Source: Cyclobacteriaceae bacterium
GTDB lineage: Bacteria > Bacteroidota > Bacteroidia > Cytophagales > Cyclobacteriaceae
Reading direction: 5' to 3'
Assembly: GCA_023151255.1 (NCBI GenBank)
Contig: JAKLJG010000003.1
Location: 248,001 to 312,000 of the forward strand
Length of the DNA: 64,000 bases
Shown here: positions 1 through 64,000 of the stretch, piece after piece
How the letters are laid out: each line of letters starts with the position of its first letter
Position numbering within the stretch: the stretch's first letter is position 1
Program-made: the position numbers and the translations under genes
The notes under the pieces: generated by a model
Databases searched by the model: none
What the model saw: the letters and a program-made list of their open reading frames with translations, nothing else
Told to the model about the DNA's origin: nothing

Positions 1-204
1 TTGCTGAATGTTCATCCACGAACCGATGAACTTACCCTGCGAGTAGAAAACCGCCAGAAGGATTGGGTGGTGATTAAAGCGCTTGAAAAGCCGTTTGTTA
101 ACGTGCTATGGATTGGTACCGGCTTGTTAATGATTGGCTTTGGCATAGCCATGGTGCGCAGGTTCCGCGAGTTCAGCAAGATGAAAGAGAAAGGTCAGGA
201 GTAA
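1..204 (+). CDS. C-terminal fragment of a membrane protein, possibly cytochrome c biogenesis (CcsA/CcmF-like)
   Basis: ORF open at window start; one TM helix then basic tail 'VRRFREFSKMKEK'; resembles the C-terminus of CcmF/CcsA-type proteins. Confidence 0.4.
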   Translation: MLNVHPRTDELTLRVENRQKDWVVIKALEKPFVNVLWIGTGLLMIGFGIAMVRRFREFSKMKEKGQE

Positions 205-228
205 ACTTCCTGATTACCTTGTGCAAAT

Positions 229-258
229 AAAAATGGGGCGCAAGCCCCATTTTTCTTA
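229..258. terminator. Bidirectional intrinsic terminator
   Basis: AAATGGGGC-GCAA-GCCCCATTT hairpin (231-252) flanked by A/T runs between convergent genes. Confidence 0.85.
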
Positions 259-268
259 TTACAGTTTT

Positions 269-1714
269 TCAATACCGTGCATGACTTCGCCCGTAAGCCA
301 GGTAAATCAGTACACCAATAACAAGCCAGACGCCACATATAATGAATGTGAGTTGATTTAGAAATGACATAACAGCTCCACAACAAATAACTCCGAGGAT
401 GGGCACAACCGGGAATAGCGGAGTTTTGAACGGTCGAGGTAGCTCAGGGCTTTTATACCGGAGTATTAATATTCCGAGACAGACAATTATAAAGGCCAAC
501 AGCGTACCGATGGAAACCAGTTCACCCAACACACTGATGGGCAGCAATCCGGAAGCTACCAGGGCAACTGTACCAGTAACAAGTGTTGAAACATGCGGAG
601 TGCCGAATTTTGAGTGGACTTTTGAGAACGGTGTAAAGAACAATCCGTCATTAGCCATGGAGTAGAAAATCCGCGTTTGCCCCATCAACATTACCAGGAT
701 CACCGAAGTTAATCCGGCAATGGCCCCGATTTTAATGAAGGGGCTAAGCCACTGCAAGCCGCTACCGGCTTTGTCGATGGCAACGGCAATCGGTGCTGCT
801 GTATTCAGTTCGCCATAAGGAGCAATGCCCGTCATAACCAGCGAAACCAAAATGTACACAATGGTGCAAATAAACAGCGAACCTAAAATTCCCCACGGCA
901 TATCCTTTTGCGGATTCTTTGCTTCTTGTGCGGCTGTTGATACGGCATCGAAGCCGATGTAGGCAAAAAAGATGACTGCCGATGCGCGTAAAATACCACT
1001 CACTCCATATTGTCCAAATGTTCCGGTGTTCTCCGGAATAAACGGCACCCAGTTGTCGGCAACAATGTATTGCCAGCCGAAAATGATAAATAAGAAGATG
1101 ACGGTGAGCTTAATAAGAACAACAATGTTGTTAAACGTGGCTGATTCTTTAATACCCCGGAATAACAACACTGTTACCAATGTTACAATAAATGCAGCCG
1201 GCAAATTGAATACGGCACCTGTTGCAATAAGATTATGATTTTCATCAAACGTATAGGGGGCATTGGCCAGTTCCGGTGGGATGTGAATACCCACGGAGTC
1301 CAGGAAGTTGACCACATAGCCCGACCAGCCGACAGCAACTGTTGAACCTGCAAACAAATATTCCAGCACCAGCGCCCAGCCGATAATCCATGCCACACCA
1401 CGACCCATGGTAGCATAGGCATAGGTGTAAGCGCTTCCGGCAATGGGTATCATCGCAGCGAACTCAGCATAACATAACCCGGCAAAGGCACAGGCCAGTG
1501 CAGAAACAATAAAAGAAAATGCTACTGCCGGACCGGCATATTGGGCGGCCGCCTGGCCGGTAAGTACAAATATGCCCGCACCAATTACGGCACCAATGCC
1601 GAGTGCAATGAGGTTAACTTTTCCGAGTGTGCGCTTTAATCCGTGTGACGATTCGCCCGAGGCTTCTTTCATCAGAACGTCCATGGGCTTTTTGGTAAAC
1701 AAAGGGTTGGCCAT
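269..1714 (-). CDS. APC family amino acid permease
   Basis: 481 aa; 'LGIGAVIGAGIFVLTGQAAAQYAGPAVAFSFI' APC superfamily signature, about 12 TM. Confidence 0.92.
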   Translation of the reverse strand: MANPLFTKKPMDVLMKEASGESSHGLKRTLGKVNLIALGIGAVIGAGIFVLTGQAAAQYAGPAVAFSFIVSALACAFAGLCYAEFAAMIPIAGSAYTYAYATMGRGVAWIIGWALVLEYLFAGSTVAVGWSGYVVNFLDSVGIHIPPELANAPYTFDENHNLIATGAVFNLPAAFIVTLVTVLLFRGIKESATFNNIVVLIKLTVIFLFIIFGWQYIVADNWVPFIPENTGTFGQYGVSGILRASAVIFFAYIGFDAVSTAAQEAKNPQKDMPWGILGSLFICTIVYILVSLVMTGIAPYGELNTAAPIAVAIDKAGSGLQWLSPFIKIGAIAGLTSVILVMLMGQTRIFYSMANDGLFFTPFSKVHSKFGTPHVSTLVTGTVALVASGLLPISVLGELVSIGTLLAFIIVCLGILILRYKSPELPRPFKTPLFPVVPILGVICCGAVMSFLNQLTFIICGVWLVIGVLIYLAYGRSHARY

Positions 1715-1807
1715 CAGATCTTCGTTTTAGGTTTGGTAATAAACCTAAAAGTAGCAAGATTCCTGAATTTGCCCGATGGCTCCTAACCCTGCATGCTGAA
1801 ACTTATT

Positions 1808-2473
1808 TTAAACGGCCGGAGGCTGGTTTTCGGGGGAGTTGTTCAAAACCGGTTGTTGTTTTTCAGCAGGGAAGGCATCAGCAGGGTCTTTGGCGTCTTC
1901 ACTATGTTTGAAGAACCGCTTCTGCATAATCAGGATGGTGACAACGCCAATGAAGATTGAAGAGTCGGCAATGTTGAACACCGGACTGAAAAATAAAAAG
2001 TGTTGCCCGCCTACAAAGGGCACCCACTCGGGCCAGAAGAATTCAAACAGCGGAAAGAACAGCATATCAATAACCTGCCCGTGAAACCACGGAGTAGGTG
2101 CATCAGCAGGGGCGTTGTTCAGCAATACGCCAAAAAAGGTGCTGTCTATAACGTTGCCCACAGCACCGCCTAATATCAGGCCCATGCACCATAAAAATCC
2201 GGGGTGGGCATTCCGTGCGGCCATCTTCCATAAGTAGTAGCCGATACCAAACATGGCGCCTATGCGGAAAATAGTCAGGGCCAGTTTGCCGAATTCATTT
2301 TCCCAACGGATGCCGAAGGCCATGCCGGGGTTGAGCAGGTAATGCAGCCGGAACCAGTCGCCAATAACGTTGATTTCTTCGTGCAACTCCATATTATTAA
2401 ACACCAGCATTTTGGAAGTCTGGTCGATGACAATCACAACAAAGGCCAGTAGAAAATATTTTTGTGCTTTCAT
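1808..2473 (-). CDS. lspA: Lipoprotein signal peptidase II with C-terminal extension
   Basis: 'VVIVIDQTSKMLV', 'GGAVGNVIDS' and 'FNIADSSIFIG' catalytic motifs; start overlaps ileS stop (TAATG). Confidence 0.93.
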   Translation of the reverse strand: MKAQKYFLLAFVVIVIDQTSKMLVFNNMELHEEINVIGDWFRLHYLLNPGMAFGIRWENEFGKLALTIFRIGAMFGIGYYLWKMAARNAHPGFLWCMGLILGGAVGNVIDSTFFGVLLNNAPADAPTPWFHGQVIDMLFFPLFEFFWPEWVPFVGGQHFLFFSPVFNIADSSIFIGVVTILIMQKRFFKHSEDAKDPADAFPAEKQQPVLNNSPENQPPAV

Positions 2474-5400
2474 TACCTGATGAGGCTGATTTTTACATTA
2501 AGTTTAAAGTCATCCATATCCACTTCTGCCGCATCCGGTATCTGATCCTTCAGTTCTAACCGAATAGCTTGGGTTTCGGTGCGGATATAATCGCTGTATT
2601 GCGTTAATGCCGAAGCGACCGTTTCACCGTTTCGCTCCACTTCAATTGTTATTTTATCGAGCACGGCAAAGCCCATGTCTTTGCGCAGGTTTTGCACGCG
2701 GTTTACGAAGTCGCGCGCAATGCCCTCACGCTTCAATTCGTCAGTAAGGGTAATGTCGAGGGCTACCGTCAGGTCGTTATCGGTGGCAACCGACCAGCCC
2801 GGAATGTCTTCGGAGGAGATCAGCACATCATCGAGCACCAAATTAAAACCCTCTTTCAACAGGGCGCCTTGCTTTTCGATTTGCTGAATGTCGGCCTGGG
2901 TAAAGGAGTTAATTACGGCCGCCACCTCTTTCATCCTCGGGCCGTACTGCCTGCCGAGTTTGGCAAAATTTGGTTTTGCTTTTTTTGTAACCAGCCCGGT
3001 GGTGTCGTCAATGTATTCGATGTGCTTGATGTTCACTTCAGCCTTTATAATTTCTTCTACGCTGCGGATGCGTTCGGCAAAACGCGGGTCGAGCACGGGT
3101 AACAGAATTTTTTGCAACGGGGTACGCACTTTTATCCTGCTGTTTTTGCGCAGCGAATGCACCAGGCTGCAGATGCGTTGCGCATAGTCCATTGAAATTT
3201 CCAGATCCATATTGCGGTGCGCCAGTTCGGGGTTAACCAGGTCAGTAAGATGAACGGATACCTGCCGCAGCGGAGTGTTGCCGGCCCTGGCCTTATCGCG
3301 GATATTGTCCGACAGGTTTTTGTAAAGCCAATCAGCGAAGAATGGCGCTATGGGTGACATGAGTTGAGCGGTAACCATCAGGCACTGATACAGGGTTTCG
3401 TAGGCCGCTTTTTTGTCTTCGGATAATTCACCGCGCAGGTTGGGTTGCCAGAAGCGTTTACGGTTTAACCGCACATACCAGTTTGATAGGTGATCGTTAA
3501 CAAACTCCTGGATGGCGCGTGCTGCGCGGGTAGGTTCATAGTCGGTATACGCTTCGGTAACTTCGGTAATCAGCGACTGCAGTTTGGAGATGATCCACTT
3601 ATCAAGATGAGTAAGTTTTTCGAACGGCACATTGTTCACCTCATCTTTTACAAAGCCGTCAATATTGGCGTAAAGGGCAAAGAAGGAGTAGGTGTTGACC
3701 AGCGTACCGAAAAACCTGCGCTGCACCTCTACAACACCATTCAGGTCGAACTTCAGGTTTTCCCAGGGTGGAGCATTTTCAACCATGTACCAGCGCACCA
3801 AATCGGGCCCGAATTGCTCGAGTGTTTCGAAGGGGTTTATAACGTTACCCAGCCGCTTCGACATTTTGTTGCCGTCTTTATCGAGCAGCAGGCCGGTGGA
3901 GATAACGTTTTTGAATGCGATGCTGTCGTAGAGCAGCACGGCAATAGCATGCAGCGTAAAAAACCAGCCGCGGGTCTGGTCAACGCCTTCCGAAATAAAA
4001 TCGGCCGGGTAGGCGCCTTTCCAGCCGTCATTGAAGGGCATCGGATCGCCCTTTTTAAGCAACTCATGATTTAATCCCCATTGAGCGTACGGCATGGCAC
4101 CCGAGTCGAACCACACATCAATCAGGTCTGGTTCGCGGTACATGGGTTTGCCCGAAGGGCTGACTAATACAATTTCATCAACATAGGGGCGGTGCAGGTC
4201 AAACACCTTCCTTAATCCACCTTTAGAGTGGGAGATTGAGGTGCCCCCTTCGAAGGAAATCGAGGGGGTGTAAACACCTGCCTTTTTTGCTTTTTCAATC
4301 TCTTCCTGAAGTTCCACTAATGAGCCGATGCACTTTTCTTCTTTGCCATCTTTTGTTCGCCAGATGGGCAATGGCGTACCCCAGTAGCGTGAGCGCGACA
4401 AATTCCAATCAACCAGGTTTTCGAGCCAGTTGCCAAAACGGCCCGTACCGGTTGATTCGGGTTTCCAGTTGATGGTTTTGTTCAGTTCGGCCATGCGCTC
4501 TTTCAATGCCGTGGTTTTGATAAACCACGAATCGAGCGGGTAGTACAGCACAGGCTTATCGGTGCGCCAGCAGTGCGGGTAGGTGTGCTCGTACTTTTCT
4601 ACTTTAAAGGCTTTGTTTTCTTCTTTCAGGATGATGGAGATGATCACATCAGTGGACTTGTAATCCGGGTGGCTCTCATCTTCATCGGTGTAATTTTTAA
4701 CGTAAAAATCGGTTTCGGTAAGGGGTTTGTGTGATTTGATTTTATATCGCTCAACGCCTTCTTTCAGTTTGCTGCCGATTTCATTTACAAATTTTCCCTT
4801 CCGGTCAACGGTGGGTACTTCGTTGCCGTTTTCATCCTTAACGGTAAGCGGAGGGATACCGTATTGTTTGGCCACGCGGAAGTCATCAGCACCAAAGGTA
4901 GGCGAAGTGTGTACCACCCCGGTACCGTCTTCGGTAGTCACAAAATCACCGGCTACTACCTTAAAGGCTTTGTCGGCATCGTACAAGGGCTGGATGTACG
5001 GCATGAGTTGTTCGTATGAAACACCGACTACTTGTTTACCGGTAAACTCCTGAACAACTTTGTACGGAATCACCTTGTCGCCCGGTTTGTAGGTTTGCAA
5101 ATCAAGGTCTTTTCCTTTTTCTGAAAAATATTTTTGTACTAAATCCTTGGCTAGTATAACGCTAACAGGCTGATGCGTGTAGGTGTTAAATGTATTTACC
5201 TGTACGTATTGAATTTTTTCGCCAACAGCCAACGCTGTATTTGAAGGCAATGTCCATGGAGTGGTGGTCCAGGCGAGAATGAACACCCCCCTCAGTCCCC
5301 CCTCAAGGGGGGTGTACAAAAACTCCGACTTCGCATCGCGTTTCACTTTAAACTGCGCGACCACCGAAGTGTCCTTCACAGTTTTATAGGTGCCAGGCAA

Positions 5401-5991
5401 ATTCAGCTCGTGCGAACTTAATCCAGTGCCGGCCGCGGGCGAGAAGGGCTGGATGGTGTACCCTTTGTACAGCAGGCCTTTTGTGTAGAACTGTTTCAGT
5501 ATCCACCACAGTGTTTCGATGTAGTTGGAATCGTAGGTGATGTACGGATCATCCAGGTCAACCCAATAGCCCATCTTCATAGTCAGGTCGTCCCACTGAT
5601 CCTTATACATCATCACCGTTTCTTTGCACTTGCGGTTGTATTCTTCAATCGAGATTTTTTTGCCGATGTCGTCTTTGGTAATGCCCAGTTGTTTTTCAAC
5701 CTGCAGTTCAACGGGCAGGCCGTGGGTATCCCATCCGCCTTTGCGTTTTACCTGGTAGCCCTGCAGGGTTTTAAACCGGCAGAAGATGTCTTTAATGGTG
5801 CGGGCCATTACGTGGTGAATGCCGGGTGTGCCGTTGGCCGAGGGGGGGCCTTCGTAAAACGTAAAAGTTGGAGCACCTTCGCGGTTAGCTACCGACTGCT
5901 CAAAGATTTTTTCGGATTTCCAGAAATTCAGGATATCGGAAGCCAGTTGGGCGTAGTTCAGGTTTGCAGGTTCCTTATAGGTTTTTGCCAT
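2473..5991 (-). CDS. ileS: Isoleucyl-tRNA synthetase
   Basis: 1172 aa; 'PPSANGTPGIHHVMARTIKDIFCRF' and KMSKR motif; 'AWTTTPWTLPSNTALAVG'. Confidence 0.97.
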   Translation of the reverse strand: MAKTYKEPANLNYAQLASDILNFWKSEKIFEQSVANREGAPTFTFYEGPPSANGTPGIHHVMARTIKDIFCRFKTLQGYQVKRKGGWDTHGLPVELQVEKQLGITKDDIGKKISIEEYNRKCKETVMMYKDQWDDLTMKMGYWVDLDDPYITYDSNYIETLWWILKQFYTKGLLYKGYTIQPFSPAAGTGLSSHELNLPGTYKTVKDTSVVAQFKVKRDAKSEFLYTPLEGGLRGVFILAWTTTPWTLPSNTALAVGEKIQYVQVNTFNTYTHQPVSVILAKDLVQKYFSEKGKDLDLQTYKPGDKVIPYKVVQEFTGKQVVGVSYEQLMPYIQPLYDADKAFKVVAGDFVTTEDGTGVVHTSPTFGADDFRVAKQYGIPPLTVKDENGNEVPTVDRKGKFVNEIGSKLKEGVERYKIKSHKPLTETDFYVKNYTDEDESHPDYKSTDVIISIILKEENKAFKVEKYEHTYPHCWRTDKPVLYYPLDSWFIKTTALKERMAELNKTINWKPESTGTGRFGNWLENLVDWNLSRSRYWGTPLPIWRTKDGKEEKCIGSLVELQEEIEKAKKAGVYTPSISFEGGTSISHSKGGLRKVFDLHRPYVDEIVLVSPSGKPMYREPDLIDVWFDSGAMPYAQWGLNHELLKKGDPMPFNDGWKGAYPADFISEGVDQTRGWFFTLHAIAVLLYDSIAFKNVISTGLLLDKDGNKMSKRLGNVINPFETLEQFGPDLVRWYMVENAPPWENLKFDLNGVVEVQRRFFGTLVNTYSFFALYANIDGFVKDEVNNVPFEKLTHLDKWIISKLQSLITEVTEAYTDYEPTRAARAIQEFVNDHLSNWYVRLNRKRFWQPNLRGELSEDKKAAYETLYQCLMVTAQLMSPIAPFFADWLYKNLSDNIRDKARAGNTPLRQVSVHLTDLVNPELAHRNMDLEISMDYAQRICSLVHSLRKNSRIKVRTPLQKILLPVLDPRFAERIRSVEEIIKAEVNIKHIEYIDDTTGLVTKKAKPNFAKLGRQYGPRMKEVAAVINSFTQADIQQIEKQGALLKEGFNLVLDDVLISSEDIPGWSVATDNDLTVALDITLTDELKREGIARDFVNRVQNLRKDMGFAVLDKITIEVERNGETVASALTQYSDYIRTETQAIRLELKDQIPDAAEVDMDDFKLNVKISLIR
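4201..4272 (-). repeat. In-frame palindromic repeat element (long form, 72 bp) inside ileS
   Basis: Encodes YTPSISFEGGTSISHSKGGLRKVF; outer imperfect inverted repeat ACACC(C)CC...GGAAGGTGT, internal CCTTCGAAGG palindrome and CCAC-N7-GTGG hairpin. Confidence 0.6.
5281..5316 (-). repeat. In-frame palindromic repeat element (short form, 36 bp) inside ileS
   Basis: Encodes YTPLEGGLRGVF; perfect 9-bp inverted repeat ACACCCCCC/GGGGGGTGT (5283-5291 / 5307-5315). Confidence 0.65.
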
Positions 5992-6077
5992 TGTTTAAAA
6001 TACCGCTACTACCGGTTGATTTTCAATAGAATAAGGCAGCAAAGATAATGACGAAATCCGAATGGCGATGCGTGTTG

Positions 6078-8495
6078 CTATTCAGCAGCCGGGTGGCGGT
6101 TGTGGATTTTTATTTTGCTCAGATCAATGGTTTCGTCTTCCTCTTCGGTATAAAAATTGGCATCGACATCATCAATCAGCAGGTGTTCTCCGGTTTTAGG
6201 TTTTGATTTATCGAACGTTAATATAAGTACAGGCAGCAGTATCAGGTTGGTTAACATGGAGATAAGCAGGGTGGTGGAGGTGAGTAGCCCCAGGGCGATG
6301 GTTCCGCCAAAGGAGGAGAAGGCGAAAATGATAAAGCCGGCAAAGAGAACCACCGAGGTGTACACCATACTCTTACCTATTTCTAAGACGGTATTGCTTA
6401 CAGCCACCGGAATAAAAAACTTCCGGGCATGTAATTCCTGCCTGTACTTGGCCAGGAAATGAATGGAGTAATCGACTGAGATGCCGAAGGTAATGCTGAA
6501 GATAAGCACGGTGCTGGGCTTTAACGGGATGTTAAAGTACCCCATCAGCCCTGCGGTAATCATCATGGGGATGATGTTGGGGATAAGGGCAATGAAAACC
6601 ATGCGGAGGTTGGCAAACAGAAGGCCCATTGTAACAGCAATGAGTGCGAAAGCAAGCAGCAGGCTTCCTTTGAGGTTTGTGATTAGAAACGAATTTCCTT
6701 TGATAAACAACGGAGTGGTACCGGTTATTTTAACCGAGATGCCGGAGTCGGCAAAGATGGTGTCTATCTGCGGCTTGATAACGCGGTTGATGAGCGAATC
6801 CATTTTATCCGATCCAACATCGGCCACCTGCAAGGAAATTCGCATTACCTGAAGTGTGGAGTCAACAAAGGATTTAAATAACCCGCTGTTATCGCTCTGA
6901 CCTTTCAGGTAAGGCAGTATAAAATTGCGTTCCCGGTTGTCGGGCAGCGAATACCTTGAGGGATTGTTGTTGTAAAATGCCTGCTTGGCCGCTTTAACAA
7001 AACTCACAATGGATACCGGTTTGGAGAGTGCCGGTTGTGCTTCCAGAAATTTTTCAAACTCGTCAATCTTTTGCAGGTTTTTAACATCAATAACGCCCCT
7101 GCGTTTGCCGGTGTCCACCACCATTTCCAGTGGCATTACCCCGCTGAAGTTTTCTTCAAAAAAGAGCAGGTCTTTTTTAACCACACTTTCTTCGGGCAGG
7201 TCGTCCACCATGTACGATACGCTGTGAATGCGCATCATGCCCACTCCGGCAAAGAATACAATTACTACGGTGGAGATTGAAATGCCCAGCCGCTGCCGGT
7301 GCACCTGCACGTCAATAAAATTAAGTGCTTTATCCAGTACTTTCAGGTCAAGGTGTTTGAGGTGTTTTTCGGATGGCGGGGGCATCCATGAGAAGAAACC
7401 GGGGATGAGAATCAAACTCACTGCAAAGGTTGCCATTACGTTAATACCGGCCACGATACCGAACTCGCGCAGCACGGTGATGTCGGCTGTAAGCAACACC
7501 AGAAAACCGATGGCGGTCGTCAGGTTGGTAAGAAAGGTGGCCATGCCGATCTTACGAATAACCCGGCTAATGGCGAGCAGTTTATTGCCATGGGCAGCAT
7601 ATTCGGCATGGTACTTATTGGTAAGGTATATAGCGTTGGGTATGCCGATCACCACAATAATAGGCGGCAACATGCCGCTGAGCAGGGTAATTTTAAAGCC
7701 GAGCAGTTCAATGGTTCCCAATACCCATACCACCACGATGCCAATAACCACCAGCGGAAAGATCATGGCGCGGACTGACCGGAAGAAGAGCAACAGGATG
7801 ATGCCCGTAACAGCCACCGAAAGACCCAGGAAGAGTTTCAGTTCGTTATTCACCTGCTGGGCGATAACGGAGCGAACAAACGGCAAGCCGGCATAATGCA
7901 ACTGTATGCCGGTGGCGCGGGTAAATTGTTCGCCCTTTTCTACAATCTCGTTGGTAAGGCCGATGCGTTTGTCGGAGTTTAACGTTTCTTTTTTAACAGA
8001 AATCAGTACGGCAATGGCCCCGTTGGTTTCGTTTACAATCTGGCCGATATAAAATTTTTGCTTTTTTGCTTCTTTCAGTAAACTATCCAGTTCGTACTGG
8101 CTGGTGATTTTGCGCTGAAAGATGTCCTGCAGAACAAACTGCTTGCGGGCCGTGTCTTTAACCATCATTTTTATCTGCGGCAACGAAATCACCTCGTTCA
8201 CTCCATCAATCCATTTAACGGCCACACAAAACTCGCGCAGCTTTTCGAACTTCCTGTATTCAAAAATGTTGCTGTCTTTAAGGCCTACGGCAATGATGTT
8301 ACCATCCTCGCCAAATTGTTTTCGGAACTCGTTAAAGAAAATCTGTTCCGGGTCGTGCGCGGGCACCGTTCCCCTGAAGTCATAACTCAGTTCGGCCTTG
8401 CGGGCATGTAACGCCATGAATACGGTAATAGCCAGAATGATCAGGCTAAGCGGCAGTTTGTATTTAATGATAAAATGGGCGAGGGCAGTCCACAT
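6078..8495 (-). CDS. RND/MMPL superfamily transporter
   Basis: 805 aa; two sets of TM bundles with large loops; 'ITFGISVDYSIHFLAKYRQE' RND signature. Confidence 0.9.
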   Translation of the reverse strand: MWTALAHFIIKYKLPLSLIILAITVFMALHARKAELSYDFRGTVPAHDPEQIFFNEFRKQFGEDGNIIAVGLKDSNIFEYRKFEKLREFCVAVKWIDGVNEVISLPQIKMMVKDTARKQFVLQDIFQRKITSQYELDSLLKEAKKQKFYIGQIVNETNGAIAVLISVKKETLNSDKRIGLTNEIVEKGEQFTRATGIQLHYAGLPFVRSVIAQQVNNELKLFLGLSVAVTGIILLLFFRSVRAMIFPLVVIGIVVVWVLGTIELLGFKITLLSGMLPPIIVVIGIPNAIYLTNKYHAEYAAHGNKLLAISRVIRKIGMATFLTNLTTAIGFLVLLTADITVLREFGIVAGINVMATFAVSLILIPGFFSWMPPPSEKHLKHLDLKVLDKALNFIDVQVHRQRLGISISTVVIVFFAGVGMMRIHSVSYMVDDLPEESVVKKDLLFFEENFSGVMPLEMVVDTGKRRGVIDVKNLQKIDEFEKFLEAQPALSKPVSIVSFVKAAKQAFYNNNPSRYSLPDNRERNFILPYLKGQSDNSGLFKSFVDSTLQVMRISLQVADVGSDKMDSLINRVIKPQIDTIFADSGISVKITGTTPLFIKGNSFLITNLKGSLLLAFALIAVTMGLLFANLRMVFIALIPNIIPMMITAGLMGYFNIPLKPSTVLIFSITFGISVDYSIHFLAKYRQELHARKFFIPVAVSNTVLEIGKSMVYTSVVLFAGFIIFAFSSFGGTIALGLLTSTTLLISMLTNLILLPVLILTFDKSKPKTGEHLLIDDVDANFYTEEEDETIDLSKIKIHNRHPAAE

Positions 8496-8542
8496 GGGGC
8501 CAATAAAAAATCAAAACTAACGATTTTTATCGGAGCTGTTTG

Positions 8543-9352
8543 CTAGTTGTTTTCAGCGGTAAGCAGCAGGGGGTCCTGATTAAGCAGTTTGGTCAATACT
8601 TCATAAAGCGGAGGCAGGGCCGTTTTAAATTCCTGCGGGCGCTCAAAAAAGTTTTCAACGGCTACCGAAAAAAATTCATGTTCGTTGGTGCAGGCATAGG
8701 GCCTGAAGAAAAGCAACTCCGGATCGGCCTCATGACAGATGCGGTACGCATATGCATCAAACTTGTTGAGCAACTCCTCATCAAAAAACTGGTACTCATC
8801 ATTGCGAATCAGGTTTTCCAGTCGCAGGGCATGAGCCAGTTCGTGCAGGCCTACGTTAATGGCATCGGTAGGATGAACCAGGTAGCCGTCTACAAAACTT
8901 TTCCATGACAGTACAATCAGGTGATAGGCAGGGTTAACTTCCCCTTTATGAAAACGTTTGGTAATGGATGAATAGTAATTATCCGGGTAGATAACGATTC
9001 CTATAAAGTGTTGCAGGTAAATCCGGGGTAAGCCGAATGTGAGTTGTACGGCACAGGCGCTGATCATCACCTTCATCTCATCGGTTACGGTATCGAATTG
9101 GCGGGGGATCCATTTTTTCGACAGGATAAAGTAAAGTAGCTTTTGTTCGAACCGGTGCCGATTTTCGGAAGAAAGTTTTTGGTAGTATGGGAAATAGTTA
9201 TTGAGAATTTGCCGGTAAGAGCCCGGAAAAGGCAACAGGGCTGACCGCACAGGCGCAGCGACCCGGCCAGCGGCCTGGTATACCTGTTCTACCTGTGTGC
9301 GATAGTGATAGACGATGAAGAAAACACCAACCAGTATGATGACGGTAATCAT
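8543..9352 (-). CDS. MtfA-like zinc-dependent peptidase (M90) with N-terminal TM helix
   Basis: 'VGLHELAHALRLEN' HExxH-like motif; 'EFFSVAVENFFERPQEFK' typical of the MtfA family. Confidence 0.82.
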   Translation of the reverse strand: MITVIILVGVFFIVYHYRTQVEQVYQAAGRVAAPVRSALLPFPGSYRQILNNYFPYYQKLSSENRHRFEQKLLYFILSKKWIPRQFDTVTDEMKVMISACAVQLTFGLPRIYLQHFIGIVIYPDNYYSSITKRFHKGEVNPAYHLIVLSWKSFVDGYLVHPTDAINVGLHELAHALRLENLIRNDEYQFFDEELLNKFDAYAYRICHEADPELLFFRPYACTNEHEFFSVAVENFFERPQEFKTALPPLYEVLTKLLNQDPLLLTAENN

Positions 9353-9361
9353 CAGGTGTAG

Positions 9362-10918
9362 TTATATTCTTTTTAAGATGGTGTTAATGGAACATGCCCC
9401 GGTGAGTTTTGCTTTCAGCGAAGTTAGCGGAATCCGTTCCTGTTGCAGGGTATCCCGGTCGCGAATGGTAACGGTGTCGTCCTGCAAAGTCTGGTGGTCA
9501 ACGGTAATACAATAGGGTGTGCCGATGGCATCCTGCCTGCGGTACCTGCGGCCAATGGTGTCTTTGTCTTCATAGTAGCAACGCAGGTCAAATTTTAAGT
9601 TGTTCATAATAGCCTGTGCTTTTTCAGGCAGGCCGTCTTTTTTAACCAAAGGCAATACGGCTACTTTATTTGGAGCAAGTGCCGGAGGTATGCGCAGGAC
9701 TACGCGTTCTCCGCCTTCTTCGCCATCGCGTGTCACTTTTTCTTCTTTGTAAGCGGTTGACAGCACTGCCAGGAACATCCGGTCTAACCCTATGGAGGTT
9801 TCAACTACATAGGGAATAAAACTTTGATTGGCTTCAGGATCGAAATACTGTAATTTTTTGCCGGAATACTTTTCATGATTTTTTAAATCGAAATCGGTAC
9901 GTGAGTGGATGCCCTCCAGTTCTTTAAAGCCCATCGGGAAGTTAAACTGAATGTCGCAGGCGGCATTCGCGTAGTGGGCCAGGTTCAGGTGGTCGTGAAA
10001 GCGGTAGTTCTCATCACCGAGTCCGAGTGCCTTATGCCACCGCATCCGTTTTTCTTTCCAGAATTCATACCACTGCATCTCATCACCGGGCTTCACAAAA
10101 AACTGCATCTCCATTTGTTCAAACTCGCGCATGCGGAAGATGAATTGCCGGGCAATGATTTCGTTGCGGAAGGCTTTACCGATTTGTGCAATGCCGAACG
10201 GGATTTTCATGCGGCCGGTTTTTTGCACATTTAAAAAGTTTACAAAAATGCCCTGGGCGGTTTCGGGGCGCAGGTAAATTTTATTGGCCTCTTCGGCCAG
10301 CGATCCCATTTCGGTCGAGAACATCAGGTTGAACTGGCGCACGTCCGTCCAGTTGCGCGAACCCGAAACCGGGTCGGCAATTTCAAGGTCAAGAATAAGT
10401 TGTTTCAGTTCGGCCAGATCGGATTTTTCCATGGCCATCTTGAGCCGCTCGTTGTAAGCATCGGCTTTCTTCCGGTATTCTGATACCCTTGGGTTGGTGC
10501 TAACAAACAGCTGCCGGTCAAACGATTCTCCGAAGCGTTTCGCAGCTTTTTCAACTTCCTTTTCAATCTTCTCCTCCAGTTTGGCAATGCCATCCTCAAT
10601 CAGTGTATCGGCCCGGTAGCGCTTTTTAGAATCCTTGTTGTCAATAAGTGGATCGTTAAAAGCATCTACATGCCCCGAGGCTTTCCAGGTAGTGGGGTGC
10701 ATAAAAATGGCGGCATCAATGCCCACAATATTTTCATGCAGCATGGTCATGAACTTCCACCAGTACTCCTTGATGTTGTTTTTCAGTTCGGCTCCGTTCT
10801 GGCCGTAGTCATACACTGCACTCAGACCGTCATAAATTTCACTGGATGGAAAAATAAACCCATACTCTTTGGCGTGGGCGATTACATTTTTTAAAAGATT
10901 GTCCTCTTGGCTTGCCAT
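9362..10918 (-). CDS. glyS: Glycyl-tRNA synthetase
   Basis: 'EYGFIFPSSEIYDGLSAVYDYGQNGAELKNNIKEYWW', 'RPETAQGIFVNF', C-terminal anticodon domain. Confidence 0.96.
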   Translation of the reverse strand: MASQEDNLLKNVIAHAKEYGFIFPSSEIYDGLSAVYDYGQNGAELKNNIKEYWWKFMTMLHENIVGIDAAIFMHPTTWKASGHVDAFNDPLIDNKDSKKRYRADTLIEDGIAKLEEKIEKEVEKAAKRFGESFDRQLFVSTNPRVSEYRKKADAYNERLKMAMEKSDLAELKQLILDLEIADPVSGSRNWTDVRQFNLMFSTEMGSLAEEANKIYLRPETAQGIFVNFLNVQKTGRMKIPFGIAQIGKAFRNEIIARQFIFRMREFEQMEMQFFVKPGDEMQWYEFWKEKRMRWHKALGLGDENYRFHDHLNLAHYANAACDIQFNFPMGFKELEGIHSRTDFDLKNHEKYSGKKLQYFDPEANQSFIPYVVETSIGLDRMFLAVLSTAYKEEKVTRDGEEGGERVVLRIPPALAPNKVAVLPLVKKDGLPEKAQAIMNNLKFDLRCYYEDKDTIGRRYRRQDAIGTPYCITVDHQTLQDDTVTIRDRDTLQQERIPLTSLKAKLTGACSINTILKRI

Positions 10919-10959
10919 AAGGACGCAAATATAAGACTTGGCCGAAGAACGACAGGCAG

Positions 10960-12258
10960 TTATCGCTCCATTTGCCGGATGGGTAAAATAACCGAAAAGG
11001 TGCTGCCCTGCCGGGGCACAGATTGGAGTTGTACCGATCCGGATAATTTGCCAACCGTCTCTTTTACGATGTACAAGCCAAGGCCCGAACCCTGCGATGA
11101 CTCATTGCCCCGGTAAAACATATCGAATACCCGCTTTTGAATTTCGGGGGCAATTCCCTGCCCGTTGTCTTCAACATGAAATGAAAAGGAGGTTGCAGTT
11201 ACTTGGTGATACAGCCGGATGTACCGCTGCTCTTTGCGATGGTCGTGATACCGGATGGCGTTGCTGAGCAGGTTGGTAAACACCACCCGAAGCCTTCGGG
11301 CATCGTTTTCAATAATTAACGATTCGGGCAATTCATTGATGAAACGAATCCCTAGTGCCTCGGTGCTGTACCGCAGCGATTCCCACACCTCGTTGGCCAG
11401 GCCATGAAGGTTTACAGAATCGTAAGCGATGTTCAGCCGGTTGTTACGCGAGTAATCGGTTATATCTTTAATGAAACCGTCCAGCGATTTAATACGAGTA
11501 TGCATCATGCCCAGGTAACTGCGAACTTCTTCAGGGTTGGAGTTATTCAGGGAAAGGTTTATCAGGCCAGTCACGGAGGCCAACGGGGCGCGCAGGTCAT
11601 GTGAAGTGCTGTACACAAACCGGTCCAGTTCTTCGTTGACTTTCTGTAACATGCGGTTGCTCTCGCGCAGTTCCTTACCATATTGGTAATTAATGCTGAT
11701 CATCAGGTAAACAGCAACCAGTGTGGATGGAAAGGCAAACGAAAAATTAATGGCAATGCTCATTTGAATCTCTTCCTCTGAGTAATTGCGATAAGGCAAC
11801 AGTGTAAAGTTCGTTCCGAACGAAATAGCAAAAAGAAGAAAGCTGAAGATGCCGAAGGCAAGTGCAATATTTCGCTGATTGTAGTTGAACACAGCAAAGG
11901 CACCAATGGCCACCGGAATGAAATATACAAACGCTCCGGTTGCGTTACTTTCACTCGAAGCAAGCAAAAAAACCAACACATTAAGTGTTGGAAACAAGAA
12001 GTAGTTGGCTACGCAGTGATCGCCAATCCGGTGAAGATAAATGGTTATGCCTAACAACCCCAGGGCACCAATATGCACGGGTAGTACCGTGTACACTTCA
12101 CAATAACTGTCAATGATCATGTAAAGCGAAATAACCAACATGGCCAGCAGGGTAAATTGCCCGGAGAGCATAACCTGGCGGTACTCGCTCCACGACTCGA
12201 TGTACGTGTTTTTACCAATAATGAAATTGCGGACGGCCCGTTTGATATTCTTTACCAT
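10960..12258 (-). CDS. Sensor histidine kinase (multi-TM N-terminus, HisKA + HATPase_c)
   Basis: 'FVYSTSHDLRAPLASVTGLI' H-box; 'NLLSNAIRYHD' N-box; 'GSGLGLYIVKE' G-box. Confidence 0.93.
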   Translation of the reverse strand: MVKNIKRAVRNFIIGKNTYIESWSEYRQVMLSGQFTLLAMLVISLYMIIDSYCEVYTVLPVHIGALGLLGITIYLHRIGDHCVANYFLFPTLNVLVFLLASSESNATGAFVYFIPVAIGAFAVFNYNQRNIALAFGIFSFLLFAISFGTNFTLLPYRNYSEEEIQMSIAINFSFAFPSTLVAVYLMISINYQYGKELRESNRMLQKVNEELDRFVYSTSHDLRAPLASVTGLINLSLNNSNPEEVRSYLGMMHTRIKSLDGFIKDITDYSRNNRLNIAYDSVNLHGLANEVWESLRYSTEALGIRFINELPESLIIENDARRLRVVFTNLLSNAIRYHDHRKEQRYIRLYHQVTATSFSFHVEDNGQGIAPEIQKRVFDMFYRGNESSQGSGLGLYIVKETVGKLSGSVQLQSVPRQGSTFSVILPIRQMER

Positions 12259-12318
12259 GATGCAAAAGTATCAGGGTGTTTGATGTGGGATAAACGGTAT
12301 TTGGGCCGGATATAAGGG

Positions 12319-12374
12319 ATGCAAGGTTTTATGCAAGTTTTGCTAAAAACCGAAAATGCAGGTATGCAACCTGC
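12319..12374. promoter_or_regulatory. ATGCA-box cluster upstream of uspA
   Basis: ATGCA at 12319, 12331, 12356, 12364; tandem 12-mers ATGCAAGGTTTT/ATGCAAGTTTTG; inverted repeat GCAGGT-ATGCA-ACCTGC at 12358-12374. Confidence 0.4.
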
Positions 12375-12407
12375 TTTCGAAGGTAAAAAGCCTTATTTTG
12401 TCAGTCT

Positions 12408-13271
12408 ATGAGGTCGGTTTTTAAACGCATTGGTCTGGCGGTTGCTTTTTCCCCGCGTATCGAAGCCCTGCTGGCCGAAGCAACCCGCCTTAAGCGGCTT
12501 TGGGGCTCTGAACTGGTGCTTATTCATATTGGTGAGGAAAAGGAGAGTGACAGTCAACGAATGATTGAGTTGATGCAGCGGGTTGGCCTTAATCAGGATG
12601 AAATGCGTATTTTCTGGGAGTCAGGCAAACCCGCAAAAACGATTCTGCAAGTATGCAAACGAGAAGGCATTGATTTGCTGATTGCCGGGGCCCTAAAAAA
12701 AGAAAATGTACTTCAGTTTTATCTCGGGTCCATCGCACGTAAAATTTTACGCAAAGCCGATTGCTCGGTGCTGATGCTTATTGAGCCATCTGTTGAAGAG
12801 AAAGGATTTAAAAATATTGTGGTAAATGCTGATGATGACAGCCCGTACATGATGCAGGCACTTCGCCTGGCATTTAAAATCGGTATGCTTGAAAAAGCAG
12901 CCTGGCTGCATATTGTGCGCAAGTTAAAACTGTACGGATTTCTTTCGGCTGCCGAACAATATTCAGAAAGAGAATACGAACTAAACCGGAACAGCCTTGT
13001 ACAATCCGAAATTGATGAGGTACAGCAACTCATCAGCGGCATTCCGCATGAAGGAATTAAAGTGAATATCAAGCTGGTTTCAGGTAAATCCGGTTTTGAG
13101 TTAACGCAATTTGCACAGCGTAAACATGCCGATTTGCTGGTAATCGGGGGCTCGCCCATGCGGCTTTCTATTCTCGATAGAGTTTTTCCCAACGACCTGG
13201 AGTATATTTTTTCTGACCTGCCCTGCAACATGCTGATTGTTCATCCCGGAAAGGAGGCGACACATGAATAA
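12408..13271 (+). CDS. Tandem-domain universal stress protein
   Basis: 287 aa, two Usp-like halves; 'DLLVIGGSPMRLSILDRVFPNDLEYIFSDLPCNMLIVHPG'. Confidence 0.87.
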   Translation: MRSVFKRIGLAVAFSPRIEALLAEATRLKRLWGSELVLIHIGEEKESDSQRMIELMQRVGLNQDEMRIFWESGKPAKTILQVCKREGIDLLIAGALKKENVLQFYLGSIARKILRKADCSVLMLIEPSVEEKGFKNIVVNADDDSPYMMQALRLAFKIGMLEKAAWLHIVRKLKLYGFLSAAEQYSEREYELNRNSLVQSEIDEVQQLISGIPHEGIKVNIKLVSGKSGFELTQFAQRKHADLLVIGGSPMRLSILDRVFPNDLEYIFSDLPCNMLIVHPGKEATHE

Positions 13272-14502
13272 GCTTAATCAGATGGAAGTCATGGGCCTGT
13301 TGCTTCAGTTGGGCATTATGCTCATTGCCGGGCGGATTTTTGCCGAAGGAGCCAGAAAGTTTAAGCAACCGGCAGTAGTTGGCGAAATCCTGGCTGGTAT
13401 TATTCTGGGCCCCACCATTCTGGGCATGATTTCGCCTGAAAGTTTTCATGGGTTATTTCCATTGGGTAGTTCATCCATTGCCCTTGACGGATTTGTACAG
13501 GTGGCTGTGGTGATGCTGCTGTTCATTGCCGGGCTTGAAGTTGACCTGCACATTGTGTGGCAGCAGGGTAAACAGGCTATGTTTACCAGTTTGTTTGGCC
13601 TGCTTGTGCCGTTTTTTATAGGCTTTGCCTTTCCGTATTTATTCCCGGATTTCTTTGGTTATGCCGATGAAGGCAAACGACTGGCGTTTGCGCTGTTTAT
13701 GGGTACATCCATGGCCATAACCGCGTTGCCGGTTATTGCACGTATCCTCATGGATTTGAACATCTTCAAAACCCGTATGGGTATGCTTATTATTTCATCG
13801 GCTATGATCAATGATCTGATCGGCTGGCTTATTTTCTCGGTGGTGCTGGCCATGATCGGCAAGGGCCATCAAAACATCAGCATCTGGTACACCATAATGC
13901 TCACTGTGGGCTTTACGGCACTTATGCTCACCTTAGGTCGGGGCATTATTAACCGCACGTTGCCGTGGGTAAATAAACGACTGGCCTGGCCGGGCGGGTT
14001 GCTTTCGCTTTCGTTGGCTTTTTGTTTTATCGCTGCTGCTTTTACTGAGTACATCGGCATTCACGCTATTTTCGGGGCATTTATCCTGGGGGTTGCCCTG
14101 GGCGATTCGGAGCACATGAGTGAACGGGCCAAGGAAATTATTCACCAATTCATCAACAATATTTTTGCCCCGCTGTTTTTTGTGGCCATCGGGCTTAAGG
14201 TAAACTTCTTGCTCAACTTCGACCTTTGGTTAACGCTGGCCATTCTCATCATCGCGTTTGCAGGTAAAATCATCGGCAGTGGGTTGGGTTCCCGACTCGG
14301 TGGCTTTAAATGGAATGAATCGCTGGCGGCCGGTTTCGGCATGAATGCCCGGGGAGCCATGGAAATTATTCTTGGGTTGATTGCCCTTGAAAATGGGTTG
14401 ATCAATGAAAAGGTTTTTGTTTCGCTGGTTATTATGGCGCTGCTTACCAGTATTACCAGCGGGCCGCTGATGAAATGGAGTTTGAGCCGGAAGTGGAAGT
14501 AG
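13264..14502 (+). CDS. Cation:proton antiporter, CPA2/Kef family
   Basis: 'KQPAVVGEILAGIILGPTILG', 'HAIFGAFILGVALG'; ATG at 13264 overlaps the usp stop (ATGAATAA); listed ORF start 13237 is probably an upstream extension. Confidence 0.92.
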   Translation: MNKLNQMEVMGLLLQLGIMLIAGRIFAEGARKFKQPAVVGEILAGIILGPTILGMISPESFHGLFPLGSSSIALDGFVQVAVVMLLFIAGLEVDLHIVWQQGKQAMFTSLFGLLVPFFIGFAFPYLFPDFFGYADEGKRLAFALFMGTSMAITALPVIARILMDLNIFKTRMGMLIISSAMINDLIGWLIFSVVLAMIGKGHQNISIWYTIMLTVGFTALMLTLGRGIINRTLPWVNKRLAWPGGLLSLSLAFCFIAAAFTEYIGIHAIFGAFILGVALGDSEHMSERAKEIIHQFINNIFAPLFFVAIGLKVNFLLNFDLWLTLAILIIAFAGKIIGSGLGSRLGGFKWNESLAAGFGMNARGAMEIILGLIALENGLINEKVFVSLVIMALLTSITSGPLMKWSLSRKWK

Positions 14503-14505
14503 GTA

Positions 14506-14841
14506 TCAGGTAAAACCTCTTTTCTTCAACTGAACTTCCGTCATAGGAATAACTGCAATTAAAGCTACCGACAAAAAGATGACCGATGCGATGATAGCTG
14601 ATTTAAAATTCATTAAGGAATGGGCGGTAATCTGAACCAGACAGGTTAACCCGGAAATAATAACCAGCGCAGTGCTGCTGTAACGGTTAGCAAAATCCCA
14701 AGCCTCCTGGCTGCGCATCGACCGGGGTGTACGGTAGCCGTACCAGTGGTTTATTTTCTTGGGAGGAAACTGTTTAAATAAAAATGCCAGCACCAGCATT
14801 AACGGTCCTACCGATAAGTGCATCCATAGTATATTATTCAT
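14506..14841 (-). CDS. SdpI family membrane protein
   Basis: 'INHWYGYRTPRSMRSQEAWDFANRYS' SdpI-family motif. Confidence 0.87.
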   Translation of the reverse strand: MNNILWMHLSVGPLMLVLAFLFKQFPPKKINHWYGYRTPRSMRSQEAWDFANRYSSTALVIISGLTCLVQITAHSLMNFKSAIIASVIFLSVALIAVIPMTEVQLKKRGFT

Positions 14842-14846
14842 GGTTA

Positions 14847-15659
14847 CTAAAGTGCTTTAGCCTTTTCCCAATATATATCCATCTCAGCCAACGTCATTTC
14901 ACCCAGTTTCTTTCCGTCTTTAGCCGATTCCCTTTCAAGATACTGAAATCGCTCAATGAATTTTTTGTTGGTCCGCTCCAACGCTTCTTCCGGATCGATA
15001 TTGATAAAGCGGGCATAGTTCACCAACGAAAAAAGTAAATCGCCAAACTCAGCCGTTGCTTTTTGTTTATTGATTTTTTCAGATTCTGCTGCGTTAAATT
15101 CCTTTTTGAATTCGCGCAACTCTTCTTCCACCTTTTCCCAAACCTGTTCCTTTTTTTCCCAGTCGAACCCAACGCCACGGGCTTTATCCTGTATGCGAAT
15201 GGCTTTTACCATAGCCGGTAACGATTTTGGCACGCCCTCTAATACCGACTTGTTGCCTCCTTTAAGTTTCAACTTCTCCCAATTGGCCTTTACGGTTTCT
15301 TCATCGGTAGCCACTACATCGCCATACACATGCGGGTGGCGTTCAATCAGTTTATCGCAGATGGCATTCAACACATCGGCTATATCAAAAGCGCCTTGTT
15401 CGGAAGCTATCCGCGCATAGAATATGTTGTGCAGCATTAAATCGCCCAATTCCTTTTTTATTTCCTCCAGGTTGCCGTCCAGAATAAAATCGGAAAGTTC
15501 ATAGGTTTCTTCAATGGTTAAATGGCGCAGGCTTTCCATCGTCTGTTTTTTGTCCCACGGACAGTTTTCGCGCAATTCATCCATTATGGTAAGCAACCTG
15601 TCAAACGCGTTCAGTTTGGCTTGGCGGTTTAAATCGGGTTTTACAGGTGGTTTTTTCAT
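14847..15659 (-). CDS. mazG: Nucleoside triphosphate pyrophosphohydrolase
   Basis: 'ENCPWDKKQTMESLRHLTIEETYELSD', 'KKELGDLMLH', 'EFGDLLFSLVNYAR'. Confidence 0.96.
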   Translation of the reverse strand: MKKPPVKPDLNRQAKLNAFDRLLTIMDELRENCPWDKKQTMESLRHLTIEETYELSDFILDGNLEEIKKELGDLMLHNIFYARIASEQGAFDIADVLNAICDKLIERHPHVYGDVVATDEETVKANWEKLKLKGGNKSVLEGVPKSLPAMVKAIRIQDKARGVGFDWEKKEQVWEKVEEELREFKKEFNAAESEKINKQKATAEFGDLLFSLVNYARFINIDPEEALERTNKKFIERFQYLERESAKDGKKLGEMTLAEMDIYWEKAKAL

Positions 15660-15663
15660 GAAT

Positions 15664-15698
15664 TTTGAACGTAATGGGCGTCAACCCTGTTATCTTTG
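15664..15698 (+). promoter_or_regulatory. Putative Bacteroidota promoter (TTTG-N23-TATCTTTG)
   Basis: TTTG 15664-15667 and TATCTTTG 15691-15698, exact match to TAnnTTTG, 40 nt upstream of the 15739 CDS. Confidence 0.5.
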
Positions 15699-15738
15699 CG
15701 CAAGGTAAAAAATCGCCCACGTATAGAAATATTTTCGC

Positions 15739-15975
15739 ATGACAGTTCTTTTCTTTTCTATTGGTATCCTCGCCCTTTTTTTTGTGCTGATGTCTGTACG
15801 GCTTTTTCTTGTAAAGGATGGCGAATTTAAAGGAACGTGTGCATCGCAAAGCCCTTGGCTGAACAAAGAAGGCGCCACCTGCGGGTATTGCGGCAAAACA
15901 CTAACCGCTACGGATACCGCCTGCGGGAATCCGGAAAGTAAAACCGAGCCGCTGCCGCAGGTGAACAAGAAGTAG
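15739..15975 (+). CDS. Small membrane protein with Cys-containing C-terminal segment
   Basis: 78 aa; one TM; 'GTCASQSPWLNKEGATCGYCGK'. Confidence 0.75.
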   Translation: MTVLFFSIGILALFFVLMSVRLFLVKDGEFKGTCASQSPWLNKEGATCGYCGKTLTATDTACGNPESKTEPLPQVNKK

Positions 15976-16018
15976 ATTCAGGTTTTTTCTATTTTTGAAT
16001 CAATCAATTCTTTGTTTT

Positions 16019-17425
16019 GTGTCATTAATCAAATCGATTTCGGGCATTCGCGGTACCATTGGCGGTCAGCCCGGTGAAAATTTAACTCCCGTTGATGTTG
16101 TAAAATTTGCGGCTGCGTTTGGTGCGTGGATTATTTCGCGCAAAGGCCGCAAGGTGGTAATTGGCCGTGATGCACGCCTTTCAGGCGAAATGGTTAGTTC
16201 CCTCGTGTGTTCAACGTTGCAGGGTCTTGGCCTTGATGTGGTTGATCTGGGGTTATCCACCACGCCAACAGTAGAGATTGCTGTGCCGCTGGAAAAAGCC
16301 GGTGGGGGCATTATCCTCACAGCCAGTCATAACCCTATACAATGGAATGCACTGAAGTTACTGAATGAAAGGGGTGAGTTTATTTCGGCTGAGGACGGTG
16401 CCCAGGTGTTGAAATTAGCCGAAGATGAAAATTTTTCGTTTGCCGGGGTTACTAAACTGGGTAGCTATATCCGCAACGACAAGTACCTTATCAAGCATAT
16501 TGAGCTGATTCGTAAAAGCAAGTGGGTGGATGCAAAGGCCATTAAAAAGGCCAGGTTTAAAATTGTGGTAGATGCCGTGAACTCAACCGGTGGAATTGCC
16601 GTGCCGCTGTTGCTGAAAAAACTTGGCGTAAAAAAAGTAGTGCAACTGTACTGTAAGCCAAATGGAAAATTTCCGCATAATCCCGAGCCGTTGCCGGAAA
16701 ACATCACTGAGATCTGCCGCGTGGTAAAGAAGCAAAAATGCGATCTGGGCATTGTGGTTGACCCGGATGTTGACCGGCTGGCGCTGGTGCAGGAGGACGG
16801 AAAGCCTTTTGGTGAAGAATATACATTGGTGGCAGTGGCTGATTACATGCTGCGCAAGAAAAAAACCAACACGGTTTCAAACCTGTCCTCCACACGTGCC
16901 CTTCGTGATATTACTGAAAAGGCAGGGGGCCACTATACTGCTGCAGCTGTAGGTGAGGTGAATGTGGTGCAGGCCATGAAGCAGACAAAAGCATTGATTG
17001 GTGGCGAGGGCAATGGCGGTGTTATCTTTCCCGAGTTGCACTATGGCCGCGATGCGTTGATGGGCATTGCCCTGTTTTTAACGCACCTGGCGAAGTCGAA
17101 GATGAAGGCCTCGGAGTTACGAAAAACCTATCCTGACTATTTCATATCAAAAAATAAAATTGAACTCACTCCGGGCATTGATGTGGATGCCATCCTCGAA
17201 ACGATAAGGAATAAATACAAGAACGAAAAAATCAATACAGCTGATGGCGTGAAGATTGATTTTGAAAGCACGAGGGAGTGGGTCCACCTGCGCAAATCCA
17301 ATACTGAACCGATTATCCGGATTTATGCTGAAGCACAAACGTCATTTAAAGCAGATGTGCTTGCCCAACGAATAATTACCGACATCAAAGCGCTGATTTC
17401 ATCAGGAGTGGATATTTCAAGGTAG
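16019..17425 (+). CDS. glmM: Phosphoglucosamine mutase / phosphohexomutase
   Basis: 'SISGIRGTIGG', 'GIILTASHNPIQWNALK', 'DPDVDRLALV', 'RKSNTEPIIRIYAEA'; GTG start 16019 (TTG 15995 alternative). Confidence 0.88.
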   Translation: MSLIKSISGIRGTIGGQPGENLTPVDVVKFAAAFGAWIISRKGRKVVIGRDARLSGEMVSSLVCSTLQGLGLDVVDLGLSTTPTVEIAVPLEKAGGGIILTASHNPIQWNALKLLNERGEFISAEDGAQVLKLAEDENFSFAGVTKLGSYIRNDKYLIKHIELIRKSKWVDAKAIKKARFKIVVDAVNSTGGIAVPLLLKKLGVKKVVQLYCKPNGKFPHNPEPLPENITEICRVVKKQKCDLGIVVDPDVDRLALVQEDGKPFGEEYTLVAVADYMLRKKKTNTVSNLSSTRALRDITEKAGGHYTAAAVGEVNVVQAMKQTKALIGGEGNGGVIFPELHYGRDALMGIALFLTHLAKSKMKASELRKTYPDYFISKNKIELTPGIDVDAILETIRNKYKNEKINTADGVKIDFESTREWVHLRKSNTEPIIRIYAEAQTSFKADVLAQRIITDIKALISSGVDISR

Positions 17426-17477
17426 CTGATCTTAAATTGGAATAAGTATTATTTTTGCTTTGAATAAAGTTTAAACC

Positions 17478-18617
17478 GTGCGCATTTACCTTGATAATGC
17501 AGCCACCACCCCGCTCGACCCGGAAGTGTTTGAAGCCATGAAGCCATTTATGCTGGAGGATTACGGCAACCCGTCCTCAACGCATGCCCACGGTCGTAAG
17601 GTGCGGGCAGCTATTGAAACCGCACGTAAAAAAGTAGCCGAGTTGCTGAACTGCACCCCGGGCGAAATCATATTCACCTCGGGCGGTACCGAAGCCGACA
17701 ACGCCATTTTGGTATGTGCAGCCGAGACCTTTAACATCAAAAACCTCATCTCATCACCCATCGAGCACCATGCCGTTACGCATACATGCGAAAACATTGC
17801 CGCCAAAGGCAAGGTACAGTTGCACATGGTAAAGGTGGATAGCAAAGGCCATGTTGATCTGAACGATTTGGAAGCCCTGCTGAAAAAATACCCTAACGCA
17901 ATGGTGTCGCTCATGCATGCCAATAATGAGATCGGCAACCTGCTCGATATTAAAGTTGTGGGCGACTTGTGCGAGCAGCACGGAGCTTTTTTCCATTCCG
18001 ATACGGTGCAGACGGTTGGCCATTACCGGCACGATATGAAACACCTAAAGGTTTGCGGCATGACGGCCGGGGCGCATAAATTTCATGGGCCCAAGGGCGT
18101 GGGTTTCATGTACATCCGCAAAGACAAAAAGATTCATTCGTTCATTCATGGCGGGGCGCAGGAACGCAACATGCGGGGCGGAACTGAAAATGTTTATGGT
18201 ATTATCGGCCTTGCCAAAGCGCTGGAGATTGCCTATCGCGATATGGATGACCACATGCGCCATATTACTTCGTTAAAATCGCGGATGATTGAAAAACTGA
18301 AGGAGTACATTCCGGGTGTGTTGTTTAATGGCGACTCGGCTAATCTGGAGCGCAGCCTGTACACGGTTTTAAATGTTAGCCTGCCCGAAACAGACGACAG
18401 CAACCTGCTATTATTCAATCTTGATTTGCACGGGGTTTCGGCTTCTGGTGGCAGCGCCTGTTCCAGCGGAGCGTCAACCGGTTCGCATGTGTTGGCTACT
18501 CTTTATCCGGAATCAAAGCGGGCAGCCGTCCGGTTTAGCTTCAGCAAATACAATACTTCCGAAGAAATTGACTACGCAGTAAATACGCTGGCCGAGCTAT
18601 ATAAGGTTGAGGCCTGA
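17478..18617 (+). CDS. Cysteine desulfurase (NifS/IscS family)
   Basis: 'YLDNAATTPLDPEV', 'HKFHGPKGVGFMYI', 'GGSACSSGASTGSHVL'; GTG start. Confidence 0.94.
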   Translation: MRIYLDNAATTPLDPEVFEAMKPFMLEDYGNPSSTHAHGRKVRAAIETARKKVAELLNCTPGEIIFTSGGTEADNAILVCAAETFNIKNLISSPIEHHAVTHTCENIAAKGKVQLHMVKVDSKGHVDLNDLEALLKKYPNAMVSLMHANNEIGNLLDIKVVGDLCEQHGAFFHSDTVQTVGHYRHDMKHLKVCGMTAGAHKFHGPKGVGFMYIRKDKKIHSFIHGGAQERNMRGGTENVYGIIGLAKALEIAYRDMDDHMRHITSLKSRMIEKLKEYIPGVLFNGDSANLERSLYTVLNVSLPETDDSNLLLFNLDLHGVSASGGSACSSGASTGSHVLATLYPESKRAAVRFSFSKYNTSEEIDYAVNTLAELYKVEA

Positions 18618-18619
18618 GA

Positions 18620-19915
18620 TTAACTCACCGCAAACACGTTGCTTCCAAACCGTTTGATGATTTCCTGCTCGAGTGACTCGCGATGATCGGGATGCGCAAT
18701 ACGCATTAATTCGTAAGCCCGCTGACGCAAATTTTTTCCGTACAGGTAAGCCACCCCGTATTCGGTAACCACGTAATGCACATGGGCGCGGGTGGTAACC
18801 ACCCCGGCACCTTGTTTCAGATAAGGAACAATTTTGGTAGCCCCTTTTTTAGTGACCGATGCCATCGCAATAATGGGTTTTCCTCCTTCGGATAAGGACG
18901 CTCCGCGAATAAAATCCATTTGTCCGCCAACACCCGAATACTGGTACGTACCGATGGAATCGGCACATACCTGGCCCGTCAGGTCAATTTCAATGGCGCT
19001 GTTAATGGCTACCACTTTGGGATTGGTGCGGATAATACGGCCATCATTTACATACTCAGCTTCCAGAAACGCAAACTGGGGGTTGTCGTCTATAAACGAA
19101 TACAAGTTGTGTGAGCCAATGGCAAATGAAGTGACCGTTTTTCCGCGATGCTTCTTTTTGTATTTATTGGTAACCACACCTTTTTTGATCAGATCGATCA
19201 CGCCATTGGAAAACATTTCGGTATGAACGCCCAAATCTTTGCAATGGGTTAAACTTTCCAGCACGGCATCGGGTATGGCGCCAATGCCCATTTGCAGGGT
19301 GCTCCGGTCTTCAACCAGTTCAGCTACGTATTTACCAATGGTCCTGTCGCATTCCGTAATTTGCATACCATAATTAACTTCCGGCAGGTCATCATCCGTT
19401 TCGACCAGTGTGTGAATCTTGTGAATATCAATAAACCCATCGCCATGAGTGCGGGGCATTTTCGGGTTTACCTGGGCAATGATGTGCTTGGCGTATTTGG
19501 CGGCTGCGCGGGCCACGTCAACCGATACGCCCAGCGAACACAATCCGTGTTTGTCTGGTGGAGATATATGCAGCAGGGCCACATCCAGGGGGAGGATGTC
19601 TTTTTCAAAAAGTTTTGAGATCTCACTCAGAAATATGGGTACATAATTTCCCCGGCCCGAATTGATGGCGCCCCGGATGTTTTCGGATACAAACAGCGAG
19701 TTAATGTAAAAACTTTCGGCATATTCGGGTTTGGCCAGTTCCAGTTCCCCCAGCGTGCTCACGGCAACCAGCTCTACATTTCGTAGTTCGTGCGCCCGTT
19801 TGGCAAGCGCTTTCAGCAACAATTGCGGTGTTGCCGCGCTGCCATGAACAAATACCCGGTTATTGGATTGAATAATTTTTACGGCCTCGCGGGCTGATAC
19901 GATTTGCGGGTACAT
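18620..19915 (-). CDS. Acetyl-CoA hydrolase/transferase (4-hydroxybutyrate CoA-transferase family)
   Basis: 'LQMGIGAIPDAVLESL', 'GVGGQMDFIRGASLSEGGKPIIAM', 'YVVTEYGVAYLYGKNLRQRA'. Confidence 0.92.
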   Translation of the reverse strand: MYPQIVSAREAVKIIQSNNRVFVHGSAATPQLLLKALAKRAHELRNVELVAVSTLGELELAKPEYAESFYINSLFVSENIRGAINSGRGNYVPIFLSEISKLFEKDILPLDVALLHISPPDKHGLCSLGVSVDVARAAAKYAKHIIAQVNPKMPRTHGDGFIDIHKIHTLVETDDDLPEVNYGMQITECDRTIGKYVAELVEDRSTLQMGIGAIPDAVLESLTHCKDLGVHTEMFSNGVIDLIKKGVVTNKYKKKHRGKTVTSFAIGSHNLYSFIDDNPQFAFLEAEYVNDGRIIRTNPKVVAINSAIEIDLTGQVCADSIGTYQYSGVGGQMDFIRGASLSEGGKPIIAMASVTKKGATKIVPYLKQGAGVVTTRAHVHYVVTEYGVAYLYGKNLRQRAYELMRIAHPDHRESLEQEIIKRFGSNVFAVS

Positions 19916-19997
19916 GGATTTAATTTTGTCACGAAATAATACTACAAGGTAAGGCTACTGCATGATAAACGTCAGGTAATTCTCTAATTTTAATCGC

Positions 19998-20792
19998 ATG
20001 AGTTTGTCGGTATCGTTTGCAGGAGCAGGCAACCTGGCGTGGCATCTGGCGCCTGTATTGGATAATGCCGGTTACCCGGTACGGGAGGTGTACAGCCCCA
20101 ACCCGCAGCATGCACAAAACCTGGTGGCGCGGTTGTACGATGCAGAGGTGAAGACATCACTTGATTTTTCAACCAGTCCATCGCGGGTGTTTATTCTGGC
20201 AGTTGCCGATGATGCCATCGAACAGGTAGCGCGTGAAATTATATTGCCCGATAACGCCCTGTTGCTGCACACGTCAGGCAGTCAGCCGCTGGATAAGCTG
20301 ACCTATGCCGCGGCTTCCGGCACGGGTGTTTTCTACCCGCTGCAAAGTTTTACCAAAGGGGTGAAGGTGGATTTCAGGCAGGTGCCTGTATTTATTGAAA
20401 GCGATACGGCTGAGGTTGAACGCGAATTGATGAAGATGGCGGGTGCTATCAGTAAGCAGGTCTTTCGGATCGATTCGGAAAAGCGACTGACGTTGCATCT
20501 GGCGGCAGTTTTTGCTTCAAACTTTACCAACTACATGCTCACCTTGGCGCATGATGTAACAGAGAAGCACCGGTTGGATTTCGGCTGGTTAAAACCGTTG
20601 ATAGCCGAAACCATCAACAAAGCATTTCAGGTCGGACCCGCACAGGCACAGACCGGTCCGGCCAGGCGTGGCGATTTTGAAACACTGGACCGGCACATGC
20701 AACTGCTTCAGGACGATTCGCAACTTGCCGAATTATACCGGCTGATCAGTCAACAGCTTGTTGATCGCTACCTTGAAGATACCGATAAATAA
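19998..20792 (+). CDS. Rossmann-like + DUF2520 domain protein
   Basis: 'SVSFAGAGNLAWHLAPVLDNAG'; 'HTSGSQPLDKL...GVFYPLQSFTKG' typical of DUF2520 proteins. Confidence 0.87.
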   Translation: MSLSVSFAGAGNLAWHLAPVLDNAGYPVREVYSPNPQHAQNLVARLYDAEVKTSLDFSTSPSRVFILAVADDAIEQVAREIILPDNALLLHTSGSQPLDKLTYAAASGTGVFYPLQSFTKGVKVDFRQVPVFIESDTAEVERELMKMAGAISKQVFRIDSEKRLTLHLAAVFASNFTNYMLTLAHDVTEKHRLDFGWLKPLIAETINKAFQVGPAQAQTGPARRGDFETLDRHMQLLQDDSQLAELYRLISQQLVDRYLEDTDK

Positions 20793-20820
20793 AAAAGGTC
20801 GCTTTTGCGACCCTTTTGTT
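20791..20820. terminator. Bidirectional intrinsic terminator
   Basis: GGTCGC-TTTT-GCGACC hairpin with flanking A and T runs between convergent genes. Confidence 0.85.
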
Positions 20821-20835
20821 ATTTAAAAAATCAAC

Positions 20836-22386
20836 TCATCCGTTCATCGAGAGCAAAAACTCTTCGTTATTACGAGTTCCTTTCATCTTGGATTGCAGGA
20901 ATTCCATCGCCTCGATCGAGTTCATATCGGCCATGAACTTGCGCAATATCCAAACGCGCTGAAGCTCTTCTTCCTTCATCAGCAAATCCTCACGCCTGGT
21001 GCCCGATGCCGGCACATCGATGGAAGGATAGATCCTGCGGTTGGAAAGTTTGCGGTCGAGCTGCAACTCCATGTTACCGGTGCCTTTAAATTCCTCAAAG
21101 ATTACCTCGTCCATCTTCGAGCCGGTGTCAATCAGGGCCGTAGCGATAATGGTTAGCGAACCACCATTTTCAATGTTCCGTGCAGCACCGAAAAAGCGTT
21201 TGGGTTTGTGCAGCGCGTTGGCATCCACACCACCGGAAAGAATTTTTCCTGAAGAAGGCACCACCGTATTGTGAGCTCGCGCCAGGCGGGTGATAGAATC
21301 CAGCAAAATAACCACATCGTGGCCGCATTCCACCATACGCTTGGCTTTTTCCAGCACAATGCTGGCCACCTTAACGTGGCGTTCAGCCTGCTCATCGAAC
21401 GTGGAGGCAATCACCTCGGCTTTTACACTGCGGGCCATATCGGTAACTTCTTCGGGTCGTTCATCAATCAGCAGCACAATCAGGTAAACCTCCGGATGGT
21501 TTTCAGCAATGGCGTTGGCAATATTTTTCAGCAAAACAGTTTTGCCGGTTTTTGGCTGGGCCACAATCATACCGCGCTGGCCTTTACCGATGGGGGCAAA
21601 TAAGTCCAGGATACGGGTTGACATGTTATCCGGGGTGGTGCTGAGTTTAAGCTTCTCTTCGGGGAAGAGTGGGGTAAGGTACTCAAAAGCCACCCGGTCG
21701 CGTATTTCTTCGGTGGTTTTGCCGTTTACCGATTCTACTTTTAACAGGGCAAAATACTTTTCGCCTTCTTTGGGTGGCCGGATGGTTCCCTTTACCGTGT
21801 CGCCTGTTTTGAGGCCGAAAAGTTTTATCTGCGATGGCGACACATATATATCATCGGGACTGGCCAAGTAGTTATAATCGGATGAGCGCAGGAAGCCGTA
21901 GCCATCCTGCATAATTTCTAAAACGCCTTCATTGGCGATAACGCCATCAAAATCTTTAATGTTGATTTTTGCGGCCGGTTGCCGCTCCTCGCGGTTAACA
22001 GCGGGAACGCCTTCTGTTTCCGGCATGGCTGCCGGTTCAGTGATTGCACCCGGGGTTGGTTTGGGCTCAGCTGGTTCATCACCGAAACTGGTAACTGTTG
22101 AGTCGAAGTCAACAGTAAGTGAATCGAGCAACTCATCGGATGATAGTTCCTTCTCCGGTTTCGGGGCCACATTTTCGCGCCTGCGGGGGCGCAGTGTGCG
22201 ACCCTCGGCTGTTACGGTTGACGATTTTTTGCTTCCGGGTGCCTCGCCCGTGATGGCCTGCTGGTCGAGAATTTTATAAACAAGCTCCTGTTTGGAAAGC
22301 TTTTTGGCGTTTTTAACGCCCATTTGTTCGGCTATGTCTTTCAGTTCGGAAAGCAGCCTGACGTTTAAGTCATCGATGGTGTACAT
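20836..22386 (-). CDS. rho: Transcription termination factor Rho with low-complexity linker
   Basis: '[22 protein letters not shown]', '[13 protein letters not shown]', '[14 protein letters not shown]'; N-terminal Rho_N and about 80-aa E/P-rich linker. Confidence 0.97.
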
Positions 22387-22592
22387 GGTAGGAAATAAAA
22401 AAGTTGTTGTTACGTGGTTTACGTTCTATAGGTTGTAATCAGATTAGTTCTGAACGAATTCAATACGAATCACAAGTGAAGAATAATCAGTAAGGAAAAG
22501 CGATTTATATGTTTAGTTGGGCGCTGGAGTGCCCGTTTGACCCTGCAAGTATAGGCCAAATTTACACACAAACAAATAGTCGTGTACAATTT

Positions 22593-22627
22593 GTTCGGTT
22601 AAAACCTTTATGGTTCGGCCAAAAACC
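22593..22627. repeat. Near-perfect direct repeat pair upstream of serS
   Basis: GTTCGGTTAAAACC (22593) and GTTCGGCCAAAAACC (22613), 20-bp period. Confidence 0.5.
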
Positions 22628-22664
22628 TAATTTTACACCTCCGTAGTTAATCAGTAAAATTACT

Positions 22665-23939
22665 ATGCTTCAGGTTTCTCTTATTCGTGAACAACGCGAA
22701 GCCGTAATTGCCGGCCTGGCAAAGCGCGGGTTGAAGGATGCTGCCGCCATAATTGATAAGGCTGTTGAACTGGACCACCTGCGAAAGCAAACCCAGCAAA
22801 AAGCGGATGACCTGAAGGCCCGTTCGAATGCCGAAGCAAAGCGGATTGGTGAGTTGATGAAATCTGGCAACGCAGAGGAAGCCGCAAAGTTACGTACTGC
22901 TATTGCCGGTGATAAGGAAATACTGAAAAAGCTGGAAGAAGAACTTGCTGTTTATGAAGAACAACTCAAACAGCACCTTTATAAAATACCCAATGTGCCG
23001 GCCGCCCGGGTGCCGGCAGGCGGAGGGCCTGACGATAACCTGAACGTTCACCAACATGGCGCAATACCCAAACTGCCCGGTGATGCATTGCCGCATTGGG
23101 AGTTAATAAAGAAGTATGACATCATTGATTTTGAACTGGGTAATAAAATCAGTGGGGCGGGATTTCCGGTGTATAAAGGCAAAGGCGCGAAACTGCAACG
23201 CGCATTAATAAGTTTTTTTCTGGATGAAGCCGAGAAAGCCGGCTATCGCGAAATGATGCCGCCCATTGTGGTTAATGAGGCGTCAGGGTATGGAACGGGT
23301 CAGCTACCCGACAAAGAAGGACAGATGTACCACATTACCTTGGATAATCTGTACCTGATCCCAACCGCAGAGGTGCCCATTACCAACCTTTACCGCGATA
23401 TGATCTTGAATGAAAACGATCTGCCCGTGCTGAATGTTGGTTATACTCCGTGCTTCCGCAGGGAGGCCGGTAGCTGGGGTGCGCATGTACGTGGATTAAA
23501 CCGGTTACACCAATTTGATAAAGTTGAAATTGTGCAGATCAGAAAACCGGAAGAATCGTATCAGGCCCTGGATGAAATGTGTGCTTACGTGCAAAGTCTG
23601 CTCGAAAAATTGGAGTTACCATACCGCAAACTATTGCTCTGTGGAGGCGATATGGGCTTCAATTCGGCTATGACGTTCGACATGGAAGTATTTGCGGCTG
23701 CCCAGCAACGCTGGCTTGAAGTAAGCTCAGTAAGCAACTTCGAAACCTACCAGGCCAACCGCCTGAAACTCCGGTACAAGAACAAAGAGGGGAAAATTCA
23801 GTTGCTGCATACGCTCAATGGCAGTGCACTTGCTTTACCGCGCATTGTGGCGGGAATCCTTGAAAACAACCAAACCAGCGAGGGCATAAAGGTACCGCCC
23901 GTGCTCGTGTCGTACACCGGATTTGACTTGATTAACTGA
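22665..23939 (+). CDS. serS: Seryl-tRNA synthetase
   Basis: 'MLQVSLIREQREAVIAGLAKRG', 'IPTAEVPITNLYRD', 'CFRREAGSWGAHVRGLNRLHQFDKVE'. Confidence 0.96.
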   Translation: MLQVSLIREQREAVIAGLAKRGLKDAAAIIDKAVELDHLRKQTQQKADDLKARSNAEAKRIGELMKSGNAEEAAKLRTAIAGDKEILKKLEEELAVYEEQLKQHLYKIPNVPAARVPAGGGPDDNLNVHQHGAIPKLPGDALPHWELIKKYDIIDFELGNKISGAGFPVYKGKGAKLQRALISFFLDEAEKAGYREMMPPIVVNEASGYGTGQLPDKEGQMYHITLDNLYLIPTAEVPITNLYRDMILNENDLPVLNVGYTPCFRREAGSWGAHVRGLNRLHQFDKVEIVQIRKPEESYQALDEMCAYVQSLLEKLELPYRKLLLCGGDMGFNSAMTFDMEVFAAAQQRWLEVSSVSNFETYQANRLKLRYKNKEGKIQLLHTLNGSALALPRIVAGILENNQTSEGIKVPPVLVSYTGFDLIN

Positions 23940-23990
23940 GTTTATTGCACCACCCAGCCACTTATCAAAAGACACCCCGAAGCGAGCGGC

Positions 23991-26165
23991 TTGTTTAGTA
24001 AACTTGTAATGAAACAATCTTCATCAATCATGAAAATAAAGGGCCACTATATATTGCTGCTACTTGTTGGAGTTGGTTGTAGCCGCGAGCAAAAGGTTTC
24101 GTTTGTTTACCCGGAGACCCGCAAAGTTGATACTGTTGATACCTATTTTGGAACACCCGTTCCTGACCCCTACCGGTGGCTTGAAAGTGACACGGCCAAA
24201 GAAACAGCCGACTGGGTGGCCCGGCAAAACGAAGTAACCTTTAAGTATCTTAATAATATTACCTACCGCGATAAAATTCGAAAGCGGCTGGACGACCTGC
24301 AGAACTATGAGCGCATCAGCGCACCGGTAAAGCACGGTGATTACTATTATTATTCACGCAACACCGGCTTGCAGAATCATAATGTTCAGTACCGTAAGAA
24401 AGGCGAGGACGGCACCGAAGAATTGTTTCTTGATCCCAATACCTTTTCGGCCGATGGCACCACGGCACTAGCTGGCATGTTTTTCAGCAAGGACGGATCA
24501 CTGGTAACCATCCTTATCCAAGAGGGCGGTTCCGACTGGCGCAAGGCCGTAACTTTGCGGGCCAGTGACAAAGCGGTTATTGGCGACACGCTTACCGATT
24601 TAAAGTTTACCGGAATTGCCTGGAAAGGCAACGATGGCTTTTATTATTCACGTTACGATAATCCCAAAGGAAATAAGCTTTTTTCTCAGGTGAGTTTTAA
24701 CAAGGTGTGTTACCATAAGCTTAACACCCCGCAAACAACTGATAAAGTTATTTATGATGGCGGTTCACAGCAGCCGCAGCGCAGGGCTGCCGCATACGTT
24801 ACCGAAGATGAACGGTACCTCGTTCTTACCACCAGCATCAGCACCACCGGCAACGAACTGTATATTCAGGATCTTAACGATCCAAAAGGAAAACTCATTC
24901 CATCGGTAACCAATTTTGAAAACAACCACAGTGTTGTTGATAATGATGGCCCGCGCCTTATTATCCGCACCAACCTTAATGCCCCGAACGGACGCATTGT
25001 TGAAGTAAATGCTACCAGCCCGGCACCTGAAAACTGGAAAGATATTGTCAAGGAAACATCGGAGCCGATACAAAGCGTAAGTACCGCAGGGCGCAAATTA
25101 TTTGTTGCGTATTTAAAAGATGCCAAAAGCCAGATCAAACAGTTTGATAATACAGGAAATTTCGAGCGCGAAGTAGAACTGCCTGCTATTGGTTCGGCTG
25201 GAGGGTTTGGCGGCCGTTGGACTGACACCGATGTGTACTACTCGTTTACATCCTTTACCTATCCGGCAACCATATTTAAATACAATATTGCTTCCGGTAA
25301 ATCAACCGAGTACGCCCGGCCCAAAGTTGCCTTTAACCCCGATGACTACGAAACCAAACAGATTTTTTACCAAAGCAAAGATGGCACAAGAGTCCCCATG
25401 TTTATTGTTCATAAAAAAGGTATTGAGTTGAATGGGGGAAATCCAACCTGGCTGTACGCTTATGGAGGATTTAACATCAGCCTAACGCCATCGTTCAATG
25501 CATCGCGGATGGTGTGGCTTGAAAACGGTGGTGTGTATGCGCAGCCGAACCTGCGTGGAGGTGGTGAATATGGCGAGCAGTGGCACCTGGCTGGCACGAA
25601 AATGAACAAGCAAAATGTGTTTGATGATTTTATTGCTGCCGGTGAATACCTTATTGCAGAAAAATACACATCAAGCGATAAGCTGGCGATTGCCGGTGGT
25701 TCAAACGGAGGCCTGTTGGTGGGCGCCACCATGACCCAACGACCGGATTTGGCAAAGGTGGCTCTTCCGGCCGTAGGTGTTATGGACATGCTGCGCTACC
25801 ACAGGTTTACTGTAGGTGCCGCCTGGGCTTACGATTATGGCACTGCCGATGACTCGAAGGAAATGTTTGAATACCTGCACAGGTATTCCCCGCTGCATGC
25901 GCTCAAACCCGGCACGGCCTATCCGGCTACGCTGGTTACCACGGCCGACCATGACGACCGGGTAGTGCCGGCTCACTCTTTTAAGTTCGCTGCTATGCTT
26001 CAGGCATGCCAGACAGGAAACAACCCGGTTCTTATTCGGGTAGATGTAAAGTCGGGCCACGGTTCTTCCAACCTCTCGAAAGCCCTTGATGTAACGGCTG
26101 ACCAATATGCTTTTGCCTGGTACAACATGGGCGTGGTCCCGACTCTGGCGAAAGAAGACATGTAA
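23991..26165 (+). CDS. Prolyl oligopeptidase family serine peptidase (S9A), secreted/lipoprotein
   Basis: 'PDPYRWLES', 'IAGGSNGGLLVGATMTQRPDL' nucleophile elbow, 'DHDDRVVPAHSFKFAA', lipobox-like 'LLVGVGCS'. Confidence 0.94.
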   Translation: MFSKLVMKQSSSIMKIKGHYILLLLVGVGCSREQKVSFVYPETRKVDTVDTYFGTPVPDPYRWLESDTAKETADWVARQNEVTFKYLNNITYRDKIRKRLDDLQNYERISAPVKHGDYYYYSRNTGLQNHNVQYRKKGEDGTEELFLDPNTFSADGTTALAGMFFSKDGSLVTILIQEGGSDWRKAVTLRASDKAVIGDTLTDLKFTGIAWKGNDGFYYSRYDNPKGNKLFSQVSFNKVCYHKLNTPQTTDKVIYDGGSQQPQRRAAAYVTEDERYLVLTTSISTTGNELYIQDLNDPKGKLIPSVTNFENNHSVVDNDGPRLIIRTNLNAPNGRIVEVNATSPAPENWKDIVKETSEPIQSVSTAGRKLFVAYLKDAKSQIKQFDNTGNFEREVELPAIGSAGGFGGRWTDTDVYYSFTSFTYPATIFKYNIASGKSTEYARPKVAFNPDDYETKQIFYQSKDGTRVPMFIVHKKGIELNGGNPTWLYAYGGFNISLTPSFNASRMVWLENGGVYAQPNLRGGGEYGEQWHLAGTKMNKQNVFDDFIAAGEYLIAEKYTSSDKLAIAGGSNGGLLVGATMTQRPDLAKVALPAVGVMDMLRYHRFTVGAAWAYDYGTADDSKEMFEYLHRYSPLHALKPGTAYPATLVTTADHDDRVVPAHSFKFAAMLQACQTGNNPVLIRVDVKSGHGSSNLSKALDVTADQYAFAWYNMGVVPTLAKEDM

Positions 26166-26186
26166 AATGAAGAGTTTACCAACTTT

Positions 26187-26669
26187 ATGGAGTTCAACAT
26201 CCGAACTGGAACCAAAACTGATCTTCCGCGTGTGCTGGAGTTGATTAAAGAACTGGCTGCCTATGAACGCGCACCGCACGAAGTAACCAACACGGTTGAA
26301 TTAATGGAACAAGATGGTTTCGGAGCCAAACCCATTTACGGTTTTTTTGTAGCGGAATTTAATGATAAGATTGTGGGTGTTTCAATTTACTACTGGCGCT
26401 ATTCTACCTGGAAGGGCAAGCGCTTGTACCTGGAAGATATTGTCGTAACCGAGTCGGAACGCGGAAAGGGCGTTGGTAAACAACTGTTTGACAGAACGCT
26501 GCAACATGCGCTGGATGAAAACTGCACGGGTATCATGTGGCAGGTTCTTAATTGGAATGAGCCGGCTATAAACTTTTATAAAAAGTTTTATAACCCTAAG
26601 ATGGATGAAGAATGGATTAACTGCAGTTTGGAGCGTGAGCAGATTGAAACGCTGTTGAAAAAACCTTAA
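26187..26669 (+). CDS. GNAT family N-acetyltransferase
   Basis: 'LYLEDIVVTESERGKGVGKQLFD' acetyl-CoA motif; diamine-acetyltransferase-like. Confidence 0.92.
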   Translation: MEFNIRTGTKTDLPRVLELIKELAAYERAPHEVTNTVELMEQDGFGAKPIYGFFVAEFNDKIVGVSIYYWRYSTWKGKRLYLEDIVVTESERGKGVGKQLFDRTLQHALDENCTGIMWQVLNWNEPAINFYKKFYNPKMDEEWINCSLEREQIETLLKKP

Positions 26670-26947
26670 ACGCCCACCTCAATAATTGCACGGAGCGGTA
26701 TTCCGTAACCCCCGTGTATTTCCACATAATCCTCTTCCAGATCAATCAGGTCAGACACCACTTCCACCACTTCGCCATTGGCCAGTTTAACAAACAGGCT
26801 GATGGTTTCGTGGTCGGCATTGGTGAGTGCCATGGCTGTTTTTAGTTTATGCTCCCGCTCGAACTTATCCTCAAAAGTGGTAAGCACTTCTTCAGCAGCG
26901 AATTGCAGCGAGCGGATTTCTTCTAGCGAAACTTTTCGGGCATTCAT
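26666..26947 (-). CDS. Conserved hypothetical protein
   Basis: 'MNARKVSLEEIRSLQFAAEEVLTTFEDKFERE...'; likely ATG 26947 rather than ORF start 27010. Confidence 0.65.
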   Translation of the reverse strand: MNARKVSLEEIRSLQFAAEEVLTTFEDKFEREHKLKTAMALTNADHETISLFVKLANGEVVEVVSDLIDLEEDYVEIHGGYGIPLRAIIEVGV

Positions 26948-27017
26948 ACAACACAGGGTTAAGTGAAACATGAAACCCAAGAGGGTATTTATAAAACAAG
27001 GCAACAGCACTGCCGGT

Positions 27018-27314
27018 TCATACTTCTTCCAGCAAAGTGCGAAAGGCTACATGTTTAAATTTCTGTTTGTGCTCCTCAATTAATGCCGGTGCAAATTTTT
27101 CAAGGTACTGCACCACATTTTCCAGTGATTGGGCCTGGTACTGTACACTGTACGACAGGGTACCGTCCTCATTATCATGGAGTACTTTGAAAATTTTTCC
27201 TGAAACAAACATCCCTGTGTTCAGCACATGCTGCATGTGCGACTCCTTCATCCATTTCAGCCAGGCAGCCTCATCAGCCTGGTCAATACCCACGGTAACA
27301 TTGTAAAGATACAT
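27018..27314 (-). CDS. DUF4286 family protein
   Basis: 98 aa from ATG 27314 ('MYLYNVTVGIDQADEAAWLKWMKESHMQHVLNTGMF'); the longer ORF to 27782 runs antisense into the next gene. Confidence 0.82.
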   Translation of the reverse strand: MYLYNVTVGIDQADEAAWLKWMKESHMQHVLNTGMFVSGKIFKVLHDNEDGTLSYSVQYQAQSLENVVQYLEKFAPALIEEHKQKFKHVAFRTLLEEV

Positions 27315-27398
27315 GTTAATCAAATGACTATGACCAGTATCATTAAATGCACTGACCCCGATCATGTAGAAAGTTAGTTTTTTTTCTATACTTTGGCA

Positions 27399-28313
27399 AT
27401 GACTAAAATAATGGAGTCGGGGATGAAAGCAATCTTTTTTATTTCTTTCGTAATGGCATTTTATTGTATGCTGCCAACGGGCTTTGCTCAAAGTCAGGAC
27501 ACCACGCTTTACAGGATTGAAACTCGAGATGGAAATGAGTTCATCGGTCGTATTGTTCAGCAGGATCAAACTACTATCCGGCTGCAAACTGAGAAGTTGG
27601 GTGAAATAACGATTCAGAAAGCCGACATTAAGAGTATGGTGGCAGTTCAAAGGAAGCAAGCAAAAGATGGCAGGTACTGGTTCGATAATCCGCAGGCCAC
27701 CCGGTATTTCTGGCAGCCCAACGGGTATGGCCTTAAAAAGGGCGAAGCCTACTACCAAAACGTATGGATTTTCTTCAACCAAGCCAGTGTTGGCGTTACA
27801 GACTACTTCAGTATAGGTGCGGGTATAATGCCGTTGTTTCTTTTTGCCGGAGCGCCTTCGCCTGCCTGGGTGACTCCGAAATTTTCTATTCCAATTGCAA
27901 AAGATAAATTTAATCTGGGTGCGGGGGCATTAATGGGTACTGTATTAGGTGAACCGAACACCAGTTTCGGCATAGCTTACGGTGTGGCAACTGTCGGGTC
28001 GCGTGATAAAAATTTGAGTTTTGGCATTGGCTATGGCTATGCCGGTGATGATTGGGCTCAAACACCCACTATCACATTAAGTGCTATGATCCGAACGGGC
28101 GAACGAGGCTATCTGGTTACAGAGAATTATTTTATTGGTTCCAGCGATGCCTCGTTGATGTTGTTCTCGGTTGGCGGCAGAAGAATTGTAAAACGGGTTG
28201 GGATAGACTTTGCACTAGTTATCCCATCCGAAACAGATGGCGAACTGTTTGCCTTCCCGATATTGGGTCTTACAGTTCCGTTTGGTAATGTGCACGGCAA
28301 TGTGATTAAGTGA
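27399..28313 (+). CDS. Secreted/outer-membrane protein with N-terminal Sm-like beta domain
   Basis: Signal peptide 'FFISFVMAFYCMLPTGFAQ'; 'ETRDGNEFIGRIVQQDQTTIRLQTEKLGEITIQKADIKSM'; Gly/aromatic beta-barrel-like C-terminus; exact start uncertain (27393/27399/27423). Confidence 0.65.
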   Translation: MTKIMESGMKAIFFISFVMAFYCMLPTGFAQSQDTTLYRIETRDGNEFIGRIVQQDQTTIRLQTEKLGEITIQKADIKSMVAVQRKQAKDGRYWFDNPQATRYFWQPNGYGLKKGEAYYQNVWIFFNQASVGVTDYFSIGAGIMPLFLFAGAPSPAWVTPKFSIPIAKDKFNLGAGALMGTVLGEPNTSFGIAYGVATVGSRDKNLSFGIGYGYAGDDWAQTPTITLSAMIRTGERGYLVTENYFIGSSDASLMLFSVGGRRIVKRVGIDFALVIPSETDGELFAFPILGLTVPFGNVHGNVIK

Positions 28314-28327
28314 GCATGAAGAATAGT

Positions 28328-29053
28328 TCAACTTAATCGTTTAGCCGCCTCATCCCAATTCACAACACTCCACCAGTTGGCTATGTACTCATTGCGTTTG
28401 TTTTGATACTTCAGGTAGTAGGCATGTTCCCAAACATCCAATGCCAAAAGGGGTGTGCCTTTCAGTTCGCTAATGTCCATCAGCGGGTTGTCCTGGTTGG
28501 GTGTCGATCCAATCTTCAGTTTGCCATTATCTTGTACCAGCCATGCCCAACCGGAGCCAAACCGGCCCATGGCGGCTGCGGCAAATTGTTCCTTGAATTT
28601 TTCGAATGAACCGAAAGTTGCATTAAGTGCTTCCGCAACTTTCCCGGCAGGAGGGCCCCCGCCCCCCGGCTTCATGACTTGCCAGAAAAAATTATGGTTC
28701 CAGGCTCCGCCTCCGTTGTTACGAGCCTTCGCTGAAAGGCGCGAGGTGTTGGCAAAAAATTCAATTTCCGAAGTGTAGGCAATCCCTTCAGCCGTAATAG
28801 CGTCATTTACATTTTTCACATATGCAGCATGATGGCGACTGTAATGAATTTCCATGGTCAGGGCATCAATTGCAGGCTCCAGCGCTACATAGCCATAGGG
28901 TAAGGTAATTTGCGAGAAAGTTAATGATGGAACTGAAACAGCTTTTGCCGCAGCAGTTGTACTGCAGGCTGTTCCGGCCATTAGTGGCGGGGCTGCTGTA
29001 GCTACCAATGCGGCTTTAACAGCAGTTTCAATAAATTCTCTTCGGGTTTTCAT
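28328..29053 (-). CDS. Fe/Mn superoxide dismutase with Tat-like (possibly lipoprotein) signal
   Basis: '[30 protein letters not shown]'; '[14 protein letters not shown]', '[16 protein letters not shown]', '[19 protein letters not shown]'. Confidence 0.93.
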
Positions 29054-29139
29054 AAACAGAGTCGTTTAATCACGTGCTTTTTTCCAAAGTCAATTTACCC
29101 AAAATTCCGTAGCTTGCATATGGCCCTAATACCAACCTT

Positions 29140-30114
29140 ATGAGCGATATACTGTACGAGCAGATCCCCTCGCTGGATTTAGCTGACTTTACCGGTAGCG
29201 ACATGGTAAAAAAGAAAAAGTTTGTTGCTGATCTAGGCTCAGCCTACAACAATATTGGCTTTGTGGCCATCCGCAACCATTACCTGTCGGATGACTTATC
29301 GGAAAAACTATATGCCGTGATTAAAAAGTTTTTTGCTTTACCGGATGAGGTGAAGCAAAAGTATGAAATACGCGGCTTGGCCGGGCAGCGCGGGTATGTG
29401 GGCAAAGGTAAGGAGCATGCCAAAGGAAGAAACACCGGTGACCTGAAAGAGTTTTATCATATTGGTCAGGAGGTTGAAGATGATGACCCGATTAAGAAGG
29501 AATATCCCGCGAATGTGTGGCCCGATGAGCTACCGGAATTTAAAGAAATTGGTTTGGAAGTTTACCGTAAACTGGAAAAGACCGGAGTCTATATGCTTCG
29601 CGCTATTGCACTTTACCTGGGCCTGCCCGAAAACTATTTTGATAACAAAGTGCGCCATGGCAACAGCATTTTACGGCCTATCCATTATTTTCCTATTACC
29701 AACCCGGAAGCCGTACCAGCCGATGCAGTGCGTGCTGCCGAACATGGCGATATTAATCTGATTACGCTGCTTATGGGGGCCAGCGCAGACGGCCTAGAGG
29801 TATTGCGCAGAGATGGAAAATGGATACCCATTACAGCCTTGCCCGAGCAATTGGTGGTAAACGTTGGCGATATGCTGGAGCGGCACACCAATAAAAAGCT
29901 TAAGTCTACCATTCATCGGGTGGTTAACCCCCCACGCGATAAAATGAATACTCCCCGGTATTCCATTCCGTTTTTTATGCATCCGAGAAGTGAAATGAGT
30001 TTGGCGGCACTTCCATCGTGTGTGGATGCAGATCATCCTAAACTGTGGCCTGATATTACAGCCGGAGAATTTTTAAACGAACGCTTGGCAGAAATTGGAT
30101 TAAAGAAAAATTAG
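29140..30114 (+). CDS. Isopenicillin N synthase-like 2OG-Fe(II) oxygenase
   Basis: 'AAEHGDINLITLLMG...GLEVLRRDGKWI', 'VVNVGDMLERHTNKKLKSTIHRVVNP'. Confidence 0.92.
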   Translation: MSDILYEQIPSLDLADFTGSDMVKKKKFVADLGSAYNNIGFVAIRNHYLSDDLSEKLYAVIKKFFALPDEVKQKYEIRGLAGQRGYVGKGKEHAKGRNTGDLKEFYHIGQEVEDDDPIKKEYPANVWPDELPEFKEIGLEVYRKLEKTGVYMLRAIALYLGLPENYFDNKVRHGNSILRPIHYFPITNPEAVPADAVRAAEHGDINLITLLMGASADGLEVLRRDGKWIPITALPEQLVVNVGDMLERHTNKKLKSTIHRVVNPPRDKMNTPRYSIPFFMHPRSEMSLAALPSCVDADHPKLWPDITAGEFLNERLAEIGLKKN

Positions 30115-30133
30115 CAAGCGCCCCCGGTTTGCC

Positions 30134-31315
30134 ATGTACCAGCGTGTCCGATATTATATTTTTCTGCGCGATGTATTGTGGTTGGCATTAACAGCATTCG
30201 GAGGGCCACAGGCTCACCTGGCGCACTTCCAGCGGGTTTTAGTAAATAAGCGCAAGTACCTGAGCGAGGCTGACCTGATGGAACTTAACTCACTATGTCA
30301 AATGCTGCCCGGGCCCAGTTCTACACAAACACTTACCGCGGTTGGGTTTAAAATTGGCGGCCCCAACCTTGCGTACCTTACCTTATTGGTATGGGCATTA
30401 CCCTCGGTGCTTTTCATGGCCATTCTGGGCGTGTTGCTTTCAAATATTCAGGAAAAAAACTGGTCATTGGAGTTTACCCGCTTTATCCAGCCTATGGCAG
30501 TAGGCTTTGTAAGTTATGCAGCGTATACCATTAGTTTAAAAACGGTGCACACTAAAACCGGAATAGTTTTGATGGTAGCCGCTGCGTTGGCTTCGTATTT
30601 TATTCAAACTCCGTTTGTGTTTCCGGTTATTTTGCTGGTTGCAGGTCTGGTCACCGCACTCAAGTATAAAGAACAACCGAAGGAAGCAAAAAAGAAGTTT
30701 GAGATTCCCTGGGCAAACTTCTTTTTGTGGATAGGTGTGTTACTGGTAGCTGCCGGCCTGGGTGCAGCAACGGGCGCCCTGCCTATTCGGTTGTTCGAAA
30801 ATTTTTATCGTAATGGAAGCCTGATTTTCGGGGGAGGGCAGGTGCTGACACCGCTACTGTATACGGAGTTTGTGCAATACGCACCCAAGCAATATCTCAC
30901 TTCGCAAGAGTTTCTTTCGGGTTATGCGGTTGCGCAGTCACTGCCCGGGCCGGTGTTTTCATTCAGCGCTTTTATCGGTTCGCTTGCTATGCGCGAGTAT
31001 GGCTTTGCCGGTGAACTTGCCGGGGCCATCATGTCAGCCGCAGGCATCTTTCTGCCTGGCACTTTCCTGATATTTTTTGTAATCCGCATCTGGGACAGCC
31101 TTAAAAAATACCGCGCCATCCGGGCTTCGCTGGAAGGGATTACGGCTGCCAGTGCGGGGTTGGTTGCGGCAGCAGCCGTTATTTTATTTCAGCCTTTACA
31201 GAATACAGTGTTGAATTTCTCCGTTACTATTGGCACGTTTGGCGTGCTGGCATTTACCAAAATTCCTTCCCCTGTAATTATTCTGTTGGGGATTGCGCTG
31301 GGCCTTCTTCTATAA
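30134..31315 (+). CDS. chrA: Chromate transporter, long-chain (two-domain) ChrA family
   Basis: 'LTAFGGPQAHLAHF', 'LPGPSSTQTLTAVGFKIGG', 'GGGQVLTPLLYTEF', 'QSLPGPVFSFSAFIG'. Confidence 0.9.
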   Translation: MYQRVRYYIFLRDVLWLALTAFGGPQAHLAHFQRVLVNKRKYLSEADLMELNSLCQMLPGPSSTQTLTAVGFKIGGPNLAYLTLLVWALPSVLFMAILGVLLSNIQEKNWSLEFTRFIQPMAVGFVSYAAYTISLKTVHTKTGIVLMVAAALASYFIQTPFVFPVILLVAGLVTALKYKEQPKEAKKKFEIPWANFFLWIGVLLVAAGLGAATGALPIRLFENFYRNGSLIFGGGQVLTPLLYTEFVQYAPKQYLTSQEFLSGYAVAQSLPGPVFSFSAFIGSLAMREYGFAGELAGAIMSAAGIFLPGTFLIFFVIRIWDSLKKYRAIRASLEGITAASAGLVAAAAVILFQPLQNTVLNFSVTIGTFGVLAFTKIPSPVIILLGIALGLLL

Positions 31316-31325
31316 ACCCATAACA

Positions 31326-31356
31326 ATAAAAAAGCCCGGAAGTGAACCGGGCTTGG
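31326..31356 (-). terminator. Intrinsic terminator (T-run on minus strand)
   Basis: AAGCCCGG-N7-CCGGGCTT (31332-31354); minus strand continues TTTTTTATTG. Confidence 0.8.
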
Positions 31357-31375
31357 TATTACCTTAAAAATTCTG

Positions 31376-32053
31376 TTATCCGAGTTTAAAAATAATCGGC
31401 ACTACATAACGCTGGCGTACAGGTTTGCCGCGCTGTTTGCCGGGATTCCACGGGGGTGCGCTTTGTACAACGCGAACGGCTTCTTCATCGCAACCGGCAC
31501 CAATGCCTTTAATGGCTTTTACATCCTGGATGGAACCATCGCGGTTAATTACAAATTCTACGAAAACCTTGCCTTCAATGCCCATCCTGCGGGCCTGGGC
31601 CGGATATTTCATCTTGTCCTGCACATACTTGTAGAACGCAGCCATACCGCCCTTCGGTGTTGCTGATTCCTCCACAACCAGGAATATCTGGTCAACATCT
31701 TCTTTCTCTTCAACCACCGGAGCAATGGTAATTTCTTCAACTTTGGTATCAGTGGTTACTTCAACGTCAAATTCAACCTTGATATCTTCCTTGATTTCTT
31801 CTTCATCAGGAACCTCAATAATCACGGGTTGTTGAATCTTCGGGGGTGGTGGCGGAGGTTGCTCAGTAGGCGGTACTTCCAATATTTCCTCTACCGCGTT
31901 GGTATTCTTGCCCAGATTTTTCAGGTCGGTGTCATCGTACGACCGGAATTCGAAGGCCATCACCACGATAATCAGCGTAATAACCAACCCGATGTTAAAG
32001 AACATCCAGGATTTGTTGGTCAAATCCGCTTTTTCTGTCTTTTTAGGTTCCAT
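31376..32053 (-). CDS. TonB family energy transducer
   Basis: Single TM, 'PPTEQPPPPPPKIQQPVIIEVPDEEEI' linker, C-terminal 'YPAQARRMGIEGKVFVEFVINRDGSIQDVKAIKGIGAGCDEEAVRVV'. Confidence 0.94.
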   Translation of the reverse strand: MEPKKTEKADLTNKSWMFFNIGLVITLIIVVMAFEFRSYDDTDLKNLGKNTNAVEEILEVPPTEQPPPPPPKIQQPVIIEVPDEEEIKEDIKVEFDVEVTTDTKVEEITIAPVVEEKEDVDQIFLVVEESATPKGGMAAFYKYVQDKMKYPAQARRMGIEGKVFVEFVINRDGSIQDVKAIKGIGAGCDEEAVRVVQSAPPWNPGKQRGKPVRQRYVVPIIFKLG

Positions 32054-32122
32054 AGGCTCAGCAATTTGACAATAGAACGCCAAATATAGAAAAAGGTCAC
32101 AAACCGGGATAAGAAAAGTTGG

Positions 32123-32851
32123 CTATTTCCGGGTGCCGTAAAATACCGTCAGATAAAGGGTGGGAAAAACCGAATATTTTTTGGCTGTCGGAATAAATTC
32201 GATGGATTGGGTATAAGCATCCAGCAGAAAACCGGCTTCAAAGCCCGTAACCGAACTTTTTATGTCGCCCATTTCAAAATTCAGAGCCGCTTTCAGGTTA
32301 CCGCCAAAAATAACATCGGATTGGCCCAGCCCCTCAAATAATCGCCCGGTGCCCCAGATACGTTCAATGGGGATGCTTAAATCATATTGTTTGCGTAGAG
32401 TCAAAAAGCCATTATTGTCAACGGAATATTCTACATAATAAGGGGCAACCAAACCCAGGCTTGGGCCGGCAGCAAATACGGCTTTTATTTCTACGCCCTG
32501 CTGGGGGGCTTTTTTAAATAAGATAAAATCACGGCCATATTGAAGCCGAAAGGTATAAAGGTAGTTGCTCTTTCCAAGGATGAAGAAGTTGCCTGTAGCA
32601 TACGAATTGAATCTAAGCTCCTGCGGGTGTTTCACATTCATTATTTCCAACCCGAAGGTTTCCAGCATCCGGTCACTCAGCTTGCGGGATTTCTTAAACA
32701 TGAAGCCGCCAATGAGTCCGCCAGCGGTGTTCTTGTTAATGCCCCACACAAATTCAGACTGATACTCGTAGCTATCCTGTGTTTGGCTGTATGCTCCTGC
32801 AGCCAAGCCCAAAAACAATAAACTCAGCAATTTGGTTAGCAATTCATGCAT
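32123..32851 (-). CDS. Putative outer-membrane beta-barrel protein
   Basis: 'MHELLTKLLSLLFLGLAAGAYSQ' signal peptide; aromatic-rich beta strands. Confidence 0.65.
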   Translation of the reverse strand: MHELLTKLLSLLFLGLAAGAYSQTQDSYEYQSEFVWGINKNTAGGLIGGFMFKKSRKLSDRMLETFGLEIMNVKHPQELRFNSYATGNFFILGKSNYLYTFRLQYGRDFILFKKAPQQGVEIKAVFAAGPSLGLVAPYYVEYSVDNNGFLTLRKQYDLSIPIERIWGTGRLFEGLGQSDVIFGGNLKAALNFEMGDIKSSVTGFEAGFLLDAYTQSIEFIPTAKKYSVFPTLYLTVFYGTRK

Positions 32852-32917
32852 TGTTGGCAACTTGCGGTAAATTAGCAGGTTACAAAAGTAACGCAAAATT
32901 AACGGATAAGTTATTCC

Positions 32918-33322
32918 ATGAGTACCTTAACAAATACCTACCAGGGAGGGTTGCGCACCACGTTAACACATACCCGTTCGGGGCAGGCCTTTATTTCCGA
33001 TGCTCCTCCTGATAACATGGGCAAAGGTGAAGCCTTTAGTCCTACCGATTTGGTTTGTGCGGCCCTGAGTTCATGCATGCTTACCACCATGGGCATTGTA
33101 GCCGAACGCGACCAGATTGATATGACTGGGATGAGAACAGAGGTCGTAAAAATAATGGCTTCCAATCCGCGTAAAATTGCTGAGATACAAATAACGCTGT
33201 CACACCCGAACCTGAAAGCCACTGAAGCACAGAAGCAAAAACTAAGAAATACAGCCCTAACCTGTCCGGTGGCATTAAGCCTTCATGATTCGGTAAAGCA
33301 AACCGTGATTTTTAATTTTTAA
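32918..33322 (+). CDS. OsmC/Ohr family peroxiredoxin-like protein
   Basis: 'FSPTDLVCAALSSCMLTTMGIVAER', 'CPVALSLHDSV'. Confidence 0.9.
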   Translation: MSTLTNTYQGGLRTTLTHTRSGQAFISDAPPDNMGKGEAFSPTDLVCAALSSCMLTTMGIVAERDQIDMTGMRTEVVKIMASNPRKIAEIQITLSHPNLKATEAQKQKLRNTALTCPVALSLHDSVKQTVIFNF

Positions 33323-33650
33323 CTACCTGTTTTAGTTGTTCGTACTGAATATCGAAGTGTGAGGCGTGGTAAACCGTTTTTCCGCCTCGGATAATTAGCA
33401 CCTGAGGCGATTCATGCTGTACTTTAAACAATGCAGCAATTTCATCGGAGAGGTTGCGGTAGGTAAGTAAATCGAGAAAATAGGGTGTAACTCCCTGCAT
33501 GTCTTCTGCGTTCCAGTTCCTCTCCAGCCGATTAAGTACTGCGTTGCTGATGGAGCACCGGGTACTGTGCTTAAAAATGAGTGCTAATTCGCTGGCCTGC
33601 AGCAGGCGGATTAGCTGCGAAGGATCGGTTAAGTGACTCCAGTTCATCAT
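33312..33650 (-). CDS. ytxJ: Bacillithiol system redox-active protein YtxJ
   Basis: 'IFKHSTRCSISNAVLNRLERNW', 'DLLTYRNLSDEIAALFKVQHESPQVLIIRGGKTVYHASH'; likely starts at an internal M ('MNWSHLTD'). Confidence 0.85.
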   Translation of the reverse strand: MMNWSHLTDPSQLIRLLQASELALIFKHSTRCSISNAVLNRLERNWNAEDMQGVTPYFLDLLTYRNLSDEIAALFKVQHESPQVLIIRGGKTVYHASHFDIQYEQLKQVVKN

Positions 33651-36337
33651 CAATCGTACCACAAACCCTGCTCGCGTTTGTCAAAGCGTGGTTTCCTGAT
33701 TTTTTCTTTCAGGTTGTCGGGCTGGGTTTCGTTTTTCCGGAATAAACGCGCCCACCAGAGTTTAAAGTTCGTGAGGAAGTCTTTTTCTTCTTTAACATTA
33801 TTCTTATTGGTTTTTACAAACTGGGCATCAGGATGATAATCCTTTTTTCCAAACAGATCAAACTTCTTCATGCGTATGTTGCCCTGGTAATCGGTAGCGC
33901 GCATAAAAGCCTTGCCGGGCTCGCGTACATTTAAGGCTTCCTTGTCGCTGCTGGGGTTGTGCTTATAATCCCAGGTGAGTTTGGAAACTTTATAAAATTC
34001 ACTGGCTTTCATAGAGGTTTTGGAGGCGGCAATACCAGGAAGAGATCCTTTGGCAGCCTGCGGTTTTGTTTTGTAGTCACCTTCCTTAACACGCACCTGT
34101 AGTCCCGAAACCCGATCATTATATTCAGAAGGTTTGAGCTTGCGAAGGGCCTCTTCATCGCTGTTTTTGTTTTCAATATACCTCGATCGTTTTACCCGTA
34201 CCTGCAGGCCGTCCACCTGATATGTGGTTTTATCCGGTCTGGACTTTTTAATGGCTTCCTCTGCCTGATTAGGATTTTTCAGGTAGTTACGTTTGAAGCG
34301 TGACAGGCGCGTATAACCGGTAAATTCTTCGCCCTGGTCGCGCATGTCCGGATACAAATCAAACTGGCGGTATTTACCGGGGAAGCCGCCAACCTCTTTA
34401 CTGGGTTCCTTTTTGTCTACCTTGATGTTACCCTGATAGCGTCCGGCACGGGCCGCCCGTTCATCGGGTGTTCGTACAGCTATGGGTTGCTCATTGTTGT
34501 TCCACAAAGTACCGCTTACACTACCTCCTCCTTTTTTCGGTTTTTTGGCTTTATAAACCCCGGCAAATTCTTCACCCTGGTCGCGCATGCTTGGCTTTAA
34601 ATCGAATTGTTTGTATTTGCCGGGAAAGAATCCGAAATCTTTTTGCGGTGTTCTCACCGGAATGGGCTGTTCTCGGTTGTTCCATAGTTTGCCGCTGATG
34701 CTGCCGCCACCCTTAAGTGGTTTTTTTGCTTTGATGTATCCGCTAAAATCAGCGCCTTGTGTATCAAAGGTTTTTCTTCCTTTAATATTTCCCTGGTAGG
34801 TATCAATTCCTTTTGCCCCGATGCCGGGCGTTCTTCCCTGAACAGGTGTTTGCTGGTTGTTCCACAACTTACCGCTCACGCTGCCACCCCCTTTAAGTGG
34901 TTTTTTTGCTTTAATATATCCGGTAAAGTCACCACCCTGCGCATCAAAGGTTTTTCTTCCTTTAATATTTCCCTGGTAGGTATCAATTCCTTTTGCCCCG
35001 ATGCCGGGCGTTCTTCCCTGAACAGGAGTTTGCTGGTTGTTCCAGAGTTTGCCACTCACACTGCCCCCACCTTTCAGCGGTTTGCGTGCTTTAATAAATC
35101 CTGAGAAATCGCCACCCTGCGCATCAAAGGTTTTTCTCCCTTTAATATTTCCCTGGTAGGTATCAATTCCTTTTGCACCGATACCTGGAGCCCGGCCTTG
35201 AACCGGCACCGTGCCGGGCCGCTTTTCGCCTGAACGTGTTGCCGACTTATAGCCACCACCAGGAATTGTTCCTTTGTACGGCCTGTCGCCAAAGCGGTCT
35301 TTTCGTATGCGCAAAGGATAAACCGGTTGGCCGGCTTCAAATTTACCGCGGCTTGAGAAGTTACGCCCGCGTATTCTACGGCCGCTGATGTCACCTCTCC
35401 AGGCACGGCTTTCACGGGTAGCGGTTACATACCGTCCGCCGGCAGGGTCTTTGTACGGTCTGTCGCCAATGCGCTTGCGACCATAATAGGGTGTTGTGGT
35501 TGGTTTGATAACTTTTGGTCGGGGTGTTTCGTAGTTTTTGGTTCGAAGCCTCCGTCCTGAGATGTCGCCCGTGTACGCGCGCTCACCTTTTTGTTTCCTA
35601 TTCCAAAAACCAGCATAGGGGTTTATGCTTTTGCGGGCGATATAGGCACTTGAAGCAGATGCAGGAACGACCCTGCGGCTGCGAGGCGGTTGTTGTAAAC
35701 TGGCCGAACGCTGATTGCGAGCCACGTACCTTTTGTTTGAAACTGCCGGCTGCTCTACTTTACTCGGTTTGCGCGCGGGGTTATGAACAAACCGCCCGGA
35801 TTGCGGGTACACATTGCGTGTGCGGCCCGTGGCTGAGCGCACAGTTACGCGCGAGGAGGGAACTGCCCGCCATTTTGTTTGCGGATCTTTTGCGTTAGTG
35901 CGAACATAAGGACCGCGCTGTGGGTACACATTTCGGGTTTGGCCAGTGGCGGTTCGCACCTTAACACGGTTGCCTGCGGTATTGCCCTGCCGGGCTTTTT
36001 CTTTACCCGGTGTGCTTTTGTAGACAGGACGCAACGGTTTACCGGGTTTTCCGCTTTGTGAGGCACTTGTTGCTTTTGATTTGCCTTTGGGTGTTATGCG
36101 TTTTGCACTGGTGCTTTTGTTCCTCGCTTTTTTAGGTTTTGTTTTGAAACGTGTTTCTCGCGAAGCTTTGCCGGGTTGATCGCCTTTGGTGTTTTGTGCA
36201 AGTACCGGACTTGCCAACGCCAATACTACAATCAGAACTATTGCGTGAGGCAGGCATACCTGTCGGTGTATAATATGCTTTTTGAAGAGGCTCAAAAAAA
36301 TAGTGTTAAAGCAGGCTAAGGTACGAAAAACGCACAA
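33650..36337 (-). CDS. Large secreted basic repeat protein, function unknown
   Basis: 895 aa; signal-peptide-like segment then multiple internal repeat families (60-aa repeats QGRTPGIGAKGIDTYQGNIKGRKTFD...). Confidence 0.8.
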   Translation of the reverse strand: MCVFRTLACFNTIFLSLFKKHIIHRQVCLPHAIVLIVVLALASPVLAQNTKGDQPGKASRETRFKTKPKKARNKSTSAKRITPKGKSKATSASQSGKPGKPLRPVYKSTPGKEKARQGNTAGNRVKVRTATGQTRNVYPQRGPYVRTNAKDPQTKWRAVPSSRVTVRSATGRTRNVYPQSGRFVHNPARKPSKVEQPAVSNKRYVARNQRSASLQQPPRSRRVVPASASSAYIARKSINPYAGFWNRKQKGERAYTGDISGRRLRTKNYETPRPKVIKPTTTPYYGRKRIGDRPYKDPAGGRYVTATRESRAWRGDISGRRIRGRNFSSRGKFEAGQPVYPLRIRKDRFGDRPYKGTIPGGGYKSATRSGEKRPGTVPVQGRAPGIGAKGIDTYQGNIKGRKTFDAQGGDFSGFIKARKPLKGGGSVSGKLWNNQQTPVQGRTPGIGAKGIDTYQGNIKGRKTFDAQGGDFTGYIKAKKPLKGGGSVSGKLWNNQQTPVQGRTPGIGAKGIDTYQGNIKGRKTFDTQGADFSGYIKAKKPLKGGGSISGKLWNNREQPIPVRTPQKDFGFFPGKYKQFDLKPSMRDQGEEFAGVYKAKKPKKGGGSVSGTLWNNNEQPIAVRTPDERAARAGRYQGNIKVDKKEPSKEVGGFPGKYRQFDLYPDMRDQGEEFTGYTRLSRFKRNYLKNPNQAEEAIKKSRPDKTTYQVDGLQVRVKRSRYIENKNSDEEALRKLKPSEYNDRVSGLQVRVKEGDYKTKPQAAKGSLPGIAASKTSMKASEFYKVSKLTWDYKHNPSSDKEALNVREPGKAFMRATDYQGNIRMKKFDLFGKKDYHPDAQFVKTNKNNVKEEKDFLTNFKLWWARLFRKNETQPDNLKEKIRKPRFDKREQGLWYD
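34741..35240 (-). repeat. 180-bp in-frame tandem repeat
   Basis: Segment '(G)CATCAAAGGTTTTTCTTCCTTTAATATTTCCCTGGTAGGTATCAATTCC' recurs at 34761, 34941 and 35121, exactly 180 bp apart. Confidence 0.93.
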
Positions 36338-36360
36338 TTTGCCGGATTATAGACCCAGTG

Positions 36361-38340
36361 TTAAAACGCCAGCAAATCTTCAATCTTGTTTTTCAGTCGT
36401 CCTTTAGGCAAAAAGTTTTGTTCAAGTGTGGATGCAAAGGGGATGGGCGTATCCAGGCTGGCCACACGCATTACCGGGGCATCCAGGCAGGTAAAGCAAT
36501 GTTCGGTAATCCAGGCGCTGATTTCCGCACCAATGCCCCCGGTAAGTGTATCCTCATGCAAAATGATTACGCGGCTGGTTTTCTTAACGGATTCATAAAC
36601 AGTTTCGGTATCCCACGGTAATAACGTTCGCAGGTCGATAATATCCGCAGAAACTTCAGGCATACCTTCCAGAATTTCTTTAGCCCAATGCACACCCATG
36701 CCATAGGTGATGATGGATAAGTCGGTACCCGTGGACACCGTTTTTGCTTTTCCGATTTCGAGGGTATAGTAATCATCCGGTATTTCTGCTTTTATCGATC
36801 GGTACAACAATTTGTGTTCGAAGTACATTACCGGATTTGGATCCTCAAAGGCTGCGCACAGCAATCCCTTGGCATCGTAGGGAGTTGAAGGATAAACGAT
36901 TTTTAATCCCGGAGTATGAAAAAACCAGGCTTCGTTGCTTTGCGAGTGAAACGGACCGGCCGCAGTGCCGGCACCGGTGGGCATGCGCACCACCACATCG
37001 GCCGGCTGCCCCCAGCGCCAATGCGCTTTCGCCAGGTTATTTACAATTTGAGTGATCCCCTCTGATACAAAATCGGCAAACTGCATTTCCACCATGGCTT
37101 TCATTCCTTTAATGGAAAGCCCCAGGCCGGCACCGAGTATAGCCGATTCGCAGATGGGCGTGTTTCGTACACGGTCTTTGCCAAATTGCTTTACAAACCC
37201 ATCGGTAATTTTAAATACGCCACCGTATTCGGCAATATCCTGGCCCATCAGCACCAAATTGTTATAGCGCTCCATACTTTGTCTTAAACCATCGCTGATG
37301 GCATCAATAAATCGTTTTTCAGATTTTTTTTCAGACGAGGGTGTGATGATGGCGTGTGTAAAAGGGGCATAAACATCCTGAAGTTCCTGTGTGGTATTGG
37401 GTTGGGGAGATGTTTCTTCAAATGCAATGGCCAGGCCTGATTCAATTTCTGTTTTAATTTTTTTCCGAATAGTTTCTGTTTTCTTCTCCGTTAGGATGCC
37501 CTCACTAAGTAGATACTTCTCGTAGTTATCTACCGGGTCTTTCTTTGCCCATTGCTCCAACAGTTCCTTCGGCACGTATTTAGTGCCCGAGGCCTCTTCA
37601 TGGCCGCGCATGCGGAAGGTAATGCACTCCAGAAGAACCGGCCTTGGATTTTTGCGGATATCTCCGGCAAGTTTGGATATGGTGTTGTAAACCTCAAGCA
37701 CATTATTGCCATCCACCTGTATGCCTTCAATGCCGTAACCAATAGCTTTATCTACAAAACTTTTACAGCGAAATTGTTCGTTGCTTGGGGTTGACAGGCC
37801 ATAACCGTTATTCTCAATCACAAAGATGACAGGCAAATCCCATACGGCCGCCACATTAACCGCTTCATGAAAATCGCCTTCGCTGGTGCCGCCATCACCA
37901 TTGAAAACAGCCGTAACTTTTTTTTCTCTCTTCAGTTTGGTGGCCAGTGCAATGCCATCGGCTACACCGTTTTGCGGGCCTAAGTGGGAGATCATACCCA
38001 CAATATGGTATTCGTTACTGCCAAAATGAAAGGAGCGATCGCGCCCTTTGGTATAGCCGCCCATCGTTCCTTGCCATTGGGCAAACAGCCGCTCGAAGGG
38101 CATCTTCCGCGAAGTAAACACACCCAGGTTGCGGTGCATGGGTAATATATATTCGTCAGGCTGCAGTGCTTCAGTTAAACCAACGGCAATGGCTTCTTGC
38201 CCGATGCCACTAAACCATTTGCTGATTTTATTTTGCCGCAGCAGGATCAGCATTTTTTCTTCAATGAGGCGCGGACGAACAAGGGCTTCGTAAAGATGAA
38301 TGAGCTTAGCAGAGTTGAGATTTTGTTTGTCAAAATTCAT
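36361..38340 (-). CDS. 2-oxo acid dehydrogenase E1, fused alpha+beta subunits
   Basis: 661 aa; alpha half 'GDGGTSEGDFHEAVNVAAVWDLPVIFVIENNGYGLSTP' (ThDP) and beta half 'GMKAMVEMQFADFVSEG', 'ILHEDTLTGGIGAEISAWI'. Confidence 0.93.
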   Translation of the reverse strand: MNFDKQNLNSAKLIHLYEALVRPRLIEEKMLILLRQNKISKWFSGIGQEAIAVGLTEALQPDEYILPMHRNLGVFTSRKMPFERLFAQWQGTMGGYTKGRDRSFHFGSNEYHIVGMISHLGPQNGVADGIALATKLKREKKVTAVFNGDGGTSEGDFHEAVNVAAVWDLPVIFVIENNGYGLSTPSNEQFRCKSFVDKAIGYGIEGIQVDGNNVLEVYNTISKLAGDIRKNPRPVLLECITFRMRGHEEASGTKYVPKELLEQWAKKDPVDNYEKYLLSEGILTEKKTETIRKKIKTEIESGLAIAFEETSPQPNTTQELQDVYAPFTHAIITPSSEKKSEKRFIDAISDGLRQSMERYNNLVLMGQDIAEYGGVFKITDGFVKQFGKDRVRNTPICESAILGAGLGLSIKGMKAMVEMQFADFVSEGITQIVNNLAKAHWRWGQPADVVVRMPTGAGTAAGPFHSQSNEAWFFHTPGLKIVYPSTPYDAKGLLCAAFEDPNPVMYFEHKLLYRSIKAEIPDDYYTLEIGKAKTVSTGTDLSIITYGMGVHWAKEILEGMPEVSADIIDLRTLLPWDTETVYESVKKTSRVIILHEDTLTGGIGAEISAWITEHCFTCLDAPVMRVASLDTPIPFASTLEQNFLPKGRLKNKIEDLLAF

Positions 38341-38380
38341 ACACAATAGAAAGTAGCAAAGTTAAGAGCTGAGAACAAAC

Positions 38381-38410
38381 TTGTTTATACGTATATATGG
38401 TTTAATTTTG
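38381..38410 (+). promoter_or_regulatory. Putative Bacteroidota promoter with operator-like palindrome for the TA operon
   Basis: TTG (38381) -N19- TAATTTTG (38403-38410), exact TAnnTTTG; TATACGTATA palindrome 38386-38395 within spacer. Confidence 0.6.
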
Positions 38411-38428
38411 TACGTAGCTTAAGTAAGT

Positions 38429-38668
38429 ATGGAAGAAGTTAAATTAACTTTGAAACTTAAAAAGCGAACCATTGAGAGGGGTAAGCGCTTTGCCCGAAAG
38501 CAAAAAACGAGTTTATCGAAAATGATTGAAAATTACCTGGATAAGATAACGCAGCAGGAATCGGATGAACTAACCCCGCTGGTCAGGAGTTTGTCCGGTG
38601 TATTAAAAGGTAAGTCGCTTGATTATAAACGCGGATACTCCGACTTTCTCGATCGGAAATACAAGTAA
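38429..38668 (+). CDS. DUF6364-like antitoxin
   Basis: 79 aa; 'MEEVKLTLKLKKRTIERGKRFARKQKTSLSKMIENYLDKI' ribbon-helix-helix-like; TAATG overlap with PIN gene. Confidence 0.85.
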   Translation: MEEVKLTLKLKKRTIERGKRFARKQKTSLSKMIENYLDKITQQESDELTPLVRSLSGVLKGKSLDYKRGYSDFLDRKYK

Positions 38669-39084
38669 TGGATCGGGCGTTTGTCGATACGGACATTATT
38701 CTTGATTTATTGGCCGAACGCAATCCGTTTTATAAAAGTGCTGCTATTCTTTTTTCTAAAGCCGATAGAGGCGACATTACATTATGTGTATCAACTCTTA
38801 GCTTTGCCAATACACAATTTTTGCTTCGCAAAAATTTTTCGGAACGTGAATCCAGAAAAATTCTAATGGGCTTTAAAACACTGGTTCATGTACTGGCAAC
38901 AACAGATAAAGTAATTGACCGCGCATTAGCTTCAGGATTTTCTGATTTTGAGGACGCGGTTCAATACTACACGGCATCGGAAAATAATGTGAACTTACTG
39001 CTTACAAGGAACCTTAAAGACTATAAACTTGCAAAGATTCCGGTAATGACGGCTGAGGCTTATATAAAGACAATTGAATCATAG
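38668..39084 (+). CDS. PIN domain toxin
   Basis: 'MDRAFVDTDIILDLLAERNPFYKSAAILFSKAD' and 'GFSDFEDAVQYYTASENNVNLLLTRNLKDYK' PIN acidic motifs. Confidence 0.9.
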   Translation: MDRAFVDTDIILDLLAERNPFYKSAAILFSKADRGDITLCVSTLSFANTQFLLRKNFSERESRKILMGFKTLVHVLATTDKVIDRALASGFSDFEDAVQYYTASENNVNLLLTRNLKDYKLAKIPVMTAEAYIKTIES

Positions 39085-39085
39085 T

Positions 39086-40333
39086 ATGATTTCGTTTTCT
39101 GAGTTCAGGCTAGACAACGGACTACATGTCATCGTCCATGAAGATCCGACCGTGCAGATTGCCGTGCTAAATATATTATACGATGTCGGCTCGCGCGATG
39201 AGCGCCCGGATAAAACGGGGTTTGCTCACTTGTTCGAACACCTGATGTTTGGCGGTTCAGTGAACATTCCCAACTATGATGAGCCCCTTCAGTTGGTAGG
39301 CGGTGATAATAATGCATTTACCAATACTGACATCACCAATTATTACCTGACTGTTCCGGCTACAAATATTGAAACCGGCTTTTGGCTGGAGAGCGACCGC
39401 ATGCTGGGACTATCGTTCAACCCGAAGGTGCTGGATGTGCAACGCAAAGTGGTGGTTGAAGAATTTAAGCAACGCTACCTCAATCAGCCCTATGGCGATG
39501 TGTGGCTGAAACTACGGCCGCTGGCGTACCAGGTGCATCCCTATCAATGGGCTACCATCGGTAAAGAGCCAGCTCATATTGAGGCTGCCACGCTTGAGGA
39601 TGTAAAAGATTTTTTTTATACGCACTACATTCCAAACAATGCGGTACTGGTTGTAGCCGGTAATGTAACCGTTGACCAGGTGAAGAGTTTATCGGAAAAA
39701 TGGTTTGCCCCGATTCCTGCAGGTAAAAAAAAGATGCGCAGGTTGCCACCCGAGCCTGCACAAAAACAAAAGCGTGTGCTGGAAGTTGAAGCGGAAGTGC
39801 CGGCCAGTGCACTTTATATGGCCTGGCACATGCCCGGAAGGTTTGATTCGGAATTTTATGCCGTGGATCAGCTATCGGATATCCTGGGGCGTGGCGAATC
39901 AAGCCGGTTGTATGCTCAGCTGGTAAAAGAAAAGGAGCTATTCACTTCAATATCGGCCTACGTATTAGGTTCAATTGATCCTGGCTTACTCATTATCAGC
40001 GGAAGACTAAAAAGCGGGATTTCCACCTCGCAAGGTGAAGATGCTGTGTTGGAAGTGATTGATGAATTGATTAAAAACGGTGTAGGTCAACATGAATTAC
40101 AAAAAGTTAAGAACCAGGCTGAAACAGCTTTGGAGTTTGATGAGGTAGAAGTGATGAATCGTGCCATGAGCCTGGCATTTTCATCGCTATCCGGTGATGT
40201 GGGTCTTGTAAATCGCGAGAAGGATTTAATCAACAACGTATCCATCGAAACGATTATGGAAAAAGGAGAAGAAATTTTGAAAGAAGAAAATCTTTGTGTG
40301 ATGCACTACCGTTCAAAAGCCGAAGCAGCATGA
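39086..40333 (+). CDS. M16 family (insulinase-like) zinc peptidase
   Basis: 'GFAHLFEHLMFGGSVN' HxxEH motif; start ATG 39086 is 1 nt after the PIN stop. Confidence 0.95.
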   Translation: MISFSEFRLDNGLHVIVHEDPTVQIAVLNILYDVGSRDERPDKTGFAHLFEHLMFGGSVNIPNYDEPLQLVGGDNNAFTNTDITNYYLTVPATNIETGFWLESDRMLGLSFNPKVLDVQRKVVVEEFKQRYLNQPYGDVWLKLRPLAYQVHPYQWATIGKEPAHIEAATLEDVKDFFYTHYIPNNAVLVVAGNVTVDQVKSLSEKWFAPIPAGKKKMRRLPPEPAQKQKRVLEVEAEVPASALYMAWHMPGRFDSEFYAVDQLSDILGRGESSRLYAQLVKEKELFTSISAYVLGSIDPGLLIISGRLKSGISTSQGEDAVLEVIDELIKNGVGQHELQKVKNQAETALEFDEVEVMNRAMSLAFSSLSGDVGLVNREKDLINNVSIETIMEKGEEILKEENLCVMHYRSKAEAA

Positions 40334-40809
40334 ATATCCGGATAGGCTTCGGTTTTGATGTTCACCAACTGGAAGTGGGCCGGGAATTCTGGCTGGGAGG
40401 AATAAAAATCCCTGCCGATAAGGGCGCTACCGGCCACTCCGATGCCGATGTACTTATCCATGCCTTATGCGATGCCTTGCTGGGCGCTGCCGGTTTGCGC
40501 GACATCGGTTTTCATTTCCCGAACAGCGATCCGCAATGGAAGGGTAAAGACAGCAAACATTTTTTAACTGAAGTTGTGCGCATGCTATATGCAAAGGGGT
40601 GGCGGGTTGGTAATGTGGATTGCACGGTTTGCCTGGAGCGGCCAAAGATAAATCCGCATATTCAGTCCATGCAGGCCGTGCTGGCGCCATTGCTGCAACT
40701 ACCTGCCGATGGCGTTAGCATTAAAGCCACCACTAATGAAAAACTTGGCTACGTGGGCCGCGAAGAGGGCGTGTGTGCGTATGCCGTGGCATTGATTGTA
40801 AAAACCTGA
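40330..40809 (+). CDS. ispF: 2-C-methyl-D-erythritol 2,4-cyclodiphosphate synthase
   Basis: 'MNIRIGFGFDVHQLEVGREFWLGGIKIPADKGATGHSDADVLIHALCDALLGAA'; ATGA overlap with M16 gene. Confidence 0.97.
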   Translation: MNIRIGFGFDVHQLEVGREFWLGGIKIPADKGATGHSDADVLIHALCDALLGAAGLRDIGFHFPNSDPQWKGKDSKHFLTEVVRMLYAKGWRVGNVDCTVCLERPKINPHIQSMQAVLAPLLQLPADGVSIKATTNEKLGYVGREEGVCAYAVALIVKT

Positions 40810-40815
40810 GCAACG

Positions 40816-41880
40816 TTAATTTTCGGCTCCACTTCCGAGCAAAACTGACCACGTTTTTAAAGATGGAGTTCGGTCGGCAATTATTTTAATGATGCCCAAA
40901 AACGGGATGAAGAGAATAAGCCCGGCCACCCCCCACAACACGCCCCCGATAACAATGGCGGCAATGGTAACCAATGCGTTAAGTTTCAGGCGGCTGCTTA
41001 CGGCAAGCGGAAAGATTACATTTGCCTCCAGGTATTGAACTACTGCGAACACGGCAATAACACCAAGGGGGTACCAAATGGAGTTATACGTAATCCAGGA
41101 AATGGTGATTGGCAACAGTGCAGCAATAATAATTCCGAGGTACGGAATGAACGTGAGGATGGAAGCCGTAAAGCCGAATAAAACCGCATGAGGAATTCCA
41201 ATTAAGTAAAGCCCCAAACTATTCAGTACACCTACAATCAGATAAACCAACAGCATACCTTTAATAAAATTGTAGTAGGATTGGATGCTCAGGTGAAGGA
41301 TTTCGCGGATATGCTCCTTGCGCTGCGTTGGAAAAAGCCGGTAAAGCACATCAACCCACCGGTCGCGATGATAAAGAATCAACACAACGTAAACCGGAAT
41401 TAAAATAAACAACACGCCTGAGATTGTTCCAGCAGAAATGGTTTTCCTGATAAAACCCATAGCATCAGTTCCGGAATGTTGGCCAAGATTTTTCAGCCAT
41501 TCGTTTTGTTGTTCAGCGCTAATGTTTAATTCCTGCGTAACCCATAGGCTGAATGTATGGAATGTTTGCAGCAGTTTATCCTGCAAAGTGGTCCATTCTT
41601 TAAGGAAGCTCAATAACTGGAATGTAAATAAATAAGCGATGGCGCCAACCAGTATAACGATCAGTGACAGACTGAGCAGGATAGCCGTCATTTTGTTTAC
41701 CCGATGTTGCTCAAGCCAGATGCAAATAGGATAAAGGATGCAACTAATCAACAAGGCAAACGATAACGGAATAAAAAGCGGCCTGCCGATGTAGAGGATA
41801 ACTCCGCCAAAAGCAATATATTGTAGAATATGCAGGTAAGAAACCTGTGTAGTTGCTTTACTTATTTTCATTTGGACCAA
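40816..41880 (-). CDS. AI-2E family transporter
   Basis: 'GIPHAVLFGFTASILTFIPYLGIIIAALLPI' and 'LEANVIFPLAVSSRLKLNALVTIAAIVIGGVLWGVAGLIL'. Confidence 0.92.
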   Translation of the reverse strand: MVQMKISKATTQVSYLHILQYIAFGGVILYIGRPLFIPLSFALLISCILYPICIWLEQHRVNKMTAILLSLSLIVILVGAIAYLFTFQLLSFLKEWTTLQDKLLQTFHTFSLWVTQELNISAEQQNEWLKNLGQHSGTDAMGFIRKTISAGTISGVLFILIPVYVVLILYHRDRWVDVLYRLFPTQRKEHIREILHLSIQSYYNFIKGMLLVYLIVGVLNSLGLYLIGIPHAVLFGFTASILTFIPYLGIIIAALLPITISWITYNSIWYPLGVIAVFAVVQYLEANVIFPLAVSSRLKLNALVTIAAIVIGGVLWGVAGLILFIPFLGIIKIIADRTPSLKTWSVLLGSGAEN

Positions 41881-41907
41881 TGTAAGCGAAAAGCTACCTC
41901 CGTAACT

Positions 41908-42579
41908 ATGATAGAAATCATTTTAACAGAAGACGGATCGCATACAATTAAGAATCATACCCTGAATGAAACCTACCATTCGGTGCATGGCGCCCTGAAT
42001 GAGTCATTACATGTATTTATAAAAAACGGCCTGGAATTTATTCTTGCCCGATCACCTGCCGAAATAGCGGTACTTGAAGTAGGCTTCGGCACGGGGCTAA
42101 ATGCCTGGCTAACAGCTAAACACATGGCAGGCACCAGGGTTAACCTACACTACCTGGCGCTTGAGTTCCATCCGCTCAGTGAATCGGTTTGGTCGCAATT
42201 AAATTATGCGGCTACAACTGATGATCGAACCTTGTTTAACGAGCTTCACCGCATTTCATGGAATGAACCGGTGCCTGTAACTCCGGAATTTTTAATTCAT
42301 AAGATAGCCAAATCGGTATATGATTTGGAACTGACCCAATCATGCATAGACCTTATTTATTACGATGCCTTTGCCCCGCAAAAGCAACCCGACATGTGGA
42401 CGCGTGATATTCTTGCAAAAGTGGCCTGTTGGCTGAAGCCCGGTGGCGTAATGGTAACCTACTGCGCCAAAGGGCAGGTGAAACGCGACTTGAAAGCAGC
42501 CGGCCTTACCGTTGAAACCCTTCCGGGCCCACCCGGAAAACGCGAAATGATTCGGGCCATAAAAGAACCAGGACGTTGA
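41908..42579 (+). CDS. mnmD: tRNA 5-methylaminomethyl-2-thiouridine methyltransferase (MnmD-type)
   Basis: 'ETYHSVHGALNESLHVFIKNGL', 'VLEVGFGTGLNAWLT', 'YDAFAPQKQPDMWTRDIL', 'GGVMVTYCAKGQVKRDLKAAG'. Confidence 0.92.
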   Translation: MIEIILTEDGSHTIKNHTLNETYHSVHGALNESLHVFIKNGLEFILARSPAEIAVLEVGFGTGLNAWLTAKHMAGTRVNLHYLALEFHPLSESVWSQLNYAATTDDRTLFNELHRISWNEPVPVTPEFLIHKIAKSVYDLELTQSCIDLIYYDAFAPQKQPDMWTRDILAKVACWLKPGGVMVTYCAKGQVKRDLKAAGLTVETLPGPPGKREMIRAIKEPGR

Positions 42580-42640
42580 TCATTATTTGATTGAAGGTTG
42601 TTACTTTAAATCCTATCTTCCTCGCGTTAAACCTATTGCT

Positions 42641-44632
42641 ATGAGAACTGTGTCATTGCTGCTTCTTTGCTCGGTGGCAGTGTTTGCGCAAAATGCCTGG
42701 ACACCCGCTGAAATGATGAAATTTAAACGGCTGACTTCGGCTGTTCTATCTCCTGATGGCAAACGTATTGCCTACACAGTCTCGGTTCCGCTGATGGAGG
42801 GTGATAAATCGGAATTCCTCACCCACATCTGGGTAGCAACTACCGATGGAGGCAGTAACCGGCAATTTACCTTTGGCGATAAATCATGTAGCAGCCCGCA
42901 GTTTTCGCCCGACAGCCGGTGGCTGGCGTTCACCTCTTCACGCGGCAGCGACCGAACCCAATTACATCTTATCTCATTAGAAGGCGGAGAAGCAGAACAG
43001 ATAACAAGTCAGAAGAATAATGTTGGACAGTTCGCCTGGTCGCCCGATGGCAAACGTATAGCCTTTATCATGACCGACCCGCTTACTGAACAAGAAGAGA
43101 GAAACAGGAAAGAAAAGCGGGATATGGAGATAGCGGATACCTACAAAAACGCACATATTTATACAGTAAGTTTAACGAAAAATGCCAGGGGCAAATACCC
43201 GGTAAAGCGACTTACCGGTGGCGATTTTCATGTGACCGATTTAACCTGGTCGCCCGATGGAAAGACAATTGCTTTTGCCCACCAGGTGAATGCTTCACTA
43301 AACGAATGGCCCACAACTGATATTAGTATAGTACCCTCTGATAGCGGAGCTGTAAAAAAACTGGTGGCGAACAAAGGCCAGGATGCCAATCCTGTATATT
43401 CACCCGATGGCCAGTGGCTTGCTTTTTTTTCGGGCGGTGATGCGGTAAGCTGGTCGGGTGCAAACAATGTGTACATTATACCTGCTGCTGGGGGCACATC
43501 TAAAAAACTGGCCCCTACATTTGACGGCAGTTTTCAGCTTCTATCATGGTCGGCCGATGGCAAAAGCATATTTATTTCTGAAGCGTATCGCACTACCCGG
43601 GTCGTATATGCTCTGCCGGTTGACGGCAAGCCGCCAAAAATGATTACACCCGCTGAGGGCATGTACACCAATGCCACCTTTAGCAAAGCAACTGACCTGA
43701 TGGCATGTGTTTACCAAAACTCATCCGTACCTCCCAATGTGTATGTAATGAACTTAAAAGATATGAAGCTGCGTAAAATTTCATCCGTCAATGACGATTT
43801 TGCCGCAAAGCCTCATGCCAAAACAGAAGTCATTTCATGGAAATCGAAAGACGGAAAATATACAATTGACGGCCTGCTTACTTATCCGGCTAATTACCAG
43901 GCCGGCAGAAAATATCCGCTTATCCTGAATATTCATGGAGGTCCTGCCGGAGTTTTCACCCAGAATTATACAGGAGCAAGTACCATCTATCCATTGCAGG
44001 CTTTTGCCAGCGAAGGTTATGCTGTGCTGCGACCAAATCCGCGGGGAAGCTCAGGCTATGGTGTTGAATTTCGCCAAGCCAATAAAAATGACTGGGGCTT
44101 TGGCGATTATGACGACATCATGGCGGGTGTTGATAAAGTTATTGCTGATGGCATCGTTCATCCGGATAGCTTATGCGTTACCGGGTGGAGTTACGGTGGG
44201 TACATGACTTCGATGATTATCACAAAAACCAACCGGTTTAAGGCCGCCATGGTTGGCGCAGGCGTTACCAACCTGATAAGCTTTACCGGTACGGCTGATA
44301 TTCCCGATTTCATACCCGACTACTTTGGCGGAGAATTGTGGGATCGAACCGATGTTTACGCCCGGCACTCGGCCATGTTTGCTGTAAAAAATGTAAAAAC
44401 ACCGACCCTGGTTATACACGGAGAACGCGATTTACGTGTGCCTATTTCGCAGGGTCAGGAGTTATACATGGCTTTGAAAAGGTTGGGTGTAAAAACACAA
44501 ATGGTTTCGTACCCGCGCACGCCCCACGGTCCGCAGGAGCCAAAGTTTATTCAGGATATTGCCGAGCGGGTTATTGACTGGTTTAATCAGCACAACCGCG
44601 GACGAACCGGAAAAAATACAGGTACGAATTGA
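42641..44632 (+). CDS. S9 family (S9B/C-like) serine peptidase with WD40-like beta-propeller
   Basis: Signal 'MRTVSLLLLCSVAVFAQ'; TolB-like 'SPDGKRIAF' repeats; 'CVTGWSYGGYMTSMIIT', 'IHGERDLRVPISQGQELYMALK'. Confidence 0.94.
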   Translation: MRTVSLLLLCSVAVFAQNAWTPAEMMKFKRLTSAVLSPDGKRIAYTVSVPLMEGDKSEFLTHIWVATTDGGSNRQFTFGDKSCSSPQFSPDSRWLAFTSSRGSDRTQLHLISLEGGEAEQITSQKNNVGQFAWSPDGKRIAFIMTDPLTEQEERNRKEKRDMEIADTYKNAHIYTVSLTKNARGKYPVKRLTGGDFHVTDLTWSPDGKTIAFAHQVNASLNEWPTTDISIVPSDSGAVKKLVANKGQDANPVYSPDGQWLAFFSGGDAVSWSGANNVYIIPAAGGTSKKLAPTFDGSFQLLSWSADGKSIFISEAYRTTRVVYALPVDGKPPKMITPAEGMYTNATFSKATDLMACVYQNSSVPPNVYVMNLKDMKLRKISSVNDDFAAKPHAKTEVISWKSKDGKYTIDGLLTYPANYQAGRKYPLILNIHGGPAGVFTQNYTGASTIYPLQAFASEGYAVLRPNPRGSSGYGVEFRQANKNDWGFGDYDDIMAGVDKVIADGIVHPDSLCVTGWSYGGYMTSMIITKTNRFKAAMVGAGVTNLISFTGTADIPDFIPDYFGGELWDRTDVYARHSAMFAVKNVKTPTLVIHGERDLRVPISQGQELYMALKRLGVKTQMVSYPRTPHGPQEPKFIQDIAERVIDWFNQHNRGRTGKNTGTN

Positions 44633-44661
44633 TTGGATGGCTCGGATTTGATTATTTGTAG

Positions 44662-47382
44662 TTGCGTACCGGGCTAATGTTGTTTAGAAAAAGTATCGGG
44701 CTAATTATTGTGTTGCTGGGTCTTACCCCTTTAACTAAGGCTCAGCAGCAATTTGCTCATCCGGTAACCCTGTTGCCCTCCGAAGTGCCCATGTCGTTCC
44801 TGCAGTTTATCGATAAAGTTGAGCGGGAAATGGGGGTGCGGTTTTTCTATGAACCTGCATGGGTTGAGTACCTCAATATAGACAGGGCTTATACCAAATT
44901 GCCGGTGAGCAGGATTTTAGATCAGGTGCTGGAGGGCTCCGATATTACCTATACCGCATTAAGCGACTACGGCATAATACTGGTTAAAGACCCAACTAAA
45001 GAAATTGAACGTCAGCGCCTGCTGGCCAAGGCAGTAGCCGAACGCAAAAAGGTGGAGCAACTGGTTATAGGCAACCCTGCTGACTACCATCCTGACAAAA
45101 AACTGGTTTTGCGCGGAATAGTTACCGATGAGAAATCTTCTGTAGCGGTTAAAAGCGCCACCGTTACATTGCTCAATGCCGAACGGGGAACCGCTACCAA
45201 TGAACAAGGTGCTTACGAACTTACACTTACACCGGGCAGTCATTTAGTTAGCTTCAGTCATGCTAACTATTCCGAAAAAATTATTGATTTAAGGATTTAC
45301 GCCAGCGGACGTTTAAATGTTATCCTGGAGGAAGTTCCTATCGTACTGGAAGAAGTGGTTGTGACCGACCAGGCCATTGTAAATTCAAACATCGGGCAGG
45401 CTACTTTAAGGGTAAGTGAAATGAAGCGGGCCCCGGTTTTTCTTGGCGAAGTAGATGTAGTGAAACAGGTGCAAACGCAGGCGGGTGTAACTACGGTTGG
45501 CGAATTGGCTGCTGGTTTTAATGTGCGCGGGGGAGGAACCGATCAAAACCTGGTACTTTATGATGGTTTGCCAATCTTTAATACATCGCATGCGTTGGGG
45601 TTTTTCTCTGCGTTCAATGCCGAAGCAATTAACCAGGTAGCGTTTTATAAGGGGGGTATTCCAGCCGAGTTTGGCGGCAGGGCATCATCGGTATTGAATG
45701 TTACTTCAAAGGAAGGAAATTATAACCGCTGGACCGGCAGTGGTGGCATTGGCTTCATCTCAACATTTTTAACTCTTGGCGGTCCCATAAAAAAGGACAC
45801 AACTTCAGTTATTGCTTCGGCAAGAGCAACTTATTCCGACTGGATGCTCGATTTGGTCAATTCTGATTATGCAACCCTGCAGAACAGTTCAGTACAGTTT
45901 TATGACGGTTCGTTTAAATTGGCCCATAAGTTTTCAAGCAAAAGTAAACTGATATTTTCGGGCTATTTCAGTCGTGACCGAATGCGACTTACCAATGACA
46001 CCCTTTTTCAATGGAATAACCTGGCCGTGTCGGCACGGTTTGATAAGGCCGTTAACGATAAATTGTTTTACAGCATTACAATGGGCATGGGTAGTTATCG
46101 GTATACACTAAATGAACCAGATGAACAGGAAGCGTTTGATTTAACATATGGCATTGCATATCCGTCTCTAAGAGCAGATTTTAATTTCAATGACGGAAAT
46201 CCGAAAGCTTTCGGTTTCCAGGCCACCTATTACAATTTTAAACCGGGCACACTTAAACCGACAACATCGGCATCCCTTACTCCGGCAATTTCAATTGCTG
46301 ATGAGAATGCAGTTGAAGCCGGTGTTTATTTTAGCGAATCATTTAAGTTTGGAAATCGCATTAACCTGGATGCCGGCATCCGGTATGCGCTCTATGCCCG
46401 GCTGGGGCCAGGAACGGTTTATGAGTACGAAGCCGGACGGCCCCTTGAACCACACTATGTAATTGACTCTACACAATACCCGGCTGGCAGCATCATTAAA
46501 TTTTATCACGGACCTGAACCCCGGCTGGCAGCACGATATTCGCTGAATCAGTTTAGCTCACTAAAATTTGGGTATAACCGCTTATACCAATTTGTTCATC
46601 TGATTAGCAACACAGCTGCGGTAAATCCGGTCGATGTTTGGCAGTCAAGCAACAGTTTTTTCAAACCACAACTGGCTGATCAGATTTCGGCAGGGTACTT
46701 CAGAAATCTAAAAGAAAATACCTACGAAGTTTATGGAGAGTTATTTTATAAACAGATTTCAAACGTTCTGGATTTTAAAGATGGTGCAAACCTTATTCTG
46801 AACAACAAACTTGAAACCTCGCTGTTGCAGGGTAAGGCAAAATCATACGGTGCTGAATTTTCGGCAACCAAGAATAGGGGCCGGTTACAGGGGATGGTCA
46901 ACTACACCTTTTCACGTTCACTCAGGCAGGTAAATGGCGATTATGAAATCGAAAAGATCAATGATGGAAAAATTTTTCCTGCTAATTTTGATCAGCCCCA
47001 CGTGGTTAACCTTACCTGGCGCTATGCCATTAGCCGCAGGCATTACTTTTCAGGGAACTTTACCTACCATACCGGCCGGCCAATTTCACTTCCGGCTCAT
47101 ATTTATTATGTGGATGGCATTGGCATTTCGGATTTTCCGGAACGCAATACGTACCGATTGCCCGATTACCACCGCCTGGATGTAGCATTTATTATTGAGG
47201 GGAACCACAAACGAAAAAAATTGTGGGACGGCACCTGGGTTATTTCTGCCTATAACCTATACGGCAGAAGAAATGCATATTCCGTTTTTTTCCAGGAGGA
47301 TCAGTGGGGTATCCTTAAACCATATCAACTTTCGGTTGTCGGAACCATTATCCCAACTATTAATTACACGTTCAAGTTTTGA
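44662..47382 (+). CDS. TonB-dependent receptor with STN-like and CarboxypepD_reg-like domains
   Basis: 906 aa; STN-like N-terminus 'MSFLQFIDKVEREMGVRFFYEPAW...'; 'FNVRGGGTDQNLVLYDGLPIFN' plug; C-terminal barrel ending 'INYTFKF'; ATG 44677 alternative start. Confidence 0.92.
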   Translation: MRTGLMLFRKSIGLIIVLLGLTPLTKAQQQFAHPVTLLPSEVPMSFLQFIDKVEREMGVRFFYEPAWVEYLNIDRAYTKLPVSRILDQVLEGSDITYTALSDYGIILVKDPTKEIERQRLLAKAVAERKKVEQLVIGNPADYHPDKKLVLRGIVTDEKSSVAVKSATVTLLNAERGTATNEQGAYELTLTPGSHLVSFSHANYSEKIIDLRIYASGRLNVILEEVPIVLEEVVVTDQAIVNSNIGQATLRVSEMKRAPVFLGEVDVVKQVQTQAGVTTVGELAAGFNVRGGGTDQNLVLYDGLPIFNTSHALGFFSAFNAEAINQVAFYKGGIPAEFGGRASSVLNVTSKEGNYNRWTGSGGIGFISTFLTLGGPIKKDTTSVIASARATYSDWMLDLVNSDYATLQNSSVQFYDGSFKLAHKFSSKSKLIFSGYFSRDRMRLTNDTLFQWNNLAVSARFDKAVNDKLFYSITMGMGSYRYTLNEPDEQEAFDLTYGIAYPSLRADFNFNDGNPKAFGFQATYYNFKPGTLKPTTSASLTPAISIADENAVEAGVYFSESFKFGNRINLDAGIRYALYARLGPGTVYEYEAGRPLEPHYVIDSTQYPAGSIIKFYHGPEPRLAARYSLNQFSSLKFGYNRLYQFVHLISNTAAVNPVDVWQSSNSFFKPQLADQISAGYFRNLKENTYEVYGELFYKQISNVLDFKDGANLILNNKLETSLLQGKAKSYGAEFSATKNRGRLQGMVNYTFSRSLRQVNGDYEIEKINDGKIFPANFDQPHVVNLTWRYAISRRHYFSGNFTYHTGRPISLPAHIYYVDGIGISDFPERNTYRLPDYHRLDVAFIIEGNHKRKKLWDGTWVISAYNLYGRRNAYSVFFQEDQWGILKPYQLSVVGTIIPTINYTFKF

Positions 47383-48461
47383 TGAAAATATTGAAGAAGA
47401 TAGTAATTGGGCTGGCCGCAGCGTTAATAGGAAGTTGTGTGGATCCATTTAACATACCAAAAATCGATTCAGCACAGCAGTTGGTAGTTGATGCAACCAT
47501 TACCGATGAACCCGGCATACATACGGTAACCCTGTCATACACTGCAGCATTATCGAATGATTATACCAGCAGGCAGTTTGTTAACGGGGCCATTGTTCGG
47601 ATTAAGGATGAGACAACCGATGTGACAACCAGCCTGACAGAAACATCACCTGGCAGGTATCAAACACCGGATAATTGGGGTGTGGTGGTTGGCCGTGCCT
47701 ATAGCCTATACATTCAACTTACTGACGGACGTGAATTTCGTTCAGACACACAACAGGTTTTTCCGGCCGGTGAGGTTGACAGCCTTTCGCTTGTGTTCCT
47801 TCCTAATTCAATAAATCAAAATGATGCCACGCTGCCCCAAAATTCACTGGGAATTTACATTGACTCAAAAGGAGTAGCAGGAGAACCCAATTTATTTCGC
47901 TGGCGCTGGACGGGGACGTATCAGGTAGAAACCGATCCGGCTAATAAAACGCGAATTGATCCCGATTGCATGTGCGAAGTGCCCGATCCTCCGGCATGTG
48001 CATTTGGAATTTGCAGTTGCTGCACCTGCTGGGTAAATGATTTCAGCAGTCAGGCCATGGTATCAAATAATCAGTTAATTAACGACAACTCCTTTTACAA
48101 TGTATTTTTAGGCAAAATACCGGTAGAGCCATTCCGCTTTTTCAGAAATTATCATGTTGAGGTTGAACAACTAAGTCTTTCCGAATCGGCCTATAATTTT
48201 TGGAAACTTGTACAGGCGCAACAACAAGGTGCTACGAATATCTTTCAGCCAAACGCAATTAAGATTAAGGGTAATGTAGAATCAATTACTGATCCGGATG
48301 CAGAAGTTTTTGGTGTGGTTTCCTTTTGTTCTGTCAGCAAGGCTTCACGATTTATTAACAGGTATGAGTTACCGGTTTTATTACTTGACCCGCCCCTGAT
48401 ACGGGAAGATTGCCGGCTTGTTTTTCGAAATGCTTCCAATGTCCGACCTGATTTCTGGTAA
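47382..48461 (+). CDS. DUF4249 family lipoprotein-like protein
   Basis: 'LAAALIGSCVDPF' lipobox; 'QLVVDATITDEPGIHTVTLSYT'; overlaps TBDR stop (TGATG). Confidence 0.88.
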   Translation: MKILKKIVIGLAAALIGSCVDPFNIPKIDSAQQLVVDATITDEPGIHTVTLSYTAALSNDYTSRQFVNGAIVRIKDETTDVTTSLTETSPGRYQTPDNWGVVVGRAYSLYIQLTDGREFRSDTQQVFPAGEVDSLSLVFLPNSINQNDATLPQNSLGIYIDSKGVAGEPNLFRWRWTGTYQVETDPANKTRIDPDCMCEVPDPPACAFGICSCCTCWVNDFSSQAMVSNNQLINDNSFYNVFLGKIPVEPFRFFRNYHVEVEQLSLSESAYNFWKLVQAQQQGATNIFQPNAIKIKGNVESITDPDAEVFGVVSFCSVSKASRFINRYELPVLLLDPPLIREDCRLVFRNASNVRPDFW

Positions 48462-48463
48462 CG

Positions 48464-50824
48464 ATGGCAAAACTCAGTATGTTGTGGTGTGCACTAGTTA
48501 CAACAGCTTATGCCCAGCTGCCGCTAGAGCATTGGCCTGAAAAACTGAAAGCTTTTTATTCAATCCGCAACCCGGTAAAATTGCACCTGCAGTTTAATCA
48601 GCCTGCTTATGCCCCCGGAGATACTGCCTTTTTTCGCGCAGCCTACCTGTTGGCAGCCGATGGAACTCCCTTAAAAGGATATAACCTTATTGAACTGGAT
48701 GTGGTTGATGCCTCAGGAAAAACAGTAGTACATCAGATATTTCGGATACGCGATGGCTGGGGCAGTAACCAACTGATTTTACCCGAAGATCTGCCACCGG
48801 GTATTTACCGCTTGTTTGCCTATGATAATTGGATAAAAAATTTTGACCGGTCCCGGTACTTTGCAGGCCAGCTACACGTAGTCGGTGAACAAACCTATAT
48901 AACGGATTTATTAAAGGAAAAACCGGTTTGCTACCCAGAGGGTGGCCGGCTGATTGCGGGCGTGCAGAATAAAGTAGTTGTGTACGCAGCAGCCAAGCAG
49001 CAAAATGGTTTTGTCGCAGATGCTTCCGGAAAACAAATCGCTACGTTTACTACCGATAGCAATGGTTATGGGTTGTTTTTTATTTCTCCCGATCAAGATG
49101 AGATATATACGGTTAACCTGAATGGACAGTCGAACCAACTTGTTGCTGCCCGCGATGGAGTAAATGTAATAGTGACCCCCGCTGTTTCGGCAAAAAGTCA
49201 ACACCGGGTGTTGCTGCAGGCACCTGCTTTGTCGGGTTTACGAAACGAGCCCCTTCACCTGCTCATCAGCGGCCATGGTTTGGTTTATTATTCAGCAACA
49301 TTTTCTTTTCAGGGTAAAGAGTTTATTAACCTGGCCATACCGGCCGGGAGGTTGCCAAATGGCATTTGCTATCTTACCGTTAACCGGGCAAGTGGAGAAA
49401 CGCTTGCCTCTCGAATCTTTTTCAACAGGATTAGCATTATCAACGTTTCCGTAAAGCCTGATAAATCAACGTATCCTACACGTACCCCAGCCGTTATCGA
49501 AGTGTCGGTTACGGATGAAAATAATAATCCGGTTTTGGCGCGCATGGCTGCTACCGTTTATCAGCAGGCCATCTTTCCGTCAACCGAAGGCTCAGCAATA
49601 CAAACGGATCAGTACCTGTTGTTGGTAGCCGACCTTGATAAACCGCCACCTCCCGGCTTTGATGCAAATTTGCAAACTGCCGATGGTTTACAACGGCTGG
49701 ACCGCTTACTGATTGCTAATAGCTGGCCATGGTATACCTGGGAAAAAGTGCTGGACAAGCAAACCAAACCACGGTTTCTCTTCAGGGATTTTCAACAAGT
49801 TAGCGGGAAATTAGTCGAGCATCCGTCTGGCCAACCTTTTGCCGATTCGGTAAGCATCACCTTTTTTGTAATGGGCACGCAGGACGTATATGAGGTGTTT
49901 TCAAAAAGCGATGGTACGTTTAGTGTTTCATTTTTGTTTCCGTTTTATAGCCGCGAGAAAGTTTTTTACCGGGTAGAACGGGCCGCCAGAAGGATTGATG
50001 ATGTAAGGCTGAGGCTAATCGATAGCCTGAACCAATATGCTGCGCTGCCGGTGCAGCGTACAGCCAATGTTGATCCGTATTACAGGTACGCGCAAATGCG
50101 AAATCGTGTGAATACTTCTTACCGGTACTTTACCACGGCTTCAAATCCGACCCCTGAAGTCATTAGCCGAAATGTGCTAATCGAGAAAGAACTTTTTGAA
50201 CCGGACGTAGCCATCGATTTGGATGATTATACGCTGTTCCCCACCATGCAGGAGACTCTTCATGAAATTGTGCCTTACCTGCAATACCGTAAAATTGGCG
50301 GCCGTGATGTGGTGCGACTCTATTTGCCCGAACAGGCCAGAACTGGCATTGAAAATCCGGCATTTTTTATTGACGGTGTGCTTACCGATGACCCATCCTA
50401 TTTTCTGAAACTTAAGCCGGCCGAAGTGGATAAAATAAAATTGATTTATACCGCTCATAAGCTGGAGAAATTGGGCGCTATTTCACGCAACGGTGTAGTA
50501 CTGGTTGAAACCAAGATACAGGATAATGCAGCAAATGTTTCGGCCACCAGCCGGTCATTCAATATAACCGGAATTACACCTTCGTTGCCTGTAAACAATA
50601 GCCCTTTTGCCTGGCAAAAAACAAATCCGCGTGCTCCGCAACTAAAATCGTGTTTATTCTGGAGCTCGCTGATCCGAAGTGATGAAAACGGAAAAGCGAA
50701 TTTTTCGTTCACAACAGCCGATGATACAGGCCGGTTTGTTGTTCGTATAGAGGGTATAACCGTGCAGGGTATTCCGTTTGTTCATGAAGAGTACCTTGAA
50801 GTTAATTACAACAAAGCGCATTAA
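48464..50824 (+). CDS. Secreted MG2 (macroglobulin)-like domain protein
   Basis: 'VKLHLQFNQPAYAPGDTAFFRAAYLLAADG...LPEDLPPGIYRLFAYDNW' MG2-type strand pattern; 2 nt after DUF4249 gene. Confidence 0.75.
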   Translation: MAKLSMLWCALVTTAYAQLPLEHWPEKLKAFYSIRNPVKLHLQFNQPAYAPGDTAFFRAAYLLAADGTPLKGYNLIELDVVDASGKTVVHQIFRIRDGWGSNQLILPEDLPPGIYRLFAYDNWIKNFDRSRYFAGQLHVVGEQTYITDLLKEKPVCYPEGGRLIAGVQNKVVVYAAAKQQNGFVADASGKQIATFTTDSNGYGLFFISPDQDEIYTVNLNGQSNQLVAARDGVNVIVTPAVSAKSQHRVLLQAPALSGLRNEPLHLLISGHGLVYYSATFSFQGKEFINLAIPAGRLPNGICYLTVNRASGETLASRIFFNRISIINVSVKPDKSTYPTRTPAVIEVSVTDENNNPVLARMAATVYQQAIFPSTEGSAIQTDQYLLLVADLDKPPPPGFDANLQTADGLQRLDRLLIANSWPWYTWEKVLDKQTKPRFLFRDFQQVSGKLVEHPSGQPFADSVSITFFVMGTQDVYEVFSKSDGTFSVSFLFPFYSREKVFYRVERAARRIDDVRLRLIDSLNQYAALPVQRTANVDPYYRYAQMRNRVNTSYRYFTTASNPTPEVISRNVLIEKELFEPDVAIDLDDYTLFPTMQETLHEIVPYLQYRKIGGRDVVRLYLPEQARTGIENPAFFIDGVLTDDPSYFLKLKPAEVDKIKLIYTAHKLEKLGAISRNGVVLVETKIQDNAANVSATSRSFNITGITPSLPVNNSPFAWQKTNPRAPQLKSCLFWSSLIRSDENGKANFSFTTADDTGRFVVRIEGITVQGIPFVHEEYLEVNYNKAH

Positions 50825-51396
50825 GCAGTAAACCCGAAAAATTTATCGGGTGTTACGCAGCCAGTCAGCCGGATGTCGTTCGGTGTGGCCGCAATGGAAG
50901 TAACCGGATCAAAAAATGACAACCCGATTCGTTTGGTTTGTGGCAGGCATTTGGCGAGAAACCGATCGTAATAACCCTTGCCGTAGCCAATCCGATGCCC
51001 CGCAATATCGAAGGCAAGCAGGGGCACCAGCACCAAATCAATTTTATCAACCGGTAGTTCAATACGCCCTGTCGGTTCAGGTACGCCCCAACGGCTTGTT
51101 GTAAGATTACGCATGCCTTCAAACAGAAAATGTTCGAGTTGGTTGGTAACGAGGTTTACTTTAGGCACAGCGATGCGGATGTGGGTAAACTCCCGTTGCA
51201 TGCGGTCGATAATCAGCCAGGTGTCGGGTTCTTTTTTTATGGTGATGGGCAGAAAGCAATGGATTACTTTGATGAACGATAAATCCACCGATGAAAAAAA
51301 CCGGTCACACAGTTTTCGATTCAGTAGCTGATACTCCGCTTCGTTAAGTGACAATCTTTTTTTCAGAAACGAATTGCGTAATTCCTGCTTAGTCAT
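50821..51396 (-). CDS. 5-formyltetrahydrofolate cyclo-ligase
   Basis: 'LVLVPLLAFDIAGHRIGYGKGYYDRFLA' signature. Confidence 0.95.
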   Translation of the reverse strand: MTKQELRNSFLKKRLSLNEAEYQLLNRKLCDRFFSSVDLSFIKVIHCFLPITIKKEPDTWLIIDRMQREFTHIRIAVPKVNLVTNQLEHFLFEGMRNLTTSRWGVPEPTGRIELPVDKIDLVLVPLLAFDIAGHRIGYGKGYYDRFLAKCLPQTKRIGLSFFDPVTSIAATPNDIRLTGCVTPDKFFGFTA

Positions 51397-52954
51397 TTTC
51401 AAAGAGGATGTTGAACCGGAAGTCGAATGGATTAAAAAGTTGAATCAGTTTGTTAATAAACTGTGGGTCGGTTTGAAAAAAGTTCAGGAAGTTATCGGTA
51501 CGCTCCTGTAAGCCACCATTCGGAAAAAGGGAATCTTTCAATTCTTCTACCTGCCGTAGCCGGTCGGCCTGCCTGCGTTTTTCAGCGCGCAGTAATTTCT
51601 GCTCAATCTTTTCCAAACTGTTTAAGGCCCGTTTGGTTTCTGCGGCCACCATGGGAGCCAGGGTCTTATCCAGCATGGCCGCATGCTCTTTTATGGCATT
51701 GAAATGATCTACAATGGCCTGCTTTTCACCGTTTAACTGAATTTTTTGCGTGGCAAATTTAATTGCCGTCTGGTTTAGCAGGGCTGACTTTTCTTTGAAT
51801 AGGTCGATTACATCGATACCCGTTTTTTGAAGTTTACGGTATAGTTCATGCTTTATAAAAAGGGCAAAATTTCTGGGCAGTAAAACCGGAAAAGGCAGGT
51901 TATAATAATCGAATACGCTTTTAAACTGAAGCCAGTACACCAGTTCGGCAGGCCCGCCCACGTATGCCAGGTTGGGCAGTATCATTTCCTGATACAAAGG
52001 CCTCAGGCAAACATTCGGACTGAATTTTTCGGGAGATTCCTGGACGAGTTTTTCAATCTCGGCCTTTGTAAACGATAGCGCGGTATCCACAACACTATAC
52101 CGGTCGCCTGATTTTTCAATGCGACTCCTCAACCCTTCATCGAGGTAAAAAAGATTTATCTCCCGGCAAAATACCTGAGGTTTGTAACCACCTTGCTCCA
52201 GTTTGCTATTGGTCTGGTCAACCAGATTTTTAGCGGAATGATTAATCAGATCATCCGTAATAACCGGTGAAAAAAGTTTTTTTAATTCGTGGTCATCTCC
52301 GTCAATAACCACAAGCCCGTACTCGCCAAACAACGCGTTCACATAAAAGCGTACGGCATCACTGAGTTTTTTAAACCGGGTGTACGCTTCTTTAAACAGG
52401 GCAATGTCTCCGGGAATTTCCGAAAGCAAGGCCTTCAATTCGGTTGTTGTAAACCGGCCCACCGCTCCTTGTTGCGAAGTTTGCCAGGTATATTTTTTAC
52501 CGTACAACCTGAAGGATTTGATTTCATCGTAATCATGGTCTTCCGAGGCCATCCAGTACACAGGCACAAACCGATAATCGGGGTACGCTGCTGAGAGTTT
52601 TTTACAGGAATTGATTACTGTAACGATTTTATAGATGAAGTATAACGGCCCTGTAAAAATATTAAGCTGATGGCCGGTGGTTATTGTAAAGGTTTTTTTA
52701 TCAGCCAGGTGTTGAATATTCTGTTTTACCGGTTCGGGAAGTTCAATGTATTTATACTGTTGGTTCAGGCTATCGACTAATACTTTCCGGCTCGCGGCCG
52801 GGAAGGATTGCTTCTGCGCGATTTGATTGACGAAGTTGTTAAGTGCTGGAAAGGAGTTATAAAACGGTCTTAATGATTCTTTTTGTCCGATATAATCCAG
52901 AAAGAACGGGGTGAATGCACCTGTGGATTCGAACGGTACCGGGTGAACAGTCAT
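51389..52954 (-). CDS. bshC: Bacillithiol biosynthesis cysteine-adding enzyme
   Basis: 'TITTGHQLNIFTGPLYFIYKIVTVI', 'VPVYWMASEDHDYDEI', 'LPNLAYVGGPAELVYWLQ'. Confidence 0.96.
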   Translation of the reverse strand: MTVHPVPFESTGAFTPFFLDYIGQKESLRPFYNSFPALNNFVNQIAQKQSFPAASRKVLVDSLNQQYKYIELPEPVKQNIQHLADKKTFTITTGHQLNIFTGPLYFIYKIVTVINSCKKLSAAYPDYRFVPVYWMASEDHDYDEIKSFRLYGKKYTWQTSQQGAVGRFTTTELKALLSEIPGDIALFKEAYTRFKKLSDAVRFYVNALFGEYGLVVIDGDDHELKKLFSPVITDDLINHSAKNLVDQTNSKLEQGGYKPQVFCREINLFYLDEGLRSRIEKSGDRYSVVDTALSFTKAEIEKLVQESPEKFSPNVCLRPLYQEMILPNLAYVGGPAELVYWLQFKSVFDYYNLPFPVLLPRNFALFIKHELYRKLQKTGIDVIDLFKEKSALLNQTAIKFATQKIQLNGEKQAIVDHFNAIKEHAAMLDKTLAPMVAAETKRALNSLEKIEQKLLRAEKRRQADRLRQVEELKDSLFPNGGLQERTDNFLNFFQTDPQFINKLIQLFNPFDFRFNILFEND

Positions 52955-53037
52955 ATCAGCAACAACAAACCTTTAAACAAAGCATACGACAAATAACGCG
53001 TTTTTGACGGTAAGGTTAAATGAAATTACACAGGCGT

Positions 53038-54348
53038 TTATACAGCTATTCCGTGCAAATCAAAATCGGTGGCTGAGGTTATCTTAACCGGCACAAAATC
53101 GCCAATTCGAAGGTATCCTGCTGTGGCATCAATAATTACTTCGTTATCCACTTCGGGCGAATCGAATTCGGTACGACCTATAAAACTTCCGCCTTCCTTC
53201 CGGTCAATTAATACCTTGTAGGTTTTACCCACTTTCTGCTGGTTAAGTTCGTACGATATCCCCTGCTGTAATTCCATTACTGCATCAGCCCGCTGTTGTT
53301 TTGTTTCATCGGGCACATCATCGTTCATGGAATAAGCATGCGTATTCTCCTCATGCGAGTAAGTAAAAACCCCCAGGCGGTCGAAACGGGATTTTTCCAC
53401 GAAGTCCATCATTTCCTCAAAGTCTTTCTCTGTTTCACCAGGGTGGCCTGTTATGAGGGTGGTGCGTATGGCAATGCCCGGAACTTTTGCGCGAATGGTT
53501 TGAAGCAACTGTTCAGTTTTTTCGCGCGTGGTTCCCCTGCGCATGCGTTCAAGCATGTTGGTACTGCCATGTTGCAAAGGAATATCCAGGTATTTGCAGA
53601 TGGTGCTGCGCTGGGCCATCACATCAAGCACATCCATCGGAAAGCCGGTTGGGAAGGCGTAATGCAGGCGAATCCATTCAATACCTTCCACATCGGCCAG
53701 TTGGTTGAGCAGTTCGGCCAGGTTTCTTTTTTTGTAAAGGTCCAGTCCGTAATAGGTCGAGTCCTGGGCAATTAGCAGCAACTCTTTGGTGCCGCCCTTA
53801 GCCAGGTTTTGCGCTTCTTTTACCAATTCTTCAATCGGGCGCGATACATGCCTGCCCCGCATTATGGGAATAGCACAAAACGAACAGGGTCGGTCGCAGC
53901 CTTCTGAAATTTTCAGGTACGCATAATGGCCTGGATTGGTCAGTATCCGCTCACCTACCAGTTCCTGTTTGTAATCGGCCTTAAATTGTTTAAGCAGGCG
54001 TGAAAGATCGCGCGTACCGAACCAGGCATCTACTTCAGGAATCTCTTTTTCCAAATCATCCTTGTAGCGTTGCGACAAGCATCCGGTAACATATACTTTA
54101 TCCACCAGGCCCTCCTGCTTGGCATCAACGTAACGAAGAATCGTATCGATGGACTCCTGCTTGGCATTGTCGATAAAACCGCAGGTATTAATTACCACCA
54201 CGCTGGCATCGTCAGTGCCCGACTCATGAACAGCGTCAATGCCATTACCGCGCAGCTGGGTGAGCAGCACTTCTGAGTCAACCACATTTTTTGAACACCC
54301 CAGCGTTACAATATTGACTTTGGTGTTTTTATGCCCTTTGGTTTTCAC
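53038..54348 (-). CDS. rimO: Ribosomal protein S12 methylthiotransferase
   Basis: 'VNIVTLGCSKNVVDSE', 'ISEGCDRPCSFCAIPIMRGRHVSRPIEELVKEA'; probable GTG start 54348. Confidence 0.95.
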   Translation of the reverse strand: MKTKGHKNTKVNIVTLGCSKNVVDSEVLLTQLRGNGIDAVHESGTDDASVVVINTCGFIDNAKQESIDTILRYVDAKQEGLVDKVYVTGCLSQRYKDDLEKEIPEVDAWFGTRDLSRLLKQFKADYKQELVGERILTNPGHYAYLKISEGCDRPCSFCAIPIMRGRHVSRPIEELVKEAQNLAKGGTKELLLIAQDSTYYGLDLYKKRNLAELLNQLADVEGIEWIRLHYAFPTGFPMDVLDVMAQRSTICKYLDIPLQHGSTNMLERMRRGTTREKTEQLLQTIRAKVPGIAIRTTLITGHPGETEKDFEEMMDFVEKSRFDRLGVFTYSHEENTHAYSMNDDVPDETKQQRADAVMELQQGISYELNQQKVGKTYKVLIDRKEGGSFIGRTEFDSPEVDNEVIIDATAGYLRIGDFVPVKITSATDFDLHGIAV

Positions 54349-54400
54349 ACGATCCGGTTGAAGGCTGCAAAAATACAAAAAATACAAGGGCACCGGGTTT

Positions 54401-54892
54401 GTGCGTTATACCGAAGGCGTATCTTTACGGATTGTGAGATTTGCCCGGCTTGCTTTTTTTATTGTTGTAGCTTCATCCTGCCTGGATGAAGCTGATTGCA
54501 TCCGTAATGCAGATACCGCGTTGGTGATTCAGTTCAAGCGACTGCTTGATGGGAAGAACGATACGCTGATTTTTTACCGTGTTGAAGCCACCGGCACCGA
54601 TAGTATTTTTTACGGCCAGAGCCCCGATGTGTTGGATACCCTTCGGGGAACTCCAATGATTTTATCGGTTAACCCCAATACACCGGTCACTTCGTTTTCT
54701 TTTTATCTGCCTGTACTGGAGTACTCGCTTTCTGTTGAATATGACAGATCAGCACGGTTTATCAGTGAAGATTGCGGTAGCGAAGTGAGCCTCAACAACC
54801 TCCGGATTTCGTTTACCGATTTTGATTCTGTTCGTGTTATTAACCCGATTTTAAGCACTGCCCGAACTGTAAACATTGAAATTTACCGCTAA
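54401..54892 (+). CDS. DUF6452-like lipoprotein
   Basis: 'FFIVVASSCLDEADC' lipobox and Cys pattern; adjacent to DUF6048-like gene. Confidence 0.7.
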   Translation: MRYTEGVSLRIVRFARLAFFIVVASSCLDEADCIRNADTALVIQFKRLLDGKNDTLIFYRVEATGTDSIFYGQSPDVLDTLRGTPMILSVNPNTPVTSFSFYLPVLEYSLSVEYDRSARFISEDCGSEVSLNNLRISFTDFDSVRVINPILSTARTVNIEIYR

Positions 54893-55532
54893 CATATTGC
54901 TCGTTCTGCTTTCAGTAAACCTGCTTGCTCAAAAGGCCGATACAGTGGTGCGCGATTTCAGACCATCCGGTATCCGCATTGGGTATGATGTTTTCGGGAG
55001 TGCCTGGAGTGCGTTGGATAAAACCTATTTCGGCTTTGAAATGAGTGCCGATGTTGATTTTTACCGCTACTATCTTACGGTTGATGTTGGAAACTGGAAG
55101 CGGGATTTGACAAGTGATGCAGACCTGTACACCAACAACGGCAAGTATATGCGGATGGGCGTGGACGTGAATTTCTTAAAGAGAGATCCGGAACGGAACA
55201 TGTTCTTTATCGGGGCGCGCTACGGATGGGGAATATTTTCGGAAACATTGGTAAGGTCAACGGATGATCCCGTTTGGGGAATAAACACCGAAACTTTTAC
55301 CAATACCGACAGCCGGTCCTCGTGGTTTGAAGTGACTACCGGGCTTCGCGTGAAAATGTATAAATTTTTCTGGATGGGGTACACCATCCGCTATAAGTTT
55401 GGATTGAATACTTCCGGAACCGGTGAGTTGGTTCCTTACGATGTGCCGGGTTTTGGCAGTACGTTCAAGAGTTCTACCTGGGGTTTTAATTACCTGCTGT
55501 TGTTCAGAATACCGGTGAGGAAAGCGCACTAG
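54876..55532 (+). CDS. DUF6048-like outer-membrane protein
   Basis: 'RIGYDVFGSAWSALDKTYFGFEMSADVDFYRYYLTVDVG', 'FIGARYGWGIF'; overlaps upstream CDS by 17 nt. Confidence 0.75.
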   Translation: MKFTANILLVLLSVNLLAQKADTVVRDFRPSGIRIGYDVFGSAWSALDKTYFGFEMSADVDFYRYYLTVDVGNWKRDLTSDADLYTNNGKYMRMGVDVNFLKRDPERNMFFIGARYGWGIFSETLVRSTDDPVWGINTETFTNTDSRSSWFEVTTGLRVKMYKFFWMGYTIRYKFGLNTSGTGELVPYDVPGFGSTFKSSTWGFNYLLLFRIPVRKAH

Positions 55533-55534
55533 GC

Positions 55535-56488
55535 TTATCTACCCGCAAATAACGAGTCTACAAACTCGGCATTGTTAAAAACCTGCAGGTCGTCAACCTT
55601 TTCGCCAACGCCAATGTATTTCACCGGTATTTTAAATTCATCCGAAATGCCGATCACTACTCCGCCTTTCGCGGTGCCGTCAAGTTTCGTGATGGCTATG
55701 GCAGTTACATCGGTGGCCTTTGTAAACTCGCGTGCCTGGGTAACAGCATTCTGGCCGGTGCTGCCATCAAGCACCAGCAACACTTCGTGGGGGGCATCAG
55801 GAATAACCTTTTGAATCACGCGTCTGATTTTCGAAAGTTCATTCATCAGGTTGGTTTTGGTGTGTAGGCGGCCTGCTGTATCTATAATCACCACATCTGC
55901 TTTTTTTTCAAGACCTTCCTTCACGGCATCAAAGGCAACGGACGAGGGGTCGGTGTCCATGCCGCGGCTTACCACAGGTATACCGTTACGGTCGCCCCAA
56001 AGTTTCAGTTGGTCAACGGCCGCGGCACGAAAAGTGTCGGCTGCACCAAGCAGAACTGTTTTGCCCAACTTTTTATACTGAGCTGAAAGTTTGCCGATGG
56101 TGGTAGTTTTACCCACACCATTTACGCCCACCACCATAATCACATAAGGTTTGATGCCGGCCGGTAAATCAAAATCCTGCAAGGAAGCCGATTGGTTTTC
56201 AGCCAACAACGAAGCGATTTCTTCTTTCAGTATCCGGTTTAGTTCCGCTGTGCCCAGGTACTTATCTCGTGCCACGCGCTGCTGTATGCGTTCAATAATT
56301 TTTAATGTGGTGTCAACGCCAACATCGGAAGAGATGAGAATTTCCTCCAGGTTATCAAGCACGTCATCATCGACCGTGGATTTGCCGGCCACTGCTTTGC
56401 TGAGGCGCGTAAAAAAACTCTCGCTGGTTTTTTGCAAACCCTTGTTGAGCGATTCTTTTTTTTCTTTTGTAAAAAATCCAAAGGCCAT
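55535..56488 (-). CDS. ftsY: Signal recognition particle receptor FtsY
   Basis: 'VVGVNGVGKTTTIGKLSAQYKKLGKTVLLGAADTFRAAAVDQL', 'ITKLDGTAKGG'. Confidence 0.97.
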   Translation of the reverse strand: MAFGFFTKEKKESLNKGLQKTSESFFTRLSKAVAGKSTVDDDVLDNLEEILISSDVGVDTTLKIIERIQQRVARDKYLGTAELNRILKEEIASLLAENQSASLQDFDLPAGIKPYVIMVVGVNGVGKTTTIGKLSAQYKKLGKTVLLGAADTFRAAAVDQLKLWGDRNGIPVVSRGMDTDPSSVAFDAVKEGLEKKADVVIIDTAGRLHTKTNLMNELSKIRRVIQKVIPDAPHEVLLVLDGSTGQNAVTQAREFTKATDVTAIAITKLDGTAKGGVVIGISDEFKIPVKYIGVGEKVDDLQVFNNAEFVDSLFAGR

Positions 56489-56502
56489 ACATGCAACTTA
56501 GT

Positions 56503-56540
56503 AAAAAAACGAACCCCTGCTCCGGAAGGAACAGGGGTTT
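56503..56540 (-). terminator. Intrinsic terminator after rpmB-rpmG-DUF4295
   Basis: AACCCCTG-N12-CAGGGGTT (56512-56539) followed on the minus strand by TCGTTTTTTT. Confidence 0.8.
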
Positions 56541-56562
56541 GAAAATGCTTTTACAAAACCGG

Positions 56563-56718
56563 TTATTTTTTGGCCAATGTTTCTTTAACCATTTCGGCCG
56601 GCACAATCTCTTCCCTAAAGGTGTAGGCACCGGTTTTTTCCGACTTGATGGCGCGAATCACTTTTGCGTAGTGCTTACCATCACCTTTCTTCAGTGTTGC
56701 AACAACTTTCTTTGCCAT
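56563..56718 (-). CDS. DUF4295 small basic protein (51 aa), below ORF-track cutoff
   Basis: Translated by eye: MAKKVVATLKKGDGKHYAKVIRAIKSEKTGAYTFREEIVPAEMVKETLAKK*. Confidence 0.92.
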   Translation of the reverse strand: MAKKVVATLKKGDGKHYAKVIRAIKSEKTGAYTFREEIVPAEMVKETLAKK

Positions 56719-56720
56719 AG

Positions 56721-56903
56721 TTACTTAATTTCTTTGTGTAACGTATATTTTTTCAATACCGGGTTGTACTTCTTCAACTCCAGTCGCTCGGTGGTATTCT
56801 TGCGGTTTTTGGTGGTAATGTAACGACTCATGCCGGGCATGCCCGAAGCTTTGTGCTCGGTGCACTCCAATATTACCTGTACGCGGTTGCCTTTCTTTGC
56901 CAT
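56721..56903 (-). CDS. rpmG: 50S ribosomal protein L33
   Basis: '[17 protein letters not shown]...[35 protein letters not shown]'. Confidence 0.97.
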
Positions 56904-56919
56904 GTTCGTAATTGATTAT

Positions 56920-57159
56920 TTATGCTACAACCCTTTTCTGGGCTTTGGCTTCCTTTAATACGGCTGTAATACCGTGCTTATTAATGGTTTTAATGGCCTT
57001 GGTCGATACCTTCAGGGTTATCCAGCGGTTTTCTTCCGGCAGGAAGAAGCGCTTTTTCTGAAGGTTCGGATAAAACCTGCGCTTGGTTTTGTTATTCGCG
57101 TGGGAAACGTTGTTTCCTACCCGCGGCCGTTTTCCGGTTATTTCGCAAACTCGTGCCAT
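56920..57159 (-). CDS. rpmB: 50S ribosomal protein L28
   Basis: '[39 protein letters not shown]'. Confidence 0.97.
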
Positions 57160-57286
57160 TGCCTTTGTGCTTTATTCTTAAAAAAGGACTGCAAATATCG
57201 GGAAAACCGGCCCAAATCTCCAAGCCCTGTACAAAATTAGGTTTCGGGCCGTAATTCACCCCCCAATTTCGCTTTAGAAATGGTTT

Positions 57287-59491
57287 TCAGCGTATAATCA
57301 CCCTGCGCGCGTACGATTTACCCCTGATGATGAACCTAAAGATGTATAACCCTGCCTTAAGCTCGCCTGTTTCAAACCGGTAGGATTGGTAGGCATTGAG
57401 GTATAGCGGAGTACCAACCTGCTGGCCTGTTGAGCTTATTATATAAACCTGGGCGGGTCGATCAACCTGGATGTTAATAACCGCAGACAAATCGGTAACA
57501 ACCGGATTGGGGTAAATTTCAATTTGTGGTGCATCCGGCAACAGAGTGGTTTCATCATGTTTCAAAATGTGAATTCCACCTGTAATGTTACCAACCACAA
57601 GGGTAGGCTTGTCTGTATTGAAAAGATTAACAACTGCCGGCCAGGTTCGACCCCCCAGATTTTGGGGTTGGTATTGTTCACTTAGTTCGTTATAAACAAT
57701 GTTACGGATGGCGGGCTCTGCTGCCGTGGCTTCTTTGAAATTACTAACAACACCCAATTGCCCGGTTTGATCACCGATGATTAAGTCGGGGTTGCCGTCA
57801 TTGTCCAGATCGCCAACAGCGCAGGCGAGGTTTTGCCTTAATACACTGGATCCTAATCCAAGGAATGCGGTATTGATTAGGGTAAATGCAGGCGAAGCTA
57901 ATGTGCCGGTATTTTCCCAATACTGCAGGGCACCGTTTGATTTGCCTACAAGCAGATCGGGTTTGGAATCGTTGTTGACATAAACAACCGAAACGTTTTC
58001 GTTGGCAAAGATGGGGAAGTTAAGCGACTGGACATCGGCTGCATTGATTTGCAAACCGATGTTAGCCGTGTTGGGAATGAAGTACAGGTTGGTACTGAGA
58101 CCGAACTGGTTTGAAGCGGTAAACACCAGGTCGGACCGGGCATCGCCATTCATATCGGCAAAGGTGAGTTTAATATTGGTGAAGTTCAGGAAAGAAATGC
58201 CGGCATAGTTATCCGTACTTAATGCAAATACAGGTTCGTTACGTGTACCGGCATTTTCAAAAAAAGCAACAGATGCACGACCATTGTGTGCATAGTTGCC
58301 GATGAACAGATCAAAATCACCATCACCATCGGCATCAAAAAAGGCCGGCACAGCGTTATCGCCAACGTCAATCATGTTAGCCTGCAGAAAGTTTGGCGAT
58401 TGAAAACTAAACTGCGGCAGTTGGTTAGTGCCGGTGTTTTTATAAAACCACAATGTTTCCTTCAGGTTGGTAAAGGTTGATTCCCGGTAAAAGATATTGG
58501 GTATTGCAAGCATGTCGGTAATGCCATCGCCATCGACATCTTCGAAGTAAACCGTTGGATAGGGAAAGGCCGCAATCGGATTGGCTACAGGAAAAGCGGT
58601 AGCGGTTGTAACCAGGGGGCTGGTATTATTCCCTTCGTTAATAAGTTGGTAAACCCTGAAGCAATCGGATTCGGAAAAAAGCAAATCCTGGTCGCCATCA
58701 TTATCCAAATCGCGGGCTACCAGGCTTTTGCCTCCTGCATGGTTCTGCCGGCCGCCCGAAGAACAGGATTCGTTATTAAAAGCAAATTCACCACAGGTGC
58801 ATTCGGTTACACCGCCCCAGGTTTGGGTGATGCGTTCAAAGTCAAGTGAGTCGCAGGTGCCGTAACGTTCTATGCTGAAGTTTCTATGAAACTCGATGGT
58901 GCCTGCGCCCACAAATTTTACGTTGAAAATATCGAGGTCACCATCGCCATCGGCATCGCTAATGGAAGGCAGGTCGTCAAAATTAAGCTGTAGGTTTACT
59001 TTGTTGGTAAAGCCTTTGGTAAGTAAGACGGTGCTTTTGGTGCTAAAGCCGGTATCGAATAAGAAGAGTTCCCATGCCGGGGGGTGCCCGGGGGGAGAAC
59101 TATTTTTGTAAACCTTGATGCCCAGCACATCGCCCGTGAACAGATCTTTTTTGCCATCGCAGTTAAAATCGCGCAACAGTACCCAATTGGTTATTCCTTC
59201 CGGGAAATAGGCTTCGTACGCTGGTGCATATACATAGCGGTTATCCGTTTTCAGAAATGTCAATATTCTGCCTGCCATCCGGTCGTACAAGGCAAGATCA
59301 TCAATGCCATCCTGATTCAAATCGATGGTATTGAACTGGCCGGCATTAAAGCCCCCGGCCCACGCCAGGCTGAGTGTATCGCTGTTAAGTAGCACCGGAA
59401 TGCTGCTGTCCAGCCGATAGGTAAACTGGGCCAGTAAGCCTGCAGGGAGCAGGTAAATGAGAGCAATTTGTACAAGCAAACTTTTTTTCAT
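57287..59491 (-). CDS. Secreted FG-GAP/VCBS repeat protein with C-terminal T9SS type A sorting domain
   Basis: About nine Asp-rich Dx[DN]xDGxxD repeats; C-terminus 'IEIYPNPVVTDLSAVINIQVDRPAQVYIISSTGQQV...LKAGLYIFRFIIRGKSYARRVIIR'. Confidence 0.92.
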   Translation of the reverse strand: MKKSLLVQIALIYLLPAGLLAQFTYRLDSSIPVLLNSDTLSLAWAGGFNAGQFNTIDLNQDGIDDLALYDRMAGRILTFLKTDNRYVYAPAYEAYFPEGITNWVLLRDFNCDGKKDLFTGDVLGIKVYKNSSPPGHPPAWELFLFDTGFSTKSTVLLTKGFTNKVNLQLNFDDLPSISDADGDGDLDIFNVKFVGAGTIEFHRNFSIERYGTCDSLDFERITQTWGGVTECTCGEFAFNNESCSSGGRQNHAGGKSLVARDLDNDGDQDLLFSESDCFRVYQLINEGNNTSPLVTTATAFPVANPIAAFPYPTVYFEDVDGDGITDMLAIPNIFYRESTFTNLKETLWFYKNTGTNQLPQFSFQSPNFLQANMIDVGDNAVPAFFDADGDGDFDLFIGNYAHNGRASVAFFENAGTRNEPVFALSTDNYAGISFLNFTNIKLTFADMNGDARSDLVFTASNQFGLSTNLYFIPNTANIGLQINAADVQSLNFPIFANENVSVVYVNNDSKPDLLVGKSNGALQYWENTGTLASPAFTLINTAFLGLGSSVLRQNLACAVGDLDNDGNPDLIIGDQTGQLGVVSNFKEATAAEPAIRNIVYNELSEQYQPQNLGGRTWPAVVNLFNTDKPTLVVGNITGGIHILKHDETTLLPDAPQIEIYPNPVVTDLSAVINIQVDRPAQVYIISSTGQQVGTPLYLNAYQSYRFETGELKAGLYIFRFIIRGKSYARRVIIR

Positions 59492-59544
59492 GCAGTACGA
59501 GTGCAGGCCCAACGGCTACTGTTATCTTGGCAGGTAAGATAACG

Positions 59545-60828
59545 ATGGACATTCAGAAATTATATGAAATCTTCCGGAAGAGCGGAAAAGTTTCTACCGA
59601 TACACGAAAGATAGAGGCGGGCTCTGTTTTTTTTGCCCTGAAGGGAGAAAAATTTGACGGCAACGAGTTTGCCGGTGAGGCATTGACCAAAGGCGCTGCA
59701 TACGCAGTAATTGACAATCCGCTCTATAATAAAGGAGAGCATTTCGTTGTAGTGGATGATGTCCTTACCGCGCTTCAGCAGCTGGCCCGGCATCACCGCC
59801 AGCAGCTGACCATTCCGGTAATCGGGTTAACCGGATCCAACGGAAAAACAACATCGAAAGAATTACTTTATGCCGTGTTGGCCAAAAAGTTTAAAGCGTT
59901 TGCCACGAAGGGAAATCTGAACAACCACATTGGTGTGCCTTTATCCATTCTATCGATTGATAGTATGATTGAGGTTACGGTGATTGAAATGGGCGCCAAC
60001 CATGTTGGCGAAATTGCAGCCCTGAGCGCCATCGCCAACCCAACGCATGGATTTATTACCAACATCGGCAAGGCGCATATCGGCACGTTTGGCGGATTTG
60101 ATAATATTATTCGCGGTAAGTCGGAATTGTACATGCACTTAATCAACAACCAGGGCACCGTGTTCATCAATTCACAAAATCCGATTTTGTTTAATATGGC
60201 TAAGCGATTTAAGAATCCGGTGCTCTACCCGGCCAAAGGCGATTACTATCATTGCGAGATGATAAGTGCAGATCCGTATATTAAAATCCTCACTGAAAGT
60301 GGACGCGAAGTGCAGACAAAATTGCTGGGTACTTACAATTTTGAAAACATTGCCACCGCACTTTGTATTGGTAAATATTTTGGTGTGGATGAAAAGTTAG
60401 CAAACCAGGCGGTGGCTGACTATGAGCCGGCCAACATGCGCTCGCAGGTAGTTAAAAAAGCAACCAACACAATCATCCTTGATGCGTACAACGCCAACCC
60501 AAGTTCGATGGAAGCGGCCATCCGAAGCATTGCTGACATGAAGGCTGAAAAAAAGGTACTCATCCTGGGCGATATGTTTGAGTTGGAAGAAGAGGCTGAA
60601 CGGGAGCATCGGAACATCGGTAAACTGGTTTGCGACCTTGGCTTTACCAATGTTTTATTGTGTGGCGATTTGATGCGCTATGCATTTAAAGAATTTCCAA
60701 AAGCCAACCATTTTAATAAAAAAGAAGAGTTATTGAGCTTTCTGAAACAAAACCCCATCAGCGAATCAACCATATTGGTAAAAGCTTCGCGTGGAGTAGG
60801 ATTAGAGGCGGTAATGGATGTGATTTAG
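59545..60828 (+). CDS. murF: UDP-N-acetylmuramoyl-tripeptide--D-alanyl-D-alanine ligase
   Basis: 'VIGLTGSNGKTTSKELLYAVLAKKF', 'GNLNNHIGVPLSIL', 'LDAYNANPSSMEAAI'. Confidence 0.96.
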   Translation: MDIQKLYEIFRKSGKVSTDTRKIEAGSVFFALKGEKFDGNEFAGEALTKGAAYAVIDNPLYNKGEHFVVVDDVLTALQQLARHHRQQLTIPVIGLTGSNGKTTSKELLYAVLAKKFKAFATKGNLNNHIGVPLSILSIDSMIEVTVIEMGANHVGEIAALSAIANPTHGFITNIGKAHIGTFGGFDNIIRGKSELYMHLINNQGTVFINSQNPILFNMAKRFKNPVLYPAKGDYYHCEMISADPYIKILTESGREVQTKLLGTYNFENIATALCIGKYFGVDEKLANQAVADYEPANMRSQVVKKATNTIILDAYNANPSSMEAAIRSIADMKAEKKVLILGDMFELEEEAEREHRNIGKLVCDLGFTNVLLCGDLMRYAFKEFPKANHFNKKEELLSFLKQNPISESTILVKASRGVGLEAVMDVI

Positions 60829-60845
60829 TAGAGCAAACCATAGAA

Positions 60846-61499
60846 ATGGAGAAAATCTTACAATTCCTGAAAGGTGTTGCAAAAAATAACAACCGCGAAT
60901 GGTTCGAAAAAAATAAATCGCGTTACCTGGAGGCCAAAACAACTTTTGAAGAGTTTCTGGAGGTATTGCATAAAGAGTTATTGAAGTTTGATGAGAGTCT
61001 GGCGGGGCTGAATCCGCGCAAGCAGGCTTTCCGCATTTACCGCGATGTGCGCTTCAGCAAAGACAAACGTCCTTATAAGGTAAACATGGGCGCAGCCTTC
61101 TCAGCCCATGGAAAAATGGAGCAGGAACCCGGCTATTATATTCATATTGAACCGGGTAAAAGTTTTGTGGCGGGCGGATTATATATGCCTAACCCGGTGA
61201 ATCTGGTAAAGGTTCGTCAGGAGATTGATTACAATACCGAAAGGTTTTTGAAGATACTTGCCGATAAAAAATTTGCAACATACTTCTCAGGGCTTGATAA
61301 TTTCGACCGCGTAAAAACTGCCCCTAAGGGCTATGTAAAAGACCATCCTCATATTAATTTACTAAAAAACAAAAGTTTTGTGGTCTCGCATTCCTTCAGC
61401 GATGCACAAGTGAAGGATAACCTATTTATGAAAAATGTTGTCGGGGTATGTAAAGCAGTTAAACCCCTGAATGATTTTTTAAAAGAGGCATTGCAATAA
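60846..61499 (+). CDS. DUF2461 domain protein
   Basis: 'FLKGVAKNNNREWFEKNKSRYLEAK', 'YRDVRFSKDKRPYKVNMGAAFS', 'GYYIHIEPGKSFVAGGLYMP'. Confidence 0.93.
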   Translation: MEKILQFLKGVAKNNNREWFEKNKSRYLEAKTTFEEFLEVLHKELLKFDESLAGLNPRKQAFRIYRDVRFSKDKRPYKVNMGAAFSAHGKMEQEPGYYIHIEPGKSFVAGGLYMPNPVNLVKVRQEIDYNTERFLKILADKKFATYFSGLDNFDRVKTAPKGYVKDHPHINLLKNKSFVVSHSFSDAQVKDNLFMKNVVGVCKAVKPLNDFLKEALQ

Positions 61500-61502
61500 A
61501 GT

Positions 61503-61532
61503 AAAAAACCCCGATGTCATCGGGGCTTTTTA
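61503..61532. terminator. Bidirectional intrinsic terminator
   Basis: AAAAAACCCCGATGTCATCGGGGCTTTTTA hairpin between convergent genes. Confidence 0.85.
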
Positions 61533-61547
61533 CTGCAAGCTGAAGTA

Positions 61548-62570
61548 TTAGTTTGTCGTACCCAGAAATTCTTTCAACGTACTTTCAAGGTATTCATTAG
61601 CTGCACGGTACACGCTTTCTTTGTACACCTTCGCATCGCATGGCAACGGTTGGGCCATTGTCAGAAAGTTATCAGTAACGTTAAATATGGTTAGTGCACC
61701 TATATCGGTTCCCCAGTTATCCACCGAGGCTGTTTCAACGGCTTTATATTTTTTATCTTCAAATACTCCGGGTATATCCAGATTTTTTTTCAAGTGATAG
61801 TTGCTAATGGCCTGCACACCCAGGCTTTCCATAAATGCATAGGTAACCACTGTTTGTGGGAATTCACCAAAGGCTTGCGTGGTAGGCAGGGGATCTTTTT
61901 CAACGCGCAGGTAAGGCCTAAGCACAACTTTCACCAATCCTCCTACTGCATCCGAAAGCATTTTACTTCCACCCGACTGGGCATCTTCAACAAATGGCAC
62001 CAGGATATTCACTTTTACAACAGTGGCTTTAATGTCTTTTGAAATTTTAAGTGAGTTGTCTGTGAAAGTGCTTTTCTCTTTTCCCGAATCTTTGGTTTTT
62101 TTAATGAAGTACTCAAAACCGGTAGGCACTACAGTGATAAAGCCCGGATACTGTGCTTCACTTAATGTTCCGCCTTGTTTGCGTTCCCACCCCGCAAATT
62201 CCTTGATAGGCTGGGCTTCATCAGCCGAAACAATGGTGTAGCCGGCTTGCTGTAATTTTTCAATGTATTGTTGGTAGAGTTTATCGGTTATCTCCAGCAA
62301 ATCGGTGCTTTCAATACCCTTGGCAGCCAGTGTTAAACTGGCTTTGGCGGAACCGCGGTAGCCACCTCCCAATGTTCTGGATGCCTGATCTTTGTCTTCC
62401 TGTGTGTATAATAGTTGGTAGTTAACCCGAAACTGTGCGATGTAAATTCTTTTGGGTGAGTCTTTAAACTTGTTTTTGCCATATCCTGAATCTTTTAACT
62501 CAACGGCTTGTTGGGCAAGGGCTACACCCATCAGTATAGCCACTGAAAATGTTAGTATACTTTTTTTCAT
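61548..62570 (-). CDS. Secreted hypothetical protein
   Basis: 'MKKSILTFSVAILMGVALAQQAVELKDSGYGKNKFKDSPKRIYIAQFRVNYQLLY'; start 62570, listed ORF is extended. Confidence 0.75.
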   Translation of the reverse strand: MKKSILTFSVAILMGVALAQQAVELKDSGYGKNKFKDSPKRIYIAQFRVNYQLLYTQEDKDQASRTLGGGYRGSAKASLTLAAKGIESTDLLEITDKLYQQYIEKLQQAGYTIVSADEAQPIKEFAGWERKQGGTLSEAQYPGFITVVPTGFEYFIKKTKDSGKEKSTFTDNSLKISKDIKATVVKVNILVPFVEDAQSGGSKMLSDAVGGLVKVVLRPYLRVEKDPLPTTQAFGEFPQTVVTYAFMESLGVQAISNYHLKKNLDIPGVFEDKKYKAVETASVDNWGTDIGALTIFNVTDNFLTMAQPLPCDAKVYKESVYRAANEYLESTLKEFLGTTN

Positions 62571-62661
62571 AGTACTTGAAATTATGCCCGAAAAGTATTC
62601 CCGGATTTTGATTTGTTGTATACCGTAAACCCGCCATGTAAATACCGTGGCAGTACGGTAG

Positions 62662-63264
62662 CTAGTTGGTAAGCTTGTGGTTATATGCAAATTTTATTAA
62701 CCCAACCAACGTGTTGGTGTTGGCCTTTTTAAAGAGGTTTTTACGGTAGGTTTCTACGGTGCGCTCGCTCAACTTCAGGGTAGAGGCAATCTGTTTATTA
62801 GAGTATTCTTTCAAAATCAGTTTAAGCACTTCTCGTTCACGACCCGATAAACGGGGGGATTCTTCCGGTTGAAGAAGTGTATCTGTTAATTCAGCGCTAA
62901 TATACCGATGACCCCCCTTGATTTTTTCGAGGGCTGTTAGTAACTCTTGTTTACTTACGTTTTTAAGCAAGTAACCATTAAAGCCGGCTTTAATGGCCTT
63001 TCGGACTAACGGGCCCTCATCATGCATGCTGAGCAGTACACCCTTTAGGAGGGGGCGCCATTTGCGACATTGTTCAAATAGTTCAATGCCGTTTAGGTCG
63101 GGCATTTCGTAGTCGGTCAGCAATAGGTCGATTTCGTTTGCCTGAATAAACTTCAGTGCCTGCTGAGGCTCAGCAAAGATGGCAACTACTTCATACGGGT
63201 CGTCCAGTAGCTGGCTTAAGCCCTCAATAAAAATACGGTGGTCATCAACTAAAATTATTTTCAT
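62662..63264 (-). CDS. LuxR/NarL-type response regulator
   Basis: 'MKIILVDDHRIFIEGLSQLL', 'LLTDYEMPDLNGIEL', HTH 'LSGREREVLKLILKEYSNKQIASTLKLSERTVETYRKNLF'. Confidence 0.96.
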   Translation of the reverse strand: MKIILVDDHRIFIEGLSQLLDDPYEVVAIFAEPQQALKFIQANEIDLLLTDYEMPDLNGIELFEQCRKWRPLLKGVLLSMHDEGPLVRKAIKAGFNGYLLKNVSKQELLTALEKIKGGHRYISAELTDTLLQPEESPRLSGREREVLKLILKEYSNKQIASTLKLSERTVETYRKNLFKKANTNTLVGLIKFAYNHKLTN

Positions 63265-64000
63265 AGTGATTAGTTGATACGGTTTTCGGGTAAGATAGTG
63301 GTATTTCGGCAATCAGGCTGCTGCCCTTCGAGTCGGGGTGTGAATCAATAAACACGGTTCCGTTAAGTAACTGAATGCGCGACTGGATGTTGTGCCAGCC
63401 GAACCCTTTTCCCTGATGAAGTACCTCGGGGTTAAAACCCGGGCCGTCATCTTCAATAACCAGCGATAGCAGCGAAGGATGACGCACCAGTTCTATATTG
63501 ATATGTAGGCATGATCCGTGTTTTAGAATGTTGTTAACCCACTCCTGGCATATTCTGTACAACGAAATTTCTGTTTGTTCAGTAAGGCGTTCATTCATGG
63601 ATGAAGCGGCCACATGTACCGATAGCTTTGTTGCGCGGTTAATACGTGCCGCCATTTCTTTCAAGGCTTCGATAAGCCCATGATTTACCAGAGTTTGCGG
63701 CTGCAGATTAAAGGCAATATTGCGTATTTCCTGGTGCATCTGGTCGAGTTGTTCGGCTACATTGAGCATCGGCCGGCTTGGTAATTGATTGATGATTAAG
63801 CGTGCAGAAGAAATAAACTGGCCGAGGCCATCGTGCAAATCTTTAGCGAACCGGGCGCGCTCTTTTTCTTCGGAGGCAATCACTGAACTGGTAAGGAGTT
63901 TTTGAAATTCCTGCTCGCGCAAGGTTGCTTCCTGCTGTTTTTTTATTGTAATCTGCTTACGCCAGAAGTAACCAATGACAATAAGCAATGCCAGTATGCT
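63245..64000 (-). CDS. NarL-partner sensor histidine kinase (HisKA_3 + HATPase), 5' end beyond window
   Basis: 'ERARFAKDLHDGLGQFISSARLIINQL', 'ICQEWVNNILKHG', 'DDGPGFNPEVLHQGKGFGWHNIQSRIQLLNG'. Confidence 0.94.
   Translation of the reverse strand, partial: SILALLIVIGYFWRKQITIKKQQEATLREQEFQKLLTSSVIASEEKERARFAKDLHDGLGQFISSARLIINQLPSRPMLNVAEQLDQMHQEIRNIAFNLQPQTLVNHGLIEALKEMAARINRATKLSVHVAASSMNERLTEQTEISLYRICQEWVNNILKHGSCLHINIELVRHPSLLSLVIEDDGPGFNPEVLHQGKGFGWHNIQSRIQLLNGTVFIDSHPDSKGSSLIAEIPLSYPKTVSTNHYENNFS

Follow-up and report, generated by a model that had tools for sequence, protein, structure and literature searches.

A dispersed palindromic repeat read in frame within ileS of a Cyclobacteriaceae bacterium, with DUF559 nucleases as its putative movers

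Palindromic DNA that is read as part of protein genes has mainly been treated as a peculiarity of Rickettsia, and RAYT transposases are regarded as the likely movers of REPINs. RPE, WPE and intragenic REPs are dispersed palindromic elements that lie in frame in conserved genes, are read in several frames and form translated loops (PMC2229807; PMC3733652). REPs and REPINs with their RAYT (REPtron) are organised as inverted doublets around a spacer, with a small enzyme gene that these palindromes also bound (PMC3116915; PMC3733652). Bacterial MITEs (Correia, ERIC and similar elements) are small and non-autonomous, possess terminal inverted repeats and are in some cases fused in frame to genes (PMC2229807). 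For the CGTC repeats, it has been stated that they "apparently lack a dedicated transposase" (PMC3733652). The element described here shares these features with each of the first three groups; it is RPE-like in its behaviour and REPIN/RAYT-like in its organisation, and by its tags or its associated enzyme it is a member of neither.

The stretch analysed (the window) comprises 64,000 nucleotides (G000:C33:248001-312000) of a genome of 3.17 Mb in 44 contigs; this genome is referred to as G000, and relatives and single loci are designated by G and L numbers, respectively. On the minus strand of the window, an open reading frame without internal stop (2473..5991) encodes an isoleucyl-tRNA synthetase of 1172 amino acids, as indicated by the Pfam domains tRNA-synt_1 (6.9e-108) and Anticodon_1 and by solved IleS relatives (1e-219). 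This ileS gene hosts two inserts on the same strand, both in frame and stop-free: a 72-bp palindromic segment at 4201..4272, read as YTPSISFEGGTSISHSKGGLRKVF, and a 36-bp segment at 5281..5316, read as YTPLEGGLRGVF. The initial annotation had described the former as a palindrome translated within ileS, and its sequence, coordinates and palindrome proved correct; a direct count also reproduced the reported agreement at 15 of 21 positions between its 3′ end and the 36-bp segment. The outer arms read ACACC.../...GGTGT, i.e., terminal inverted repeats are present. The first arm, TACACCCCCTCGATTTCCTTCGAAGGGGG, occupies 4244..4272 (minus strand), as judged against the arm consensus of the repeat family; the second, inverted arm, CTCCCACTCTAAAGGTGGATTAAGGAAGGTGTTT, occupies 4201..4234 (minus strand) and contains a match to the arm model at 4202-4231.

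When searched against its own genome at the nucleotide level, the 72-mer found no second copy, and the repeat family was therefore built from the 36-mer instead. The perfect inner palindrome CCTTCGAAGG, which had been singled out initially, is present but by itself within chance expectation (2 window matches with at most one mismatch versus 1.5 expected), and the same loop in many species holds unrelated repeats with a period of 7. These observations would suit a chance palindrome or a local loop expansion unrelated to any genomic repeat, a reading that is nevertheless very improbable: aligned with a full-length family copy upstream of queG, the 72-mer scored 41 and 27 in its two orientations, which exceeds all of 2000 mononucleotide shuffles (mean -13.6, sd 8.1, maximum 17). 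A covariance model of the arm detected one arm of 4201-4272 (E=0.46) and both arms of the 72-bp insert that the close relative G005 carries at this site of IleS (E=0.04 and 0.07). Folding of the DNA gave z-scores of -2.0 with the 72-mer and -3.0 with the 36-mer, compared to -5.8 with the full-length copy that is best preserved. The beyond-chance evidence for the 72-mer rests on the repeat family. Because of the alignment score and the two-armed insert in G005, 4201-4272 is a decayed, two-armed palindromic repeat copy of full length, and 5281-5316 is the short, three-block form. The two IleS copies are thus a full-length and a shortened version of one element, which goes beyond what had been noticed initially.

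Full-length elements consist of two inverted arms and a spacer of ~11-16 nt, amounting to 71-75 bp in total, and shortened copies retain three or four blocks. Each arm comprises a hairpin and a second G-block ending in GGTGTT; the consensus derived from aligned copies is AACACCCCCCTTAATCCCCCCTCAAGGGGGG. Copies in the own genome were counted from sequence searches. The 36-mer yielded 16 further matches (best E 9e-8), and the spaced pattern CCCCCTTGAGGGGG-N5-AGGGGG (three mismatches at most) matched 18 times in the 3.17-Mb genome (some matches overlap, leaving ~15 sites) compared to 0 for the reversed pattern, which served as control. With the arm covariance model, 29 matches were obtained that merge to ~19 sites, the best in the genome being the 36-bp element at 5281-5316 (E 4e-9). 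Three relatives from the genus contain 18-31 model matches each (G014, 31; G005, 25; G001, 18), the other 13 genomes contain 0-4, and at family level matches occur in 25 of 118 genomes. It is practically certain that a dispersed family of in-frame palindromes exists, and the initial proposal of a small family of coding-tolerant repeats is borne out, with copies both in and between genes.

Nine of the ~19 own-genome sites lie in frame inside conserved proteins (IleS twice, AspS, RadA, MetH, a DnaE-like polymerase, an Lhr-like helicase, a nucleotidyltransferase and a methyltransferase), seven lie at ends, signal peptides or junctions, and three are intergenic; the names of host genes were read from their sequences, with a Pfam check for IleS and DUF559. 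Copies have thereby become dispersed over the genome, for the most part in genes for proteins. Since coding sequence makes up ~0.90 of the window and most copies are genic, a strong avoidance of genes is absent, unlike in REPs; clearly intergenic positions account for only ~3 of 19 sites. As in RPE, the palindromic repeat has in-frame copies in conserved genes that are unrelated to each other, namely at the nine interior sites. Orthologues free of the element are found for AspS in G014 and G009 and for RadA and MetH in G001, G009 and G016, element-free IleS loops also occur in relatives, and IleS of G001 has a third element site that is missing in other species. The likeness to Rickettsia palindromic elements that had been suggested initially holds in behaviour.

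Depending on the gene, the element DNA is read as NTPLNPPSRG, TPPLIPPQGG, HPPLSPLKGG or PLEGGLRGV. As one DNA is read as different peptides, selection acts on the keeping of the frame and not on a particular peptide. At L259 (G014) and L266 (G005), the element forms the C-terminal tail of a carbamoyltransferase-like protein ahead of argB and supplies the overlapping stop/start GTATGA of that next gene. Protein-level selection for a functional peptide or a structural loop conserved in IleS would be suggested by the related peptides PLxGGxRGVY found at the 36-bp site in several species of the genus. This reading is scarcely credible, however, given that the element DNA is used in different frames in different genes, that most IleS orthologues lack the element and that the loop formed by the 72-bp insert (residues 580-593) is modelled as disordered (pLDDT <50); the 36-bp site is modelled as a coil preceding a strand. 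Instead, a mobile palindrome would have been inserted into a variable IleS loop and then decayed. The open frame runs through the IleS insert. Both strands of the element can be read in several frames and its insertion keeps the frame, so that the additional disordered loop is probably translated and tolerated, as the intact reading frame suggests.

The IleS site itself has a varied history. Among ~90 IleS genes compared, a conserved peptide of the same length is absent, and a comparable 72-bp insert is present only in G005, whose IleS is 88% identical to that of G000. In G014, the IleS of which is 93% identical, the palindrome is absent and a different, shorter peptide takes its place, implying either a loss in G014 or two separate hits. 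At the 36-bp site, distant relatives carry other palindromes (L144, L145; in Vicingaceae L179, L188). The IleS loops thus look like recurrent landing places.

At two loci, full-length copies at one site have opposite orientations in different species. In the element beside queG, the spacer is AAATAGTACCA in G005, and in G000 this position is occupied by its reverse complement (alignment score 110 inverted, 78 direct), and the helicase copy is inverted between G000 and G014 (68 inverted, 42 direct). Flipping a palindrome need not close the frame; this agrees with a DNA element and with cruciform or end-joining events, the presumable mechanism of flipping. Reading in several frames, together with in-place inversion, implies that the unit is DNA and not a peptide motif. 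Neither this flipping nor the presence of palindromes of like design on both sides of DUF559 genes had been part of the initial annotation.

The association with DUF559 started from the observation that a small gene with this domain repeatedly adjoins elements in other genera. In a first sample, biased since the genomes had been picked because they carry elements, 9 of 38 DUF559 genes had an inverted match of at least 12 nt between their flanks, compared to 3 of 228 control windows. A class-wide set for Bacteroidia, drawn from 25 genomes, comprised 40 stand-alone DUF559 genes picked by open-frame length and rank before the flanks were viewed; top matches in open frames of 800-1500 aa had likewise been excluded beforehand as a different domain architecture. 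Inverted flank palindromes were present at 17 of these 40 genes versus 8 of 411 controls (Fisher 2e-14), the 17 loci spanning 15 genomes and loci of the same genome not being fully independent; at 15 nt, the counts were 12 and 2. More than half of the class-wide genes lack a long inverted match between their flanks, and many may therefore be solitary or decayed.

The ends of DUF559 cassettes follow one design in different letters: C-block, hairpin, G-block, a short spacer and a second G-block, usually followed by TG. Between lineages, the hairpin arms covary (94 of 98 pairs are complementary versus 55% when shuffled, for arms picked by eye from shared stretches). Palindrome types differ between DUF559 lineages, e.g., CCCCCGCTGGCGGGGG versus CCCCTCTTGAGAGGGG, and across genomes they track the sequence of DUF559 (Mantel r 0.57, 0 of 5000 permutations), a signal that would arise likewise if cassette and palindrome had descended together. 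G001, G120 and G192 each contain exactly two copies of the palindrome CCYCCGCTGGCGGRGG, one on either side of DUF559, and G117 contains a single copy, beside DUF559. G288 (contigs C84-C96) contains 38 exact copies of CCTCCGCTGGCGGAGG, many as inverted pairs ~110-135 bp apart, and two DUF559 cassettes bearing the same palindrome. Within the genus, a cognate DUF559 gene is limited to G000, G005 and G001 (66-75% identity to that of G000), three of the four copy-rich genomes, and in G000 it has the element on one side only. In all three, the ruvB-queG spacer holds DUF559 and a full-length element (L101/L310 in G000, L207 in G005, L221 in G001). The G000 element in this spacer is read through into queG. 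The same spacer in G014 (L231) has a different palindrome and no DUF559.

The DUF559 protein resembles the endonuclease-like structure 3hrl (1e-12) and weakly matches the mobile-intron protein 3r3p (I-Bth0305I; E 0.3), a Vsr-like (EDxHD) homing endonuclease. Such endonucleases are encoded within introns or next to split inteins. They share with DUF559 the tie between a small Vsr-like nuclease and mobile DNA, whereas the DUF559 gene is bounded by hairpin palindromes that are also dispersed as solo copies. No DUF559 domain was found within IleS in eight long or unmatched IleS proteins of species with a long IleS. In the parts of the literature that the search covered, no paper joined DUF559, Bacteroidetes and repeats, and co-mentions of DUF559 and palindromic appear unrelated.

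The elements could depend on a larger unit as its non-autonomous partners, comparable to MITEs or REPINs; this unit would consist of a stand-alone gene for a DUF559 nuclease (PD-(D/E)XK, Vsr-like) between inverted palindromes of the same kind. DUF559 would recognise and cut the hairpin ends, repair or copying would place palindromes at new sites, and inserted copies would then decay, shorten and flip in place. By analogy with RAYTs, which may move REPINs, DUF559 nucleases might mobilise these palindromes, a proposal to which we give slightly less than even chances; the explanation as a whole, i.e., mobile coding palindromes with DUF559 as putative mover, is moderately probable. The DUF559 model does not explain why GGTGTT faces the gene in cassettes and outward in solo elements, as if the latter were two ends placed back to back. 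DUF559 could also be cargo. A less probable but substantial alternative is that other machinery, such as other transposases or hairpin replication and repair, moves the palindromes, with DUF559 as passenger or preferred cargo. This would accommodate G014, which is copy-rich without a cognate DUF559 (a recent loss could be involved, given that its ruvB-queG spacer is without the gene), the many DUF559 genes without flanking palindromes, and RPE and CGTC repeats, which have no known enzyme (PMC3733652). It fits less well with the tracking of DUF559 sequence by palindrome type and with the three genomes in which the palindrome is confined to the DUF559 cassette. A RAYT/Y1 transposase as mover was rejected: Y1_Tnp is absent from the own genome, and in the genus Y1 does not track element number, which likewise speaks against other machinery.

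Compared to RPE, the elements with DUF559 as candidate mover are distinguished by their length of 36-75 bp, their construction from G/C blocks, their Cytophagales lineage and their DUF559-flanking relatives. Judged from the arm consensus, which ends in AACACC/GGTGTT, they have no CGTC end tag of the kind reported from R. conorii repeats. REPIN-like inverted doublets around a spacer are seen in the queG and helicase copies and in the G288 pairs. In contrast to REP/REPIN, the arm consensus is without a GTAG tag, and DUF559, a Vsr-like nuclease, stands in place of a Y1 tyrosine transposase. Unlike in MITEs, each end is itself a hairpin and no parent DDE insertion sequence was found; arm pairs 0.8-2.5 kb apart, as in insertion sequences, were absent among the own-genome model matches. 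By eye, no consistent target-site duplication was seen in orthologue comparisons, the flanks being too diverged for a firm reading. For a MITE-style autonomous parent, DUF559 genes, which have the same kind of ends, are a candidate.

If true, the mover role of DUF559 would be the part of the finding that matters most. That DUF559 proteins move palindromes throughout Bacteroidia, as a nuclease-based counterpart of REPIN/RAYT that seeds in-frame peptides in essential genes, is tentatively put forward at a little under even odds. It gives a function hypothesis for a 'protein of unknown function' family, and with a Bacteroidota lineage that has its palindromes mostly in housekeeping genes and a nuclease family that has matching palindromes around its genes throughout the class, the spread of such palindromes becomes directly testable. 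In annotation, insertions such as PLxGGxRGV or TPPLxPPQGG that look odd in proteins of Bacteroidota are explained by the repeat.

Several minor observations concern single loci. At L328 and L330, the order palindrome-DUF559-palindrome lies within a longer methyltransferase-like open frame, which measures 1546 aa at L328 and has one stop codon inside the domain at L330. In the lipoprotein signal region of G016 (L241), a period-7 run (GGTGCGC GGTTCGG GATGCGA...) occupies the site of the element in the G000 orthologue L107. The IleS loop corresponding to 4201-4272 contains, in relatives, in-frame repeats with a period of exactly 7 and varied sequence (L041, L043-L049, L052, L128, L131, L154, L174, L177, L195 and others), built from units such as ATTCAAA, AATCTCA, CAATTGA, ATGGTCC, AACACGC and GACCCAG. 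At lag 7, 18 of 71 distinct IleS loops reach at least 60% identity, compared to 0 at other lags from 3 to 12 and 0 in a control stretch.
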